A stretch of DNA of 64,000 nucleotides from Thermodesulfovibrio aggregans (GTDB lineage Bacteria > Nitrospirota > Thermodesulfovibrionia > Thermodesulfovibrionales > Thermodesulfovibrionaceae), in contig NZ_BCNO01000001.1 in the NCBI RefSeq assembly GCF_001514535.1, forward strand, positions 1,011,012 through 1,075,011, written 5' to 3'. Below are positions 1 through 64,000 of the stretch, in pieces. The notes under the pieces are model-generated. The model ran no database searches. It was not told the origin of the DNA and saw nothing but the letters and a program-made list of their open reading frames with translations. The translations under genes and the position numbers were made by a program. Each line of letters starts with the position of its first letter. Position 1 is the first letter of the stretch.

Positions 1-378
1 TATCTTAGAAAGAAAGATGAAAAGGAATGTCTTTTTGAAGCTAAGAAGATATATAGTGCAGAGAATTTAAAAGAGGCAAAGAGAAATTTTCAGTTATGGG
101 AGAGCAAGTGGGGCAGACTTTATCCTAAAGCAGCAGAGTGTATAAGGAAGAACTGGGAGCAATTGACAGCTTTTTACAAGACACCTAAGGCATTATGGAA
201 GAAGTTAAGGACAACAAACATAATAGAGAGGGCATTTAGGGAAGTAAGGCGAAGAACGAGAACTATGAGTTGTTTTAATAATGTTGAAAGTATTGAAAGA
301 ATAGTTTTTGCAGTGATAAGCCATTTAAACGAAAAATGGAGGAATACACCTATTTATGAATTTACACAAAGTTATTGA
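1..378 (+). pseudogene. IS256-family (mutator-type) transposase, C-terminal part
   Basis: The reading frame is open from the window edge to a TGA at 376-378 and gives about 125 residues. The segment TTNIIERAFREVRRRTR is the conserved C-terminal TTN..E...R.R block of IS256/mutator DDE transposases, and its Glu is probably the third catalytic residue. The rest of the gene lies outside the window, so I cannot tell whether the element is complete or a remnant. No inverted repeat can be confirmed at the right end because the left end is not visible. The next gene inward is tRNA-Leu. Confidence 0.85.
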
Positions 379-597
379 CATTACCTTCCATTGAGATGGA
401 TTTGTTCAAAACATATTGAGAATGTTACAATTTTTCTGGGAGGGATAGATGAAATATGTAATTTCATTTTCTTATGAGAAAGCACTACAAGTCTATTTCT
501 CCATTCTCTCATAGATTGAATCAAATACATAAATTATTTTACACAAAATTGCTTAGAAATTTAAATCAACGGAAATGAATTCAAAAGTAATAAACAA
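379..597. other. Non-coding flank between transposase and tRNA-Leu
   Basis: No open frame with coding character is seen. The stretch is AT-rich and contains only short imperfect hairpins, for example a five-base-pair stem near 451-465. It may include the right terminal repeat of the upstream IS element, but this cannot be shown from this end alone. Confidence 0.5.
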
Positions 598-680
598 TGC
601 CGGTGGTGGGATTTGAACCCACACGGGATTGCTCCCAGCGGATTTTGAGTCCGCCGCGTCTGCCGTTCCACCACACCGGC
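598..680 (-). tRNA. tRNA-Leu (anticodon CAA)
   Basis: The reverse complement folds as a class II tRNA: acceptor GCCGGTG pairs with CACCGGC, followed by discriminator A. The anticodon loop CTCAAAA gives CAA, there is a long variable arm, and the T-loop is TTCAAAT. CCA is not encoded. It is a lone tRNA gene upstream of and divergent from the Hdr/Mvh operon. Confidence 0.95.
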
Positions 681-737
681 TATGAAAAAAACAATACCAT
701 AAAAAATCAATATTTTGCAAGCACTTTAAAATACCTC

Positions 738-766
738 TTGACAAATTTTGCCAAAAATGCTATAAA
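738..766 (+). promoter_or_regulatory. Sigma70-type promoter of the hdr-mvh operon
   Basis: A perfect TTGACA (738-743) is followed after 17 bases by TATAAA (761-766), which is preceded by TGC and so forms an extended -10. Transcription would start near 773, leaving a leader of about 37 bases that contains the AAAGGAGGG ribosome binding site of hdrA. Confidence 0.8.
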
Positions 767-809
767 GGGTTAAACTACAATAAAAAATCCATTCAAAGGA
801 GGGCTTAAA

Positions 810-2810
810 ATGGCAAAAATCGGGGTTTACTTATGTCACTGTGGTGAGAATATTGCAGGTGCCATTAACATTGAAGAACTTAAAAAATTTGCTGAATCTC
901 TACCAGATGTAGCTGTTGTTAGAAACTATCTTTTTATGTGTTCAGATGCAGGACAAGACTTAATAAAGCAAGATATTAAAAATGGTTTAGTTGACAGAGT
1001 TGTGGTAGCTGCCTGTACTCCAAGAACCCACGGACCTATTTTTAAAAAAGCTGTTGAAGATGCTGGTCTTAATGGATATCTTTTTGAAATGGCTAATGTA
1101 AGAGATCAGGACAGCTGGCCACACTGGCATAACAAAGTTGGTGCTCTTGAGAAAGCAAAAAGATTGATAAGAAGTGCTGTAGCAAAGGTAAGACTAAACG
1201 AGCCTCTTGAGGATCGCTACGGAGATATGGAAAAGTCAGTTTTGATTGTTGGAGGTGGAATAGCTGGAATGTTCGCAGCACTTGATCTTGCAAATATGGG
1301 GCTTAAAGTTTATCTTGTGGAGAGACAGCCATCAATTGGTGGCAATATGTCAAAGATTGATAAAACCTTCCCCACTATGGATTGTTCGGCTTGAATACTC
1401 ACGCCTAAGACGGGCGAGGTCGCCCAGCATCCAAATATAGAGCTTATTACTTACGCAGAAGTAGACGAGGTTAAAGGATATGTTGGAAATTTTGATATTC
1501 GGATAAAGAAAAAGGCAAAATATGTGGACTGGGACAAATGCATAGGTTGTGGTGTATGCACAGAAATTTGTCCATCAAGAGTTCCTAATGAATATAATTT
1601 TGGTTTAAATCAGAGAAGAGCAGCATACATAGAGTACCCTCAAGCAGTTCCTAAAAAAGCAGTTATAGATGAAGCTAATTGTTTATATTTTAAATCAATG
1701 AAAAAGACAGGTAAACCCGCTTGTGAAATATGTAAAAAAGGCATCCCACCGAAAGGAATACAAGGATGTCCAGCCGATGCAATAAAATTTGATGATAAAG
1801 ATGAATATGTGAATATCAAGGTTGGAGCTGTAATTATTGCCACTGGTTTTAAGCCAATGCCTAAACATTACTTTAAAGAATATTCTCCTCACAGCCCAGA
1901 TGTTATAACTTCAATGGAATTTGAAAGAATTTTATCTGCCACAGGACCAACTGGTGGAGAACTCAAAAGGCCATCTGATGGTACAAAACCAAAGACAATA
2001 GTCTTTATCTCCTGTGTTGGAAGTAGAGATGAAAGATATCATACCTATTGTTCAAAGGTATGCTGCATGTATATGCTAAAACATGCAAGGATTCTTAAAG
2101 AAAAATATCCAGATATCAAACTTTATCTCTTCTTCATAGATGTAAGAACAGCTGGTAAAGACTTTGAAGAATTCTATGTTTATACAAGAGAATTAGGTGT
2201 TAAGGTTATTAAAGGTGGTAGAGTTTCAGCAGTTGATGTAAAACCAAATGGAAAACTGAGAGTAAGAGGATTTGACTCTGACCTCTGCGCACCTGTTGAG
2301 CTTGATGCAGACATGGTTGTTCTTGCAACAGCTATTGAGCCACCAGATGGTGTGGATGAACTTAGTCGAATGTTTAGTGCAACTTGTGGAAGAGAAGGAT
2401 TCTTAAGAGAAGTTCACACAAAACTTTATCCTGTTGAAACTTCAGCAAGAGGTGTATTTATCGCTGGATGTGTTCAAGGACCAAAGGATATTCCAGAATC
2501 AATTGCTCAGGCGAGAGCAGCGGCATCTGCGGCAGCAGCTTTAATTATTCCTGGAAAAATTAAGTTTGAAGCAATAGTTTCTGAGGTAGATAGAGATAAA
2601 TGTAGTAGCTGCGGTGTTTGTGTACCACTTTGTCCTTATGGTGCAATAAAGCTTGAGGAATATAAAGGTAAAGAAAAGGCTTATATTGAACCTGCGCTTT
2701 GTGCAGGATGTGGAGTCTGTGCCAGTGCATGTCCATCAAGAGCAATCACATTCCACGGATTTACAACTGAGCAGATTATGGCACAGATTGATGCATTAAC
2801 TGAAGCATAA
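810..2810 (+). CDS. hdrA: HdrA-like heterodisulfide reductase subunit A, selenocysteine-containing
   Basis: FAD- and iron-sulfur-containing core subunit of the HdrABC complex; in methanogens it is the site of flavin-based electron bifurcation. The frame is interrupted by TGA at 1392-1394 and continues in the same frame after it, giving 666 residues with position 195 as Sec. The context DCSA-U-ILTPKTGEVAQHP matches the conserved CSAC/U-ILTPK motif of HdrA, where Sec is known in some methanogens. A dinucleotide-binding GGGIAG lies just before it. Ferredoxin-type clusters begin at about Cys244, Cys598 and Cys631. AAAGGAGGG precedes the ATG. First gene of the operon. In a bacterium without coenzyme M the disulfide acceptor is unknown; a DsrC-type protein is one possibility. 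Confidence 0.93.
1412..1425 (+). promoter_or_regulatory. Putative bacterial SECIS hairpin in hdrA
   Basis: The stem GGGCG (1412-1416) and CGCCC (1421-1425) enclose the loop AGGT, starting 17 bases after the UGA codon. Bacterial SECIS elements sit directly downstream of the UGA within the coding region and carry a GGU-type apical loop, so position and loop both fit. SelB binding is inferred. Confidence 0.65.
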
Positions 2811-2828
2811 AAATAAAAGGAGGGAAAA

Positions 2829-3365
2829 ATGGAAGAGGGTGGCGTAAATGTAATTGACCTTACCCAGGCAGACGAAAGTTTTATAAAAGAGTTAGTAGAA
2901 CTCGGGGCAGAGGAATTGAGAGAATGCATACAGTGTGGAAAATGTGCATCTACATGTCCAATGGCATTAGCAGGTTTAGAATTTTTTATCAAAAGAATAA
3001 TCCATGCAGCGAATCTTGGTTTAAGAGATGTCCTTCTTGAAGATTCTTCTGTATGGGGTTGTCAGTCCTGTAATCGCTGTGTAGAGATTTGCCCAATGGA
3101 TGTAAAACCTTATGAGGTAATTCAGGCAGTAAGAAGAGCTGCAATGAAGGTTGAATCATGTCCTGCCAATACCTATGAAGGTTTAAGAAATCTTTATAGA
3201 TTTGGGCATGCAGTATATCCAAAGGGATATGAAGAAAGAAGAAAGAAAGTAGGATTACCTGAGAAACCACCAACAGCAATCAGTTTTGATGAGTTAAGAA
3301 AGAAATACCAGGAGGTATTAAAACAAACCATCCTGGAAGAAATAGCACCATTCCCGCTTGATTAA
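2829..3365 (+). CDS. hdrC: HdrC-like heterodisulfide reductase subunit C
   Basis: Iron-sulfur electron-transfer subunit, 178 residues, linking HdrA to HdrB. Two [4Fe-4S] motifs are visible, CIQCGKCASTCP and CQSCNRCVEICPMDVKP, in the usual HdrC arrangement. The gene starts 18 bases after hdrA behind AAAGGAGGG. Cytoplasmic; no membrane segment is seen, which separates it from the cytochrome b-linked HdrDE type. Confidence 0.92.
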   Translation: MEEGGVNVIDLTQADESFIKELVELGAEELRECIQCGKCASTCPMALAGLEFFIKRIIHAANLGLRDVLLEDSSVWGCQSCNRCVEICPMDVKPYEVIQAVRRAAMKVESCPANTYEGLRNLYRFGHAVYPKGYEERRKKVGLPEKPPTAISFDELRKKYQEVLKQTILEEIAPFPLD

Positions 3366-3376
3366 GGAGGATAAAG

Positions 3377-4273
3377 ATGAAGAAAATAGGATTTTTCCTT
3401 GGATGTAACATACCTTTTAATAGACCTGATGTTGAGTATTCTGCAAGATATCTTCTTAATGAGCTTGGCTATGAAATAGTTGAACTTGAAGGAGCTACCT
3501 GCTGTCCTGCCTTTGGAACCATGCCATCTCTTGACTTAGTTGGCTGGGCAGCAGCTTCAGCATGGAATTTATCAATTGCTGAAGAAAAAGGTGTTGATAT
3601 AATTACAGGCTGTGGTTCATGCTATGGTTCTCTTAATGAAGCAAGATATCACATGGAAAAACATCCTGAGATAAAGGAGCAGGTAAATAAAATTCTTGCC
3701 AAAGTTGGTAAGGAATATAAAGGAACTACAAAGGTATGGAATTTTATTAATTTCCTCTATGAAGAAGTAGGACTCGACAATCTCAAATCAAAAATAAAAT
3801 ACAATCTTAATGGTTTAAAATGCGCAGTCCAGACAGGATGTCATAATCTCTGGCCCAGCAGAGCCTATCCAACAAATGAAGAAAATACTTTCTATCCAAC
3901 GAGGCTTAGAGAAATTTGCGAAGCTATGGGTGGAGTTGCACCCCATTACAGCACAATAACTGACTGCTGTGGGATGGGTGCTTTAAGGTCAACTGCATCT
4001 GAAAAGTCTCTTGCACTGTTTAAGAAAAAACTTGATGTAATAAAAGAGGAAGTAGACCCTGATGTGAATGTAATGGGCTGTAGTTCTTGTCTTCTTCAGT
4101 TTGATGCTGGACAGGCACTTTTGGTAGAGCAAAAAAAGCTTGACTATAAAATTCCAGCTATTCACATCGTTCAACTTGCAGCCATAGCAATGGGGGCAGA
4201 TGTTGAAAAAGCAACTGCTATGGCATCAATTCCTTTGAACGGAGTAATAACTAAGATAAAAGGAGGTAATTAA
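3377..4273 (+). CDS. hdrB: HdrB-like heterodisulfide reductase subunit B
   Basis: Catalytic subunit with two cysteine-rich CCG domains that, in the methanogen enzyme, hold non-cubane [4Fe-4S] clusters and reduce the heterodisulfide. The 298-residue protein shows FFLGC near the N-terminus, then ATCCPAFG and GCGSC for the first domain, and TGCHN, TDCCGMG and GCSSC for the second. Length is typical. It follows hdrC by 11 bases with an AAGGAGG site. The natural substrate in this organism cannot be read from sequence. Confidence 0.92.
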   Translation: MKKIGFFLGCNIPFNRPDVEYSARYLLNELGYEIVELEGATCCPAFGTMPSLDLVGWAAASAWNLSIAEEKGVDIITGCGSCYGSLNEARYHMEKHPEIKEQVNKILAKVGKEYKGTTKVWNFINFLYEEVGLDNLKSKIKYNLNGLKCAVQTGCHNLWPSRAYPTNEENTFYPTRLREICEAMGGVAPHYSTITDCCGMGALRSTASEKSLALFKKKLDVIKEEVDPDVNVMGCSSCLLQFDAGQALLVEQKKLDYKIPAIHIVQLAAIAMGADVEKATAMASIPLNGVITKIKGGN

Positions 4274-4274
4274 T

Positions 4275-4691
4275 ATGGCATGGGAGCCAAGACTTATTGT
4301 GATTGCCTGCCATTGGTGTACTTATGCAGGAGCAGATTTGGCAGGAAGCCTGCGTTACAGTTATCCTCCTACAGTGCATATAATTAGAGTGCCCTGTAGT
4401 GGTAGAGTGGAGCCTGAATTTATAGCAGAAGCCCTCAAAAGGGGTGCAGATGGAGTATTTATAGGTGGATGCCACTTTGGTGACTGCCACTATAAAGAAG
4501 GTAACTACAAAGCAATAAGAAGATTTAAGCTTTTCAAGAGAGTAGCAACAGATCTTGGAATTGAGCCAGAAAGAATTCAGCTTGAGTGGATTTCAGGAAG
4601 TGAAGGAAAGAGATTTTCTGAAGCCATGACAGAGTTTGATGCTAAAATAAGGGAACTTGGACCAAATCCATTAAAAGGAGGGGCACAATGA
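4275..4691 (+). CDS. mvhD: MvhD/FrhD-type [2Fe-2S] electron-transfer subunit
   Basis: The 138-residue protein bridges the [NiFe] hydrogenase and HdrA. The N-terminal ACHWCTYAGADLAG and the later CSGR, GGCHFGDCHY motifs are the conserved cysteine set of the MvhD family. In some methanogens one of these positions is Sec; here all are Cys. It begins one base after the hdrB stop, with AAAAGGAGG upstream, and overlaps mvhG by four bases (ATGA), indicating translational coupling. Confidence 0.92.
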   Translation: MAWEPRLIVIACHWCTYAGADLAGSLRYSYPPTVHIIRVPCSGRVEPEFIAEALKRGADGVFIGGCHFGDCHYKEGNYKAIRRFKLFKRVATDLGIEPERIQLEWISGSEGKRFSEAMTEFDAKIRELGPNPLKGGAQ

Positions 4692-5644
4692 GCAAACCTA
4701 AACTTGCATATTATCTTGCTGGTGGTTGTGGTGGCTGTGATATTGCTGTTGTAGATTTATCTGAAGCATTGGTAGATGTTGCCCTTGCAGTAGATATAGT
4801 ATTTTGGGCACCTACAGTGGCAGATGCTAAATATAAAGACCTTGAAGCAATGCCAGATGGCTCAATTGATGTAGGTCTGTTTTCTGGTAATGTTAGAAAT
4901 TCAGAGCATGAGCATATCGCAAAGGTATTAAGGCAAAAATGTAAAATTCTAATTGCCTTTGGAATATGTGCAGCCTGTGGTGGAATAAAAGGACTTGTAA
5001 ATTTACATACAACAGAACAACTGCTTGATAAAGCTTATATAAACACATTTAGCACAGATAATCCAGAAAAAGTTCTGCCTCAGACCACAGTTACAGTGGA
5101 CGGAAAGTATGAATTAACTTTGCCAACTTTGATGGATGCGAGAGCACTTGATCAGGTTGTAAAGGTTGATTACTACATTGGAGGATGCCCTCCGTATCAT
5201 GAGCACATAGCAAAGGCATTTACAGCTTTGCTTTCTGGACAGCTTCCACCTCCAGGCTCATGGATTACAATGGGTAAAGCAGTATGTGAAGTATGTGATA
5301 GAAATCCTGTATTAAAAGGTAAACCAAAGAAGCTTGCAACAACTGTAAAAAGAACTATTGATGGAGCACCAAGCGAAGATGGTTGTCTTCTTGAAGAAGG
5401 TTATTTATGTCTTGGACCAGTAACCCAGGGTGACTGTGGGTCAAAATGTCCAGCTGCCAATATGCCATGTAGAGGATGTGGCGGACCTATTCCTGGAGTC
5501 AAAGACTTTGGTTTGAGAGCAATCAGTGCTATTGCAAGCATGCTTGACAATGAAGAGCTTGTTGACCAGATTCCAGACCCAGTTCATTTATTCTACAGAT
5601 ATACACTGCCAAGTTCGTTTTTGGGTAAAAGATTAAAGAGATAA
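4688..5644 (+). CDS. mvhG: F420-non-reducing-type [NiFe] hydrogenase small subunit (group 3c)
   Basis: Small subunit of 318 residues carrying the iron-sulfur chain from the active site. The N-terminal GGCGGCDIAVVDL and FGICAACGGI are the proximal-cluster ligands of cytoplasmic group 3 small subunits. A C-terminal cysteine-rich stretch around GDCGSKCPAANMPCRGCGG supplies further clusters. There is no twin-arginine signal, so the enzyme is cytoplasmic. It overlaps mvhD by four bases and precedes mvhA. Confidence 0.92.
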   Translation: MSKPKLAYYLAGGCGGCDIAVVDLSEALVDVALAVDIVFWAPTVADAKYKDLEAMPDGSIDVGLFSGNVRNSEHEHIAKVLRQKCKILIAFGICAACGGIKGLVNLHTTEQLLDKAYINTFSTDNPEKVLPQTTVTVDGKYELTLPTLMDARALDQVVKVDYYIGGCPPYHEHIAKAFTALLSGQLPPPGSWITMGKAVCEVCDRNPVLKGKPKKLATTVKRTIDGAPSEDGCLLEEGYLCLGPVTQGDCGSKCPAANMPCRGCGGPIPGVKDFGLRAISAIASMLDNEELVDQIPDPVHLFYRYTLPSSFLGKRLKR

Positions 5645-5699
5645 TTTAATGAGCCTGAAAGATATAATAAAAAAAATAACCCAGAAGGGGGGAAAGGGA

Positions 5700-7169
5700 A
5701 TGAAAAAAATCGAAATCAATCCGATGACAAGGCTTGAGGGCCATGGAAAAATAACTATTTTCCTTGATGAACAAGGAAATGTAGAAAATGCTTTTATGCA
5801 GGTTGTTGAATTCATGGGCTATGAGAAATTTCTCATTGGAATGCCTATTGAGGAAGTTCCCCGAACTGTAAGCACCATATGCGGTGTTTGAAGGGGCGTG
5901 CATTTTACAGCCTCAGTGAAGGCTGCAGACGCAGTTTATGGAGTGGAGCCCACTCCAACAGCAAAGAAAATTAGAGAACTTTTTTATAATGCTCATTATG
6001 TAGAAGACCACACAGGAATTCTTTATGCTCTTGGTTTTCCAGATTTTGTATGCGGACCAACAGCTTCACCAGCTGAAAGAAATCTCATAGGTCTTATTTT
6101 AAAAGTAGGTGCAGATGTTGGTAAGCTCGTATTAAAGAAAAGATTTTCCGCAGTTAAAATTTTCGAGCTAACCGCAGGAAGAACAAGCCATCCAGTTGCA
6201 GCACTTCCAGGTGGATGGTCAAAGAGAATAACAGAGGAAGAAAGGCAAGAAATTCTTAAGCTTGCTGACGATTGTATAGAACTCGGGAAATTAACCCTCG
6301 ATGTATTTGATAAAGTCGTTCTTCAGAACAAAGAATATATGGAACTTGTAACCGGTAATGTTTACAAAGTTGTTACCAATTACATGGGAACAGTTGATGA
6401 AAATGACAAAATTGTTTATTATGACGGAACACAGAAGATTGTTGATACGAAAGGGAATGAAATAGGAAGATTTAAAGGTATAGGATATCTGGACTACATT
6501 GCAGAAAGAACACTTCCATGGAGTTATCAGAAAGCTCCATATCTAAAGAAAATTGGATGGAAGGGACTTGTAGATGGAGATGGAACCAGCATTTACAGTG
6601 TAGGACCTCTTGCAAGATTTAATGTAGGAAGCGGATTTGATACTCCTTTAGCACAGGAAGCCTATGAAAAGATGGTTGCTGCCTTTGGTGGCAAGCCTGT
6701 TCATAACACGCTTGCCTATCACTGGGCAAGAGCAATAGAGCTTATGAATGCTGCAGAAAACATTAAAAAGATTGCTTCTGACGAATCTATTACTGATCCC
6801 AATGTTCGTCAGGAGCTTGGCAGTCCTGTGGGTGAAGGCGTTGGCATTGTTGAAGCAGCAAGAGGTACATTGATACATCATTACAGGACCGATGAGAAGG
6901 GAATTGTTACGGATGCTAATTTGATAGTTGCTACAACTCATAATAAAGGACCTATGAACATAGCTGTAAAGAGAGCTGCAGAAAACTTTATAAAGAATGG
7001 AAAAGTCGATGAGGGAATTCTTAATCTTGTTGAAATCGCTTATCGTCCGTATGACCTCTGTTTTGCCTGTTCAACTCACACACTTCCTGGAAGAATTCCT
7101 GTAAGAATAGACATAATAGACCATCATGGCGAACTTGTGAAAACCCTCAGAAACTATGAATTAGTCTAA
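5700..7169 (+). CDS. mvhA: [NiFe] hydrogenase large subunit (group 3c, MvhA-like) with in-frame UGA/Sec
   Basis: Catalytic subunit, 489 residues including Sec64. TGA at 5889-5891 lies inside the N-terminal active-site motif, ICGV-U-RGVH, where the family has CxxC; the frame continues without shift on both sides. The C-terminal motif DLCFACSTH (Cys454, Cys457, His460) keeps cysteines. A 29-residue tail after His460 would be removed during maturation, in agreement with the protease gene next door. I chose the ATG at 5700 because EINPMTRLEGHG follows directly and a G-rich ribosome site precedes it; an upstream in-frame start at 5649 has no good site. A stop codon or sequencing error is the alternative reading, but the position makes Sec much more likely. 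Confidence 0.9.
5908..5925 (+). promoter_or_regulatory. Putative bacterial SECIS hairpin in mvhA
   Basis: The stem CAGCCT (5908-5913) and AGGCTG (5920-5925) closes the loop CAGTGA, 16 bases after the UGA. Position fits a bacterial SECIS; the loop lacks a clear GGU, so this is weaker than the hairpin in hdrA. Confidence 0.5.
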
Positions 7170-7183
7170 AAAGTATCTAAAAT

Positions 7184-7206
7184 AAGCGGGGGTAACACCC
7201 CCGCTT
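7184..7206 (+). terminator. Hairpin after mvhA
   Basis: A nine-base-pair stem, AAGCGGGGG with CCCCCGCTT, closes a five-base loop 14 bases after the mvhA stop. No U-run follows, so it may protect or attenuate the transcript rather than terminate it fully; the protease gene begins 29 bases later. Confidence 0.65.
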
Positions 7207-7235
7207 CCTAATATTCAATTATTTAGTGAGGATAA

Positions 7236-7676
7236 ATGAAAACTATAATTGTTGGTATTGGTAATCCAAATTTTAAAGATGACGGAATAGGATTAAAAAT
7301 AGTTGAACATTTTGAGGGAATTGTTGATACTGTTAAGCTTTTAAATATAGGTTTTAATCTAATTGATTCATTATTAGGATATGAAAGAGCATTGATTGTA
7401 GATGGAGTAAAAACAGGAAAAGAGCCTGGGAGCATCATTGAGTTTAATACAGATTATTGGGGAAATGTTTATGCAAGTGGAACACACAATCTTTCAATAT
7501 TTGAATTGATACGAATTGGAAAATCCATATATCCAGATGAAATGCCAAAAGAGATAAAAATCATTGGCGTGGAAGTTGAAGATGTTGAAACCTTAACCAG
7601 ACAGTTAAGCCCTTCTGTAGAGGCTGCAATACCTGAGGCTGTTTCAAGAATAAAGGAATATTTAGGAATAAATTAA
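7236..7676 (+). CDS. Hydrogenase maturation endopeptidase (HycI/HoxW family)
   Basis: Protein of 146 residues that by family cleaves the C-terminal tail of a [NiFe] large subunit once nickel is inserted. The N-terminal GIGNPNFKDDGIGLK matches the family GxGNxxxxDDGxG motif with its metal-binding acidic residue. Its position directly after mvhA indicates that MvhA is the substrate, and MvhA keeps a removable tail after His460. GTGAGG precedes the start. Its 3' end overlaps the convergent phosphate transporter gene by 15 bases. Confidence 0.9.
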   Translation: MKTIIVGIGNPNFKDDGIGLKIVEHFEGIVDTVKLLNIGFNLIDSLLGYERALIVDGVKTGKEPGSIIEFNTDYWGNVYASGTHNLSIFELIRIGKSIYPDEMPKEIKIIGVEVEDVETLTRQLSPSVEAAIPEAVSRIKEYLGIN

Positions 7677-8606
7677 TCTAAATATTTTAATTGCAAAATA
7701 TCCTAATAAAAAAGCTAAAGATGGCGTTAATACAAAATTAATCCCAATCTTTTTCAAAAGTCCTAACTTAACAGTATTTATCCCTTTTGTTAATCCTACC
7801 CCACTTATACCTCCTATAATGCAATAGGTTGTTGATATAGGCATTCCCAAAAATGTAAAGAATAATACACATCCACCCGCACCAAATTGAGCAGCAAACC
7901 CAGAGTAAGGGTCTAATGTAGTAATTCCCTTTCCAACAGTCTCTATTACTCTATGACTTAAAAGAATCGCTCCAGAGAAAACCATAATCGATGCTATTGA
8001 AAATAAAAAGATTTTATTGATTTCAATACCTGAATGCATCACAGGACCAAGAACAGTGGCAAGTTCATTTGCTCCTGTATTATAAGAGATTAACATACCA
8101 CTAAAAATCAAAAATATTCTTAGAAGTTTCTCGATATGGAAAAAGGAAAATTTTGATATGGTTTTTTCAAGGGCTTTATAAAGAACAAAAGAAAAAAACA
8201 TTGCCACAAATGGTGAAATTATCCAGGAAGTTATTATTTTTATAATAGATGTAATATTAACATGGCTATCAGAAGCAACAGCAGAGCCTATTAAACTTCC
8301 TATAATAACCTGATGAGTAGATAAAGGTAGTTTTCTCCAGTTTGAAATTATTATCAATATGGCAGATATTGTTAAAGCGACTATAACAATTGATAAATTT
8401 ACATCAACTGTATTTTTCCCTACTGTTTTCATAACTTTCTGTCCCTGTAAAAAGATTCCAAGAAAGACAAGAATTCCAAAAAGAAATATGGCTCTTTTTA
8501 ATTTTATTATTCCTGCTCCTACACATATGCTAAGAGCATTTGAGGCATCATTTGAGCCTATTCCAAAGGCAATAAGAAAGCTTGCAACAACTGCAACCTC
8601 TATCAT
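7662..8606 (-). CDS. PiT-family inorganic phosphate transporter
   Basis: Integral membrane protein of 314 residues for low-affinity, cation-coupled phosphate uptake. The duplicated PiT signature is visible as FGIGSNDASNAL near the N-terminus and NTGANELATVLGP in the second half, separated by hydrophobic helices. It is shorter than many PiT proteins (about 400-500) but has both repeats. AGGAAGGG lies before the ATG. It is downstream of a DUF47 gene, the usual PiT partner. Confidence 0.9.
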   Translation of the reverse strand: MIEVAVVASFLIAFGIGSNDASNALSICVGAGIIKLKRAIFLFGILVFLGIFLQGQKVMKTVGKNTVDVNLSIVIVALTISAILIIISNWRKLPLSTHQVIIGSLIGSAVASDSHVNITSIIKIITSWIISPFVAMFFSFVLYKALEKTISKFSFFHIEKLLRIFLIFSGMLISYNTGANELATVLGPVMHSGIEINKIFLFSIASIMVFSGAILLSHRVIETVGKGITTLDPYSGFAAQFGAGGCVLFFTFLGMPISTTYCIIGGISGVGLTKGINTVKLGLLKKIGINFVLTPSLAFLLGYFAIKIFRLIYS

Positions 8607-8636
8607 CCCACCCTTCCTGTAATCAATTCTAATTCT

Positions 8637-9269
8637 TTACCTGAGGCTTAATTCAATAATATATAGATAATCACTTGCGTCTTCTATTAAATCGCTTATT
8701 TTTGTCAGATAACCTACAAAGTCATTTATTGTTTTTCCATCCCAAAAATCTTTTATTTCAACCGTTCTTAGTTTCTCAGATATGTCAAATTTAAGATCAT
8801 CCACCTGTTTTTCATATATTCTTATAGCCAAACTTTTTTCTTTTAAATCTCCTTTTCCTATAAAAGCATCAAAAGCGATTGAAAGCAGTTTACACATCTC
8901 TGAGTTGATTTTTGAAACTCTGATGCATTCATTTTTTATGATTTTATAAATCTCATCTTTTACATATCTGAATTCAAAAGCGGCATCTTCAAGAATGTCA
9001 AAGGCTTCATCAACTATTTCTATAAATTTGCAGATGTTAGGTCTTATAAAAGGAAGAAATGCTCCCTGATGAATGGTTGTTATTATTTCTCTTCTTACAG
9101 AGTCTGCTTCCCTTTCAAGGTCTGAAACACAAAAAGTTCCTTCTTTTTGTTCTGTTATTATAGAATTTTCAAAACATTCAGTGGCAGAGCACAGAATTTT
9201 TAAGTGAGTTTTAATACTCTCTATTACTTTTTTTTCTAATTTACCACCGGATAATAATTTTTCAAACAT
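8637..9269 (-). CDS. DUF47 / PhoU-like protein (TIGR00153 type)
   Basis: Helical cytoplasmic protein of 210 residues. The pattern of a short N-terminal segment, DLEREADSVRREI and long amphipathic helices is that of the DUF47 family, which is PhoU-like and is regularly encoded next to PiT transporters as a probable regulator. It lies 30 bases before the transporter gene and three bases after the CBS gene, so the three form one transcription unit. Confidence 0.85.
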   Translation of the reverse strand: MFEKLLSGGKLEKKVIESIKTHLKILCSATECFENSIITEQKEGTFCVSDLEREADSVRREIITTIHQGAFLPFIRPNICKFIEIVDEAFDILEDAAFEFRYVKDEIYKIIKNECIRVSKINSEMCKLLSIAFDAFIGKGDLKEKSLAIRIYEKQVDDLKFDISEKLRTVEIKDFWDGKTINDFVGYLTKISDLIEDASDYLYIIELSLR

Positions 9270-9272
9270 TTT

Positions 9273-9674
9273 TTAATCTCTCCTTGCTCTTGCTATTAAT
9301 GTTGCAGAAAGAACATCAAAAAGAGATACAACTCCTACAATTTGTTTGCCTTCATGAACAAATACTCTTGCAATATTAAACTTTTCCATGAGCTTTATTA
9401 AATGTTCAATTTCTGTTTCTTTGTCAATACTTATAACAGGTTTTGATGCAATTTCTTCTATTTTTATTTTATGAGGGTCTAAATTTTTGGATATAACCTT
9501 AAAAACGATGTCTCTTACTGTTATTACTCCATATACATCATTATCATCTTTGGGAAGAACAATTAGTGAACGCATTCTTCTATCTACAAGTTTTTCAATA
9601 GCATCATAAACAGTGGCATCTGGTTGTATTGTTTCAAGCTTGGTATTCATTATTTCTTTTACCTTTGTATTCAT
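9273..9674 (-). CDS. CBS-domain protein
   Basis: Two CBS repeats in 133 residues (KVKEIMNTKLETIQPDATV... and ...IASKPVISIDKETEIEHLI) and nothing else, so a small adenosine-nucleotide-binding regulatory module. I chose the ATG at 9674 because TGGAGGT lies seven bases upstream; an in-frame start at 9716 would add 14 non-conserved residues that cover the promoter. It heads the phosphate-uptake operon and may tune the transporter, which is an inference from position. Confidence 0.85.
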   Translation of the reverse strand: MNTKVKEIMNTKLETIQPDATVYDAIEKLVDRRMRSLIVLPKDDNDVYGVITVRDIVFKVISKNLDPHKIKIEEIASKPVISIDKETEIEHLIKLMEKFNIARVFVHEGKQIVGVVSLFDVLSATLIARARRD

Positions 9675-9707
9675 CTCTTTACCTCCAGATATTGTTTTTG
9701 TTAAAAT

Positions 9708-9736
9708 ATTATACAAGTTTTATAAAAAGTTGACAA
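9708..9736 (-). promoter_or_regulatory. Promoter of the CBS-DUF47-PiT operon
   Basis: On the minus strand TTGTCA (9736-9731) and TATAAT (9713-9708) are separated by 17 bases. The -35 hexamer overlaps the -35 hexamer of the divergent tRNA/tuf promoter by five bases, so both strands use the same TTGACAA palindrome-like core. Confidence 0.65.
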
Positions 9737-9759
9737 TCCAGCTTAAAAATTCTTATATT
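9730..9759 (+). promoter_or_regulatory. Promoter of the tRNA-tuf operon
   Basis: TTGACA (9730-9735) is followed after 18 bases by TATATT (9754-9759); transcription would begin just before the tRNA-Thr gene at 9773. It shares its -35 region with the divergent CBS promoter. Confidence 0.7.
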
Positions 9760-9772
9760 ATTAGTTATGGAT

Positions 9773-9845
9773 GCCACCGTAGCTCAGCGGGTAGAGCAGC
9801 TGATTTGTAATCAGCGGGTCGGGGGTTCGAATCCCTTCGGTGGCT
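9773..9845 (+). tRNA. tRNA-Thr (anticodon TGT)
   Basis: Acceptor GCCACCG pairs with CGGTGGC, discriminator T; the anticodon loop TTTGTAA gives TGT; T-loop TTCGAAT. First of four tRNAs before tuf, in the same order (Thr-Tyr-Gly-Thr-tuf) as the enterobacterial thrU-tyrU-glyT-thrT-tufB operon. Confidence 0.96.
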
Positions 9846-9882
9846 TGAATTACTTGAAGAGAACAATTTATAATATTGTTGC

Positions 9883-9965
9883 GGAGGGGTTCCCGAGTGG
9901 CCAAAGGGGACAGGCTGTAAACCTGTTGGCGTCAGCCTTCGAAGGTTCGAATCCTTCCCCCTCCA
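9883..9965 (+). tRNA. tRNA-Tyr (anticodon GTA)
   Basis: Class II tRNA with a long variable arm. Acceptor GGAGGGG pairs with CCCCTCC and is followed by A; the loop CTGTAAA gives GTA. Second tRNA of the tuf operon. Confidence 0.96.
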
Positions 9966-9970
9966 TATAT

Positions 9971-10042
9971 GCGGGAATAGCTCAGCGGTAGAGCGTCAGC
10001 CTTCCAAGCTGAGGGTCGCGGGTTCAAATCCCGTTTCCCGCT
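9971..10042 (+). tRNA. tRNA-Gly (anticodon TCC)
   Basis: Acceptor GCGGGAA pairs with TTCCCGC, discriminator T; the loop CTTCCAA gives TCC. Third tRNA of the tuf operon, only five bases after tRNA-Tyr. Confidence 0.96.
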
Positions 10043-10049
10043 TTTTTAT

Positions 10050-10122
10050 GCCCATGTAGCTCAGTCGGCAGAGCACGTCCTTGGTAAGGACGAGGTCACC
10101 GGTTCGATCCCGGTCATGGGCT
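10050..10122 (+). tRNA. tRNA-Thr (anticodon GGT)
   Basis: Acceptor GCCCATG pairs with CATGGGC, discriminator T; the loop TTGGTAA gives GGT. Fourth tRNA, 47 bases before the tuf start. Confidence 0.96.
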
Positions 10123-10169
10123 TTAGAGAAGAGGAAAATAAAAGTTTTAAAGATTTTAAGGAGGAGACG

Positions 10170-11369
10170 ATGGCTAAGGCAAAATTTGAGAGGAAGAAGC
10201 CGCATGTAAATGTAGGCACGATAGGGCATATTGATCATGGTAAGACCACATTGACAGCAGCGATAACGAAGTATTTGGATTTGAAGGGATTGGCGCAGTT
10301 CAGGAGTTATGACCAGATAGACAATGCACCTGAGGAGAAGGCGAGGGGTATAACGATAAACACAGCACATGTAGAGTATGAGACAGAGAAGCGTCATTAT
10401 GCGCATGTAGACTGTCCTGGGCATGCAGACTATATAAAGAACATGATAACAGGGGCAGCGCAGATGGATGGAGCTATACTGGTAGTGGCAGCAAATGATG
10501 GACCTATGCCACAGACCAGGGAGCACATACTACTTGCGAGGCAGGTAGGAGTGCCTTACATAGTAGTATTTATGAACAAGACAGACATGGTAGATGATCC
10601 TGAGTTACTGGATTTAGTAGAGCTTGAGGTGAGGGAGTTATTGAGCAAGTATGGATTTCCTGGAGATGAGATACCGGTAGTAAGGGGCAGTGCATTGAAG
10701 GCATTGGAGAGTAGTAGCAAAGATCCTAATGCAGAGGAGTACAAGCCTATACAGGAACTTTTGGATGCACTGGACAGTTATATACCTGAGCCTGAGAGAC
10801 CGATAGACAAGCCATTTTTAATGCCGATAGAGGATGTATTTAGCATATCTGGACGTGGAACAGTAGTGACAGGTAGAGTAGAGAGGGGGATAATAAAGGT
10901 AGGAGATGAAGTAGAGATAGTTGGATTGAGAGAGACAAGGAAGACGGTAGCAACAGGTATAGAGATGTTTCGTAAGATACTTGATGAGGGTAGAGCTGGA
11001 GACAACATAGGAGTGCTTTTAAGGGGGATAGGGAAGGATGAAGTAGAGCGTGGTATGGTTCTTGCGAAGCCTGGGAGTATCACACCGCATACAAAGTTTA
11101 AGGCAGAGGTGTATGTACTTACGAAGGAAGAGGGAGGAAGGCACACACCATTTTTCAATGGATATAGGCCACAGTTTTATTTTAGGACGACAGATGTAAC
11201 TGGAGTAATAAAGTTACCTGAAGGAGTGGAGATGGTGATGCCTGGGGACAATGTGAATCTGACAGTGGAGTTGATAGCACCGATAGCAATGGAAGAGGGA
11301 CTTAGGTTTGCCATAAGAGAGGGTGGAAGAACAGTAGGTGCAGGTGTAGTTACAGAGGTGCTGGAGTAA
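10170..11369 (+). CDS. tuf: Elongation factor Tu
   Basis: GTPase of 399 residues that delivers aminoacyl-tRNA to the ribosome. GHIDHGKTT is the P-loop, DCPGH the G3 and NKTD the G4 motif; domains 2 and 3 follow in normal order and length. The ATG at 10170 follows AAGGAGGA; a longer frame from 10116 starts inside the tRNA-Thr gene. Codon use differs sharply from the neighbours: Lys is almost always AAG, Glu GAG, Ile ATA and Val GTA, while flanking genes favour AAA, GAA, ATT and GTT. This could reflect gene conversion or import, or special selection. Confidence 0.98.
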
Positions 11370-11371
11370 AG

Positions 11372-11524
11372 ATGAGAGACATAATTTTACTTCAATGTAC
11401 AGAATGTAAAAGCAAAAATTACTCTACAACTAAGAATAAAAAAAATACACCTGATAAATTACAGTTAAAAAAGTATTGTAAACATTGTAGAAAACATACA
11501 TTACATAAAGAAACAAAAGCATAA
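11372..11524 (+). CDS. rpmG: Ribosomal protein L33
   Basis: A 50-residue large-subunit protein starting two bases after the tuf stop. It has the zinc-binding type of sequence: CTECKSKNY near the N-terminus and [13 protein letters not shown] near the C-terminus, so four cysteines as two CxxC pairs. The order tuf-rpmG-tRNA-Trp-secE-nusG is common in bacteria. Confidence 0.95.
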
Positions 11525-11528
11525 GAAT

Positions 11529-11602
11529 AGGCCAGTAGCTCTAACGGCTAGAGCACCGGACTCCAAATCCGGGGGTTGGGGGTTCGAATCCCTCCTGGCC
11601 TG
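11529..11602 (+). tRNA. tRNA-Trp (anticodon CCA)
   Basis: Acceptor AGGCCAG pairs with CTGGCCT, discriminator G; the loop CTCCAAA gives CCA. It sits between rpmG and secE, a widespread arrangement. Confidence 0.96.
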
Positions 11603-11628
11603 TTCGTTATGTTTTTTTGAGGTGAGAT

Positions 11629-11814
11629 ATGATAGCAAAGATTAAGAATTTTTTTAATGAAGTAAAAATAGAGGCAAAAAAAGTTAACTATCCCAAAAAA
11701 GACGAAGTAATTGCTTCTACATGGGTAGTTATTGTGACAGTTGTTTTAATTTCTTTTTTTCTTGGTTTAGTAGATTTTGTTTTATCAAGAATTGTAGCTG
11801 AATTTATCAGGTGA
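11629..11814 (+). CDS. secE: Preprotein translocase subunit SecE
   Basis: Single-span SecE of 61 residues. A short cytoplasmic amphipathic part (FFNEVKIEAKKVNYPKKDEV) contains the conserved K-VxYP segment; one transmembrane helix at about residues 28-50 follows. GAGGTGAG precedes the start. It is followed by nusG four bases later. Confidence 0.95.
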   Translation: MIAKIKNFFNEVKIEAKKVNYPKKDEVIASTWVVIVTVVLISFFLGLVDFVLSRIVAEFIR

Positions 11815-11818
11815 GAAT

Positions 11819-12343
11819 ATGGCAAAACAGTGGTATGTAGTTCATACAATGTCAGGTTTTGAGGAAAAGGTTAAGGCTTCCATTGAAGAGAGAGTTAAAA
11901 GTAAAGGACTTGAAGATAAAATTTCAAGAATTTTAATTCCTACTGAAAAGATAATTGAAGTAAAAGGTAAGAAGAAAAAAGAACAGGAAAAGAAATTTTA
12001 TCCAGGATATATTCTTGTAGAAATGGAACTCAATGAAGAAACATGGCATTTAATAAGAACAACTCAAAGAGTGACAGGATTTGTTGGTGGCAAAAAACCT
12101 GCTCCTATTCCAGAGGAAGAAGTAGAAATGATCTTACAGCAACTTGAAAAAGGTAAAGCTCCACAGATAAAAGCCCATTTTGAAAAAGGCGAAACTGTGA
12201 GAATTACTGATGGACCATTTACTAATTTTACAGGATATATTGATGAAGTAAATTCTGAACAGGAAAGAGTTAAGGTTATGGTAAGTATCTTTGGAAGACA
12301 GACACCTGTAGAACTTAATTTTTCACAGGTTGAAAAGGTTTAA
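11819..12343 (+). CDS. nusG: Transcription termination/antitermination protein NusG
   Basis: 174 residues: an N-terminal NGN domain starting [14 protein letters not shown], which binds the RNA polymerase clamp, and a C-terminal KOW domain ([16 protein letters not shown]). It couples transcription with Rho or the ribosome. Normal length and position between secE and rplK. Confidence 0.97.
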
Positions 12344-12357
12344 AGGAGGAATACATT

Positions 12358-12786
12358 ATGGCAAAAAAGGAAGTAGTAGGACAGGTAAAACTTGTAATAC
12401 CTGCAGGTAAAGCTAATCCTGCTCCACCAGTAGGACCAGCACTTGGTCCACATGGTATCAACATTATGGAGTTTTGCAAGCAATTTAATGCTCAAACCCA
12501 AAATATGGGAGATACTCTTATTCCTGTTGTAATAACGATCTATAAGGATAGGTCATTTACTTTTATACTTAAGACTCCACCTACAAGTGAGCTTATCAAA
12601 AAAGCTGCTGGAATTATTAAAGGCTCGGGTGCAACAGGTAAAGAAAAAGTAGGCACATTAACTATGAAGCAGGTGGAAGAAATCGCAAAAACAAAATTAC
12701 CAGATTTGAATACAAAATCCTTAGAGGCAGCAATGAAGATGGTTATTGGTACAGCAAAAAGCATGGGCGTGGAGATAAGGGGGTAA
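12358..12786 (+). CDS. rplK: Ribosomal protein L11
   Basis: 142-residue protein of the GTPase-associated centre. The proline-rich [19 protein letters not shown] segment of the N-terminal domain and the C-terminal RNA-binding domain are intact. AAAGGAGG precedes the start; rplA follows six bases after the stop. Confidence 0.97.
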
Positions 12787-12792
12787 TTTAAA

Positions 12793-13479
12793 ATGGGTAA
12801 AAAATTAGCTGCTGTTAAAGAAAAATTAGATTTAACAAAAGAGTATACACTTGAAGAAGCGATTGACATTTTAAAAGAAAATAGTTTTGCGAAGTTTGAT
12901 GAAACTGTTGAAATGGCAATAAATTTAGGAGTTGATCCAAGAAAATCAGATCAGGTTGTTCGTAGTACAGTGGTTCTTCCTCATGGAACAGGAAAACAGG
13001 TAAGGGTGTTGGTTTTTGCTAAAGGTGAAAAAGAAAAAGAAGCAGAACAAGCAGGAGCTGATTATGTAGGCGCGGAAGATTTAATAGAGAAGATTCAACA
13101 GGGATGGCTCGAATTTGATAGAGCTATTGCAACTCCAGATATGATGGGACAGGTTGGTAAGCTTGGTAAAATTCTTGGTCCAAGAGGATTAATGCCCAAT
13201 CCAAAACTTGGAACTGTAACTTTTGATATTGCAAAGGCAGTTAAAGAGGCAAAAGCAGGAAAAATCGAATACAGAACTGATAAAGGTGGAGTTGTCCATG
13301 TTCCTATCGGTAAACTTTCTTTTGATAAAGAAAAGCTTATTGAAAATGCCATAGCGGTCTTGAAGTCAGTAATTAAAGCAAAGCCACCTACATCAAAAGG
13401 TAAATACATTAAGAAAGTAGTTTTGTCTTCTACAATGGGACCGGGTTTGAAAATAGATATATCAAAACTTAAACTTTAA
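12793..13479 (+). CDS. rplA: Ribosomal protein L1
   Basis: 228-residue protein of the L1 stalk and, in other bacteria, a repressor of its own operon. The conserved segment [16 protein letters not shown] and the C-terminal TMGPG are present. It ends just before the L10 leader. Confidence 0.97.
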
Positions 13480-13483
13480 AACA

Positions 13484-13617
13484 GGCTTTGCCTGTTACAA
13501 ATAATCTGAGACAGCAGGTGCCATGAGGCTTAATGGTTAAACCGCCTGCCGAGATTAGGAGAACAATAGATTGACAAAGCCTTCATCCGCACTGCTGTCC
13601 GGGAAAGGAGGGATAAT
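13484..13617 (+). promoter_or_regulatory. Ribosomal protein L10 leader RNA
   Basis: The 138-base gap between rplA and rplJ contains a small hairpin (AACAGGC-TTT-GCCTGTT) and then a longer structured stretch with CTGAGACAGCAGGTGCC near the start and CACTGCTGTCC near the end, which pair across the element. This is the place and general form of the L10 leader to which L10-L12 binds for autogenous control. The AGGAGGG site of rplJ lies at its 3' edge. Confidence 0.8.
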
Positions 13618-14145
13618 CTGAGCACGATTAAAGAAAAAAAGAAAAAAACAGTTGAAGAACTTACTGACAGGCTATCTAAAGCCAAATCTTTTATTTTAAC
13701 TGATTTTCAGGGCTTGACAGTTGCTGAAATATCAGAATTAAGGCAGGCAATAAAAGACTCTGGTGGAGAGTATAAGGTATGCAAAAATACTCTTTTTAAG
13801 ATAGCCGTGTCAGATGTTTCTCTAAGAGAGCAGTTAGAGAGTTCTCTAAAGGGATGCACTGGTGTTGTTTTTGGTTATGATGACCCTGTTGTTGTAGTTA
13901 AGAAAGCACTTGATTTTTCTGAAAAAAATGAGAAGTTTAAAATTAAACAGGGTGTTGTTGAAGGCAAGGTATACTCTTTAGCAGAACTTAAAGAGATCTC
14001 CAAATTACCTTCAAAAAATGTTTTACTTGGTATGCTTGTTGGTGGTATGAGTTCTCCATTGCAAAAAATGGCTTATGCAATGCAAGGAGTTACTCTTAAA
14101 TTACTTTACGCATTAGAAGCATTGAAAAATAAGAAAACTCAATAA
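13618..14145 (+). CDS. rplJ: Ribosomal protein L10, probable CUG start
   Basis: Stalk-base protein that anchors L7/L12 dimers. Homology requires the segment S-T-I-K-E-K-K...FILTDFQGLTVAE, so the start must lie upstream of the first conventional start at 13714 (a TTG that is the internal Leu of QGLTV). The frame extends back to CTG at 13618, five bases after AGGAGGG (13606-13612), and no ATG, GTG or TTG is suitably placed. This gives 175 residues, the normal L10 length. A CUG start next to the L10 leader may add to translational control. Confidence 0.88.
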   Translation: MSTIKEKKKKTVEELTDRLSKAKSFILTDFQGLTVAEISELRQAIKDSGGEYKVCKNTLFKIAVSDVSLREQLESSLKGCTGVVFGYDDPVVVVKKALDFSEKNEKFKIKQGVVEGKVYSLAELKEISKLPSKNVLLGMLVGGMSSPLQKMAYAMQGVTLKLLYALEALKNKKTQ

Positions 14146-14160
14146 AAGGAGGAAAAAGTT

Positions 14161-14553
14161 ATGGCAATTACAAAAGAAGAGGTTTTTCAATTTTTTGACA
14201 ATCTCACAATTATTGAACTCAGTCAATTTATTAAAGAGTTTGAGGAAAGATACGGAGTTACAGCAGCAGCCCCTGTAGCAGTCGCAGCAGCAGTACCAGG
14301 AGCTCCAGCAGCAGCTGCAGCAGCTCCAGCAGCAGAGGAAAAAACAAGCTTTGATGTAATCTTAAAGGCAGCAGGAGATAAAAAGATTCAGGTAATTAAG
14401 GTAGTAAGAGAACTTACTGGACTTGGTCTTAAAGAGGCTAAGGATCTCGTTGATGGTGCTCCAAAGCCAGTGAAAACAGGTGTTTCTAAGGAGGAAGCTG
14501 AGCAGATTAAGGCAAAACTTGAAGCTGAAGGAGCAACAGTAGAAATACAGTAA
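14161..14553 (+). CDS. rplL: Ribosomal protein L7/L12
   Basis: 130-residue stalk protein. N-terminal dimerisation region, an Ala/Pro-rich hinge at about residues 38-60, and a C-terminal factor-binding domain containing [28 protein letters not shown] precedes the start. It follows rplJ by 15 bases. Confidence 0.97.
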
Positions 14554-14576
14554 AAAATAAAAAAAGAAGGAGAACC

Positions 14577-17500
14577 ATGATAAAGCCTTTAAGAGAGAGA
14601 ATAAACTTCGGAAAGGTACCTCCACTTGTGGAGGTGCCTTATCTTTTAGAGTTTCAGAAAAAATCTTTTGAGAAATTTCTTCAGAAAGATGTTCCACCAG
14701 ATGAAAGGGCTGATGAGGGGCTTCAAGCAGCTCTAAATAGTGTTTTCCCTATAAGCGACTATAACGGAACAACTACAATAGAATTTATTTCATACTCAGT
14801 TGGAGAGCCTAAACTTACTCCTTATGAATGCATGGTCAAAGGGTTGACCTATTCAGTTCCAATAAAGATGAAAGTTCGTTTAAATATATGGGATAGAGAT
14901 GATGAGGGAAGGAAAATTCTGAAAGAATCAAGGGAGCAGGAAGTTTTTCTTGGTGACCTCCCAATGATGACTGAAACAGGGAGTTTTATAATAAATGGAG
15001 TTGAGAGGGTTATTGTTAGCCAGTTACATAGATCTCCAGGTGTTTATTTTGCCCCAGACAGAAGCAAAAGCAGGATAAGTGGAAGATTTCTTTATTCAGC
15101 ACGAGTTATACCAGTTAGAGGTTCATGGCTTGATTTTGAATTTGATTCAAAGGATCTTTTATATGTCCGTATTGATAAAAGGAAAAAGTTACCAGCCACT
15201 ATTGTTCTTAAAGCATTGGGATATACGAATGAGGACTTGTTGAAAATCTTTTATCCCATAGAGGAAATAAGAATTAAAGATGAAAACACATATACAAGAG
15301 TTGTAACTGATATTTTGGCAGGAGTTAGAACAAAAGTAGATATTGTTAGTCCTGATGGTGAGATTATAGTCAAGGAAGGCAGTAAAATTACAAAATATGC
15401 TCTGAAAAAGATGAAGGAACTTGGGATTCAAGAAATCCCAATCCCGAGAAGTGAAATTATAGGAAGAATAACCCTTTCAGATATTGTTGATCCTGAAACA
15501 GGAGAAGTTATAGTTGACAGTAATAAAGAGATTACAGAAGAGGCATTCCACAGAATTCTGGCTGCTAAAATTCAAAAATTAGAACTGCTTTTCATAGATA
15601 ATGTTAATTATCTTCCTTCATTAAGAGAGACATTACTTACTGATAGAGTTACAAGTAAAAAGGATGCATTAAGAGAAATATACAAAAAATTAAGACCTGG
15701 AGAACCTGCTACTGAAGAAGCAGCAGAGGAATTGTTCTATGGATTATTCTTTGATCCAAAAAGATATGATCTTTCTGCAGTTGGAAGGCTTAAACTGAAT
15801 CAAAAATTAGGCCTTGATATTCCTCTTGATGTAAGAGTTCTTACTGATAAAGATATCATAGAGATTGTTAAATATCTTCTAAATCTCAGAACAGGCAAGG
15901 GAGAGGTAGATGATATAGATCATCTTGGAAACAGGAGAGTAAGAGGAGTTGGCGAACTTCTTGAAAATCAGTTCCGCATTGGTCTTGTAAGAATGGAAAG
16001 AGCAATCAGAGAAAAAATGACAATAACAGATGTTGAAACAGCCATGCCTCATGATGTAATAAATACAAAACCTGTAATGGCAGCAGTTAAGGAGTTTTTC
16101 AGCACAAGCCAGCTCAGTCAATTTATGGATCAGACCAATCCATTGAGTGAGATTACACATAAAAGAAGACTCAGTGCTCTTGGTCCTGGAGGACTTACCC
16201 GAGAAAGAGCAGGATTTGAAGTGAGAGATGTTCATCCAACTCACTATGGAAGAATATGCCCTATTGAAACTCCAGAAGGACCTAATATTGGTCTTATAAC
16301 TTCTCTTGCAACTTATGCAAGAATTAATGAGTTTGGTTTTATAGAATCTCCTTATAGAAAAGTTGTTAATGGAAAAGTCACAAATGAGATACATTATTTA
16401 AGTGCTCTTGAAAGTGAGAATTATGTCATCGCAGAGGCAACGACTCCAGTAGATAAAGATGGAAACATTATCGGAGAGACAGTTTCAGCAAGGGTTAAGG
16501 GAGATTTCAAGATGGTATCCCGTGATGAAGTGCAGTACATGGATGTCTCTCCAAAACAGATAGTTAGTTTGTCTGCTTCTTTAATTCCATTTCTTGAAAA
16601 TGACGATGCAAACAGAGCTTTGATGGGTTCGAACATGCAACGACAGGCAGTTCCTTTAATTCAAACTGAAGCTCCTGTAGTTGGTACCGGAATGGAACTC
16701 TATGCAGCAAGAGACAGTGGATGGCTTGTTGTTGCAAAAAGGGCAGGAATAGTGGAAAGTGTTGATGCTACAAGAATTGTAGTTAGAGTTACTGAAGAGG
16801 GCGGTGGAGTCGATATATATAATTTGGTCAAGTTTCACAAATCCAATCAAGGAACATGCATGAATCAAAAGCCTATTGTGAAAGTAGGACAGATTGTAGA
16901 AAGAGGAACAATTCTGGCTGATGGTCCTAGCATGGATAAAGGTGAGTTAGCACTTGGTAGAAATGTTCTTGTAGCATTTATGCCTTGGGGTGGATATAAC
17001 TTTGAGGATGCTATCCTGATAAGTGAAAGATTGGTAAAAGAAGATGTTTATACTTCCATTCATATTGATGAATTCGAGATTGAATGTAGAGATACAAAGC
17101 TTGGTCCAGAGGAAATCACAAGGGAAATTCCTAATGTAAATGAAGAACTTCTTAAAAATCTTGATGAAGATGGAATTATAAGAATAGGAGCTAAAGTAAA
17201 ATCAGGTGATATCCTTGTTGGAAAGGTAACACCAAAGGGAGAGAGAGTTCTTACTCCTGAAGAAAAGCTTCTTTACGCAATATTTGGCGAAAAGGCAGAA
17301 GATGTTAAAGAAAGCTGCCTTTATGTTCCTCCAGGAATAGAAGGAGTTGTTATTGATGTAAAGATCTTAACAAGAAAAGGAAAAGAAAAATCTAAGAGAG
17401 CTCTTGCCATAGAAGAGGAAGAAATAAAGAGAATAGAAAGAGACAGAGAAGATGAGATAAGAATTCTTAAAGAGACAAAGGCAAGCAGAATTAGAAAGAT

Positions 17501-18503
17501 ACTGCAGGGTAAAGTTGTTCTTGAAGATGTCAAAAAAGGTGACAAAATTCTGTGCCATAAAGGAGAAGTACTTACAGAAAATGTTGTTAATCTTCTTGAT
17601 GTAAATCAACTGCTTAAGCTGAAAGTGGAAGACCCTGATGTTAAGGCAGAGGTAAACAGGGTTAACAAAGAGGTGGAGCAGAACATAAAACAGATTTACG
17701 CAAAATACAATGAAAAGATAGAAAGAATTCGTAAAGGGGATGAGCTTCCTCCTGGTGTTAATCAGATAGTGAAAGTTTACATTGCCATGAAAAGGAAAAT
17801 TCAGGTTGGAGACAAGATGGCAGGAAGACATGGAAACAAGGGTGTTGTTTCAATGGTTCTGCCTGAGGAGGATATGCCATATCTTGAGGATGGTACACCT
17901 GTTGATATAGTACTCAATCCTTTAGGAGTTCCTTCAAGAATGAATGTTGGACAGATTCTTGAGACTCATTTAGGACTTGCTGCTAAGGCTCTTGGTCTTC
18001 ATATTGCAAGCCCTGTTTTTGAAGGTGCAAAAGAAGATGAAATAAAAGAGATGCTTAAGAAAGCAGGATTTTCAACTACAGGCCAGGTAACTCTTTATGA
18101 TGGCAGAACAGGGGAGCCTTTTGAAAGGCCAGTTACGGTTGGTTATATGTATATGCTTAAACTTCACCATCTTGTTGCAGATAAAATTCATGCTCGTTCC
18201 ATAGGTCCTTATTCTCTTGTTACCCAGCAACCCCTTGGAGGTAAAGCACAATTTGGTGGACAGAGACTTGGTGAAATGGAAGTTTGGGCACTTGAAGCCT
18301 ATGGTGCTGCATACACACTTCAGGAGTTTTTAACTGTAAAAAGTGATGATATAACAGGTAGAACACGGATGTATGAAGCTATTGTAAAAGGACATCCTGT
18401 GCTGGAACCAGGAGTTCCTGAATCATTTAATGTTTTGATAAAAGAACTCCAGAGTCTCTGTCTTGATGTGGAACTTCTGGAGAAAAAGAAAAAATTTGAA
18501 TAA
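14577..18503 (+). CDS. rpoB: RNA polymerase beta subunit
   Basis: 1308 residues, within the usual range. Recognisable blocks include [11 protein letters not shown], the rifampicin region around [28 protein letters not shown] and the C-terminal [40 protein letters not shown]-type sequence appears as [24 protein letters not shown] lies upstream. Part of the rplJL-rpoBC unit. Confidence 0.98.
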
Positions 18504-18553
18504 TGAACATTGAACTTTAAATTTTGAATTACTTATAAAAGGGGGTATAAACC

Positions 18554-21500
18554 TTGATAGAAGATATTTATTCACTATTTCAAAAACCTAAAAATCCGAG
18601 AGATTTTGATGCTATAAGAATAAAGCTTGCTTCACCCGAAAAAATAAGAGAATGGTCATACGGAGAAGTAAAAAAGCCAGAAACGATTAATTACAGAACA
18701 TTTAAGCCAGAACCTGAGGGGCTTTTTTGTGCTAAAATTTTTGGTCCGATAAAAGATTGGGAGTGTCTTTGTGGTAAATATAAAAGGATGAAACATAAAG
18801 GTGTTATATGTGATAAATGTGGTGTTGAGGTAATTCAGAGTAAAGTAAGAAGAGAGAGAATGGGTCATATTGAACTTGCCTCTCCTGTAGCCCATATATG
18901 GTTTGTGAGAGGCGTTCCAAGTAAAATGGGTCTTTTACTTGATCTTTCAGTAAGACAACTTGAAAGAGTTATTTATTATGAAGACTATATAGTTATTGAT
19001 CCTGGTGATACACCTTTAAAAGAAAAAGATATTCTCACTGAAGAAGAATACAAAAAATATTTTGCCCAATACGGTACCAAATTTAAAGCTGGAATGGGAG
19101 CAGAAGCTATAAGAGAACTCCTTAAGAAGATTGATCTTGAAGTTCTTGCAAAAGAACTTAAGGAAAAAATAGAAACTGCTACATCAACAGGAATCAAGAG
19201 AAAACTTACAAAAAGACTTAAAGTTGTAGAAGCTTTCAAAAATTCAGGAAATCGGCCTGAGTGGATGATTCTTGATATCATTCCTGTGCTTCCTCCAGAG
19301 TTGAGACCTCTTGTGCCTCTTGATGGCGGAAGATTTGCTTCTTCAGATTTAAATGACCTTTACAGAAGGGTTATAAACAGAAATAACAGATTGAAAAGAC
19401 TTATGGAACTTAAGGCTCCAAGCGTAATTATCAGAAATGAAAAAAGGATGCTTCAGGAAGCTGTTGACACACTTTTTGATAACACCAAGCGTTCAAAAGC
19501 TTTGAAAGCAGGCACTCGCAGACCTCTTAAATCTCTGAGTGATATGATAAAAGGTAAGCAAGGAAGATTCAGACAGAATCTTCTTGGTAAAAGAGTTGAC
19601 TATTCAGGAAGATCTGTTATTGTAGTTGGTCCTGAACTTGATATGCATCAATGTGGATTGCCAAAGACAATGGCTCTTGAGTTGTTTAAGCCTTTTGTTT
19701 TTAATAAACTTGAAGAAAAAGGTTATGCTACAACAATAAAACAGGCAAAAAGACTGGTTGAACAGGAAAAACATGAAGTTTGGGATGCTCTTGAAGAGGT
19801 TATTCAGGAACATCCTGTACTTTTAAACAGAGCTCCTACACTTCACAGATTAGGAATTCAAGCATTTGATCCAGTGCTTGTTGAAGGAAAAGCGATAAAA
19901 CTTCATCCTCTGGTATGTACAGCTTTCAATGCAGACTTTGATGGTGACCAGATGGCTGTTCATGTTCCTCTTTCTTATGAAGCTCAGATTGAGGCAAGAG
20001 TTTTAATGATGTCAGTTGGAAATCTTCTTTCTCCTGCTAATGGTAAGCCAATTGTTGTACCAACACAGGATATGGTTTTAGGAATTTACTACCTTACAAA
20101 AGTAAAGAAAGACGCGAAAGGTGCTGGTAAAGTTTTTTCTGATCCTGAAGAAGTTATTCTTGCTTATCAGAGCAAGGTGGTGGAAAAACATGCTCCTATA
20201 AAAGTCAAATTAAATGGAAAGCTCGTTGAGACCACTGTAGGGAGAATTCTTTTTAGAGAGATTGTGCCTGAGGGTGTTCCTTTTGAGATGATTAATAAGG
20301 AGTTGACAAAAAAAGAACTTGGAAAACTGATTGAATACATTCACTACAATTTTGGTAAGAGAGCAACAGTTTTATTTTTGAATAAACTTGAAAAATTAGG
20401 ATTTGAAGTTGCCACACAATCAGGAATTTCTATATGTATAGATGATATGCATATACCTTCAAAGAAAGCAGAGTTGATTAAAGAAGCAGAAGCTCAGGTA
20501 ATGGAAGTCCAGAGGCAGTATGCTGAAGGATTAATTACGCAGGGTGAAAGATATAACAAAGTCATAGATATATGGGCAAATGTTACTGAGAAAGTTGCCG
20601 ACGAAATGATGAAAGAACTTGGCGCAGAAGAAGGTAAAGAACTAACTCCAGAGGAACTTGTAGAAAGAAGATCATTTAACAGCATATTTATGATGGCTGA
20701 CTCTGGTGCTCGTGGTAGTATTGCTCAGATAAGACAGCTTGCTGGTATGAGAGGACTGATGGCAAAACCATCAGGTGAGATTATAGAAACACCTATTACA
20801 GCTAACTTTAGAGAAGGTCTTACTCCTCTGCAATACTTTATATCCACTCATGGTGCAAGAAAGGGTCTTGCGGATACAGCGTTAAAAACAGCAAATGCCG
20901 GTTATTTAACAAGAAGACTCGTTGATGTAGCACAGGATGTATTCCTTGTTGAACATGATTGTGGAACAAAAGAAGGAATATATACTACTGCCCTGGTGGA
21001 AGGCGGAGAAATAGTGATGACTCTTGAAGAGAGAATATATGGCAGAACCTTAGCAGAGGATGTTAAAGATCCTTTAACAGGTGAAATAATTGCAAAAAGA
21101 GATACTTTGATAGATCAGGTTCTTGCAAAGAAGATTGTAGATGCAGGAATTGATAGAGTAAAAATTCGTTCAGTTCTTACCTGTAGAACAAAATTTGGTG
21201 TTTGCTCAAAATGTTATGGAATGGATCTTGCCAGAGGTGAACCTGTTGAGATAGGTGAGGCAATTGGAGTCATAGCTGCTCAGTCTATTGGAGAACCAGG
21301 CACACAGCTTACAATGAGAACATTCCACATAGGTGGAGCAGCAACAAAAATAGTTGAACAGGCTGTACTTGAAGCTAAAAGCTCAGGAACAGTGGTCTTT
21401 AAAAACATTCACTATGTAGAAAAAAAAGATGGTTCAATGATTGTTCTTAATAGAAATGCCATGATTGCTATTGTAGATGCATCAGGAAGAGAGAGGGAAA

Positions 21501-22669
21501 AATATAATCTTGTATATGGTGCTAAAATTCTTGTTAGAGAAGGACAAAAAATTGAAGCAGGACAAAGATTGGCTGAGTGGGATGCCTATACAACACCTAT
21601 TATTACTGAAATAGGTGGCAAGATAGCTCTTGGTGACCTTGTTGAAGGTGTAACATTTAAAGAAGAAACAGATCCTACGACAGGTCTTTCTCATAAAATA
21701 ATCATTGATTATCCAGCTACTTACAGACCTCGTGTTACCATAAAGGATAAGGATGGAAAAACAGCTAAACTTCCTTCAGGAAGTCCTGCAAGATATCTTC
21801 TGCCAGCAGGAGCAATTTTAGTTGTTGACAAGGGTGATGTAGTAGAACCAGGAGACATCTTGGCAAAAATTCCAAGAGAGACAATTAAAACAAAAGATAT
21901 CACAGGAGGTCTTCCAAGAGTTGCAGAACTCTTTGAAGCAAGAAGACCAAAAGAAACAGCAATTGTCAGTGAGATAGACGGAATAGTGGAGTTTAAGGGA
22001 AGTCAGAAGGGGTCAAGAGTTATAGTTGTCAGGGGAGCAGACGAAACAAGAGAATATCTAATTCCTAAAGGTAAACATGTAATAGTTCATGATGGAGATT
22101 GGGTTAAGGCTGGTGAACCTCTTATAGACGGATCAATTAATCCTCACAGCATACTTGAAATATTAGGTCCAACAGAACTTCAGAGATATCTTGTTGATGA
22201 AATTCAGAAAGTGTATAGACTTCAAGGTGTTTCAATACATGACAAACACATTGAAGTGATTGTAAGACAGATGATGAAAAAGGTAAGAATTGAAGATCCT
22301 GGAGACACATCTTTTCTAATAGGGGATGAAGTCGATAGATTTGTATTTATTGAGGAGAATGAAAAAGTTATAGCCCGTGGAGGTAAACCTGCTCAGGCAA
22401 AACCGCTTTTACTTGGAATTACAAAAGCAGCCCTGTCAACTGAGTCATGGGTTTCAGCAGCTTCATTCCAGGAAACTACAAGAGTTCTTACTGATGCAGC
22501 AATTGAGGCAAAAATCGATGAACTGAGAGGATTAAAAGAAAATGTAATAATGGGAAGAATTATTCCTGCAGGCACAGGATGTCCTGTATATAAAGATACT
22601 TTGATAAAAGGTGAATTCTACAACATGCAAGTGGGGCAATTGAGCTACGAAAATATTGAAGAAAATTGA
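18554..22669 (+). CDS. rpoC: RNA polymerase beta' subunit
   Basis: 1371 residues with a TTG start behind AAAGGGGG. The catalytic Mg-binding motif [12 protein letters not shown] lies at about residues 459-470; the zinc site [20 protein letters not shown] is near residue 70 and a second Cys set ([11 protein letters not shown]) is near 880. The gene is followed not by rpsL/rpsG, as often seen, but by a Mut7-C gene overlapping it by four bases. Confidence 0.98.
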
Positions 22670-23139
22670 TACTACCTCGCTTTATAGCAGATGTTATGCT
22701 TGGAAGCCTGAGCCGATGGCTCAGGCTTTTTGGTTTTGATACACTATACAGGAATGATTACACCGATAAGGAACTGATTAAGCTTTCTCTGCAAGAAGAT
22801 AGAATACTTTTAACCAGAGACAATGCGCTCGCAAGATCAAAATTATTGAAAAAGGTTTTTTTGATTCAATCAGAAGAAATCAGGGAGCAAATTATTGAAG
22901 TTTTGTCTAAAATCGAAATTTCATTGGATTTACTTAGTCTTAAACCAAGATGTCCTGTTTGCAATGGAGAAACTGAAAGCATAAAAAAGGAAGAAATTAA
23001 AGGGGAAATACCTGATTATGTTTTATTTTCCAGTCAAGAGTTTATAATTTGCAAATCATGTGGTAAAATTTACTGGCAGGGAACTCATAAGGAAAAGATT
23101 GATAAAATTAAAAAGGAAATTTTAAAAAGTTTAAAATAA
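22666..23139 (+). CDS. Mut7-C (DUF82) RNase-like zinc-ribbon protein
   Basis: 157 residues with a PIN-like N-terminal part ([21 protein letters not shown], with RILLTRD further on) and a C-terminal zinc ribbon (CPVCNG and [13 protein letters not shown]), which together define the Mut7-C family. The acidic residues of the PIN-type site are present, so ribonuclease activity is possible but not shown for this group. It starts with TTG overlapping the rpoC stop by four bases, suggesting translational coupling to rpoC. The 3' end overlaps polB by nine bases. Confidence 0.85.
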
Positions 23140-25482
23140 TTTATTTTCCTTCTTAAAAACTTTCAAAATTCGCATTGCCGTTGGTAAAATTTGATTTTCA
23201 ATGTAATAATCAATGTCAATTTTTGATGGTTCTGCAAGTTCTATTGGATAAGCTCTTTCACTTATTGAACCAGAGCCTTTCTGAATTATGTATCCTATTA
23301 CACTTCCTTCACCAACTGGGATTTCTTTTTCAAGCAGTCTCTTAGCAGCTGCTACATGGGGAGATATTAATTTATACTCTGAAACAGGTTTTGAAAGCTG
23401 CTCATAAACTACGAGATCCTTCAAGTCGTACTTGCCTTCCCGTAAGGCTTTAATTCTCTCATCAAGATATTTGAAGGCTTTTGGAATATCCTCTTCAATA
23501 AGGCATATTCTGAGAATCTCCTGCTGGGTGGCTCTTGCATATCTGCAGAGGTCTCTTCTTACAACTTCAAGTCCTCTTATTTTCAATCTTCCTTTTTCAT
23601 CAACCAGAGCGTATCTTTTCTTTGCCACACCGCCTATTTGTCTTGGAACAAAGAGCCCTTTAACATAAAAATCCTCAAAATCAAGCCTCATAACTCCTGG
23701 CAAACTCTGATTTATCTCTTTAATAAACTGTAAAACTTCTTCTTTGCTATCTATTTTCAGGAATGCTGAATCTGTGTCTGCATATATTGGATGAAACCCT
23801 TTTTGTTCAGCTTTAGTTAAAACCTCCTTAATCCAGTATCTTCCAAGAGCTGTAATTGCTTCAGCACATTCCTTGGAATACCATCTACTTGCAGGATAAG
23901 CATAGTACCCATAGGATGCATTTATAATTGTTTTCAGTGCTTTCTGTTTTGTATCAAGCTCTAAGTATTCATGAGATTCTGGATTAAGTGTTTTTAGTTG
24001 TTTTTTCAGCTCAAGTCTTTCCATCAGAAGTTCTTCAATTGCCTGAGATTCAAAACCTCTGATGTTTTTACAGAACCAGTAGGGAAAGTCCGGAACTTTG
24101 TAGCCACTTTCTTTACAACAGTTGCAATTAAGGGTATCAATTGAGATGTTGTATGTAGCAATTATTGATGGATAAAGCGAAGCAAAATCAACGACAGCAA
24201 TTCCTTTATGAAGTCCTACTTCCGGTTCTTTTACAAAGCCTCCTTCATATGTAATTTTCTGACGCTCCTTTATCTCATCAAACTTTGGCTGATTTGGAAT
24301 TACTCTGTTTTGTTGCTTTGCCTTTTTTATGTAATACCACTCAACAAGCTGGCTATAAGGCATTCTTGATGTGTCAAATAGAGACTGTCCTGTAATTTTT
24401 GTAAGTTCCATGATATCAGGAAGTAGCATTTTTGAAAGTTCATACACAAGTTCACTGTCTTTTAAGCAGTATCTTGCCAGTTTGTCAAGTTCATGACCTT
24501 TATCCCATGCCTGTAAAATTTCTTCGTACTCCATCTCAAGTTTTGTATCGCCAAGAAGTTCCTGGGAAACATTTTTCAAAGTAAGTTGCTCACTTTGAAG
24601 GATTGGTGAAAGAATATTAAAAACAAAGTTAAATATGTCAATGTGGACTCTTCCAATAAGTCTTGCTGTTGTAAATCTTGCTCTTTTTGAAAGAGTAATA
24701 CCTGAGTTATCCCGTGAAAGAATTCCTATGTCAACCTTAAGCTGTTTTGCCCTTTCTCTCAGTATTGGCATGTCATAGAGGTCTGTATTGTATCCAACAA
24801 TAATATCAGGATCGTAATCTCTTACATTTTCAATAAAGTTTTTTATAAGCTCTTTTTCATTCTTAACAACTGTAGCATCTATAGTGTATTTTGCTTCCTG
24901 ATATGTAATAACCCTGGATAATCCCTCACCGAAAATTGAAATCATTACAATGGATGGAGTTCCTCTTTGCACCTCAATAACTTCCATATCAAAAGCAAGA
25001 ATTTTGAGCTTAGGCGGATTTGCCGTAGCTTTTTTAATTGATTTAATCTGATTTCTATGAGTTTCAATTTCAAGCCATTGAAGACAGGACAGTTGTTTTT
25101 CAGCAAGATACATTCTGTATGGAGATATCTGATATTCAAATTCATCAATTATTGAGCCAGATCCACCTCTTTTTGCCTCAAGAATTTTTATTGCATCTCT
25201 TACTTTTTGTAAATCCTGATGTCGTTTTGTATAAATTTTTATGAACTCCCTTTCTTGACCATAAAAAATTCTTTTATCTTCAGTTATTTCAGTAACTGGA
25301 AGGGATTTTTCCCTGACAATTTTTTCAATTTCTGCAGCAGCCTTTTTTTTATCTGAAGGAAGTACTAAAAAATAAGGACGATATGAAGAATCAATGAATT
25401 TTTCCCTCCTGCCGTCTTCTGTTATTCCAAATAGAAGAATGCCTTCAGAGGAGTCGTCTATGTCAATAGGATAAAATAGCAT
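23131..25482 (-). CDS. polB: Family B DNA polymerase (Pol II-like)
   Basis: 783 residues with a full set of active-site motifs. Exonuclease: FDMEVIE (Exo I), VGYNTDLYDMP (Exo II) and YCLKDSELV (Exo III). Polymerase: DFASLYPSIIATYN (motif A), KTIINASYGYYAYP (motif B) and YADTDSAF (motif C). It is therefore predicted to be an active proofreading polymerase. The length and motifs are close to archaeal and DNA Pol II enzymes. The ATG is seven bases after a TATAAT on the minus strand, so the mRNA may be leaderless. It may act in lesion bypass or repair, as Pol II does; that is inference. Confidence 0.95.
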   Translation of the reverse strand: MLFYPIDIDDSSEGILLFGITEDGRREKFIDSSYRPYFLVLPSDKKKAAAEIEKIVREKSLPVTEITEDKRIFYGQEREFIKIYTKRHQDLQKVRDAIKILEAKRGGSGSIIDEFEYQISPYRMYLAEKQLSCLQWLEIETHRNQIKSIKKATANPPKLKILAFDMEVIEVQRGTPSIVMISIFGEGLSRVITYQEAKYTIDATVVKNEKELIKNFIENVRDYDPDIIVGYNTDLYDMPILRERAKQLKVDIGILSRDNSGITLSKRARFTTARLIGRVHIDIFNFVFNILSPILQSEQLTLKNVSQELLGDTKLEMEYEEILQAWDKGHELDKLARYCLKDSELVYELSKMLLPDIMELTKITGQSLFDTSRMPYSQLVEWYYIKKAKQQNRVIPNQPKFDEIKERQKITYEGGFVKEPEVGLHKGIAVVDFASLYPSIIATYNISIDTLNCNCCKESGYKVPDFPYWFCKNIRGFESQAIEELLMERLELKKQLKTLNPESHEYLELDTKQKALKTIINASYGYYAYPASRWYSKECAEAITALGRYWIKEVLTKAEQKGFHPIYADTDSAFLKIDSKEEVLQFIKEINQSLPGVMRLDFEDFYVKGLFVPRQIGGVAKKRYALVDEKGRLKIRGLEVVRRDLCRYARATQQEILRICLIEEDIPKAFKYLDERIKALREGKYDLKDLVVYEQLSKPVSEYKLISPHVAAAKRLLEKEIPVGEGSVIGYIIQKGSGSISERAYPIELAEPSKIDIDYYIENQILPTAMRILKVFKKENKLF

Positions 25483-25489
25483 CTTTTTA

Positions 25490-25495
25490 ATTATA
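25490..25495 (-). promoter_or_regulatory. Leaderless-type -10 of polB
   Basis: TATAAT on the minus strand ends seven bases before the polB ATG, so transcription would begin at or next to the start codon. No Shine-Dalgarno sequence fits in the gap and no clear -35 is seen. Confidence 0.6.
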
Positions 25496-25523
25496 CCTGA
25501 AGTTACCTAATTTAAAATATAGA

Positions 25524-25553
25524 TTGCATAGGTTGATGTTTTTTTGGTATAAA
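25524..25553 (+). promoter_or_regulatory. Promoter of the 6S RNA candidate
   Basis: TTGCAT (25524-25529), an 18-base spacer and TATAAA (25548-25553); the predicted start is near 25560, at the foot of the long terminal stem. Confidence 0.6.
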
Positions 25554-25560
25554 ATAATTA

Positions 25561-25737
25561 AAGGCTTCCTGCCCTGCTCGTGATGTGAGGAAAAGGGGAT
25601 CCGGCAGTTAGATCCGTTAGGGAGCCAGCGTAGGTAGCGGTGTGCATGCCTCTTCGGAGGAAGCCTAACCTACCTACAAGGCACCCACTTGTCTGAGTGG
25701 GATCTAACTTTCCTTATCACACGGCAGGGCGGGGTTA
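25561..25737 (+). ncRNA. ssrS: 6S RNA (SsrS) candidate
   Basis: About 177 bases of GC-rich, strongly foldable sequence in an AT-rich intergenic region. The ends pair (GCCCTGC with GCAGGGC, then CGTGATGTGAGGAAA with TTTCCTTATCACACG). A second stem joins 25606-25615 to 25700-25709 without mismatch. An apical hairpin has CCTC-TTCG-GAGG inside GTAGGT/ACCTAC. A small hairpin CCCACT/AGTGGG sits on the 3' side of the central bubble and competes with the second stem. A rod with a central bubble and a 3'-side hairpin is the 6S RNA design. RNase P, tmRNA and SRP RNA motifs are absent. Confidence 0.75.
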
Positions 25738-25847
25738 TGATGATGGTGGAGAAATCCATTTTAAGATAGATTTTTAAAGTTATTTAAATTTTTAATTTTA
25801 TTTTAAATAGATTTTATAACAAGTTTTTCTCCCATCATCATAACCCC
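25731..25847. repeat. Long inverted repeat with AT-rich loop
   Basis: The left arm (25731-25754) and the right arm (25826-25847) are reverse complements over 22 bases, with a two-base insertion on the left: 16 consecutive pairs starting GGGGTTATGATGATGG, then GAGAAA/TTTCTC. The 71-base interval is almost pure A and T. The left arm begins inside the 3' end of the 6S RNA candidate and the right arm ends 35 bases before rny. Function unknown. Confidence 0.8.
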
Positions 25848-25882
25848 CTGTAAGCCTACAAAATAAATCTGGAGGTTGTAAA

Positions 25883-27442
25883 ATGGAATTTTTATACATT
25901 CTTATTGCAATTGTCATTGGTGCTGCTACTGGATATGGAGTATATGTTTTTCAGAAAAGTAAACTTAAGGAAGCAAAAAGAAAGATCGATGAAGAAGTAG
26001 AAAGAATTCTTGAAGAAGCAAAAAAAGAAGCAGAAACAATAAAGAAAGAAGCTCATCTTGAAGCAAAGGAAGTTGTTTATCAATTAAAATCTGAAGCAGA
26101 AAAGGAACTAAAAGAAAAAGCAAAAGAGATAAGTTATCAGGAAAAGAGACTGAGACAAAAAGAAGAACTCCTTGATCGCAAAATTGAACAGGCTGAAAAA
26201 AGAGAAATAGAATTAAATAGAAGAGAAAAGGAAATAGGTTCAAAAGAAAAACTTTTACAGGAAAAAGAAAATTATTATAACAAGCTTATTGCTGAGCAGC
26301 AACAACTTCTTGAGAAAATAGCAGGAATGAAAGAAGAGGAAGCAAAACAGGAACTTTTCAAAAAAGTTGAACAGGAAGCTCGTTTTGAGGCAGCAAAACT
26401 GATTAAAAGGATAGAAGATGAGGCAAGACAAGAAGCAGACAGAAAAGCAAAAGAGATACTCAGTCTTGCTGTTCAGAGATATGCCAGCGATTATGTTGTA
26501 GATGCTACAGTTACTGCAGTGAGTCTTCCAAATGATGAAATGAAAGGAAGAATAATTGGTAGAGAAGGAAGAAATATAAGAGCCTTTGAAGCCTTAACAG
26601 GAGTTGATCTTGTTGTTGATGATACTCCAGAACTTGTTATCCTCTCATCTTTTGATCCAATAAGAAGAGAGGTTGCAAGAATAGCGCTTGAAAGGTTAAT
26701 TATGGATGGGAGGATTCATCCAGCAAGGATAGAAGAAGTAGTGGAAAAAGCAAAAAAAGAGGTAGAAATGGCAATAAAAGAGGAAGGAGAAAAAGCAGTA
26801 TTTGAATTTGGACTTAGTGGGATTCATCCTGAACTTATAAAACTTATAGGTAGATTAAAGTACAGAACTTCTTATGGACAGAATGTTTTGCAACATTCAA
26901 AGGAAGTGGCATGGCTCAGTGGAATTATGGCAGGTGAACTTGGTGTAAATGTGAAACTTGCAAAAAGAGCAGGACTTTTACATGATATCGGAAAAGCAGT
27001 GGATCATGAGATGGAAGGCTCCCATCAAGAGATAGGTGCAACTCTGGCAAGAAAATATGGTGAAAGTGAAGAGGTGATAAATGCAATCCTCAGTCATCAT
27101 GAAGATGTAGAATTCAGTTGTGTTGAGTCTGCATTGGTTGCAGCAGCAGATGCTCTTTCAGCAGCTCGTCCAGGAGTAAGAAGAGAAACAATTGAAAGTT
27201 ATATTAAGAGACTTACAAAACTTGAGGAACTCGCCATGTCTTTTCAGGGAGTTCAAAACTGCTATGCTATTCAGGCAGGAAGAGAGGTACGATTAATCGT
27301 AAGACCTGATATGGTTTCAGATGAAGAGTGTGCTTTAATTGCAAAAGAATTAAGCAAGAGAATAGAAAAAGAACTTAGTTATCCTGGACAGATAAAAGTA
27401 ACAGTAATAAGAGAAACAAGATTCATAGAGTATGCAAAATAA
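25883..27442 (+). CDS. rny: Ribonuclease Y
   Basis: Membrane-anchored endoribonuclease of 519 residues that starts mRNA decay. One N-terminal transmembrane segment (about residues 2-20), a long charged coiled coil, a KH domain ([19 protein letters not shown]) and an HD domain with [20 protein letters not shown] precedes the ATG. Overlaps ymdB by 11 bases, a conserved pairing. Confidence 0.97.
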
Positions 27443-28229
27443 TGAAACATTAAATATTCTTTTTATTGGTGACATAGTAGGTAAACCGGGCAGACAAATT
27501 GTAAAGTCATTACTTCCAAAAGTTATAGATCAGTATAAAATTGAGTTTGTCATTGCTAATGCAGAGAATTCTGCTGGTGGTTTTGGGATAACAGAGAAAG
27601 TAGCTCAGGAACTTTTCTCATATGGAATTGATTTAATAACAACAGGAAACCATGTATGGGATAAAAAAGAAGCGATTCCATATATTGCAAAAGAATCAAG
27701 AATTTTGAGACCATTGAACTATCCACAGGGAGTTCCAGGATTTGGTAGTATTGTAACAAAAACAAGAAAAAACAATCTCATAGCTGTTATAAATGTTTCA
27801 GGAAGAGTTTTTATGAATTTGCTTGATTGTCCCTTTAAAAGCACAGAAGAAGAAATAAAGAGAATCAGAGAGCAGACAAAAGTTATATTGATAGATTTTC
27901 ATGCAGAAGCAACTTCTGAAAAGATGGCCTTTGGTTACTATTTTGATGGACAGGTTAGTGCTGTATTAGGAACTCATACTCATGTTCAGACAGCAGATGA
28001 AAGGATACTTCCAAAAGGCACTGCCTATATCACTGATGTGGGAATGACAGGGCCTGAAGACTCTATAATAGGCTTTAAAAAAGATGAAATATTGGAGAAG
28101 TTTTTAACTCAGATGCCTAAAAAGTTTGATGTTCCTTCCGCTGCATCAATATTCTCCGCAGTTGTAGTTCAGATTGACAAAGCCACAGCTACTTCAAAAA
28201 ATATTATTAGATTAATGTTAAGACAGTAG
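27432..28229 (+). CDS. ymdB: YmdB-family metallophosphodiesterase
   Basis: 265 residues of the TIGR00282 family of calcineurin-like phosphodiesterases. Metal-binding motifs [31 protein letters not shown] and [11 protein letters not shown] are all present. In Bacillus the homologue hydrolyses 2',3'-cyclic nucleotides and influences RNase Y-related decay; its overlap with rny suggests a linked role. Confidence 0.93.
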
Positions 28230-28253
28230 TAGTTTACAAATTTCCTTTTTTTT

Positions 28254-28259
28254 GATAAT
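28254..28259 (+). promoter_or_regulatory. Leaderless-type -10 of the cytochrome gene
   Basis: GATAAT ends eight bases before the ATG at 28268. TTTACA lies 15 bases upstream, a short spacing. No ribosome binding site is visible between. Confidence 0.5.
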
Positions 28260-28267
28260 CTTTAATT

Positions 28268-28708
28268 ATGAAAAATTCAATTATTTCCATTTTTTTAATT
28301 TTGACCTTCCCGCTTATTGCATTCTCTGACTATGTAGGAACAGATGTTTGTAAAACATGTCATATTAAGCAATACGAGAATTTTATTAAGTATTCAAGAA
28401 TGTCTCGTTCTTTTGATGCTGTAGAAAAGATGAAGAATAAACTTACTCAAGAAGAACTAAACAGTTGCTACCAATGTCATACAACAGGATATGGTAAAAA
28501 AGGCGGTTTTGTTTCTATTGAAAAAACGCCTAATTTAAAACATACAGGATGTGAGGTCTGTCATGGACCCGGGAAAAAACATGTTGAAACAAAGAATGCA
28601 AAATACATAACAAGAAAATTCACACTTCAAATATGTGAACCCTGTCATACAGAAGAAAGAATAAGAGCTTTTAGATTTAAGCCTCTACTTTATGGAGGTG
28701 CTCATTGA
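28268..28708 (+). CDS. Periplasmic tetraheme cytochrome c
   Basis: 146 residues with an N-terminal signal peptide (about residues 1-20) and four CxxCH heme sites: CKTCH, CYQCH, CEVCH and CEPCH. The spacing and TGCEVCHGPGKKH resemble the cytochrome c554 type of multiheme proteins. It ends in a TGATG overlap with the sensor kinase gene, so the two are co-translated. The kinase also has a c-type heme motif, so this cytochrome may exchange electrons with it; that is inference. Confidence 0.88.
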   Translation: MKNSIISIFLILTFPLIAFSDYVGTDVCKTCHIKQYENFIKYSRMSRSFDAVEKMKNKLTQEELNSCYQCHTTGYGKKGGFVSIEKTPNLKHTGCEVCHGPGKKHVETKNAKYITRKFTLQICEPCHTEERIRAFRFKPLLYGGAH

Positions 28709-31377
28709 TGTTTAAATTCATAAGAGAAAAAATTGGAAATAAATTGATGCTTACATTCATCGGAATTATTTTAATTGTTATGGTCATTGAGATGACCTTC
28801 AGAATCTATTTTGGAGTACAGGACAGACTAAGAATTGCAGAAATGGGGAATAAAGAAGTTATGGATACTATCTATGCAACAATGAAACATCCGCTAACAG
28901 TTGGTGACAGTGATACAATTCATAGAGATTTAGAAGAAATAGGACAGAAATATAAAAACATTAGTGTTTATCTCTGCGATTTTAACAGAGATATTTCTTT
29001 TTCCACAGATAAAAAGGTAATAAATAAAAAAATAGACCAGATAATAAGTAGCAAAGAGTTTATTGATAGTCTTAATGAAAGTTTTAAGGGTAATGGCGAT
29101 GAATATAAATCATTAGTTTTTAACATTCAAAAAAGGCGGAATCTTATTTCGGTTATTCCCATAAAAAACGCACCTGAGTGTTTCCATTGTCACGGTTCAT
29201 CAAGAAAAATTCTAGGTGCACTTGTTATGAAGACGGATGTTGAGGATGTCTATAAAACCGTAATTGACCAGAGGAATAGGTCTTTAGCTCTGACAGTATT
29301 TGCATCTTTACTGGCAATTTTTGTAACACATATTTTCGTAACTAAATTCATAAGAAAACCTCTCAATACTCTTGTTGAGGCAACTCATAGATTTGCTAAA
29401 GGTGAAATGCCCGTGATTGAAAAATATCCTCCCGATGAGATAGGAACTCTTATAAAAACATTCAATTACATGGTTAATGAAGTTGCCAAATCAAAAATGG
29501 AACTTGAAAAGGAACTCACACGTAGAGCAAGGCTTCTTGAGGAAAGAGATGAGCTTGTGGCTTTGCTTCAGAAAGCGAATAAACAGTTAAAAGAGCTTGA
29601 TACTCTTAAATCTGCTTTTATAGCAAACATGTCTCATGAATTAAGAACTCCAATGAATGCAATCATTGGTTATACTGATTTATTGCTTGATGAGGTTGAT
29701 GGTCCTTTGAATGAAGATCAGAAAGCTTCGTTGAAAAAAGTAGCTGCAAACGCAAGACATTTATTGCAATTAATAAATGATGTCCTTGATATTTCAAAAA
29801 TTGAATCAGGAAAGATTGAATTAAGGCCAAAGGAGGTTGATCTAAAAGGATTAATTGATAGCATTATGGTAACATTTGAACCATTGATAGCTAAAAAAGG
29901 ATTAAGCTTTGAGTTGAACATAGACAATGGAGCAGAAAAACTTTATGTTGATGAGGACAAAGCAAAACAGATTCTTATAAATTTAATCTCCAATGCTGTC
30001 AAATTTACGCATCAGGGTGGAATAACAGTAAAGGCGAGAATTTCAGAAAGAGGCTTGGATAAACAGGGAAATCCGCAGTTTGTTGAAATTTCTGTAGCTG
30101 ATACAGGAATTGGAATTAAGAGGGAGGACCTTGATAAAATCTTTGATAAATTTGCTCAGGCTGATGTATCAACAACGAGGCAGTATGAAGGAACAGGTCT
30201 TGGTTTGAGCATCGTAAGGGGACTTGTGGCACTTCACAAAGGAATGGTCTGGGCTGAAAGCGAGGTAGGTAAGGGAAGCACTTTCTATGTTCTTTTGCCT
30301 TTAAAAAAGGAAGTTTTTGACAACCCTGGTCCTGTTGTTGAGGAGAAAATGGCTGAAACACTCTCTCAGTATTTTGAAGTTCCAAAGGAGGTTTTCCTTG
30401 AGGAGCCTTCTTATGAAGGTAAATCAGTAAGATGCTGGGATTATACTCAGTGTGGACATGTTAATTGCCCTGAGTATGGCTCTTCTGAAAAACGTTGCTG
30501 GCTTGTTCTTGGAACTCATTGTAAAGGTATGAGGATAGCTTCATGGCCAGAAAAAGTGGAAGCATGTAGAATCTGTGAAGTTGTCCGTGATCTTGTTTTG
30601 CATAGAGAGCCTTTAATAATAGAATCCAAACCATCGGAAAAAGAAAAAGTTGTACTAGCCATAGATGACAATCCTGATGCAATTGATTTGATTAGAAAAT
30701 ATCTTGAGAAAGACTATAAAGTCATTGGACTTCTCAGTAGTGAAGAAGCAGTTAAAAAGGCAAAAGAGATTAAACCAGTTGCAATAACTCTTGATATAAT
30801 GATGCCCAAGAAAGATGGCTGGCAGGTTTTGAAAGAACTAAAAGAAGATAAAGAAACAAGGGATATACCGGTCATAATTGTTTCAATAATAGACAACAAA
30901 ACTCTGGCATTCAGCCTCGGAGCTGCCGATTATTTTGTAAAACCTCTTGATGGACATTCTCTCCTCAAAAAGATTAAATCCATTGAGATATATAAACCTG
31001 TTAAGAAAGTGTTTGTTCTTGAGAGAGATGAAAAGACTTCAAAAGACCTGACAGGTATTCTAAAAGAGACAGGATATGAGGTGACAGTTGCAAGGGATAG
31101 TTCAGAAGCCATAAATATTGTTAAACTTCATAAGCCAGATCTTTTTATAGTTAATATAACTGATCCTGAAAGTAGCGCCTTCAATTTTCTTGATTTTATA
31201 AAAGGATCGCCTGAATTAAAGGAAATACCAATTATTGCTCTTACAAATAAAGAATTAACAGATGAAGAAAAAGAAGCTTTAGATGGTAGAATAAAAGAAG
31301 TAATAAACAAGGCTCTCTTTTCAGAAGAAGAACTTATATCAGAACTAAAAAATAGTTTAAAGAAAATAGGAGGTTAA
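28708..31377 (+). CDS. Hybrid sensor histidine kinase with c-type heme motif in the sensor domain
   Basis: 889 residues. Order: transmembrane helix (about 12-32), periplasmic domain with CFHCHG at 158-163, a second transmembrane helix (about 190-215), HAMP, HisKA with His310 in MSHELRTPMN, HATPase (DTGIGIKREDLDKIF, GTGLGLSI), a Cys-rich segment from about residue 575 with two CW pairs (RCWDYTQCG, RCWLVLGTHCKG), then two receiver domains. The first receiver has LDIMMPKKDG; in the second the phosphoacceptor Asp is replaced by Asn (IVNITDPES), so it is probably inert. ATG at 28708 is chosen over TTG at 28705. It likely senses redox state or a heme ligand such as NO or CO. Confidence 0.92.
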   Translation: MFKFIREKIGNKLMLTFIGIILIVMVIEMTFRIYFGVQDRLRIAEMGNKEVMDTIYATMKHPLTVGDSDTIHRDLEEIGQKYKNISVYLCDFNRDISFSTDKKVINKKIDQIISSKEFIDSLNESFKGNGDEYKSLVFNIQKRRNLISVIPIKNAPECFHCHGSSRKILGALVMKTDVEDVYKTVIDQRNRSLALTVFASLLAIFVTHIFVTKFIRKPLNTLVEATHRFAKGEMPVIEKYPPDEIGTLIKTFNYMVNEVAKSKMELEKELTRRARLLEERDELVALLQKANKQLKELDTLKSAFIANMSHELRTPMNAIIGYTDLLLDEVDGPLNEDQKASLKKVAANARHLLQLINDVLDISKIESGKIELRPKEVDLKGLIDSIMVTFEPLIAKKGLSFELNIDNGAEKLYVDEDKAKQILINLISNAVKFTHQGGITVKARISERGLDKQGNPQFVEISVADTGIGIKREDLDKIFDKFAQADVSTTRQYEGTGLGLSIVRGLVALHKGMVWAESEVGKGSTFYVLLPLKKEVFDNPGPVVEEKMAETLSQYFEVPKEVFLEEPSYEGKSVRCWDYTQCGHVNCPEYGSSEKRCWLVLGTHCKGMRIASWPEKVEACRICEVVRDLVLHREPLIIESKPSEKEKVVLAIDDNPDAIDLIRKYLEKDYKVIGLLSSEEAVKKAKEIKPVAITLDIMMPKKDGWQVLKELKEDKETRDIPVIIVSIIDNKTLAFSLGAADYFVKPLDGHSLLKKIKSIEIYKPVKKVFVLERDEKTSKDLTGILKETGYEVTVARDSSEAINIVKLHKPDLFIVNITDPESSAFNFLDFIKGSPELKEIPIIALTNKELTDEEKEALDGRIKEVINKALFSEEELISELKNSLKKIGG

Positions 31378-31379
31378 GA

Positions 31380-31748
31380 GTGAAAACAATTCTTGTTGTT
31401 GATGATAATGAGGATTCAAGAGAGCTTGTAAAAAAGATTTTAAAAAAACAAGGATATGAAATTATAGAAGCAGTAGATGGTGAAGATGCTTTAGCAAAGG
31501 CTATTGCATACAGACCAGACCTTATCCTTATGGATATATCAATTCCCAAAATAGATGGTTATGAAGTCACAAAAAGACTTAAATCTAGAATTGATTTTAA
31601 AGACACACCAATAATAGCTTTTACTGCCCATGCAATGAGGGGTGATCAGGAAAAAGCGCTTGAGGCTGGATGTGATGGTTATATTTCAAAACCAATCAAT
31701 GTGAGAGAGTTTCCAGAGCAAATAAAAATCTACTTGAAGGAAAAATGA
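31380..31748 (+). CDS. Single-domain response regulator
   Basis: 122 residues, receiver domain only, GTG start after AGGAGGT. VVDDNEDS forms the acidic pocket, LILMDISIPKIDG holds the phosphoacceptor Asp, and YISKPINV the conserved Lys. No output domain, so it probably relays phosphate as in CheY/DivK-type proteins. Three bases after the kinase gene and overlapping the next by four (ATGA). Confidence 0.93.
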   Translation: MKTILVVDDNEDSRELVKKILKKQGYEIIEAVDGEDALAKAIAYRPDLILMDISIPKIDGYEVTKRLKSRIDFKDTPIIAFTAHAMRGDQEKALEAGCDGYISKPINVREFPEQIKIYLKEK

Positions 31749-32815
31749 ACGAGCAGAAGCAAACTATTTTAATTGTCGATGATAACATAGATACAGTTGA
31801 ACTTTTAAGAAAGAGATTAAGGGCAGAGGGCTACAATACAGAAGAAGCTTATGATGGAGAGCAAGCTTTAAAAAAGGTATATGAAAGCTTTCCTGACTTG
31901 ATAGTTCTTGATGTTATGATGCCAGTAATGGATGGATATGAGGTCTGTCAGAGGCTTAAAACTGATGAAAGAACTAAGTTTATTCCAATAATTATGCTTA
32001 CAGCAAAAAGTGATGTTGAAAGTAAAGTTAAAGGACTTGATATAGGTGCAGATGATTATGTTCCAAAGCCTTTTGATTATAGGGAATTATCAGCAAGAAT
32101 TCGTTCTCTGCTTTTGAAAAAAGAAACTTCAGAGAAAGCAATTGAGGAGAAAAGAACAGAGGCAGTAAGAAAACTCATAGATAGTCTTTCTCATGAAATA
32201 AGAAATCCCATTGTAAGCATTGCAGGATTTGCTAAAAAAGTATATGACAATCTTCCTCCAGGGGATCCAAATAAACCTTATCTGATGACCATACTTCAGG
32301 AATCAGAAAGGCTGGAAAGACTTTTGAAAGAAATCCTGAACTTAAAAATGATAGCAATTGGGTTTATGGAAAATGTTGATCCCAAAATTGCTATAGAAGA
32401 GGTTTTAAGTGAAGTTGGCAGGGAAATAGAAGAAAAGGCTATTGAGGTGGAAACAGATTTTAAGGATGTATCAGAAGTTTATATAGATAGGGAACATTTA
32501 AAAATTGTTCTCCGAAACATAATAAAGAATGCAATAGAGGCAATGGAGAAGTCAGAAAAGCGTTTATTAAAGATTTCTCTTGAACAGGTTGGAGATGAAG
32601 TATTGATAAAGATTTCTGATACAGGTAAAGGAATTCCTAAAGAATTAATTAAGAGAATTTTCGATCCATTTTTTACATCAAAAGTATATGGTCCTGGTCT
32701 TGGACTTACAGTAGCTCTTACTATTGTTCAGTATTATAGAGGCTTTATTTCAGTTGAAAGTGAACCACAAAAAGGGAGCACATTTATAATAAGATTACCT
32801 GTGAGAGTAAGATAG
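31745..32815 (+). CDS. Receiver-histidine kinase fusion
   Basis: 356 residues with an N-terminal receiver (VDDNIDTVELL, LDVMMPVMDGYEV, VPKPFDY) and a C-terminal kinase (LSHEIRNPIVSIAGF with the phospho-His, NAIEAM N-box, DTGKGIPKELI, FTSKVYGPGLGL). No transmembrane segment, so it is a cytoplasmic relay. The ATGA overlap with the preceding receiver gene places it in the same phosphorelay. Confidence 0.92.
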   Translation: MNEQKQTILIVDDNIDTVELLRKRLRAEGYNTEEAYDGEQALKKVYESFPDLIVLDVMMPVMDGYEVCQRLKTDERTKFIPIIMLTAKSDVESKVKGLDIGADDYVPKPFDYRELSARIRSLLLKKETSEKAIEEKRTEAVRKLIDSLSHEIRNPIVSIAGFAKKVYDNLPPGDPNKPYLMTILQESERLERLLKEILNLKMIAIGFMENVDPKIAIEEVLSEVGREIEEKAIEVETDFKDVSEVYIDREHLKIVLRNIIKNAIEAMEKSEKRLLKISLEQVGDEVLIKISDTGKGIPKELIKRIFDPFFTSKVYGPGLGLTVALTIVQYYRGFISVESEPQKGSTFIIRLPVRVR

Positions 32816-32823
32816 ATTGTTTC

Positions 32824-34038
32824 TCATCTATCAGCATGATAAATAATTTGATTTTTTAACCCAATTATTAAAATCACTCCTGGAATTGCTACAAGAAAAG
32901 TTAAAAAATAAAAAGCTGTCCAACCAATGTTTTCAACAACAAAACCCGCTGTAGGACTTATCATTACCCTACCAAAAGAAGCAAGGGATGAAAGAAGTGC
33001 ATACTGTGTTGCAGCAAAACTTCGATTACATAATCCCATCAGGAAAGCTAAAAATGCAGTTGTTCCCATACCGCCAGTAAAGTTTTCAATAATTACTGTT
33101 AGAACAAACAATACTAAGTTCTTACCTTCTATAGATAGAAGCATAAACATAAGATTTGATGCTGCCTGAAGTATTCCAAATGAAATCAAAGCCTTATAAA
33201 CACTTATTTTTCTTAGTAAAAAACCGCCAATTAAAGAACCTACAATTGCTGAAAGTAGTCCGCCAATTTTATTAACCGTTCCTACTTCACTTAGAGAAAA
33301 TCCAACAGCTCTTATAAAAAATGCAGTACTGAGAGAGCTTGCATAGGCATCACCAATTTTGTATAGAACAATGAATAAAAGCAAAATAAAGCTTTTTTCT
33401 CTTTTGAGTAAATCCCTGAAAGGTTCAATGAATGATTCTTTCAATGTAGCTGGTTTTTTAATATCATCTGGCTCATCTGCCCATATAGTTGTTATTATTC
33501 CGATAATCAAAAAAGAGCTTATTATTGTAAGAGCAATCTGCCATCCAAGATAGTCTGCAAGTAAAAGGCACAGTCCTCCTCCAACAATTAATGCAACTCT
33601 GTATGCAGTTACAGCAAAGGATGCGCCAATACCTCTGTCTTTTGGTCTAAGGATTTCTGTTCTGTAGGCATCAATTGATATATCCTGAGATGCTGAAAAA
33701 AAAGCAACCGCTGCTGCCGCCATACTGAAAATTAAAAGATGCTTTGGAGTGAATGTTATCATCAGAAAAATTCCAGCTAAAATTAGAATCTGGCAAATAA
33801 TAATCCAGCCCCGTCTTCTTCCAAAACCTGGAATGCTAAATCTGTCAAACAGGGCAGACCACAGAAACTTAAAACTGTAAGGAAATGTAAGTATTGTCAA
33901 AATACCTATTGTTTCTATATCAATTCCTTCAGTTGTAAGCCATGCCTGAAGAGTTCCACTTATGAGAGGAAATGGAAGTCCAGAAGCAAAACCAAGTGCA
34001 GTTACAACTGCTATATCCTTTGTCCGTTTACTCATCAA
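32824..34038 (-). CDS. AmpG-like muropeptide permease (MFS, PAT family)
   Basis: 404 residues with about 12 transmembrane helices. The start FASGLPFPLISGTLQAWLTT and ALFDRFSIPGFGRRRGW and ASQDISIDAYRTE match the AmpG/acetyl-CoA (PAT) transporter group. AmpG imports GlcNAc-anhydroMurNAc peptides. Its gene overlaps the end of nagZ by 11 bases, which supports a role in peptidoglycan recycling rather than acetyl-CoA transport. Confidence 0.85.
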   Translation of the reverse strand: MMSKRTKDIAVVTALGFASGLPFPLISGTLQAWLTTEGIDIETIGILTILTFPYSFKFLWSALFDRFSIPGFGRRRGWIIICQILILAGIFLMITFTPKHLLIFSMAAAAVAFFSASQDISIDAYRTEILRPKDRGIGASFAVTAYRVALIVGGGLCLLLADYLGWQIALTIISSFLIIGIITTIWADEPDDIKKPATLKESFIEPFRDLLKREKSFILLLFIVLYKIGDAYASSLSTAFFIRAVGFSLSEVGTVNKIGGLLSAIVGSLIGGFLLRKISVYKALISFGILQAASNLMFMLLSIEGKNLVLFVLTVIIENFTGGMGTTAFLAFLMGLCNRSFAATQYALLSSLASFGRVMISPTAGFVVENIGWTAFYFLTFLVAIPGVILIIGLKNQIIYHADR

Positions 34039-35467
34039 TCCATTCTATCTTTACAGGTAGTCTGCCTTTGATTTTAAACCCCTCACTGAATGACTCAATA
34101 AAAGCAGATACAGCAAGTTCATTTGAGTCATAAACAGCTATTACTGTTTTTGCTTTCCTGAAAGGTCTTAAAATATAAGGATTACCAAAGGAAACAACAA
34201 CTGCATCATTATTTGATATGATTTTCCTTATTGTAGTCTCTTCATGTTTTTTTAACATATATTCTTTTCCTGCTGCCTTAATGTTTGTGAATGTTGCAAT
34301 TAATGGTGTGGCTTTTGAAGGTTTATAATCTTTCAAATCATATACAGAACCAAAGTAATTCTGAAATGCCCTTTTTATCTCATCGCTATAACCTTCTGTA
34401 AGATAGGGAATAATCTGTCTCCTATTTAAATCATCTATTTCATTTTTTATTATAGTAACTGTTTTTTTGAATGCTCGGTTGACTAAAGACTTTTTTTCAT
34501 AGGTAACAATTGTTGGAAGTATTTTTTTTATCTTTTTTCTTAAATTATTAATTTTTCTTAGAGCTTCTTTTATTCTTCTTTCGGTAATCATTCCCCTTTC
34601 ATAGGCTAATTTTATCTCTTCTAGAACTTCGTAGGGTTGTTCAGGATGAAGAATTACATCTGCTCCTGCCATAAGAGCTAAAGCATGAGGATTTTTATAA
34701 TCTCTCAAGGCTTTCATATTCATTGCATCTGTAAGCACTGTGCCTTTAAAACCGAGTTTCTGCTTTAGCAAATCATCAATTATTTTCTCTGAAAGTGATG
34801 CAGGATATATGTCGGAGGCAACTATATGCCCGACCATAATTGAGGAAACCTTTGACTTAATTGCTTCTTTAAAGGGTTTTAGATGTATTTCAATATCATC
34901 TTTAAGAACAGGAAGTTCCAGATGAGAATCTTTTTGTGTGCCACCATGACCGGGAAAGTGTTTCCCGCATGTCAACAATCCGTAAGATTCAAAGAATTTT
35001 ATAACAAATCTACCATACTTTGAAACAACTTCAGGATCATCTGAAAAAGCTCTTGTGGAGATTATAGGATTTTGAGGCTCTGTATTTACATCAAGCACAG
35101 GTATAAGAGCGAGATTTATTCCCACATCAAATGCTTCTTTTATAACGATTGAATAGAGAGTTTTAAGCTCATTTTTTTCCTGTTTTAAATTAAATCCTGC
35201 TACAATTCCCATTTGAGACGGAATTAATGTTCCACCTTTTATCTGTTGCCCCACGCCTCTTTCAATATCAGAGGCGATTATTAATGGGTTTGATACCATT
35301 TTTTGAATATGAAAGATAAATTTTTTTATTTCACTATAATCTCCTCCAAAAACCACAAAGCCGCCTATTCCGTCTTTGACAAGTCTTTCAATGTAATTTC
35401 TGTATCGGGAATCATTGATTTTATCACCGTCAAGTCTTGCTATAATTAAATTCATTAAATTGTGCAT
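34028..35467 (-). CDS. nagZ: Glycoside hydrolase family 3, NagZ-like beta-N-acetylhexosaminidase
   Basis: 479 residues. The GH3 TIM-barrel is recognised by ASDIERGVGQQ, GKHFPGHGGTQKDSH with the NagZ-type KH(F/P)PGHG loop and its His, and VLTDAMNMKAL with the nucleophile Asp. About 140 further residues form a C-terminal domain, so it is longer than single-domain NagZ and resembles the two-domain type. Substrate: GlcNAc-anhydroMurNAc muropeptides, consistent with the ampG neighbour. No signal peptide, so cytoplasmic. A CATAAT lies about ten bases before the start. Confidence 0.9.
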   Translation of the reverse strand: MHNLMNLIIARLDGDKINDSRYRNYIERLVKDGIGGFVVFGGDYSEIKKFIFHIQKMVSNPLIIASDIERGVGQQIKGGTLIPSQMGIVAGFNLKQEKNELKTLYSIVIKEAFDVGINLALIPVLDVNTEPQNPIISTRAFSDDPEVVSKYGRFVIKFFESYGLLTCGKHFPGHGGTQKDSHLELPVLKDDIEIHLKPFKEAIKSKVSSIMVGHIVASDIYPASLSEKIIDDLLKQKLGFKGTVLTDAMNMKALRDYKNPHALALMAGADVILHPEQPYEVLEEIKLAYERGMITERRIKEALRKINNLRKKIKKILPTIVTYEKKSLVNRAFKKTVTIIKNEIDDLNRRQIIPYLTEGYSDEIKRAFQNYFGSVYDLKDYKPSKATPLIATFTNIKAAGKEYMLKKHEETTIRKIISNNDAVVVSFGNPYILRPFRKAKTVIAVYDSNELAVSAFIESFSEGFKIKGRLPVKIEWIDE

Positions 35468-35650
35468 ACAACTGCATATTATGAAACAAATATAGCTAAA
35501 TATTCAATTCTATCAATGGAAAAGACAAGATTTTATCTCATTAGATTTACAATTTTGCAATTGCTTTTTTGCTTGTACTCTTTACTGACTGGAAAAACTT
35601 AAAGACAGTAAATGGTTTATGATACGGAATTTGATGATTGATTACAAATC

Positions 35651-36481
35651 TCAGGCTAAGGGTAGTTCATAGGAGAAGTATATTCTTATACCCTTTTCCT
35701 TAGCGTAATTTCTTACAGATGGTGATGCTTGATAGGTAACTATAACAAGTATTTTTTCTCCAGTGAGAACTTTTTCAATTTTTCTTACTTTATTAAGAAA
35801 ATTATCTATATCTGTTTTCTTAAGTTGTGTTTTGCATTCCCCAATTATCCATTTGTCTCTCTCATCTATTTTTCCTTTACCAAAAATGTTTATCTCTTCA
35901 TATCTGTTTGCCGAAATCTCAATGAAGTCTCTTTTAATAAAATCTATTGTTCCCAAACCAAAATCTCTTTTTAGAAGGTCAGGCAGTCCTTTGTATGCTC
36001 TGTCTTCAAGAATGTATCCTACAGTGTGGGTAAGTCCACCGAGTTGTTCTCTTGTTTTTTTGTGTTCCCCTATGAGCTGTCTAAGTTCTTCCTCAGTTTT
36101 CTTCTGAGCTTCAGCGAGTTCATTTAGTCTTTGTTCTGTGTGTTTCTGAGCTTCAGCGAGTTCATTTAGTCTTTGTTCTGTGCGTTTCTGAGCTTCAGCG
36201 AGTTCATTTAGTCTTTGCTCTGTGCGTTTCTGAGCTTCAGCGAGTTCAGCTAAAGTATGTTCAAGTTTTGTAAGTCTTTCTTCAGATTTTTTCTGAGCCT
36301 CGGCAAGTTCTGCAACACTTTTTGTTAGTTTTTCAACTTCTCTTTTAAGTTCAAGAAAGTCTTCTCGCTTTACAACTTCACCAATTGTTTTTTCAATAAA
36401 TCTAAGGATTTTAAGAAACGCAGACCTTACCTGAGGTTCAAGTTTCTCAAGTTCTTCAATTAGTTCTACATTAAATATCAT
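35651..36481 (-). CDS. Coiled-coil protein with C-terminal PD-(D/E)XK-like domain (DUF3782 type)
   Basis: 276 residues. After about 40 N-terminal residues comes a long coiled coil made of 14-residue units (LAEAQKRTEQRLNE), present as near-perfect repeats. The C-terminal 130 residues contain EINIFGKGKID and IIGECK, the E...D...ExK pattern of restriction-like nucleases. This architecture occurs in DUF3782-type proteins often found in thermophiles; function unknown. TATAAC ends five bases before the ATG, so it may have its own leaderless transcript. Confidence 0.8.
   Translation of the reverse strand: MIFNVELIEELEKLEPQVRSAFLKILRFIEKTIGEVVKREDFLELKREVEKLTKSVAELAEAQKKSEERLTKLEHTLAELAEAQKRTEQRLNELAEAQKRTEQRLNELAEAQKHTEQRLNELAEAQKKTEEELRQLIGEHKKTREQLGGLTHTVGYILEDRAYKGLPDLLKRDFGLGTIDFIKRDFIEISANRYEEINIFGKGKIDERDKWIIGECKTQLKKTDIDNFLNKVRKIEKVLTGEKILVIVTYQASPSVRNYAKEKGIRIYFSYELPLA
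36103..36249 (-). repeat. 42-base tandem repeat inside the coiled-coil gene
   Basis: Three units (36103-36144, 36145-36186, 36187-36228) and half of a fourth, differing at only one or two bases. Each encodes one 14-residue, two-heptad step, so copy number can change without breaking frame or register. Confidence 0.9.
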
Positions 36482-36486
36482 AATCT

Positions 36487-36492
36487 GTTATA
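36487..36492 (-). promoter_or_regulatory. Leaderless-type -10 of the coiled-coil gene
   Basis: TATAAC on the minus strand ends five bases before the ATG at 36481; it lies in the 20-base gap after the PLP acyltransferase gene. Confidence 0.45.
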
Positions 36493-36501
36493 CAATAAAC
36501 T

Positions 36502-37722
36502 CTAAATTACACCTAAAGCTTTACCAACTTTTTTAAATGCCTCGAGGACTCTGTCAAGATGTTCATCAGTATGAGTTGCCATGTAACTTGTTCTTATCAA
36601 AGCTTTTCCTGGTGGTACAGCAGGAGAAACGGCTACATTGGCAAATATACCCTCATCCTGTAGCATCATTACAAATTTAAAGGCAAGCTCATCTTCTCCA
36701 ACAATTACGGGAATTATCGGTGTTTCTGCTACTCCGATATCAAAACCTAACTCTCTAAATCCCTTTAACATCTTATTTGTATTTTTCCAGAGTTGCTCTC
36801 TTCTTTCTGGTTCAGACTCAATTATATCAATTGCTGCTGAGACTGCAGCTACTGATGCAGGTGGGGGGCTTGCACTGAAAATGAATGCTCTTGCAAAGTG
36901 TTTTATATAGTTTATTACATCTTTGTCTCCAGCAATAAAGCCACCAATTGAAGCGAGAGACTTACTATATGTTCCCATTATAAGATCAACATCTTGTTCA
37001 AGATCAAAGTGTTCAGCAGTTCCACGACCTGTTCTGCCAAGAACACCTATTCCATGAGCATCATCAACCATAATTCTTGCACCATATTTTTTGCATAAAT
37101 TTACAACTTCCGGAAGTTTTACTATATCACCTTCCATACTAAATACTCCATCAACAACAACAAGTTTTGATTTTCCTTCAGTTTCTTTGAGAACTCTTTC
37201 AAGGTCTTCCATATCGTTGTGTTTGAATCTTTTAACTTCGCCAAAGGAAAGACGACATCCATCAACAATGCTTGCATGGTCCATTTTGTCAATAATTACA
37301 ACATCATCCTTTCCAATTAAAGATGAGATTACTCCAAGATTTACCTGAAATCCTGTAGTAAATATTAAGGCAGCTTCTTTTCTCATGAATCTTGCAAGTT
37401 TTTCTTCAAGCTCAACATGAATGTCAAGAGTGCCATTTAAAAATCTTGAGCCAGCACAACCTGTTCCGTATTTCTTTATTGCATTTATTGCTGCTTCTTT
37501 AACTTTTGGATGATTTGTAAGCCCCAGATAGTTGTTTGAGCCAATCATAATCATCTTTCTTCCATTCATTATTACTTCAGGACCCTGAGCAGACTCAATC
37601 ATTCTGAAGTAAGGATAAACTCCTATCTTTTGAAGTTCATATGCTATAGTAAATTTAAAACATTTTTCAAATACATCCTTTTTCATATCCAGTGATTTTG
37701 CAGATACCACTTTGCTGTCCAT
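36502..37722 (-). CDS. PLP-dependent alpha-oxoamine synthase (serine palmitoyltransferase / AONS / KBL family)
   Basis: 406 residues. The family condenses an acyl-CoA with an amino acid and releases CO2. [11 protein letters not shown] contains the PLP Asp and His, and [13 protein letters not shown] the PLP-binding Lys. The N-terminus with [16 protein letters not shown] and SNNYLGLT is seen in the SPT/KBL-related branch rather than BioF. I keep ATG 37722 because AAAGGAAGGG lies upstream; a second ATG at 37686 overlaps the preceding stop (ATGA) but has no ribosome site. It follows an epimerase/reductase gene, as serine palmitoyltransferase genes sometimes do. Exact substrates cannot be read. 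Confidence 0.85.
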
Positions 37723-38645
37723 TGCATCCCTTCCTTTAACTTAGTTTTTGTTTTGAAGCCAAGCAAACGCTCGGCTTTTTCTGTAGAGCAAACCCAGCAT
37801 GGCTGGGCGAGTTCTTTCAGTTTATCGCTATTTATTATACTTTTTTTGTCAAATTTTTGAAATACTTTTATAAAAAATGTGCCAATTGACTGAGGAATTT
37901 TAATTTTAACAGGTCTTTTCCCTATCGCTTCTGATATGGCTTCAACTATCTCATGCGTATTGTAAGGTTGAGAGTCGGCAATGAAAAAAATCTCTCCAAC
38001 TGCTTTATCATCTCTTGATGCAGTGATTATGCCTCTTATCAGGTCATCTACATATATCATGGAATATTTACCTTCTGTAAGGTATAATACAATGCCTGCT
38101 TTAATCATTTTAAAAAAGGTAAGAAAGTCTCTATCTTTTGGTCCATATACAGCTGGAGGTCTTATTATCGTAACCGGTATTTTATCTCTGAAGAACAGGA
38201 CAGCTTGCTCACCCATAAGTTTACTTTTACCGTACTCAGATACAGGAGAGGGTTTTGTTTCTTCTGTAACAGGGTTACTATTGACACAAGGTCCTACAGC
38301 AGCCAGACTGCTTATATGAACAAATCTTTTGAGAAAAGAATTTCTCTCTACTACTATTTCAACAAAATTTTTGGTACCAATATAGTTTGACTGAAAAAAC
38401 TCTTCTGGATGAGATGCTTTAGTGATTCCTGAAAGATTAAAGACATAATCAAATGTCCATTCAATCTTTTTTAGGCTTTCCTTATCTGAAAGATCAGCTT
38501 TAATAATATTTATATTAAGTCCTTCAAGAAAACGAAGGCGAGTAGGATTTCTAACTATACAATAAACTTCATGATTTTCTTTCAAAAGATTCTCTACAAG
38601 ATGACTTCCTATGAAACCTGTTCCACCTGTAACAAGAACTCTCAC
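37683..38645 (-). CDS. NAD(P)-dependent epimerase/reductase (extended SDR)
   Basis: 320 residues. Rossmann start [14 protein letters not shown] and catalytic YGKSK with upstream SSLAAVG. GTG start overlapping the nfeD stop by four bases (GTGA); overlaps the PLP acyltransferase by up to 40 bases. By linkage it may reduce a 3-keto product of the acyltransferase, as CerR-type SDRs are proposed to do in bacterial ceramide synthesis; a sugar epimerase role is the alternative. Confidence 0.82.
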
Positions 38646-39922
38646 TCAGCTTTCCTCACTTTAAGAGTAAGTCCTATTACTTCTTCAACTATGATTTCTT
38701 CGTCCTTTTTTATTTCATGATCAGATATAGCCTGCCAAAGTTCTCCATGAACCATAACCATACCTCTTTGTCTATCAATATCAGTTTTTGCTATTCCTTT
38801 CATACCAATTAGTTCCTCCACTCCAGTAACTGGCTTTCTTTTATGAGCTTTGTAGGCAAGTCTCAATAAAATTCCAAAAAACATTGCTGTTACAGCAGTT
38901 ACAGGTATAATAACAGAAAGAGAAAGCTTAAATAATGGATTTGCTGTATCAAAAAGCATTATTGAACCAAGTATAAAACATATAACTCCTCCAAGTGTTA
39001 AAAGTCCATGAGATGTGAACTTTAGCTCAAGAATAAATAAGATAACACCAAGAAGAATTAGTCCTGCAGCAGCATAGTTTATTGGAAGTGTTTGAAGACT
39101 GTAAAAGGCAAGAATTAAAGAGATTGCACCAATTACACCTGGTAGTATAGCACCTGGATTACTGAGCTCAAATATTATGCCATAAATTCCAATCATCAAA
39201 AGAATGTAAGCAATGTTAGGGTCACTTATGAAGTTAAGAAGCCTTTCTCTAAAGTTCATCTCAATTTTGTTTATTTTTGCTGTTTTTGTATTTAAAGTAA
39301 CCTCTCCATAAATTGTTTTTACCTTCATTCCGTTTATCTCTTTTATGAGACTATCAAGATCATCAGCGATTAAATCAATTACTTTGAGTTTTAATGCTTC
39401 TGTTTCAGTGGATGAAATGCTTTTTCTTACAGCTTGCTCAGCCCATTCAATATTTCTTCCTCTTTGTTTAGCAATTGATTTAATGTAAGCAACTGCATCA
39501 TTTGTAACTTTTTCAGCCATTGTTTTATCCATTTTCTCTCCAATAGCTACAGGATGGGCAGCACCTATATTTGTCCCAGGAGCCATAGCAGCTATATGAG
39601 CAGCAAGTGTTATAAAAGCTCCAGCACTTGCAGCACGGGCTCCCTTTGGTGAAACATATACAATAATTGGTATTTGAGAATTAAGCATCTCTTTAACTAT
39701 ACTTCTCATTGATGTGTCAAGCCCACCTGGTGTGTCAAGTTGAATTATAACTGCTTCTGCCTTTGTTTCATGGGCTTTTTTTATTCCCTTAATTGTATAT
39801 TCAGCATGAGGTGGATTTATCACCCCGTTTACTGTAAGCACAATAATCTCTTTTGCATGTGCTGATGAAAAGAGTAAAAGTATTAATAAAGGAAAGATTG
39901 CATATTTTATCTTCTCTATCAT
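38642..39922 (-). CDS. nfeD: NfeD-type membrane serine protease (ClpP class)
   Basis: 426 residues. Signal peptide (about 1-23), a ClpP-like protease domain with QLDTPGGLDTSMR and ARAASAGAFI containing the nucleophile Ser, four or five transmembrane helices (about 235-350) and a C-terminal OB-fold (GMKGIAKTDI... MVHGELWQA). This is the long, complete NfeD type, often encoded beside a stomatin/SPFH protein, but no such gene is next to it here. It lies between aor and the epimerase in one unit. Confidence 0.92.
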   Translation of the reverse strand: MIEKIKYAIFPLLILLLFSSAHAKEIIVLTVNGVINPPHAEYTIKGIKKAHETKAEAVIIQLDTPGGLDTSMRSIVKEMLNSQIPIIVYVSPKGARAASAGAFITLAAHIAAMAPGTNIGAAHPVAIGEKMDKTMAEKVTNDAVAYIKSIAKQRGRNIEWAEQAVRKSISSTETEALKLKVIDLIADDLDSLIKEINGMKVKTIYGEVTLNTKTAKINKIEMNFRERLLNFISDPNIAYILLMIGIYGIIFELSNPGAILPGVIGAISLILAFYSLQTLPINYAAAGLILLGVILFILELKFTSHGLLTLGGVICFILGSIMLFDTANPLFKLSLSVIIPVTAVTAMFFGILLRLAYKAHKRKPVTGVEELIGMKGIAKTDIDRQRGMVMVHGELWQAISDHEIKKDEEIIVEEVIGLTLKVRKAE

Positions 39923-39928
39923 GAAAAA

Positions 39929-41683
39929 TTATAACAAACTTTTGATATTTTCTTTTAGTAATGTTATTGCCCTGTCTGAAAAATCTTTGTCAAGCAATCC
40001 ATTGCTTGAAGGAGTCTCAAATACTCTTTTTGGCAGAGTTAAATTTTCAATATCAAAACCAGAGTTGATTTTAAAACTGTATTTATTAGCATAGATTTTT
40101 TTACCGATTCTTAAAATTTCTTCTTCATTTAAATTAAATCCTGCAATTTTTAAACATTTAAGCACGATTTCTGGAGTATAAATCTCTCTTCCAAAAAAGC
40201 ATATTACAAGGCTAGACAAAATCTGTCTCCACTGTTCTTCATTGAGAATTTTTTCAACCAATTGTTCTGCAGTTACAGGCTTTATCATTGCCTCTTTGTC
40301 GATTGCATATCCAGCAGAATCAAGATGACTGTGCCTTGCACCAAATAAGTATCCAAGATGTGCTGCTAATCCTGTGTGATAACCTGGCATTTCGTTTTTA
40401 CCATAAGTTAAAGCAAAATCTTTTCCACCGTATTTTGAAGATACAAAATCAATTCCTTTGGCAACATCTTTGAAAAATTCTGCTTCACTGTAAACGATTT
40501 TTCTTACCAATTCAATGTAGGAGTCAACTTTTCCCCACTGTGGAATAATTCCTTCGGTTTGCTTTTCGTTTATTATTCCTTTTTCAAAAGCCTCTGTTAT
40601 CCATGCAAGAGTCACACCTGTTGATATAGCATCAACTCCCATATCTTCAACAATTTCAATTAATTTTAAGACATCTTCGCATTCAGTAATTCCTAACATT
40701 GAACCAAGCGCATATATAAGTTCATAGTCGTAAGATAGATAAACAGTTCTGTAAAAGTATGCTTCATCTTCATAGGGCTTTCTCAATGCAGCAAGGTGAA
40801 CACAGGCAACAGGGCAGTGAGCACAGGCGACTCTTCTTGCAAGATATCTCTGAGCAAAGTTTTCACCTGAGATGTTTTCAATTCCTCTGAGTTCGGTATC
40901 GAGGAGATTTTTTATTGGAATTCCTTTTGAAAAACTTAAGGGTAAAACATTTGCAGGTGTACCAAGTTCATGATATTTTTTCATCTTTTCAGATTCTGAA
41001 AGTTGACGGATGAGGTCCAAATAAAGATTTTTGTATTCTTTAAAATCTGTTACAGGCAGGTCTCTTTTACCAGTAATAAGCACAGCCTTAAGATTTTTGC
41101 TTCCAAATATAGCTCCAAGCCCAAGTCTTCCAAAATGTCTGTAGGTTTCAAGAGTTACACAGGCAAAGCTTATGAGGCGTTCACCTGCGGGTCCAATTCT
41201 CATTATGGTTCTTAGCCCGGCACCGGGTTCACGATTTCTAATTATTTTTCCTGCAGATTCTTCTAATCCCCAAAGTGTTGTTGCATCCCTGAAAAATACT
41301 TTATTGTCATGGATTGAAATATAGCACGGTCTTTCACTTCTTCCTTTGATAACTATTGCTCCATATCCTGCCATTCTGATAGCAATAGCACTTCTACCTC
41401 CTGCATGGGATTCACCAAGATTTCCCGTATGAGGCGATTTAAACATTGCTACAGTCTTGGATGCTATAGGGAAAAGTCCAGTTAACGGTCCTACCGCAAA
41501 GACAATCGGATTATCAGAAGAAAATGGATGTGTATCTGGAGAGCAGTTTTCATCAAGAAGTTTTATGGCGACTCCGCAACCACCAATATAATGTGTGAAA
41601 AGATCAGGTCTTTCCTCAATCCAGAATCTCTTTTTCGTTAAGTCAATATAAAGAACTCTTTTTAAAGGATCATCTTTAATCAT
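39929..41683 (-). CDS. Aldehyde:ferredoxin oxidoreductase (tungsten/molybdenum)
   Basis: 584 residues, typical length. The N-terminal domain has LYIDLTKKRFWIEE and NLGESHAGGRS; the cluster ligands are CAHCPVAC plus the distal CFFG; and MGVDAISTGVTLAW matches the pterin-binding DxxS-G motif. The enzyme oxidises aldehydes to acids with ferredoxin, or the reverse, in the cytoplasm. It overlaps a polyferredoxin gene by four bases (ATGA), its likely electron partner. Confidence 0.93.
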   Translation of the reverse strand: MIKDDPLKRVLYIDLTKKRFWIEERPDLFTHYIGGCGVAIKLLDENCSPDTHPFSSDNPIVFAVGPLTGLFPIASKTVAMFKSPHTGNLGESHAGGRSAIAIRMAGYGAIVIKGRSERPCYISIHDNKVFFRDATTLWGLEESAGKIIRNREPGAGLRTIMRIGPAGERLISFACVTLETYRHFGRLGLGAIFGSKNLKAVLITGKRDLPVTDFKEYKNLYLDLIRQLSESEKMKKYHELGTPANVLPLSFSKGIPIKNLLDTELRGIENISGENFAQRYLARRVACAHCPVACVHLAALRKPYEDEAYFYRTVYLSYDYELIYALGSMLGITECEDVLKLIEIVEDMGVDAISTGVTLAWITEAFEKGIINEKQTEGIIPQWGKVDSYIELVRKIVYSEAEFFKDVAKGIDFVSSKYGGKDFALTYGKNEMPGYHTGLAAHLGYLFGARHSHLDSAGYAIDKEAMIKPVTAEQLVEKILNEEQWRQILSSLVICFFGREIYTPEIVLKCLKIAGFNLNEEEILRIGKKIYANKYSFKINSGFDIENLTLPKRVFETPSSNGLLDKDFSDRAITLLKENIKSLL

Positions 41684-42072
41684 TTTCTTACAAACTCCAA
41701 AACTTTATAATGACAACTTTTTGCACATTCTCCACATTGAATGCATATGACAGGCTTGTTTTTCTCATTTTTCCAACCTATTGCATCAAGAATACAGGCT
41801 TTTACGCAGTATCCACATCCTGTGCATCTTTCTTCTTTCAGCAAAACACCACCACCTTTTCTAACTATTAATGCATCTTCAGGACAGGCACGGGCACAGG
41901 GTGGATCTTCACAACCACGACATACAAAAACTGAAAAACCTCTTGATATTCCTCCCTGAGATCTTACTTTTATACAGGATGATTCAAGTCCTGCAGATTG
42001 ATGTGCTCTGCTACAAGCAAACATGCAGATTAGACATCCAACACATTTTTCACTGTCTTTTACAAAAACGGG
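41680..42072 (-). CDS. Polyferredoxin with four [4Fe-4S] motifs, AOR partner
   Basis: 130 residues with CVGCLICMFACSRAH, CRGCEDPPCARACP, CTGCGYCVKACI and CIQCGECAKSCH, the layout of DmsB/CooF-type electron-transfer subunits. A longer frame starts at 42141, but its extra 23 residues are antisense to the divergent gene and not conserved in style, and the ATG at 42072 lies eight or nine bases after a -10 element. No signal peptide. Confidence 0.88.
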   Translation of the reverse strand, partial: PVFVKDSEKCVGCLICMFACSRAHQSAGLESSCIKVRSQGGISRGFSVFVCRGCEDPPCARACPEDALIVRKGGGVLLKEERCTGCGYCVKACILDAIGWKNEKNKPVICIQCGECAKSCHYKVLEFVRK

Positions 42073-42080
42073 CATAATGA

Positions 42081-42100
42081 AATTATAACATGTTATAATT
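42081..42100. promoter_or_regulatory. Symmetric divergent promoter in a perfect 20-base palindrome
   Basis: AATTATAACATGTTATAATT is a perfect palindrome. On each strand it contains TGTTATAAT, an extended -10 (TGn-TATAAT). The plus-strand copy (42091-42099) ends 12 bases before ATG 42112, the minus-strand copy (42090-42082) nine bases before ATG 42072. Transcripts in both directions would have almost no leader, and neither start has a ribosome binding site. Confidence 0.7.
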
Positions 42101-42111
42101 CCAAGTTGAGC

Positions 42112-44127
42112 ATGGAAAAAGAAATTTTCATATTTTTTCATAAAACTATTGCAAACAGTTTTTTAGATAATACAATGCTTTTTTTTACTCAGATAGGATG
42201 GATACTGTGGTTTCCAGTATTTCTTTACATGATATTTAGATACTTCAGGGAAAGGGACTACATAGAGATTGCCTCTTTAATTACAGCTATCACATTATGT
42301 GTATTTATTTCTGACTGGTTTTCTCTTGAAATTAAAAATATTGTTCAGAGAGTTCGTCCCTGCCATGTGGAGTATTTTAGAGGAGTCGTTGGATGCACAG
42401 CTTCTTATAGTTTTCCTTCAAATCATGCAGCAAATTCTCTGGCTGTGGCTACTGTTTTAATATTATTCGGTAAAAGAATATGGAAAACTAAGTTGGTTTT
42501 ACTCTATATTATTTCAGTAGCCCTGTTTATATGTTTATCAAGGCTTTATCTTGGAGTTCACTGGCTGACAGATGTGCTGGGTGGTGCTTTAATTGGATTA
42601 ATTATTGGGGTTGGAGTTTCTAAAGCCACGTTATCAGTGGTAAATATGAAAAGATTTTTTTACTTTTTTCTCGTAATTATAAGCCTTTTCAGAATTTATT
42701 TTATTCTTCATGGACCATTAGACCTTAGCCCTGATGAAGCCCATTACTGGGAGTGGTCAAGAAGACTTGACCTAAGTTATTACTCAAAGGGCCCTATGAT
42801 TGCCTATTTGATAGCTTTTTCTACTTATCTCTTTGGTGATAATCCTTTTGGAGTGAGAATTTTCGCAGTTGTTTGTTCCTTTTTGAGTAGCATTTTTCTA
42901 TACAAAATTGGCAAAAAACTTTTTGATGAAAAAACAGGATACATAAGCGGGATTCTTTTTCAGTTAATCCCTCTTTTTTCAACCTTCGGAGTTCTTTTTA
43001 CAATTGATAGTCCTTTTATTTTGTTCTGGATTGTTTCACTGTATTTTCTAATGATTGCAATAGAAAGGGGAAAAGTTTACTGGTTAATTCTTGGATTTTT
43101 CATTGGGCTTGGGCTTCTTACCAAGTATACGATGGCATTTTTCTTTGTCTGTATGCTTATCTATCTAATAAAGAGAGAAAATTCTCTAAGAACTGCTTTA
43201 ACAAATCCGTGGCTTTATGGATGCGTGATAGTTTCTTTAGTCGTATTTTCTCCAGTCATAATCTGGAATGCTCAGCATGAATGGGTTACACTTAAACACA
43301 CTGCAGGACAGGCTCATATTTATGATGGATTGAGAATTTCACTTAAATATTTTGCAGAATTTATTGGTAGTCAACTCATTGTCTTAACTCCTTTGATTTT
43401 TATTCTTGGTTTTTATTTAATAATTAAACCTTTGAAACTTCAGCTTGATGAAAAGAGATTTTTTAACACCCCCTGGTTTCTTATATCTTTCTCAATGCCC
43501 ATTTTTATTTTCTTTTTACTTAAAAGCATACAGGGAAAAGTTCAGGCAAACTGGGCAATGCCAGCCTATATTCCTTTTTTGATTGTTATTGCTTATGCTC
43601 TAACTCATAAGGTTTATAAAAAACTTATTATGTTAACAGTGTTGATGGCAATTATTTTTACAATTTTTAACTATGCTTTGCCCTATCTAAATCTTCCAGA
43701 AAAAGTTGATCCTTCTCAGAGGCTTAAAGGTTGGAAAGAACTTGGATTAAAGGTGTCAGATATAAAAAAAGAGCTTGAAAAAAGCGGAAAAGTGGTTATT
43801 TTCTCTGACAGATATCAGATTTCAAGCGAACTTGCTTTTTATACACAAGGTAATCCAATTGTTTACTGTATAAATCTTGGAAGAAGAATGAATCAATATG
43901 ATCTTTGGCAGTCAATAAATAGTGAACTTAATGGTAAAACAGTCCATGGAATTTATGTTGTTTATGGACAAAAAGATATGCCCGAGCTTTATGTTTCATC
44001 AGCATTTGAAAGCTGTAATTCAGAGCATTTTACAGTTTATAAAAAAAGAGTTAAAATTAGAGATTATACAATTTTTAGATGTTACAATTTTAAAGGCATG
44101 CAACTAAAATTACCAGAAAGTTACTAA
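42112..44127 (+). CDS. PAP2 phosphatase / ArnT-like glycosyltransferase fusion
   Basis: 671 residues. The first 175 or so form a PAP2 phosphatase: KNIVQRVRPC, SFPSNHAANSLA and RLYLGVHWLTDVLGG are the three signature motifs with intact catalytic His residues. The rest is a multi-span GT39/GT83-type glycosyltransferase beginning DLSPDEAHYWEWSRRLDLSYYSKGP, with the first-loop acidic pair and aromatic residues of ArnT-like enzymes. I chose ATG 42112; TTG 42106 is also in frame. The protein may hydrolyse a polyprenyl (pyro)phosphate and transfer a sugar from a polyprenyl carrier to an envelope lipid. GT2 and YbhN genes follow. Confidence 0.87.
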   Translation: MEKEIFIFFHKTIANSFLDNTMLFFTQIGWILWFPVFLYMIFRYFRERDYIEIASLITAITLCVFISDWFSLEIKNIVQRVRPCHVEYFRGVVGCTASYSFPSNHAANSLAVATVLILFGKRIWKTKLVLLYIISVALFICLSRLYLGVHWLTDVLGGALIGLIIGVGVSKATLSVVNMKRFFYFFLVIISLFRIYFILHGPLDLSPDEAHYWEWSRRLDLSYYSKGPMIAYLIAFSTYLFGDNPFGVRIFAVVCSFLSSIFLYKIGKKLFDEKTGYISGILFQLIPLFSTFGVLFTIDSPFILFWIVSLYFLMIAIERGKVYWLILGFFIGLGLLTKYTMAFFFVCMLIYLIKRENSLRTALTNPWLYGCVIVSLVVFSPVIIWNAQHEWVTLKHTAGQAHIYDGLRISLKYFAEFIGSQLIVLTPLIFILGFYLIIKPLKLQLDEKRFFNTPWFLISFSMPIFIFFLLKSIQGKVQANWAMPAYIPFLIVIAYALTHKVYKKLIMLTVLMAIIFTIFNYALPYLNLPEKVDPSQRLKGWKELGLKVSDIKKELEKSGKVVIFSDRYQISSELAFYTQGNPIVYCINLGRRMNQYDLWQSINSELNGKTVHGIYVVYGQKDMPELYVSSAFESCNSEHFTVYKKRVKIRDYTIFRCYNFKGMQLKLPESY

Positions 44128-44139
44128 GGAGGAGATAAC

Positions 44140-45084
44140 ATGGATCTCTCAGTAGTGATACCCCTTTATAATGAAGAAGAAAATATAAATGAACTTCATA
44201 AGAAACTAACAGAAACTTTAAGTAAACTATCAATCACCTATGAAATTATTTATATTGACGATGGAAGCACAGACAATACATTGAAATATCTTGAAGAGAT
44301 TCAAAAAAAGGACTCCCATGTTGTTGTTTTAAGTTTCAGAAGAAATTTCGGTCAGACCGCAGCCTTTGCAGCAGGATTTGATTTTACAAGAGGAGATGTT
44401 GTAATTACAATGGATGGAGACTTACAGAATGATCCAGCTGATATTCCAAAGTTTCTTGAAGCAATCAAGGATGCTGACTTGGTAAGTGGCTGGAGAAAAA
44501 AAAGAAAAGACCCCTTTTTATCAAGAAGACTTCCTTCAATTATAGCAAACTGGCTTATTGGAAAGGTTACAGGAGTAAGAATTCATGACTATGGATGTTC
44601 TTTAAAGGCTTACAGAAGAGAGGTTGTAAAAAATTTAAGGCTTTATGGAGAAATGCACAGATTCATTCCAGCCCTTGCAAGCTGGTATGGAGTGAAAATA
44701 AAAGAGATTGAAGTTCAACATCATCCAAGATACAGAGGAAAATCCAAATATGGAATAGGAAGAACAATTAAGGTGCTTTTGGACCTTGTCACTGTAAAAT
44801 TCTTACACAGTTTTTCAACAAAGCCAATTCAGTTCTTTGGTCCAATTGGAGTTTTATTTATGGTGCTTGGTGCTGCAATTGTTGGATATCTTGTTTTACT
44901 TAAAATCCTTTATGGAATCTCCATAGGTGGAAGACCTCTTCTTCTTGGTGGATTCTTTTCTGTTTTGATAGGACTTAATTTTATTGGCATGGGACTTCTT
45001 GGAGAGATGATAGTAAGAGTCTATCATGAAACTCAGAAAAAACCAATTTATATTTTAAAGAAAATTCTGGGACCGGGAGATTGA
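44140..45084 (+). CDS. Polyprenyl-phosphate glycosyltransferase (GT2, DPM1/ArnC-like)
   Basis: 314 residues: a GT2 catalytic domain (SVVIPLYNEEENI, YIDDGSTDNT, MDGDLQNDP with the DxD-type metal site) and two C-terminal transmembrane helices (about 230-285). Such enzymes attach a nucleotide-activated sugar to undecaprenyl phosphate. Located 12 bases after the ArnT-like gene with AAGGAGGA upstream, it likely supplies that enzyme's donor. Confidence 0.92.
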   Translation: MDLSVVIPLYNEEENINELHKKLTETLSKLSITYEIIYIDDGSTDNTLKYLEEIQKKDSHVVVLSFRRNFGQTAAFAAGFDFTRGDVVITMDGDLQNDPADIPKFLEAIKDADLVSGWRKKRKDPFLSRRLPSIIANWLIGKVTGVRIHDYGCSLKAYRREVVKNLRLYGEMHRFIPALASWYGVKIKEIEVQHHPRYRGKSKYGIGRTIKVLLDLVTVKFLHSFSTKPIQFFGPIGVLFMVLGAAIVGYLVLLKILYGISIGGRPLLLGGFFSVLIGLNFIGMGLLGEMIVRVYHETQKKPIYILKKILGPGD

Positions 45085-45968
45085 AAAAATACATAAAATT
45101 TTTCATCCGTTTTACAGTAACTGTTTTATTGATTTTATACCTTTTTAAGAAAATTGAAGTTAAACATGTTTTAAATCATCTTTTTCTGATAAATCCATTA
45201 ATTTTTTTGTCTGCTTCTCTTCTATACATTCTTTCATCATACATATCAACGCTGAGATGGAAAATTTTTTTATCAAATGAAGTAAAAGTATCAGAGCTTT
45301 TTTCTCTTTATCTGATCGGTTCATTTTTTAATAATGTTTTACCCGGAATCATAGGAGGAGATGTAGTAAAAATTTTCATGATAAAAGAAAAAGTTGGACT
45401 TAAAAAGGCTTTTGCCTCAGTTTTTATGGAAAGATATACAGGACTTTGTGCTTTATTATTAATTAGCTTTATATTTTTCTGTTTGTTCTATAAAAAGCTT
45501 CCACAGAATATTCTTATATGGAGTGTGCCAGCAGGTTTTTTGCTTTTTATATTAGGTACTATTTTTCTTTTATTGATTGGAAAAACTAAATTTTTTAGAG
45601 AATTTCATGATTATATTTTGACTTTTAATAAAAATCAGATATTGCAGGCGCTTTTTTACTCTTTCCTTGTTCAGTTTACTGTAATCCTCTCTGTTTATGT
45701 GATTTTTCTCGGAGTTGGGATTTCGGTTTCTTTTTTTGAAGTATGTATTTTCTTGCCGATTATTATACTTATTTCAATGCTTCCTATATCTCTATCAGGT
45801 ATTGGAGTGAGAGAATGGAGTTTTATTTTATTTTTTGGAAAATCCTTTGGTGATACTCCGATTGTAGCAGTCTCCTTTTTATGGTTTCTTTCTCAAGTTT
45901 TTGCTTCTTTTACTGGCGGAGTTGAGTATTTAAGATTTAAGAAGCCTTTGAATGTAAAGAAGGAATAG
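45081..45968 (+). CDS. YbhN/UPF0104-family membrane protein (flippase-like)
   Basis: 295 residues with about eight transmembrane segments and the family motifs RWKIFL, GSFFNNVLPGIIGGDVVK and ISLSGIGVREW. Members are annotated as lysyl-phosphatidylglycerol synthase transmembrane-like proteins and some act on lipid or polyprenyl carriers. TTG start overlapping the GT2 stop by four bases. Its last 39 bases overlap the convergent HDOD gene. Confidence 0.85.
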   Translation: MKKYIKFFIRFTVTVLLILYLFKKIEVKHVLNHLFLINPLIFLSASLLYILSSYISTLRWKIFLSNEVKVSELFSLYLIGSFFNNVLPGIIGGDVVKIFMIKEKVGLKKAFASVFMERYTGLCALLLISFIFFCLFYKKLPQNILIWSVPAGFLLFILGTIFLLLIGKTKFFREFHDYILTFNKNQILQALFYSFLVQFTVILSVYVIFLGVGISVSFFEVCIFLPIIILISMLPISLSGIGVREWSFILFFGKSFGDTPIVAVSFLWFLSQVFASFTGGVEYLRFKKPLNVKKE

Positions 45969-47489
45969 AAATCTTTTTAAATCCCTGAGATTATTTGGGA
46001 ATGGATCAGTTCGCAGCTTTTCTATGATTTCTGGCTGGGAGAGTTTGTCTTCAATTTTTAAATTGTATTTTTTAACAATCTCCCCGGCAATATAAAAAAC
46101 ATCCTCTCTTCTTTCTCTTAATGGAGGAATTCTTAAAAAAACAGGATTTAAAAGCTTAATAAGAGAGCTTGAGAACTCACCCTTAGCTGCTTTTATTCTG
46201 ATATCCTCTTTCCCAACAAGAATGAATTTTACATCGGGAAAATCAACTGGGTTTATATCTCCCACTCTATAAAACTTTCCTTTTTTGATAGCTTTTTCAA
46301 ATTTTTCCTGAAAACTTATTGGCATGCTGTCAAACTCTTTTATTACAAGAGTTCCTCCTTCTGCATTTTTTAATACACCTCTTTTTCCTTTTTTACCAAA
46401 GTATCCCTCTTTAATGCCAAAAAATTCCTCTTCCAATATTTCTTCTTCAATATCGCAAAAGATCATTACAAATGGTTTTTCTTTTCGAGGATTATTATCA
46501 TCTGTATAGAGAGCAGCAGCAAGAAGTCTTTTCCCTACAGCTCTTTCTCCATAGATGTAAATATTTTTGTCTTTACCATTTTCTTCAAATAATTTTTTGA
46601 TCATATTATGAAAAACAGGATTTTTTGTTTCAAACTGGAATTTCTTAAGCTGATAGAACGTCTCTGTAGAAAAAGGAATTTCTTCAATGACATTAAACTC
46701 CTGAGCAACAGATATGAATCTATCCATAGCAGTTTGAAGAATTTCAATTGAATCTGGCTCCTTTATGCGAAAATATTTTTTACTGAATTCAATAAACAAT
46801 TCACGATTGTCAACAACTGAAGGAAACATCAGCGCTTGAGCACCATAGGAAGAAAGATCTGCAAGCAATGCTAAATCATAAAAACTTTGAAGTGCAGAGC
46901 CTTTTGGAGGAGCAGCATTTTTTATATCCTTATTTCCTTCAAAAAATATTTTAATCAATAAGTTTACCACCTCTTTAAAGGGAGGACAGAGTATGTTTCT
47001 CCTAAGAGTATCTATATGATTTGTTCCAAAGACCTTCTCCTCAAGAAATACTCGGTCTTCTATTGGAAGTTTTATCAGAAAATGAATTATGCTTCTGTAT
47101 TTGGGGAACTCATTCATCATAAAAAGTAAGCCAAGACATGGTAAAAGTCCAGCAAAAAATGCTTCATCTCTGTGAATATGAGAAAATTTTTCTGATATTA
47201 AAGCTGAAATTTCACCACTCAGTACTCCATAGATCCATATATGTAAATCTTCACTTTCAAGGAATAGATCTCTTTGAATGATTAAATTTTCAATTTTATC
47301 TATTCCAAGATAGTTTACCATCTGGGAAAAGTTTGTTATTTCTACTTTTCCGCAGGGTTTATTAACTTCCTGAAAGATTAGATAGGCAATTATGGGATCG
47401 TATCTTATTAATTGAGAAACTCTTTGTCCGTCTTCTTTCAAAAGCTCTCTAAATCTTGAAATAGTATGCCTGAATACAGGAAAACTCAT
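45930..47489 (-). CDS. HDOD domain fused to a degenerate sigma54-type AAA domain
   Basis: 519 residues. The N-terminal 190 or so resemble an HDOD domain. The region from about residue 290 aligns by order with sigma54 activators but key residues are changed: Walker A is GERAVGKR (no Ser/Thr), Walker B is LVIKEFD (Asp replaced by Lys), and the GAFTGA loop is replaced by EGYFGKKGKRG. No helix-turn-helix follows the AAA lid (PFPNNLRDLKRFL). It is probably a non-hydrolysing regulator. I chose ATG 47489 because a TATAAT ends seven bases before it and the upstream frame is hydrophobic junk. Confidence 0.78.
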   Translation of the reverse strand: MSFPVFRHTISRFRELLKEDGQRVSQLIRYDPIIAYLIFQEVNKPCGKVEITNFSQMVNYLGIDKIENLIIQRDLFLESEDLHIWIYGVLSGEISALISEKFSHIHRDEAFFAGLLPCLGLLFMMNEFPKYRSIIHFLIKLPIEDRVFLEEKVFGTNHIDTLRRNILCPPFKEVVNLLIKIFFEGNKDIKNAAPPKGSALQSFYDLALLADLSSYGAQALMFPSVVDNRELFIEFSKKYFRIKEPDSIEILQTAMDRFISVAQEFNVIEEIPFSTETFYQLKKFQFETKNPVFHNMIKKLFEENGKDKNIYIYGERAVGKRLLAAALYTDDNNPRKEKPFVMIFCDIEEEILEEEFFGIKEGYFGKKGKRGVLKNAEGGTLVIKEFDSMPISFQEKFEKAIKKGKFYRVGDINPVDFPDVKFILVGKEDIRIKAAKGEFSSSLIKLLNPVFLRIPPLRERREDVFYIAGEIVKKYNLKIEDKLSQPEIIEKLRTDPFPNNLRDLKRFLFLLYIQRLLKS

Positions 47490-47496
47490 AAAATCT

Positions 47497-47504
47497 ATTA
47501 TAAT
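47497..47504. promoter_or_regulatory. Overlapping divergent -10 elements (HDOD gene and mnmG)
   Basis: ATTATAAT carries TATAAT on the plus strand (47499-47504, 28 bases before the mnmG ATG) and on the minus strand (47502-47497, seven bases before the HDOD gene ATG). The minus transcript would be leaderless. Confidence 0.55.
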
Positions 47505-47532
47505 AAAAAAGCATAGAAAATAAAAGAAAAAA

Positions 47533-49407
47533 ATGTACAGGGAAAAAGATTTTGACATAATAGTTATTGGTGCAGGTCATGCAGGTTGTGAAGCAGCCCA
47601 TGCATGTGCAAAAATGGGTTTTGCTACAGCTCTTTTTACAATTTATCTTGATACGATTGCTCAACTAAGCTGTAATCCTGCTATTGGAGGTTTAGCAAAA
47701 GGACATCTTGTAAGGGAAATTGATGCATTGGGTGGAATTATGGCAAAGGTAACTGACATGGCAGGAATTCAATTCAGGATGCTTAATCGATCAAAAGGAC
47801 CTGCTGTCTGGTCTTTACGTGCTCAGGCTGATAGAATTCTCTACAATGTTTATATGAGAAAACTTCTTGAGGCAACAGAAAATCTCTTTATAAAGCAGGC
47901 AATGGTTGAAGAAATAGTTGTTGAAAATGGTAAAGTAAAAGGTGTTATTACTTCTCTTGGCGTTTTTTACGGAGCAAGGGCTGTTATAGTAACTCCAGGG
48001 ACTTTTTTAAATGGATTAATTCACATCGGGCTTGATTCTTTTGAAGCCGGAAGGGCAGGCGAGTTTCCCTCAAAAAGATTGTCTGATTCTTTAAAAAAAC
48101 TGGGATTAAAGCTTGGTAGACTTAAAACTGGTACTCCACCGAGAATTGATGCTAAAACAATAGATTTTTCAAAGACAGAGGAACAGTGGGGAGATTTTCC
48201 TCCACCACCTTTTTCCTATTCTACAAAAGAGATTACCAATCCACAGGTTCCATGTTACATTACCTACACAAATGAAAAAACTCATGAGATAATACTTAAA
48301 AATCTTGATCGTTCTCCGCTCTATAGTGGAAAAATTGTTGGTATTGGACCAAGATATTGTCCTTCTATTGAAGATAAAGTAGTAAAATTCAGAGAAAAGC
48401 CAAGACATCAGATATTCCTTGAACCAGAGGGATTAAGTAGAAAAGAATACTACGCAAATGGAATTCCCACTTCTTTACCATATGATGTTCAGGTTGCATT
48501 TGTAAGAACTATCCCAGGACTAGAAGATGCTGAGATAATGAGACCAGGATATGCAATTGAGTATGACTTTGTTTATCCAACTCAGATAACTCATACACTT
48601 GAAGTTAAGGGAATTGAAGGTCTATATTTGGCAGGTCAAATAAATGGAACAAGCGGATATGAAGAAGCTGCTGCTCAGGGATTGATGGCAGGAGTAAATG
48701 CAGCATTAAAAATAAAAGGTAAACCACCTCTTATTCTTGGCAGAGATGAAGCATACATAGGTGTTTTAATTGATGACCTAGTTACAAAGGGGACTCAGGA
48801 GCCCTACAGAATGTTTACCTCTCGGGCAGAGTTCCGTTTGCTTCTTAGACATGATAATGCAGATCTTAGACTTAGAGAGTATGGATTTCGTATTGGCTTG
48901 GTTGATGAGGAGACCTATGAAAAGTTTTTGAAGAAAAAGGAAGCTCTTGAAAGGGAGATCAAAAGATTAAAGACAACTATTATAAAACCTTCGGATGAGC
49001 TTAATAGAGCTTTAACATATGCAGGAACAACTCCTATTGAAGAAGCAACCCACCTTGATAAAATTCTTAAAAGACCTGAAATTAATTATGAATTTATCAA
49101 ACGATTTGCACCTTCTGAGGAATCTCTAACAAAAGAAATTGAAGAACTTGTTGAGATTCACATTAAATATGAGGGCTATATTGCAAAACAGATGGAGCAG
49201 GTTGAAAGGATGAAACAGTTTGAAGAGAAGATTATTCCAGAGGATTTTGATTTCAATCTTCCTGGACTTTCAAAAGAGGTCATTCAAAAGCTCAATGAAG
49301 TAAGACCAAGAACAATAGGTCAAGCTATGAGAATTCCAGGAGTAACTCCAGCAGCTATATCTATTCTTATGGTAGCTATTCAGAAAGGTGCATTTAGTAG
49401 AAAATAG
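47533..49407 (+). CDS. mnmG: tRNA U34 modification enzyme MnmG (GidA)
   Basis: 624 residues. FAD-binding GAGHAGCEAA at the N-terminus, SCNPAIGGLAKGHLVREIDALGG, GTPPRID and the C-terminal IPGVTPAAISIL are all conserved family blocks. With MnmE it installs the carboxymethylaminomethyl group at wobble uridine. First gene of mnmG-rsmG-tsaB-rimI. Confidence 0.97.
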   Translation: MYREKDFDIIVIGAGHAGCEAAHACAKMGFATALFTIYLDTIAQLSCNPAIGGLAKGHLVREIDALGGIMAKVTDMAGIQFRMLNRSKGPAVWSLRAQADRILYNVYMRKLLEATENLFIKQAMVEEIVVENGKVKGVITSLGVFYGARAVIVTPGTFLNGLIHIGLDSFEAGRAGEFPSKRLSDSLKKLGLKLGRLKTGTPPRIDAKTIDFSKTEEQWGDFPPPPFSYSTKEITNPQVPCYITYTNEKTHEIILKNLDRSPLYSGKIVGIGPRYCPSIEDKVVKFREKPRHQIFLEPEGLSRKEYYANGIPTSLPYDVQVAFVRTIPGLEDAEIMRPGYAIEYDFVYPTQITHTLEVKGIEGLYLAGQINGTSGYEEAAAQGLMAGVNAALKIKGKPPLILGRDEAYIGVLIDDLVTKGTQEPYRMFTSRAEFRLLLRHDNADLRLREYGFRIGLVDEETYEKFLKKKEALEREIKRLKTTIIKPSDELNRALTYAGTTPIEEATHLDKILKRPEINYEFIKRFAPSEESLTKEIEELVEIHIKYEGYIAKQMEQVERMKQFEEKIIPEDFDFNLPGLSKEVIQKLNEVRPRTIGQAMRIPGVTPAAISILMVAIQKGAFSRK

Positions 49408-50033
49408 TGCCCATGGAAGAATTAAAGAGTTTTTTAAAACAATGTTTAAATCTCAATGACGAAGTAGCAATTGAGAAATTTTTAATTTATCTAAAAGAAC
49501 TGAAAAGATGGAACAAAGCATACAATCTCACTTCAATTGAAGATGAAAAAGAAATAGTGGTAAAACATTTTTTAGATTCTCTTTTTTATCTCTGGTTTAT
49601 TCCTGAAAAGCCATTCAGTATTACCGATGTGGGCAGTGGAGCAGGTTTCCCAGGTGTACCTATTGCTATTGTTAGAGAAGATTTAAAAATAGCATTAATT
49701 GAGCCCTCATGGAAAAAAGTAGCTTTTTTAAAAAATTTAAAAAGAAAGCTTGAACTCAGAAACATAGAAGTTTATCAATCAAAAGCTGAGGAAGTAAGGG
49801 AAAAATTTGACATCGTTATTTCAAGAGCTCTATGGAGCATAAAAGAGTTTGTGCAAAGGTGTAAACATTTACTAAAAGATGGAGGATTTTTTTTGATAAG
49901 TAAGTCTCTTAAACTACAGCAAGAGATTGATGAGTTACCGAAAGAGTATGAGGTTGAGATAAAAGAGTTTGATCTACCTGTGGTAGATGGTAAAAGATAT
50001 ATTGTAAAAATAAATAAAAGATGCGTATCTTAG
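49407..50033 (+). CDS. rsmG: 16S rRNA G527 methyltransferase RsmG (GidB)
   Basis: 208 residues. SAM-binding ITDVGSGAGFPGVPIAI and the N-terminal RWNKAYNLTSI with the linked HFLDSL are diagnostic. The start is GTG at 49407, overlapping the mnmG stop by one base, or ATG at 49413. Overlaps tsaB by 13 bases. Confidence 0.95.
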   Translation: MPMEELKSFLKQCLNLNDEVAIEKFLIYLKELKRWNKAYNLTSIEDEKEIVVKHFLDSLFYLWFIPEKPFSITDVGSGAGFPGVPIAIVREDLKIALIEPSWKKVAFLKNLKRKLELRNIEVYQSKAEEVREKFDIVISRALWSIKEFVQRCKHLLKDGGFFLISKSLKLQQEIDELPKEYEVEIKEFDLPVVDGKRYIVKINKRCVS

Positions 50034-50695
50034 GTATTGATACATCAACAGAGTATGCAGGTGTGGCTATTTTAGAGGATGATAAGCTCATTGCTCAGTC
50101 CATTATGAAGTTTAAGGCTTCTCATTCCGAGAAACTCCTTCCAGAGATAGTTCATATTCTTGAGACCATGAAGATTCCTATTGAAACAATTGATTATTAT
50201 TCTGTAACTGTTGGACCAGGTTCTTTTACAGGATTGAGAGTTGCAGTAAGTACAGTAAAAGGATTAAGTTTTGTTACTCAAAAAAAAGTGATTCCCGTAT
50301 CCACTCTTGAAGTTATTGCCTGGAGATTGCCGTACTGTAAATATCAAATATCTCCAATTATTGATGCAAGAAAAAAGGAAATTTTTGCGGCTTTGTTCAG
50401 ATGGACCGATAATAAGATTGAGAGACTTAAAGAAGATTCGGTAATTAATATTGAAACTTTAGCTGAATGGATTAAGGAAGAAACTGTATTTGTTGGAAGT
50501 GCTGTTGAACTCTATAAGGAAAAGCTGATTGAAAAATTTGGTAGAAAAGCTATATTTGTTGATTCAATATACTCAGTTGCCAGTCCTTCAATTGTAGCCT
50601 ACATAGCATCAAAAAGAATAGACGAAGCAATTCATGGAAAAGATTTAAAACCTATTTATCTTAGAAAGTCAGAGGCAGAGATAAAGTTTGGATGA
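50021..50695 (+). CDS. tsaB: tRNA t6A biosynthesis protein TsaB
   Basis: 224 residues with the ASKHA-type start ILGIDTSTEYAGVAI and VGPGSFTGLRVAVSTVKGL. It is the non-catalytic partner of TsaD in threonylcarbamoylation of tRNA A37. Overlaps rsmG at its start and rimI at its end by four bases, so a tightly coupled tRNA/rRNA/ribosomal-protein modification operon. Confidence 0.95.
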   Translation: MRILGIDTSTEYAGVAILEDDKLIAQSIMKFKASHSEKLLPEIVHILETMKIPIETIDYYSVTVGPGSFTGLRVAVSTVKGLSFVTQKKVIPVSTLEVIAWRLPYCKYQISPIIDARKKEIFAALFRWTDNKIERLKEDSVINIETLAEWIKEETVFVGSAVELYKEKLIEKFGRKAIFVDSIYSVASPSIVAYIASKRIDEAIHGKDLKPIYLRKSEAEIKFG

Positions 50696-51132
50696 AGTTA
50701 TTCATAAGAGAACTTAAAGAAGAAGATTTTCCAGAAGTTTTAGAGATTTCAAAACAGAGCTTTTCAATACCATGGTCTTTACAATCTTTTGTGAGTGAGA
50801 TGTTAAATACCCAATCAATCATTAAAGTTGCTGAGTTTGATGGAAAAATTGCCGGATACATAGTTTTACGAAAAATATTAGATGAGGCAGAACTGCTTTC
50901 AATTGCTGTAAAGCCTGAATTAAGAAGAAAAGGTATTGCTACATATCTTATGAAAAGTGTTCTTGATGAGATAAAAGGGTGTGTAAAGAGCTGTTTTCTT
51001 GAAGTAAGAGTATCAAATAAAGAGGCAATCAGTTTTTATGAAAAAATGAAATTTAAAAAAGTTGGAATACGAAAAAAATATTATATGCTTCCAGAGGAAG
51101 ATGCCATAATTATGAAACTTGATTTAAGTTAG
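50692..51132 (+). CDS. rimI: RimI-type N-alpha-acetyltransferase
   Basis: 146-residue GNAT. LLSIAVKPELRRKGIATYLM is the acetyl-CoA loop and EVRVSNKEAISFYEKMKFKKVG the family motif. Next to tsaB as in many genomes; acetylates ribosomal protein S18 in E. coli. Its stop codon overlaps that of the convergent gpsA in TTAG. Confidence 0.93.
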   Translation: MKLFIRELKEEDFPEVLEISKQSFSIPWSLQSFVSEMLNTQSIIKVAEFDGKIAGYIVLRKILDEAELLSIAVKPELRRKGIATYLMKSVLDEIKGCVKSCFLEVRVSNKEAISFYEKMKFKKVGIRKKYYMLPEEDAIIMKLDLS

Positions 51133-52121
51133 TAAAACTCTGGTTTCAAAGTTCTGTTCATTAAGTCTAAAGCTGCCTGTTTAGGTGATTTACCTTTGTA
51201 GATGACCTGATATACTTCAGCAGTAATAGGCATTTCAATATCAAGTTTTTTTGAAAGTTGCATTAAAGAAAGACTTGTTTCAACTCCTTCTGCAACTCCA
51301 CGCATGCTTTTTGAGATTTCTTCCATTGATTCACCTTTACCGAGTCTATATCCAACAGTGTAATTTCTTGAAAGATTTGAAGTGCATGTAAGGAAAAGGT
51401 CTCCAAGTCCACTTAATCCTGAAAATGTTCTTTCATTAGCTCCCATTTTCTTACCAAGTCTCATAATTTCATGTAATCCTCTTGTAATTAGTGCAGCTCG
51501 TGCATTATTGCCAAGTTCAAGAGCATCACAGATACCAGCAGCAATTGCGATAACATTTTTCACAGCTCCTCCAATTTCTGCTCCAAGAGGATCGTCATGT
51601 TCATAAACTCGAAAATAGGGAGTGCTGAAGATTTCCTGCAATAGAAGTCTTTCTTTTTTTTCTATTCCTGAAATAGTTACAGCTGTAGGTTTTTCTTGGG
51701 CAACTTCTAAAGCAAAAGTTGGTCCTGAAAGAACATAAACTTTTTTATTCAGTATCTCTTCAAGAATCATAGATGGTGTTTTTAAAGTTTCTTTTTCAAT
51801 ACCTTTTGAAGCACTTACAACTATATGCTCACTATTTAATTTATTTTGCAAAGCTGAAAATACAACTCTTATATGCTGAGTTGGAACAGCATTTACAATA
51901 AATCGGGCTTTTTTTATTGCTTCAAGGATATCATTAGTGGCAATTAAACTTTCTGGTAGCTTAATTTCAGGTAAATATACAGGATTTTCTTTTTTATAAT
52001 TTACCGCATCGGCAACTTCTTTTTCTCTTGCCCATATTATTACATCAAATCCTTTTTTTGAAAGAAGAGAAGCCAGGGTGGTGCCCCAGCTTCCTGCTCC
52101 TATGACTGCTATGTATGGCAT
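51129..52121 (-). CDS. gpsA: Glycerol-3-phosphate dehydrogenase [NAD(P)+]
   Basis: 330 residues. NAD(P)-binding VIGAGSWGTTLASLL, catalytic Lys in GGAVKNVIAIAAGICDAL and GLSGLGDLFLTC are conserved. It makes sn-glycerol 3-phosphate for phospholipid synthesis. It ends by overlapping rimI and begins one base after the acyl-CoA synthetase stop, so the two are co-transcribed. Confidence 0.96.
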   Translation of the reverse strand: MPYIAVIGAGSWGTTLASLLSKKGFDVIIWAREKEVADAVNYKKENPVYLPEIKLPESLIATNDILEAIKKARFIVNAVPTQHIRVVFSALQNKLNSEHIVVSASKGIEKETLKTPSMILEEILNKKVYVLSGPTFALEVAQEKPTAVTISGIEKKERLLLQEIFSTPYFRVYEHDDPLGAEIGGAVKNVIAIAAGICDALELGNNARAALITRGLHEIMRLGKKMGANERTFSGLSGLGDLFLTCTSNLSRNYTVGYRLGKGESMEEISKSMRGVAEGVETSLSLMQLSKKLDIEMPITAEVYQVIYKGKSPKQAALDLMNRTLKPEFY

Positions 52122-52122
52122 A

Positions 52123-53736
52123 TTATTTTAATTTCCCGAATTCTTTAAGTTTTAGTTCCTTTCTTTTTATTTTACCACTTATTGTTTTGGGAAGTTCATC
52201 AACGAACTCTATTTTTCTTGGATATTTATATGGTGCTGTCTCTTTTTTAACAAACTCCTGGATTTCCTTAATAAGACTTTCAGAAGGTTCATAGTCCTGC
52301 GTAAGGACAATGAAAGCTTTAACAACTTCTCCTCTGACTTCATCAGGGCTTGCAACGACTGCAGCTTCCTTGACTGCGGGATGTTTAATAAGAGCGCTTT
52401 CAACTTCAAAAGGACCAATACGGTATCCTGCACTTATGATAACATCATCTTCTCTTCCGACAAACCAGAAGTATCCATCTTTGTCCTTGTACCCGCGGTC
52501 TCTTGTATAATACCAATCACCTCTGAACGCAGCAGCCATTTCTAATTTGTCACCAACATATTCCTGAAATAGTCCAACTGGTCTATTAGGATTTATTTTT
52601 ATTGCAATGTTTCCTTCTGTATCAGGAGGAAGGGGATTGCCTTCGTCGTCAACTATATCTATCTCAAAGCCCGGTGTTGGAAGTCCTGTGGCTCCTGGTT
52701 TCATTGAAATGAATCTGAACATGGCAAGTGTATTTACTGTTTCAGTTTGTCCATATCCATTGTAAATGTATTCTCCTGTTGCTTCTTTCCATAAATTAAT
52801 TATCTCAGGATTTAGAGGTTCACCTGCAGCAACAAAATGTCTTACTGTTTTGAATTTTAACTCATTCAAAGGAATCTCTTTAACAATCATTCTATAAGCA
52901 GTTGGAGGTCCACACAAAGTATTAACTTGGTATTTTTTTAATGTTTCTACAATAAGAGCAGGAGAAAATTTTCCTTTTCTATGATAGCTAAAAACTGTAG
53001 CTCCCATATTCCATGGTCCAAAAAAGCTTGACCATGCCGCCTTTGCCCAGCCTGTATCAGAAATATTCCAGTGAATATCTCCTGGTTTTAGATCAAGCCA
53101 AAATTTTCCAGTGATAATATGAGCAAGAGGATAGCTTACCTGTGTGTGAAGAACCATTTTTGGTAGCCCTGTAGTTCCAGATGTGAAAAATATGAATGCA
53201 GGTTCATTAGAGAATGTTCTTTCACCAATGAAGGCTTCACTTTTCATAACTTCTTCATACTTGTGCCAACCTGGTTGATTTTCCAGATTTATTAATATTA
53301 TGTCTTTCCCATGCTTGTTGACAGCTTCTTCTATTTTTGGGGCATTTTCACTGTCTGATATAACAGCTTTAATGTCGGCTGCTTTAAGTCTGTATTCAAT
53401 ATCTTTTGCAGTAAGAAGTGTTGTAGCTGGAATAGTAACTGCGTTGATTCTCATTGTCGCAAGAACAATTACCCACCATTCTGGTTTATTGGGGAGCATT
53501 ATTAAAACCTTATCTCCTTTATTTATTCCAAGTTTTTTAAAGCCTCCTGCAAGTTTACTTGATAGCTGGGTTAACTCACTAAAACTGAAACTCTTTACTT
53601 CATTACCATCTGTCCACAAAAGGGCAGTTTTATCACCCCATTTGTCAAAAACATCCAATGGAAATGAAAATTTCTCTGGTACAGTGAGTTTGAAGTTTTT
53701 AACTTCTTCGTAATACTTTTTCATATCTTCTTGCAT
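52123..53736 (-). CDS. Acyl-CoA synthetase (AMP-forming), medium-chain/acetyl-type
   Basis: 537 residues of the ANL superfamily. FFTSGTTGLPKMVLHT is the P-loop, YNGYGQTET the A5 motif, YTRDRGYKDKDGY and GREDDVIISAGYRIGPFEVE the hinge, and SGKIKRKEL the adenylation Lys. The protein resembles the ACSM/acyl-CoA synthetase branch, so the acid may be a fatty or aryl acid. I chose ATG 53736 because AGGGAGGG lies just upstream; a start at 53781 adds 15 poorly placed residues. Confidence 0.9.
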   Translation of the reverse strand: MQEDMKKYYEEVKNFKLTVPEKFSFPLDVFDKWGDKTALLWTDGNEVKSFSFSELTQLSSKLAGGFKKLGINKGDKVLIMLPNKPEWWVIVLATMRINAVTIPATTLLTAKDIEYRLKAADIKAVISDSENAPKIEEAVNKHGKDIILINLENQPGWHKYEEVMKSEAFIGERTFSNEPAFIFFTSGTTGLPKMVLHTQVSYPLAHIITGKFWLDLKPGDIHWNISDTGWAKAAWSSFFGPWNMGATVFSYHRKGKFSPALIVETLKKYQVNTLCGPPTAYRMIVKEIPLNELKFKTVRHFVAAGEPLNPEIINLWKEATGEYIYNGYGQTETVNTLAMFRFISMKPGATGLPTPGFEIDIVDDEGNPLPPDTEGNIAIKINPNRPVGLFQEYVGDKLEMAAAFRGDWYYTRDRGYKDKDGYFWFVGREDDVIISAGYRIGPFEVESALIKHPAVKEAAVVASPDEVRGEVVKAFIVLTQDYEPSESLIKEIQEFVKKETAPYKYPRKIEFVDELPKTISGKIKRKELKLKEFGKLK

Positions 53737-53878
53737 AGAGCCCTCCCTGATTAATTTGCATAATCTAAAATCATAAAACAAATTAACCTAAAGTTTCAAT
53801 TGATTATGTTGACAATAAAAGTTAATTGCATTTACACTTTTAATTATGCAGATTACCAAATATTTCGGATAAAGGGCA

Positions 53879-54988
53879 TTGGAAATAAGAGAAGTTACAA
53901 CAAAAAAAGAGCTTAAAGAATTTGTTTATTTACCATTGAAACTTTATAAAAACGATCCCTTTTATGCTTCTCCATTAATCAATGAGATGACTGAACATCT
54001 TACAGAGAAAAATCCATTTTTTAAAAGAGCTAAGGCTAAATTTTATATTGCTTATAAAAATAAGAAACCTGTTGGAAGGATTGCTGCTATTGTTAATTAT
54101 GCTCATCTTGAATATCACAATGATAATGCAGGTTTTTTTGGACTTTTTGAATGCATAAATGACCAGGCTGTTGCTAATTCCTTATTTGATAAAACAAGGA
54201 AGTTTTTGAAAGAAAATAATCTCTCCATAATGCGCGGTCCAATGAATCTTTCAACAAATGAAGAATGCGGATTTCTTTATGAAGGATTTGATACTCCTTC
54301 AATGATAATGATTCCTTACAATCCGCCATATTACAATGAACTTGTTAAGTCTTATGGAATGAGAAAAGCTAAGGATCTTTACTGTTTTTTAGCAGATATT
54401 CCTGAGAAACTTCCTCAAAAAATTGAAAGAATTGCTAATTTTGCAGAAAAACAAGGAATAAAGGTAAGAACTGTGAATTTGAAAAATTTAACTCAAGAGC
54501 TTTATGCATTTATGGAAGTTTACAATGAAGCATGGGCTCATAATTGGGGATTTATTCCAATAACAAAGGAAGAAATTGACTATATGGCAATGAAACTTAA
54601 GCCAATAGCATTACAGGAATTGATTATAGTTGCTGAAAAAGATGGTAAGCCTGTTGGTTTTTTTGGTGCCATTCCGGATTTTAATGAAGTATTAAGAAAG
54701 ATAAAAGGAAAATTGACGCCATTGTCAATAATTAAGGCTTTGTACTACAGGAGAAAAATTAACTCAATCAGGCTTCTTCTTTTTGGAGTAAAGAAAGATA
54801 TGAGGCATAAAGGTGTAGAATCAATAATGCTCAGAGAAGCCTTCAAAGGAGCAAAAAAGTATGGATTTAAAAAGGTTGAATTTTCTTGGATCCTTGAGGA
54901 TAACTTTGATACAATAAATTTGACTCAAATAATTAATGCCATAAGATATAAAACCTTACGAATTTATGAGACTGACATTGTGTTATAA
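53879..54988 (+). CDS. GNAT-fold acyltransferase-like protein (possible bacterial ceramide synthase type)
   Basis: 369 residues, TTG start two bases after AAAGGG; TAA at 53870 rules out a longer frame. The central MRGPMNLSTNEECGFL, GFDTPSMIMIPYNPPYY and KAKDLYCFL form a pattern of a widespread GNAT-fold family to which, as I recall, the Caulobacter ceramide synthase bCerS belongs. The last third has VAEKDGKPVGFFGA and DMRHKGVESIML, a GNAT acyl-CoA site. It could join the SPT-like and SDR genes at 36.5-38.6 kb in a sphingolipid pathway, but most members are uncharacterised. Confidence 0.65.
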   Translation: MEIREVTTKKELKEFVYLPLKLYKNDPFYASPLINEMTEHLTEKNPFFKRAKAKFYIAYKNKKPVGRIAAIVNYAHLEYHNDNAGFFGLFECINDQAVANSLFDKTRKFLKENNLSIMRGPMNLSTNEECGFLYEGFDTPSMIMIPYNPPYYNELVKSYGMRKAKDLYCFLADIPEKLPQKIERIANFAEKQGIKVRTVNLKNLTQELYAFMEVYNEAWAHNWGFIPITKEEIDYMAMKLKPIALQELIIVAEKDGKPVGFFGAIPDFNEVLRKIKGKLTPLSIIKALYYRRKINSIRLLLFGVKKDMRHKGVESIMLREAFKGAKKYGFKKVEFSWILEDNFDTINLTQIINAIRYKTLRIYETDIVL

Positions 54989-55017
54989 TGAAATAAAATT
55001 AAATAGTTGGAGGAAAT

Positions 55018-55755
55018 ATGAAATTTGAAGAACTAATAAAAGAAAAACCTCATTTACAGAGTCCTCTTGAACTGTATCAAAAAATAAAAACATTAAATGA
55101 ACAATGTAAAAAAGACCGAGAAATGGTAAAACTTGACAGCGAAACTGAATTGATTGATATTGTTCTTAAAAATTTTTCATCGGTTTTCCAGATTCCCTAC
55201 GAATCTATTTCATTTTTGAAAGAGGAGATTTTAAAAAGTGGAAAGAATCCTGTAAAGGAACCTGCGAGTTTATGGTCAATGCAAATTCAAAGTGAAGAAA
55301 TATCAAGGGAAGAAATAGAAAGAATGCTTTTTATCCTGAGCAAACCCTTTTTTGTTTTTTTAAGGAAAGAAGGTGAGCAGGCATCATTTATGGATACAGG
55401 AAAATGTCCAATTTGTGGGACCGATTCATCCCTTGCTATGATTACTGAAAATAATGAAAAAATTATGATTTGTCCTCTATGTGAACATGGCGGAAGCTTT
55501 TTTAGAATAGGATGTCCCTACTGTTTTAATAAAGATTCAAGTAGGATTGAAATCCTTCTTGATGATGAAGAAATAAGAGCTGAACTATGTCTTGAATGTA
55601 ATACCTACATAAAGAGTTTCAGAGAAAACCATTATATAAAATATAGAGACCCTTTTCTAATTGACATAGTAAGCCTGCCTCTTGACATTGTGGTTCAGAA
55701 GCGTGGCTATATAAGACGTTCTCCAAATTACATTGGATTGAGGATAATTGAATAA
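55018..55755 (+). CDS. fdhE: FdhE-like formate dehydrogenase accessory protein
   Basis: 245 residues with two CxxC rubredoxin-like knuckles, CPICGTDSSLA and ICPLCEHGG, then CPYCFN and LCLECNTYIKSF, the FdhE arrangement. FdhE acts in maturation of formate dehydrogenases. TTGGAGG precedes the ATG and moeA starts immediately after the stop (TAAATG). No formate dehydrogenase gene is in the window. Confidence 0.83.
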   Translation: MKFEELIKEKPHLQSPLELYQKIKTLNEQCKKDREMVKLDSETELIDIVLKNFSSVFQIPYESISFLKEEILKSGKNPVKEPASLWSMQIQSEEISREEIERMLFILSKPFFVFLRKEGEQASFMDTGKCPICGTDSSLAMITENNEKIMICPLCEHGGSFFRIGCPYCFNKDSSRIEILLDDEEIRAELCLECNTYIKSFRENHYIKYRDPFLIDIVSLPLDIVVQKRGYIRRSPNYIGLRIIE

Positions 55756-57687
55756 ATGGGTAAAAAAGTTTTTCACGAACTTTTATCGTTAGATGAAGCA
55801 AAGCAGAGACTTTTTAATGCTTTTAGGGAAAGAGTTTCTATCCCTATTGATTCTGAGACTATCTCTGTTAAATCTTCTTTGGGAAGAGTAACGGCAGAGC
55901 CTGTTACAGCTAAATTTTCTTCTCCCTATTTCCATTCTGCTGCAATGGATGGATATGCTGTTAGAGCCAGAGATACATTTTTAGCATCCGAAAGAGAGCC
56001 TGTAAGACTAAAAATAGGGGTTGATGCTCAATGGATTGAAACAGGAGATCCGCTTCAAGATGGGTTTGATGCAGTAATACCAGTTGAAGATGTAAATGTA
56101 AGAGACGGATTTATAGAAATTTACGCTTCTGTACCTCCCTACAATGATGTAAGACCGATTGGAGAAGATATTGTTGCAACAGAGTTGATTATTCCTGAAA
56201 GTCATATAGTGCGTGCAGCTGACATTGGAGCAATGCTTGCAAGTGGAATAACAGAGATAAGAGTGCGAAAAAAACCTGTTATTGGAATAATTCCAACAGG
56301 TTCAGAACTTATTGATGCTGAAACAATTAAACAAAGAATGCCAAATCCACCAGAGTTGATAGAGTATAATTCAGCAGTTCTTGGTAGTCTGATAAATGAA
56401 GTAGGAGCAGAAGCCAAGATTTATCCAGTTGTTCCAGATGAAGAAAATGCGATAAAAAATGCTATTTTGAATGCTTTAAAAGAGTGTGACCTCCTTTTAT
56501 TGAATGCTGGTTCTGGCTACGGAAAGGAGGATTTTACATATAAAGTTCTCAATGAACTTGGTGAGGTCATCATAAATGGTGTTGCAATAAAACCAGGTAA
56601 ACCTTTTATTGCAGGATTTATAAATAAAAAGGCAGTACTGGGAATTCCAGGATATCCTGTATCAGCTTTTTTGTGTTTTGACCTCTTTGTTAAACCTCTG
56701 ATAGAGCTTTACCTCGGTGTATCAATTAAGACAGAAGAGGAACTCAGAGCAATTCTCTCAAGACAGATATCATCAAGCATTGGAGTTGATGAGTTTGTAA
56801 GAGTAAAGGTGGGTAGGGTAGGAGGAAAATACATTGTAACTCCAATGGGAAGAGGAGCGGGACTTCTTATGAGTGTTGTTAGAGCTGATGGATATATAGT
56901 AATTCCAAGAGGTTCTGAAGGATTTTCTCAGGGTAGTGAAGTAACTGTTCATCTCTGGAGAAGTAAGAATGAAATTAACAATACTGTTGTTTGTATTGGT
57001 AGCCATGACAACACTCTTGATGTTTTGTATAATTTTGTTAGAAAAAATTATCCCCATGTAACTCTATCCTCTGCCCATGTTGGTTCAATGGGTGGTCTTA
57101 TTGCAGTCAAAAAAGGTGAAGCCCATATAGCAGGAACTCATCTTCTTGATGAAGCGACTGGTGAATACAATGTTCCTTTTATAAAGAAGCTCTTACCAGA
57201 AAAAAAAGTTGTTCTCATAAATCTTGTTTATAGAATTCAGGGTTTCATTGTTAAAAAAGGAAATCCTAAAAACATAAGAGGTTTTGAAGACCTTGCTCGA
57301 GAAGATGTAATTTTCATAAACAGACAGGCTGGTTCAGGAACGAGACTACTTCTTGATAAACATTTGAAAGAACTTGGAATATCTCCAACTGCAATAAAAG
57401 GTTACGACAGAGATGAATATACACACATGGCAGTGGCTTCAGCAGTACTTACAGGAAGAGCCGATGTGGGATTGGGTATTTTTTCTGCTGCACAGGCACT
57501 TGGTCTAGATTTTATTCCTGTTACTGAAGAAAGATACGATATTTTGATTCCTCAGGAATTTTTTGAATTACCAATAATTCAAGCAGTTTTGAAGGTTATA
57601 AGGGAAGATAAAGAATTCAAAGAAGCAGTGAAATCTCTTGGAGGATATGATATACGTGATATGGGAAAGACAATTTATTCTAATTAA
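55756..57687 (+). CDS. moeA: MoeA fused to a substrate-binding-protein-like domain
   Basis: 643 residues. The first 405 or so are MoeA (SSLGRVTAEPV, AMDGYAV, GDPLQDGFDAVIPVEDV, GIIPTGSEL, GKPFIAGF, GIPGYPVSAF), which inserts Mo or W into molybdopterin. The remainder is a periplasmic-binding-protein-like domain (RQAGSGTRLLLD, GRADVGLGI), as in other MoeA-PBP fusions; it probably binds a metal oxyanion or cofactor precursor. Downstream of fdhE. Stop codon shared in TTAA with the convergent NlpC gene. Confidence 0.93.
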   Translation: MGKKVFHELLSLDEAKQRLFNAFRERVSIPIDSETISVKSSLGRVTAEPVTAKFSSPYFHSAAMDGYAVRARDTFLASEREPVRLKIGVDAQWIETGDPLQDGFDAVIPVEDVNVRDGFIEIYASVPPYNDVRPIGEDIVATELIIPESHIVRAADIGAMLASGITEIRVRKKPVIGIIPTGSELIDAETIKQRMPNPPELIEYNSAVLGSLINEVGAEAKIYPVVPDEENAIKNAILNALKECDLLLLNAGSGYGKEDFTYKVLNELGEVIINGVAIKPGKPFIAGFINKKAVLGIPGYPVSAFLCFDLFVKPLIELYLGVSIKTEEELRAILSRQISSSIGVDEFVRVKVGRVGGKYIVTPMGRGAGLLMSVVRADGYIVIPRGSEGFSQGSEVTVHLWRSKNEINNTVVCIGSHDNTLDVLYNFVRKNYPHVTLSSAHVGSMGGLIAVKKGEAHIAGTHLLDEATGEYNVPFIKKLLPEKKVVLINLVYRIQGFIVKKGNPKNIRGFEDLAREDVIFINRQAGSGTRLLLDKHLKELGISPTAIKGYDRDEYTHMAVASAVLTGRADVGLGIFSAAQALGLDFIPVTEERYDILIPQEFFELPIIQAVLKVIREDKEFKEAVKSLGGYDIRDMGKTIYSN

Positions 57688-58619
57688 TCCTCTTGTTTCT
57701 TAATTTCTTCAATTGTTTTCTCTATAGATTCTTTGTCAATTCCAAGAATTCTTTTTGCACCGATAAATCTGCTTAGATAATAGGGTGCTTCTAAACTATC
57801 AATGGTTACCTTTTTTGACCTTGTTGAAGCATGAATAAATAGGTTCTCTCCAAGATAGATTCCTACATGAGATGGAAATTTTGCATAGGTTCTGAAAAAT
57901 ACAAGGTCTCCAGGCTGAAGTTCATTTTTATTCACCGGGATTCCAATTGTAAATTGTTCTCTTGCACTTCTTGGTAGTTCAATACCGACCATTGAATAAA
58001 CTTTTTTCACAAAGAAAGAGCAGTCAAGACCACTAAAGCTATTTCCACCAAATCTATAGGGCAAATGAAGCATCTTCTTTGCAAAAAGAAGCAACCTTTC
58101 AGTAATAGTCATTTGAGAGAGATCCTCTGATGCTTTGATTTCCTCTATTTCTTCTATTTTTTCCTTTATATCTGGTCTTGCAGAAGCTAAAACAGGAACT
58201 TTTTCATCTTCTCTTATTGTAGAAACTATCTCTTTTGGTTTTTCTGGAACTTTTACAATAAGCTTTTGCCCTGTGCTAAGCTTATTGCTATTTAATCCAT
58301 TCAATCTTTTAAGTTCTTCTACTGATATATTGTATTTTTTTGCAATTCTGAATAAATTTTCACCTTTTTTAACAGTATGATATTCAGTTGTATCTGATTT
58401 TTTTATGATTTTGTCATTTTTTTGAGGGATTTCTAATTTCATACCTACTTGTAATTTATTATTTTTTAAGTTATTTGCCTTTTTTATCTCTGTAACTGAA
58501 ACATTAAATTTCTTGGAAATTTTCCAGATATTGTCACCTTTTTTTACTGTATATGGCTGAGCAAATACAAGGCAGGGTAAAATAACTAAAATTGCTATAA
58601 AGACAAAGATTTTACTCAT
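57684..58619 (-). CDS. LysM-NlpC/P60 peptidoglycan endopeptidase
   Basis: 311 residues. Signal peptide (about 1-20), two LysM modules (YTVKKGDNIWKISKKFNVS and YHTVKKGENLFRIAKKYNIS), a linker and a C-terminal NlpC/P60 domain with Cys in GLDCSFFVKKVY and His in SHVGIYLG and FIHAS. It hydrolyses peptide cross-links in the cell wall. It follows scpB by 11 bases, with AGGAGGTGAT upstream. Confidence 0.93.
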   Translation of the reverse strand: MSKIFVFIAILVILPCLVFAQPYTVKKGDNIWKISKKFNVSVTEIKKANNLKNNKLQVGMKLEIPQKNDKIIKKSDTTEYHTVKKGENLFRIAKKYNISVEELKRLNGLNSNKLSTGQKLIVKVPEKPKEIVSTIREDEKVPVLASARPDIKEKIEEIEEIKASEDLSQMTITERLLLFAKKMLHLPYRFGGNSFSGLDCSFFVKKVYSMVGIELPRSAREQFTIGIPVNKNELQPGDLVFFRTYAKFPSHVGIYLGENLFIHASTRSKKVTIDSLEAPYYLSRFIGAKRILGIDKESIEKTIEEIKKQED

Positions 58620-58630
58620 AAATCACCTCC

Positions 58631-59170
58631 TTAAGCAGCGTTGACTTCTTTAAAATCAATAATCCCGGGCAGTTCATTTAAGCTCGAAAGCCCGAAAAGT
58701 TTTAAAAATTCCTTTGTTGTTCCATAAACAAAAGGTCTGCCAGGTACTTCTTTTTTACCTACAATTTTTATAAGTTTTTTTTCCATTAAAGTTTTTATTG
58801 CATAATCAGAATTTACGCCTCTTATTTTTTCTATTTCAGCCTTTGTAATAGGTTGTTTATATGCTATTATAGCAAGTGTTTCAAGTGCCTGTTCAGAAAG
58901 TTTATTGTTTGTTTGCTGTTTAAATATTTTTATCCAATCAGCATACTGAGGATTTGTAACCATCTGATAGGAATCTTCAATTTTGATAATCATAATCCCT
59001 GAATTTCTACGTTTATATTCTTCAGCAAGTTCATAAATTATTTCTTTAAGATAACTTTCATGGATATTTAAAATGGTATGTAAAATTTTTATTGATAGAG
59101 GTTTTTCTGCAACAAAAAGTAAAGATTCAATAATTCCTTTTATTTGTTCTTTCTGGGTGAACAAATTCAT
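58631..59170 (-). CDS. scpB: Segregation and condensation protein B
   Basis: 179 residues of the winged-helix ScpB family, with KGIIESLLFVAEKPLS at the start, LSEQALETLAIIAYKQPITKAEIEKIRG and VPGRPFVYGTTKEFL. It joins SMC-ScpA in chromosome condensation. No scpA is adjacent. A TATAAT ends ten bases before the ATG, leaving almost no leader. Confidence 0.95.
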   Translation of the reverse strand: MNLFTQKEQIKGIIESLLFVAEKPLSIKILHTILNIHESYLKEIIYELAEEYKRRNSGIMIIKIEDSYQMVTNPQYADWIKIFKQQTNNKLSEQALETLAIIAYKQPITKAEIEKIRGVNSDYAIKTLMEKKLIKIVGKKEVPGRPFVYGTTKEFLKLFGLSSLNELPGIIDFKEVNAA

Positions 59171-59243
59171 AGTTTTGGTTATTATACTGAATTAGTTTTA
59201 AAAAAATCAATTATCTTCATTGCTAAATGTGGTTTAGTTTTAT

Positions 59244-59249
59244 TACAAT
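59244..59249 (+). promoter_or_regulatory. Leaderless-type -10 of ribD
   Basis: TACAAT ends six bases before the ribD ATG at 59256. No FMN riboswitch or ribosome binding site fits in the 85-base divergent gap to scpB. Confidence 0.55.
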
Positions 59250-59255
59250 TTAAAT

Positions 59256-60347
59256 ATGTTGGATGATAAATTTTTTATGAAAAGAGCACTCTATCTTGCA
59301 AAAAAGGCAAATTGGAGAACATCTCCAAATCCTATGGTTGGTGCTGTTATTGTAAAAAATGGCAAGATTATCGCAGAAGGTTATCATAAAAAAGCAGGCT
59401 TACCTCATGCTGAAGTTGAAGCTATAATGAAGGCAAAAGAGCATTTAAATGGCGCCACCCTTTATGTAACGCTTGAACCATGCTGTCACAGAGATAAAAA
59501 GACACCTCCATGTACAGATGCAATAATAAAATCAGGGATTAAACGAGTTGTTATTGCCATGAAAGATCCTAATCCAAAAGTATCAGGAAAAGGAATAGAA
59601 ATACTGAAAAGTCATGGTATTGAGGTAATCGAAGGGATTTTTGAAGAAGATGCCCGAAAATTAAACGAGTTTTACATAAAATACATAACAACAAAAACTC
59701 CTTTTGTAATTCTCAAAATAGCAATGACCCTCGATGGGAAAATTGCCACTCCTTCAGGAGAGTCTAAATGGATTACATCAGAGGAGTCAAGAAAATTAGT
59801 ACATTTAATGCGTTCAAGAGTTGATGCAATACTGACTGCTTATGGCACAGTGTTAAAAGACAATCCGATGTTTACATCAAGAATAAAAAATGGTAAAAAT
59901 CCATTAAGAGTTATAATAGATCCTGAACTCAAGATTCCCTTAAATTATCATGTCTATAATCCTCCACCAGCTACAATAGCTGTTGTCCATGAGAGAAAAC
60001 TAAGTGACGATAAATTAAAACTTTTAAATGATAGAGGAATAGAAACTATCTTTTTTTCTTCTGAGAAAGTTGATCTTAAATGGCTTATGAAAGAGCTTGG
60101 GAAAAGAGAGATTACTTCTTTGATGATTGAAGGCGGTTCATCGTTGAACAGTTATGCTTTATGGGATGGAGTCGTGGATAAATTAATGATCTTTGTCGCA
60201 CCAAAGATAATAGGTGGTTCAAATTCTTATCCAAGTATTGGAGGGAAGTTTTATAAGAACCTCAATGAAGCTTTTGAAGTAAGGGATTTAAAGATAAAGA
60301 GAATATCAGGTGATATTTTTATTGAAGGATATTTAAAAAAGGGTTGA
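59256..60347 (+). CDS. ribD: Riboflavin biosynthesis deaminase/reductase RibD
   Basis: 363 residues. N-terminal deaminase: HAEVEAI and LEPCCHRDKKTPPC are the zinc ligands; C-terminal reductase: KIAMTLDGKIATPSGESKWIT and IEGGSSLN. It converts the GTP cyclohydrolase II product in two steps. No other rib genes are near and no FMN riboswitch is seen. Confidence 0.96.
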   Translation: MLDDKFFMKRALYLAKKANWRTSPNPMVGAVIVKNGKIIAEGYHKKAGLPHAEVEAIMKAKEHLNGATLYVTLEPCCHRDKKTPPCTDAIIKSGIKRVVIAMKDPNPKVSGKGIEILKSHGIEVIEGIFEEDARKLNEFYIKYITTKTPFVILKIAMTLDGKIATPSGESKWITSEESRKLVHLMRSRVDAILTAYGTVLKDNPMFTSRIKNGKNPLRVIIDPELKIPLNYHVYNPPPATIAVVHERKLSDDKLKLLNDRGIETIFFSSEKVDLKWLMKELGKREITSLMIEGGSSLNSYALWDGVVDKLMIFVAPKIIGGSNSYPSIGGKFYKNLNEAFEVRDLKIKRISGDIFIEGYLKKG

Positions 60348-60413
60348 AAAATTTTTCATTTTAAGCTAAAGTTGTATTAATTAAAACTTTTTCAAGAAAG
60401 GAGGTGAGATAGG

Positions 60414-60722
60414 ATGAAAAAGCTTTTAACTGTCATGATAGCTGCCATGTTTATTTTTGCTTTTGGTTGTGCCAGCAAGGATTATGTGAAGCAGGAGATT
60501 GACCCACTTGTAGACAGAATTGGAAAGCTGGAAACTAAAGTAAACAATCTTGAATCAAAGGTTAATGCTTTAGACAAGAAGATTGATGATTGTTGCACAA
60601 AGGCAGATGATGCGGCAAAGAGAGCAGAAGCTGCTGCACAGAAAGCAGAGGATGCAGCAAAGAGAGCAGAAGCTGCTGCACAGAAAGCAGGAAAGGCATT
60701 TGAGCTTCAGCAGAAGAAGTAA
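60414..60722 (+). CDS. Small Ala-rich coiled-coil lipoprotein (Lpp-like)
   Basis: 102 residues: signal peptide with lipobox FAFGC (Cys19), then a coiled coil with DRIGKLETKVNNLESKVNALDKKIDD and an alanine zipper made of a 14-residue repeat (DAAKRAEAAAQKAE, two copies), ending in KK. This is the design of Braun-type lipoproteins and of alanine-zipper envelope spacers. AAGGAGGTGA precedes the ATG. The adjacent L,D-transpeptidase gene makes covalent attachment to peptidoglycan worth considering. Confidence 0.85.
   Translation: MKKLLTVMIAAMFIFAFGCASKDYVKQEIDPLVDRIGKLETKVNNLESKVNALDKKIDDCCTKADDAAKRAEAAAQKAEDAAKRAEAAAQKAGKAFELQQKK
60609..60692 (+). repeat. Two 42-base tandem units in the lipoprotein gene
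   Basis: 60609-60650 and 60651-60692 differ at only a few positions and encode the 14-residue alanine-zipper step twice. Confidence 0.85.
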
Positions 60723-60741
60723 TTTATTTTGTTAGATTTTT

Positions 60742-61668
60742 TTAGAGCCACAGATCAGAAGGTATGATCTGTGGCTCTTTATTTTGAATGCTCACTGAAG
60801 TTGGAATTCCAGTTTTTTGTTTAATTGTATTGTAAAGTTTAAATGTATCCACATATTTTAGAAGTCCTTTCTTATTGAGTTGTTCCATAGCATCTTTAAG
60901 ATAATCAAAATCTCTCAATTGATCGTCTCTGTGAACTTCTACATACACATTATCGCCAATTTTTCCTACTTTTACAGGTTGCCTTATAATCAATACTTCA
61001 GTTCCAACTGGAACCATATCAAATAGTTTTGGAATATCCTCTGGATAAAGCCTAATACAGCCATGAGTGACTTTTCTACCTATAGCCCATGGTCTATTTG
61101 TTCCGTGAATAAGATAGCTTAATCCTGATAGTCTCATCGCATGAGTTCCTAAAGGATTTTCTGGACCTGGTGGAACAACTTCTGGAAGTTCTGGTCTTTC
61201 TTTTCTAATTGATTCGGGAACATACCATGGAGGATTAACAATTTTATGTGATATTTTGAACTTTCCTACTGGAGTTTCAACTCCATCATCGCCGATTCCA
61301 ATTGGAAATGTTGTAACTAGTTGATCTTTTGATTTTTTATGAAAATAGTAAAGTCTCATTTCAGAAAGATTTATGATTATTCCTTGAAAATTATTTGGTC
61401 TGTCTGGCAGAATCCAAAAAGTCGGAATTATTACTTTATTTCCATCTCCCGGGACAAAAGGATCTATCTGAGAATTGGCATCTACTATTTCATTATAACC
61501 TAAGTCATAATGTCTTGCGATTTCTATAAGTGATTCTTTGTTTTTTACTGTATGAATTTGAAGTTTTCCAATGATTGTTGTATCTTGAGAAATAGAGAAA
61601 GTTTCTCCGTAGGAGATACCAAAATTAAACAATATGGAGAATATAATTAAATAAAACCATTTTTTCAT
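60742..61668 (-). CDS. L,D-transpeptidase (YkuD) with LysM
   Basis: 308 residues. Signal peptide (about 1-21), one LysM module (HTVKNKESLIEIARHYDLG) and a YkuD domain with HGTNRPWAIGRKVTHGCIRLYPED, where His and Cys are catalytic (Thr replaces the more common Ser before HGC). It forms 3-3 cross-links or attaches lipoproteins to peptidoglycan. The C-terminal DLWL is encoded by the terminator stem. Confidence 0.92.
   Translation of the reverse strand: MKKWFYLIIFSILFNFGISYGETFSISQDTTIIGKLQIHTVKNKESLIEIARHYDLGYNEIVDANSQIDPFVPGDGNKVIIPTFWILPDRPNNFQGIIINLSEMRLYYFHKKSKDQLVTTFPIGIGDDGVETPVGKFKISHKIVNPPWYVPESIRKERPELPEVVPPGPENPLGTHAMRLSGLSYLIHGTNRPWAIGRKVTHGCIRLYPEDIPKLFDMVPVGTEVLIIRQPVKVGKIGDNVYVEVHRDDQLRDFDYLKDAMEQLNKKGLLKYVDTFKLYNTIKQKTGIPTSVSIQNKEPQIIPSDLWL
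60744..60778. terminator. Bidirectional terminator overlapping the end of the L,D-transpeptidase gene
   Basis: A 14-base-pair perfect stem (AGAGCCACAGATCA with TGATCTGTGGCTCT) and seven-base loop, with T-runs on both sides. It terminates the lipoprotein transcript and lies within the last codons of the convergent gene. Confidence 0.85.
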
Positions 61669-61686
61669 ATTTCGTCATTTTTTAAA

Positions 61687-61761
61687 CGGTCCCAACGGGA
61701 TTCGAACCCGTGCTTTAGCCTTGAGAGGGCTACGTCCTAGACCTGGCTAGACGATGGGACC
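61687..61761 (-). tRNA. tRNA-Glu (anticodon CTC)
   Basis: Acceptor GGTCCCA pairs with TGGGACC, discriminator G; anticodon loop CTCTCAA gives CTC. Read on the minus strand, 10 bases downstream of tRNA-Gln. Confidence 0.95.
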
Positions 61762-61771
61762 TTAGTTTTAA

Positions 61772-61842
61772 CTGGGGAGAGAGGATTCGAACCCCTACAA
61801 GCAGATCCAGAGTCTGCCGTCCTGCCGTTAGACGACTCCCCA
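61772..61842 (-). tRNA. tRNA-Gln (anticodon CTG)
   Basis: Acceptor TGGGGAG pairs with CTCCCCA, discriminator G; the loop CTCTGGA gives CTG; 71 bases. First of the tRNA-Gln-tRNA-Glu pair upstream of the L,D-transpeptidase gene. Confidence 0.95.
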
Positions 61843-61944
61843 ATCTTTTATTGATATATCATAAAAATGTTTAAATTGTCAAACCGTTAAGGTATGTAAT
61901 GTTTAAAATAACTTTAAAGTTATTGGATTTTATCCAGGATTTAG

Positions 61945-61952
61945 TATATACT
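61945..61952 (+). promoter_or_regulatory. Leaderless-type -10 of the AMMECR1 gene
   Basis: Overlapping TATATA (61945-61950) and TATACT (61947-61952) end five to seven bases before the ATG at 61958; no ribosome binding site is present. Confidence 0.5.
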
Positions 61953-61957
61953 TAATT

Positions 61958-62467
61958 ATGCATCCTTATGTAGAACTTGCCAAGAAAACTGTGGAAGAAT
62001 ATGTAAAAACCGGAAAGATACCTCCTATTCCTGAAAATATTCCTGCTGATATGAAAAGAAGGGCTGGAGTATTTGTTTCAATTAAGAAAAAAGGTCAACT
62101 TCGTGGATGTATAGGAACATTTTTACCTGCCACTGAAAATATATACACAGAAATTGTTAGAAATGCTATAGCTTCAGCAACTGAGGATCCTCGTTTCCCT
62201 CCTGTTAGTCCTAAGGAACTTGAAGAATTGGAGTATTCAGTTGACATACTCAGCCCACCAGAACCTGTAAAAAGCCTTGATGAGCTTGATCCTAAAAAAT
62301 ATGGAGTAATTGTTATAAAAGGATGGCAGAAAGGTTTACTACTTCCTGATATAGAGGGAGTAAACACTGTTGATGAACAATTAAGAATTGCCAAGCTGAA
62401 AGCAGGCATTGATCCATATGACCCTGATATAGAGATTTATAAATTCAAAGTGGAGCGGTACAGGTAG
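61958..62467 (+). CDS. AMMECR1-domain protein
   Basis: 169 residues, a full AMMECR1 domain with the hallmark [13 protein letters not shown] and [15 protein letters not shown]. The family is widespread in archaea and anaerobic bacteria and its reaction is not established. In some bacteria it is fused with or next to MEMO-type or radical-SAM proteins, but none is seen here. Its 3' end overlaps hflX by 23 bases. Confidence 0.9.
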
Positions 62468-64000
62468 CTTCCTGCCAGAGCTTATTTTTTATTTCTTCTA
62501 TTAAGGGGATAAGTGTTTGTTTATCAAGTGCGGAAATTCCTATCGCATTGTATCTACTGCAAATCTGCTTTGTATCAAAAGATGAAAGTTTATCAATTTT
62601 ATTAAAAACGAGTATAACAGGTTTCGTTTCAAGTTCTAATTCTTTTAAAATTTTATTTACTGCTTCAATATGATTTTCAAACTGAGGATTAGAAATATCA
62701 ACGAGATGAATAAGTAAAGATGCATCTTCAAGTTCTTCAAGTGTAGCCTTAAAAGCAGCAACAAGATCTTCAGGTAAATCTCTGATAAAACCCACTGTAT
62801 CAGTAATTATAAGTTCTTTTTCTTCAGGAAATTTCAATCTTCTTGAAGATGTATCAAGAGTTGCAAACATTTTGTCTTCAACAAAAACTGAACTTTTTGT
62901 AAGAGCATTAAGAAGTGTTGATTTACCAGCATTTGTATACCCTATGATTGATACAATAGGGATTGAAAACTCTTTTCTGCGTTTTTTTCTTTGCAGTCTT
63001 GCTAAGGTTAGTTTTTTTAGTTCATTTTCAAGATGATGAATCCTTTCTTTTATTCTTCGCCTGTCAATCTCAAGTTTTGTCTCTCCAGGACCCCTCCCCC
63101 CTATTCCTCCAGCAAGCCTTGACATGGCAGTTCCTTTACCTGTAAGTCTTGGAAGCATGTATCTTAGTTGAGCAAGCTCTACCTGAACTTTTCCATCCCT
63201 TGTGTGAGCTCTTTTAGCAAAAATATCGAGTATAAGCTGACTACGATCTATTACCTTTAACTCTGTCATATCAGTTATTGCTCTTATTTGTGATGGTGTT
63301 AAATTCTGATCAAATACCAGAAGGGTTGCTCCCATGTCCATTGCTTTAATAATTAACTCTCTGAGTTTTCCTTCACCAAGCAGATATTTTGGATTTATCT
63401 GTTTTACTCTTTGAATGATTTTATCTATTACGATTAAGTCGGCTGATTTTGCCAGTTCTTCTAATTCTTCCATCTGTTCTTCAAGAACATACTTTGGTGC
63501 GGTAGATACACTAATAAGTATAGCTTTTTCTCTTGGATCGTGCATATCAATAACTCTTGCTCTATCCATTTCTGCTTCCAGATTATTGATGAATTCTTTA
63601 AAATTTAGCTTAAGAGAATAAAAATTTGATGAAATGAGTTCAATTTGATTTTCTTTTCCATAAGGTAAAAGATGAACAATATGAATGATTTCAGGTGAGC
63701 CTTTTTCATGAGTTAAAACACCCAGAGTATCAAATCTTAAAAGCCTCAGGTCAGTTATATCTTCCCTGTTAGGCATTTCTTTATTTAAGTGTGTATGAAT
63801 GTATCTTAAGCCCCTTAGAGGTTTTCTTCCCATAGGAAAATCTTCAAGTGATGGGATTAGAATTGAATGGGCAGTCCCGATTATAACATGAGTTATATTA
63901 CCTGCTCTGTCAATTAAAACTCCAATTTGTCTATTAATTTCGTAAGATATAGAGCATAAAGACTTCGCTAATTCAGGAGTAATAAAAACATCTATAGGTT
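62445..64000 (-). CDS. hflX: Ribosome-associated GTPase HflX (5' end outside window)
   Basis: At least 518 residues. The G domain has [24 protein letters not shown] and FNKIDK; the HflX domain shows [14 protein letters not shown] and [14 protein letters not shown]. Although an ATG exists at 63833, the frame stays open to 64000 and encodes conserved N-terminal sequence ([21 protein letters not shown]), so the real start lies beyond the window. HflX splits stalled 70S ribosomes during stress. Confidence 0.95.

Follow-up and report, generated by a model that had tools for sequence, protein, structure and literature searches.

The locus examined here raises the question of whether a [NiFe]-hydrogenase can naturally carry selenium not at a terminal nickel site but at the ligand that bridges nickel and iron. 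To our knowledge, every characterised natural [NiFeSe] enzyme carries Se at the same terminal Ni position, and ideas of what Se is good for have been shaped by this. In the window, the whole stretch of 64,000 nucleotides of Thermodesulfovibrio aggregans DNA that was analysed, an HdrABC-MvhADG locus (Table 1) contains an mvhA-like gene with an in-frame UGA. A first-pass annotation had claimed that this UGA (5889-5891) takes the place of the second Cys of the N-terminal CxxC motif (ICGV-U-RGVH), that the C-terminal motif DLCFACSTH keeps both Cys, and that known Sec sits at the first C-terminal position, unlike here. These claims held, the coordinates and motif exactly, and the classical site was found in a different subfamily; the annotation of mvhA had said nothing of how widely the feature occurs, of the SECIS element or of the further Sec codon in neighbouring hdrA. 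Translated with TGA as U, the frame 5700-7169 encodes a single protein of 489 residues in which U occurs once (residue 64, ICGVURGVH), and two genes of the operon, hdrA and mvhA, have an in-frame TGA. No Cys-type spare MvhA copy was seen among the large-subunit matches in the same genome, where the only other large-subunit-like match is a distant 440-codon frame with 33% identity. Maturation of the mvhA product would be expected to involve a cut after His460, as inferred from sequence alone.

Table 1. Features of the HdrABC-MvhADG locus in window coordinates; Sec assignments are inferred.
Feature	Position	Strand	Details
hdrA-like subunit	810..2810	+	666 aa; own in-frame UGA (putative Sec195) at 1392-1394
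hdrA SECIS apical hairpin	1412..1425	+	gggcg[AGGT]cgccc; UGA distance as in mvhA
hdrC-like subunit	2829..3365	+	
hdrB-like subunit	3377..4273	+	
mvhD/VhuD-like subunit	4275..4691	+	CHWC, without Sec
mvhG/VhuG-like small subunit	4688..5644	+	
mvhA-like [NiFe]-hydrogenase large subunit, group 3c	5700..7169	+	489 aa with putative Sec64
L1 motif, N-terminal	5877..5903	+	ICGV-U-RGVH, residues 60-68
In-frame UGA, putative Sec	5889..5891	+	residue 64, at the second L1 Cys; by homology a ligand bridging Ni and Fe
Bacterial SECIS apical hairpin	5908..5925	+	cagcct[CAGTGA]aggctg; loop starts 22 nt past the UGA
L2 motif, C-terminal	7053..7079	+	DLCFACSTH, residues 452-460, both Cys present
Hydrogenase maturation protease, HycI/HupD family	7236..7676	+	directly downstream of mvhA

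The criteria for a selenoprotein were SelA, SelB, SelD and tRNA-Sec in the genome, an in-frame UGA opposite the Cys of homologues and a SECIS downstream of the UGA, and each was met, the SECIS being judged on its apical hairpin only. The genome encodes SelA, SelD, SelB (387.6 bits, above cut-off) and a tRNA-Sec with a UCA anticodon, which rules out the absence of Sec machinery that the first-pass annotation had named as a possible refutation. SelB also scores above the cut-off in 14 of 16 other carriers, and two congeners with Cys-type genes, G012 and G014, retain SelA. The selD gene (G000:C3:243439-244359) has an in-frame TGA as well, and from this codon we infer that SelD here is probably itself a selenoprotein.

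TGA occupies the identical codon in nine listed congeners (L002-L010) and in one further genus (L011), while three Thermodesulfovibrio congeners, with 79% identity, have TGT at residue 64. A scan of 84,980 GTDB genomes with the pattern ICG[VIM]-TGA-xxx-H...K returned 67 loci, 50 of them real group 3c large subunits and 17 due to chance; the carriers are mostly metagenome bins. The record titles name Nitrospirota, Thermodesulfobacteriota/Desulfobacterota, Bacillota, Chloroflexota, Acidobacteriota, Krumholzibacteriota, Latescibacterota, Coatesiibacteriota, Zixiibacteriota, KSB1, Stahliibacteriota, Cloacimonadota, Fidelibacterota and UBP1, and Sec64 relatives span at least ten bacterial phyla. 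Isolates with the gene include the Bacillota Desulfotruncus alcoholivorax and Desulfoscipio geothermicus; in the Desulfoscipio order TGA is present in 17 of the 33 genomes with a close match, and a search of Dehalococcoidia gave further Sec and Cys relatives. The deduplicated set comprises 64 Sec64 and 58 Cys64 genes. Every one of the 64 distinct Sec genes has its TGA at the second L1 Cys codon, homologues lacking TGA have a Cys codon at residue 64 within one unbroken frame, and dN/dS is equally low on both sides of the UGA (0.03-0.04 on the 3' side). One Sec candidate (L260, G590:C171) was dropped, its TGA being an ordinary stop. Another Sec64 mvhA, 49% identical (L262, G015:C141), comes from a short contig assigned to a Thermodesulfovibrio MAG and reflects either a second gene copy or misbinning.

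The first-pass annotation had proposed checking whether U and C alternate at residue 64, and the answer is positive. A tree of 121 rows, made by a quick method with residue 64 blanked and with SH-aLRT support only, needs 12 Sec/Cys changes, and well-supported (starred) branches require no fewer than 11 of these. Two Dehalococcoidia genes (L185 and L186) are of the Cys type, with a TGC codon, and have the SECIS hairpin intact, which is likely the trace of a recent Sec-to-Cys change. Residue 163, which adjoins a mostly conserved His, tops the list of residues that switch with Sec (S/T in most Sec64 and I/V in most Cys64 proteins); on independent pairs the association is not significant (4:0 with 7 ties, p=0.125) and is a lead only.

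The SECIS hairpin reads cagcct[CAGTGA]aggctg in Thermodesulfovibrio and tggcct[CGGGTA]aggcca, or relatives of it, elsewhere; other lineages have unrelated stems (cttcgc[AGGC]gcgaag and cttggc[AGGT]gccaag) placed about 2 nt nearer the UGA. A hairpin of at least 6 bp is found in 63 of 64 Sec genes versus 11 of 58 Cys genes (Mann-Whitney p=5e-15, an optimistic value because the rows are related). Across 30 distinct rows with the main geometry, 99.4% of cells are paired and three of the six stem pairs have changed on both sides, with a covariation score that none of 500 shuffles equalled and no slid version of the hairpin approached. Among 470 codon windows compared within the genus, the one made up of the six SECIS codons varies least at synonymous positions (0.03 versus a mean of 0.41). 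The minimum-energy fold of the T. aggregans copy alone favours a competing hairpin, and other single-row folds are mixed with weak z-scores; fixed-geometry and alignment tests were used in place of such folds.

Membership of group 3c (MvhA/VhuA) was judged on a full-length sequence match, on MvhD, MvhG and HdrABC encoded alongside mvhA, and on the active-site residues (four metal-binding Cys/Sec plus Glu, Arg, Asp and His), and the gene satisfied all of these. The best NCBIfam match is VhuA (E 1.8e-112, 376 bits, under the VhuA equivalog cut-off of 800), and the best PDB match is 5odc_F, the MvhA of M. thermolithotrophicus, covering residues 1-484 of the read-through product. E13, C61, C/U64, H68, R388, D452, C454, C457 and H460 are invariant across 116 rows. 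A structure model of the mvhA product, built from 28 aligned loci, is predicted with pLDDT 86.8 and pTM 0.87 and superposes on 5odc_F with Z 52.5 and 1.7 A over 445 residues (residues 2-460). The criterion for a classical [NiFeSe] enzyme, Sec as the first residue of a C-terminal UxxC, is not met by the DLCFACSTH of this gene, and DxCxxC is present in every Sec64 gene with a readable C-terminus, a few records being partial there.

The [NiFe] site has two bridging and two terminal Cys, described without residue numbers in the source consulted (PMC9961374). C79 of E. coli Hyd-1, like Cys68 of D. gigas, is a bridging ligand, and C76 is terminal. MvhA residues 3-116 align with Hyd-1 residues 18-131 without net gap, and E13, C61 and residue 64 fall on Hyd-1 E28, C76 and C79. 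Because the alignment places it on C79, residue 64 is predicted to be a Ni-Fe bridging ligand. The earlier proposal of Sec as the bridging ligand is thus supported by gap-free alignment to solved hydrogenases, and we regard it as very likely that Sec64 binds both metals, an inference from homology without protein or selenium data.

Selenium is not confined to residue 64 in these operons and their relatives. The UGA of hdrA falls at residue 195 (...TMDCSA-U-ILTP), where Sec is predicted in seven of the 12 Thermodesulfovibrio genomes that have this hdrA (T. aggregans included) and in G109, the other five having Cys; hdrA switches independently of mvhA, as G010 and G013 combine a Sec MvhA with a Cys HdrA. 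A search of Desulfobacterota gave many relatives with 43-50% identity and one TGA. Fourteen of the genes read (L243-L248, L250, L251, L253-L258) combine an unaltered ICGIC with DPU..C, which is the classical [NiFeSe] site, and the hairpin of this DPUxxC subfamily has a TGGAY loop, also 22 nt past the UGA. Three others (L209, L240, L241) have ICGVU with DxCxxC, and no gene among the Desulfobacterota genes read has both Sec sites. In the set read, Sec falls at residue 64 or at the first C-terminal Cys only, never at the other two Cys. Two separate Sec solutions thus exist among bacteria in one enzyme family, as the gene sequences show. Four group 3 large subunits (L242, L249, L252, L263) have a TGA stop directly after CxxH; they end at the maturation cut site and would therefore have no C-terminal peptide to remove.

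The sequences show a conserved UGA, a SECIS, the Sec machinery, the neighbouring subunit genes and an alignment that places residue 64 on a bridging ligand. Insertion of Sec at residue 64 is very likely, and remains inferred from sequence alone, without protein or selenium data. The best overall explanation, to which we give similarly high confidence, is that Sec replaces a bridging Cys in an HdrABC-MvhADG hydrogenase. The mvhA product would be the catalytic subunit of this complex, SelB, tRNA-Sec and the in-gene hairpin would place Sec at the second N-terminal CxxC Cys, and its selenolate would bridge Ni and Fe. Selenium at the bridge may be more easily re-reduced after oxygenation, so that the enzyme would stay reactivatable, and it may also soften the Ni-Fe bridge and shift the catalytic bias. 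The bridging cysteine is reported to be the ligand that carries oxygen in an inactive [NiFe] state; its oxygenation has been put forward as what sets Ni-A apart from Ni-B (PMC7324405), and in a group 3 enzyme tolerance of O2 has been attributed to reversible sulfoxygenation of bridging cysteines (PMC12596923). In the unready forms of the A. vinosum and D. fructosovorans enzymes the oxygenated ligand is the N-terminal bridging Cys. That Sec64 serves mainly for redox protection, with a bridging chalcogen that can be oxidised reversibly, is nevertheless an inference without activity data that we hold to be slightly more doubtful than probable. Both the redox and the bias parts rest on chemistry and on papers on other enzymes, and the hosts are mostly anaerobes; the effect on O2 tolerance, H2 affinity or catalytic bias raised by the first-pass annotation is suggested only.

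The main rivals to redox protection accept that Sec64 is inserted. It is possible that Sec serves mainly in active-site assembly (Fe(CN)2CO or nickel insertion, or resistance of the apo-site to oxidation) rather than in catalysis or reactivation. Sec of the D. vulgaris [NiFeSe] enzyme is tied to both maturation and catalysis, according to the title of a study cited in PMC11212049 and PMC9961374, and a maturation protease gene lies directly downstream of mvhA. However, the present data separate neither role from the other, and close Cys relatives exist, so Se-free maturation is possible by sequence. A near-neutral exchange, in which Cys and Sec drift wherever the Sec machinery exists anyway, would fit the repeated Cys/Sec switches, the probable recent loss in the two Cys genes with an intact SECIS and the retention of SelA in G012 and G014. 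We consider it unlikely, given that SECIS and TGA are kept across deep clades and many phyla under strong synonymous constraint, and that, in the set read, only residue 64, or the first C-terminal ligand in another subfamily, is used.

Other rivals deny the insertion itself. Near-cognate readthrough that inserts Cys or Trp at the UGA draws support from the Cys that relatives have at residue 64, but a SECIS and a tRNA-Sec are present, and in the Cys relatives the codon is TGT or TGC and the hairpin is mostly gone, which leaves this reading very unlikely. A broken or split gene, in which the UGA would be a genuine stop or an error of sequencing, is all but excluded. In its favour, a GTG start lies two codons downstream of the UGA (5898). 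Against it, the same TGA recurs in dozens of independent assemblies, purifying constraint continues downstream of it and the SECIS is present, and a split product would be without an essential ligand. Sequencing error, pseudogene and split gene were thus rejected on conservation and dN/dS, and the homologues with a true stop and a separate downstream subunit that would have refuted the first-pass annotation were not found.

With Sec insertion at the bridge as the preferred reading, a bolder one is likely, namely that these enzymes form a second widespread natural class of selenium [NiFe]-hydrogenases, in which a bridging selenolate has been gained and lost many times and whose chemistry would be unlike that of terminal-Se [NiFeSe] enzymes. 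The putative bridging-Sec hydrogenase is widespread and present in cultured strains. Together with Cys twins of about 79% identity in the same genus, such a class offers a clean test of the role of the bridging chalcogen in H2 catalysis, oxidative inactivation and assembly. Gene callers probably truncate Sec64 large subunits at the UGA, and Hdr-Mvh hydrogenases may therefore be under-counted, possibly in Thermodesulfovibrio, Desulfotomaculum relatives, Dehalococcoidia and others.

Among known systems, the bacterial 'FrhA' selenoproteins of Syntrophobacter and Desulfotalea are MvhA-like, contain Sec and are encoded in hdr-mvh operons (PMC1794560). Zhang et al. counted them without giving the Sec position in the relevant passages (PMC1794560), whereas published motif tables give only UxxC, the motif also listed for MvhA/VhuA/VhuU in reviews of prokaryotic selenoproteins (PMC9312934, PMC13188914), and the Desulfobacterota subfamily examined here has such a C-terminal Sec. 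D. autotrophicum is said to have a Sec-containing MvhA2DG (PMC2702500). Neither a natural bridging-Sec hydrogenase nor a CGVU motif was found in the open-access literature searched, subscription papers and supplements being outside reach. In E. coli Hyd-1, as described in PMC11212049, each Ni-binding Cys has been replaced by Sec in the laboratory, bridging positions included, but those variants are engineered, not natural, and belong to an O2-tolerant group 1 enzyme. The closest solved relative, MvhA of the M. thermolithotrophicus HdrABC-MvhAGD complex (5odc), matches over its full length and shares the gene set, but its chain has four Cys ligands and no Sec. HysAB [NiFeSe] and methanogen Vhu/Fru likewise exchange one Ni-binding Cys for Sec through a UGA with a SECIS; their Sec opens a C-terminal UxxC and is a terminal Ni ligand, whereas the MvhA described here has its putative Sec at the second Cys position of the N-terminal motif, where it is predicted to bridge Ni and Fe, and has only Cys in the C-terminal motif.
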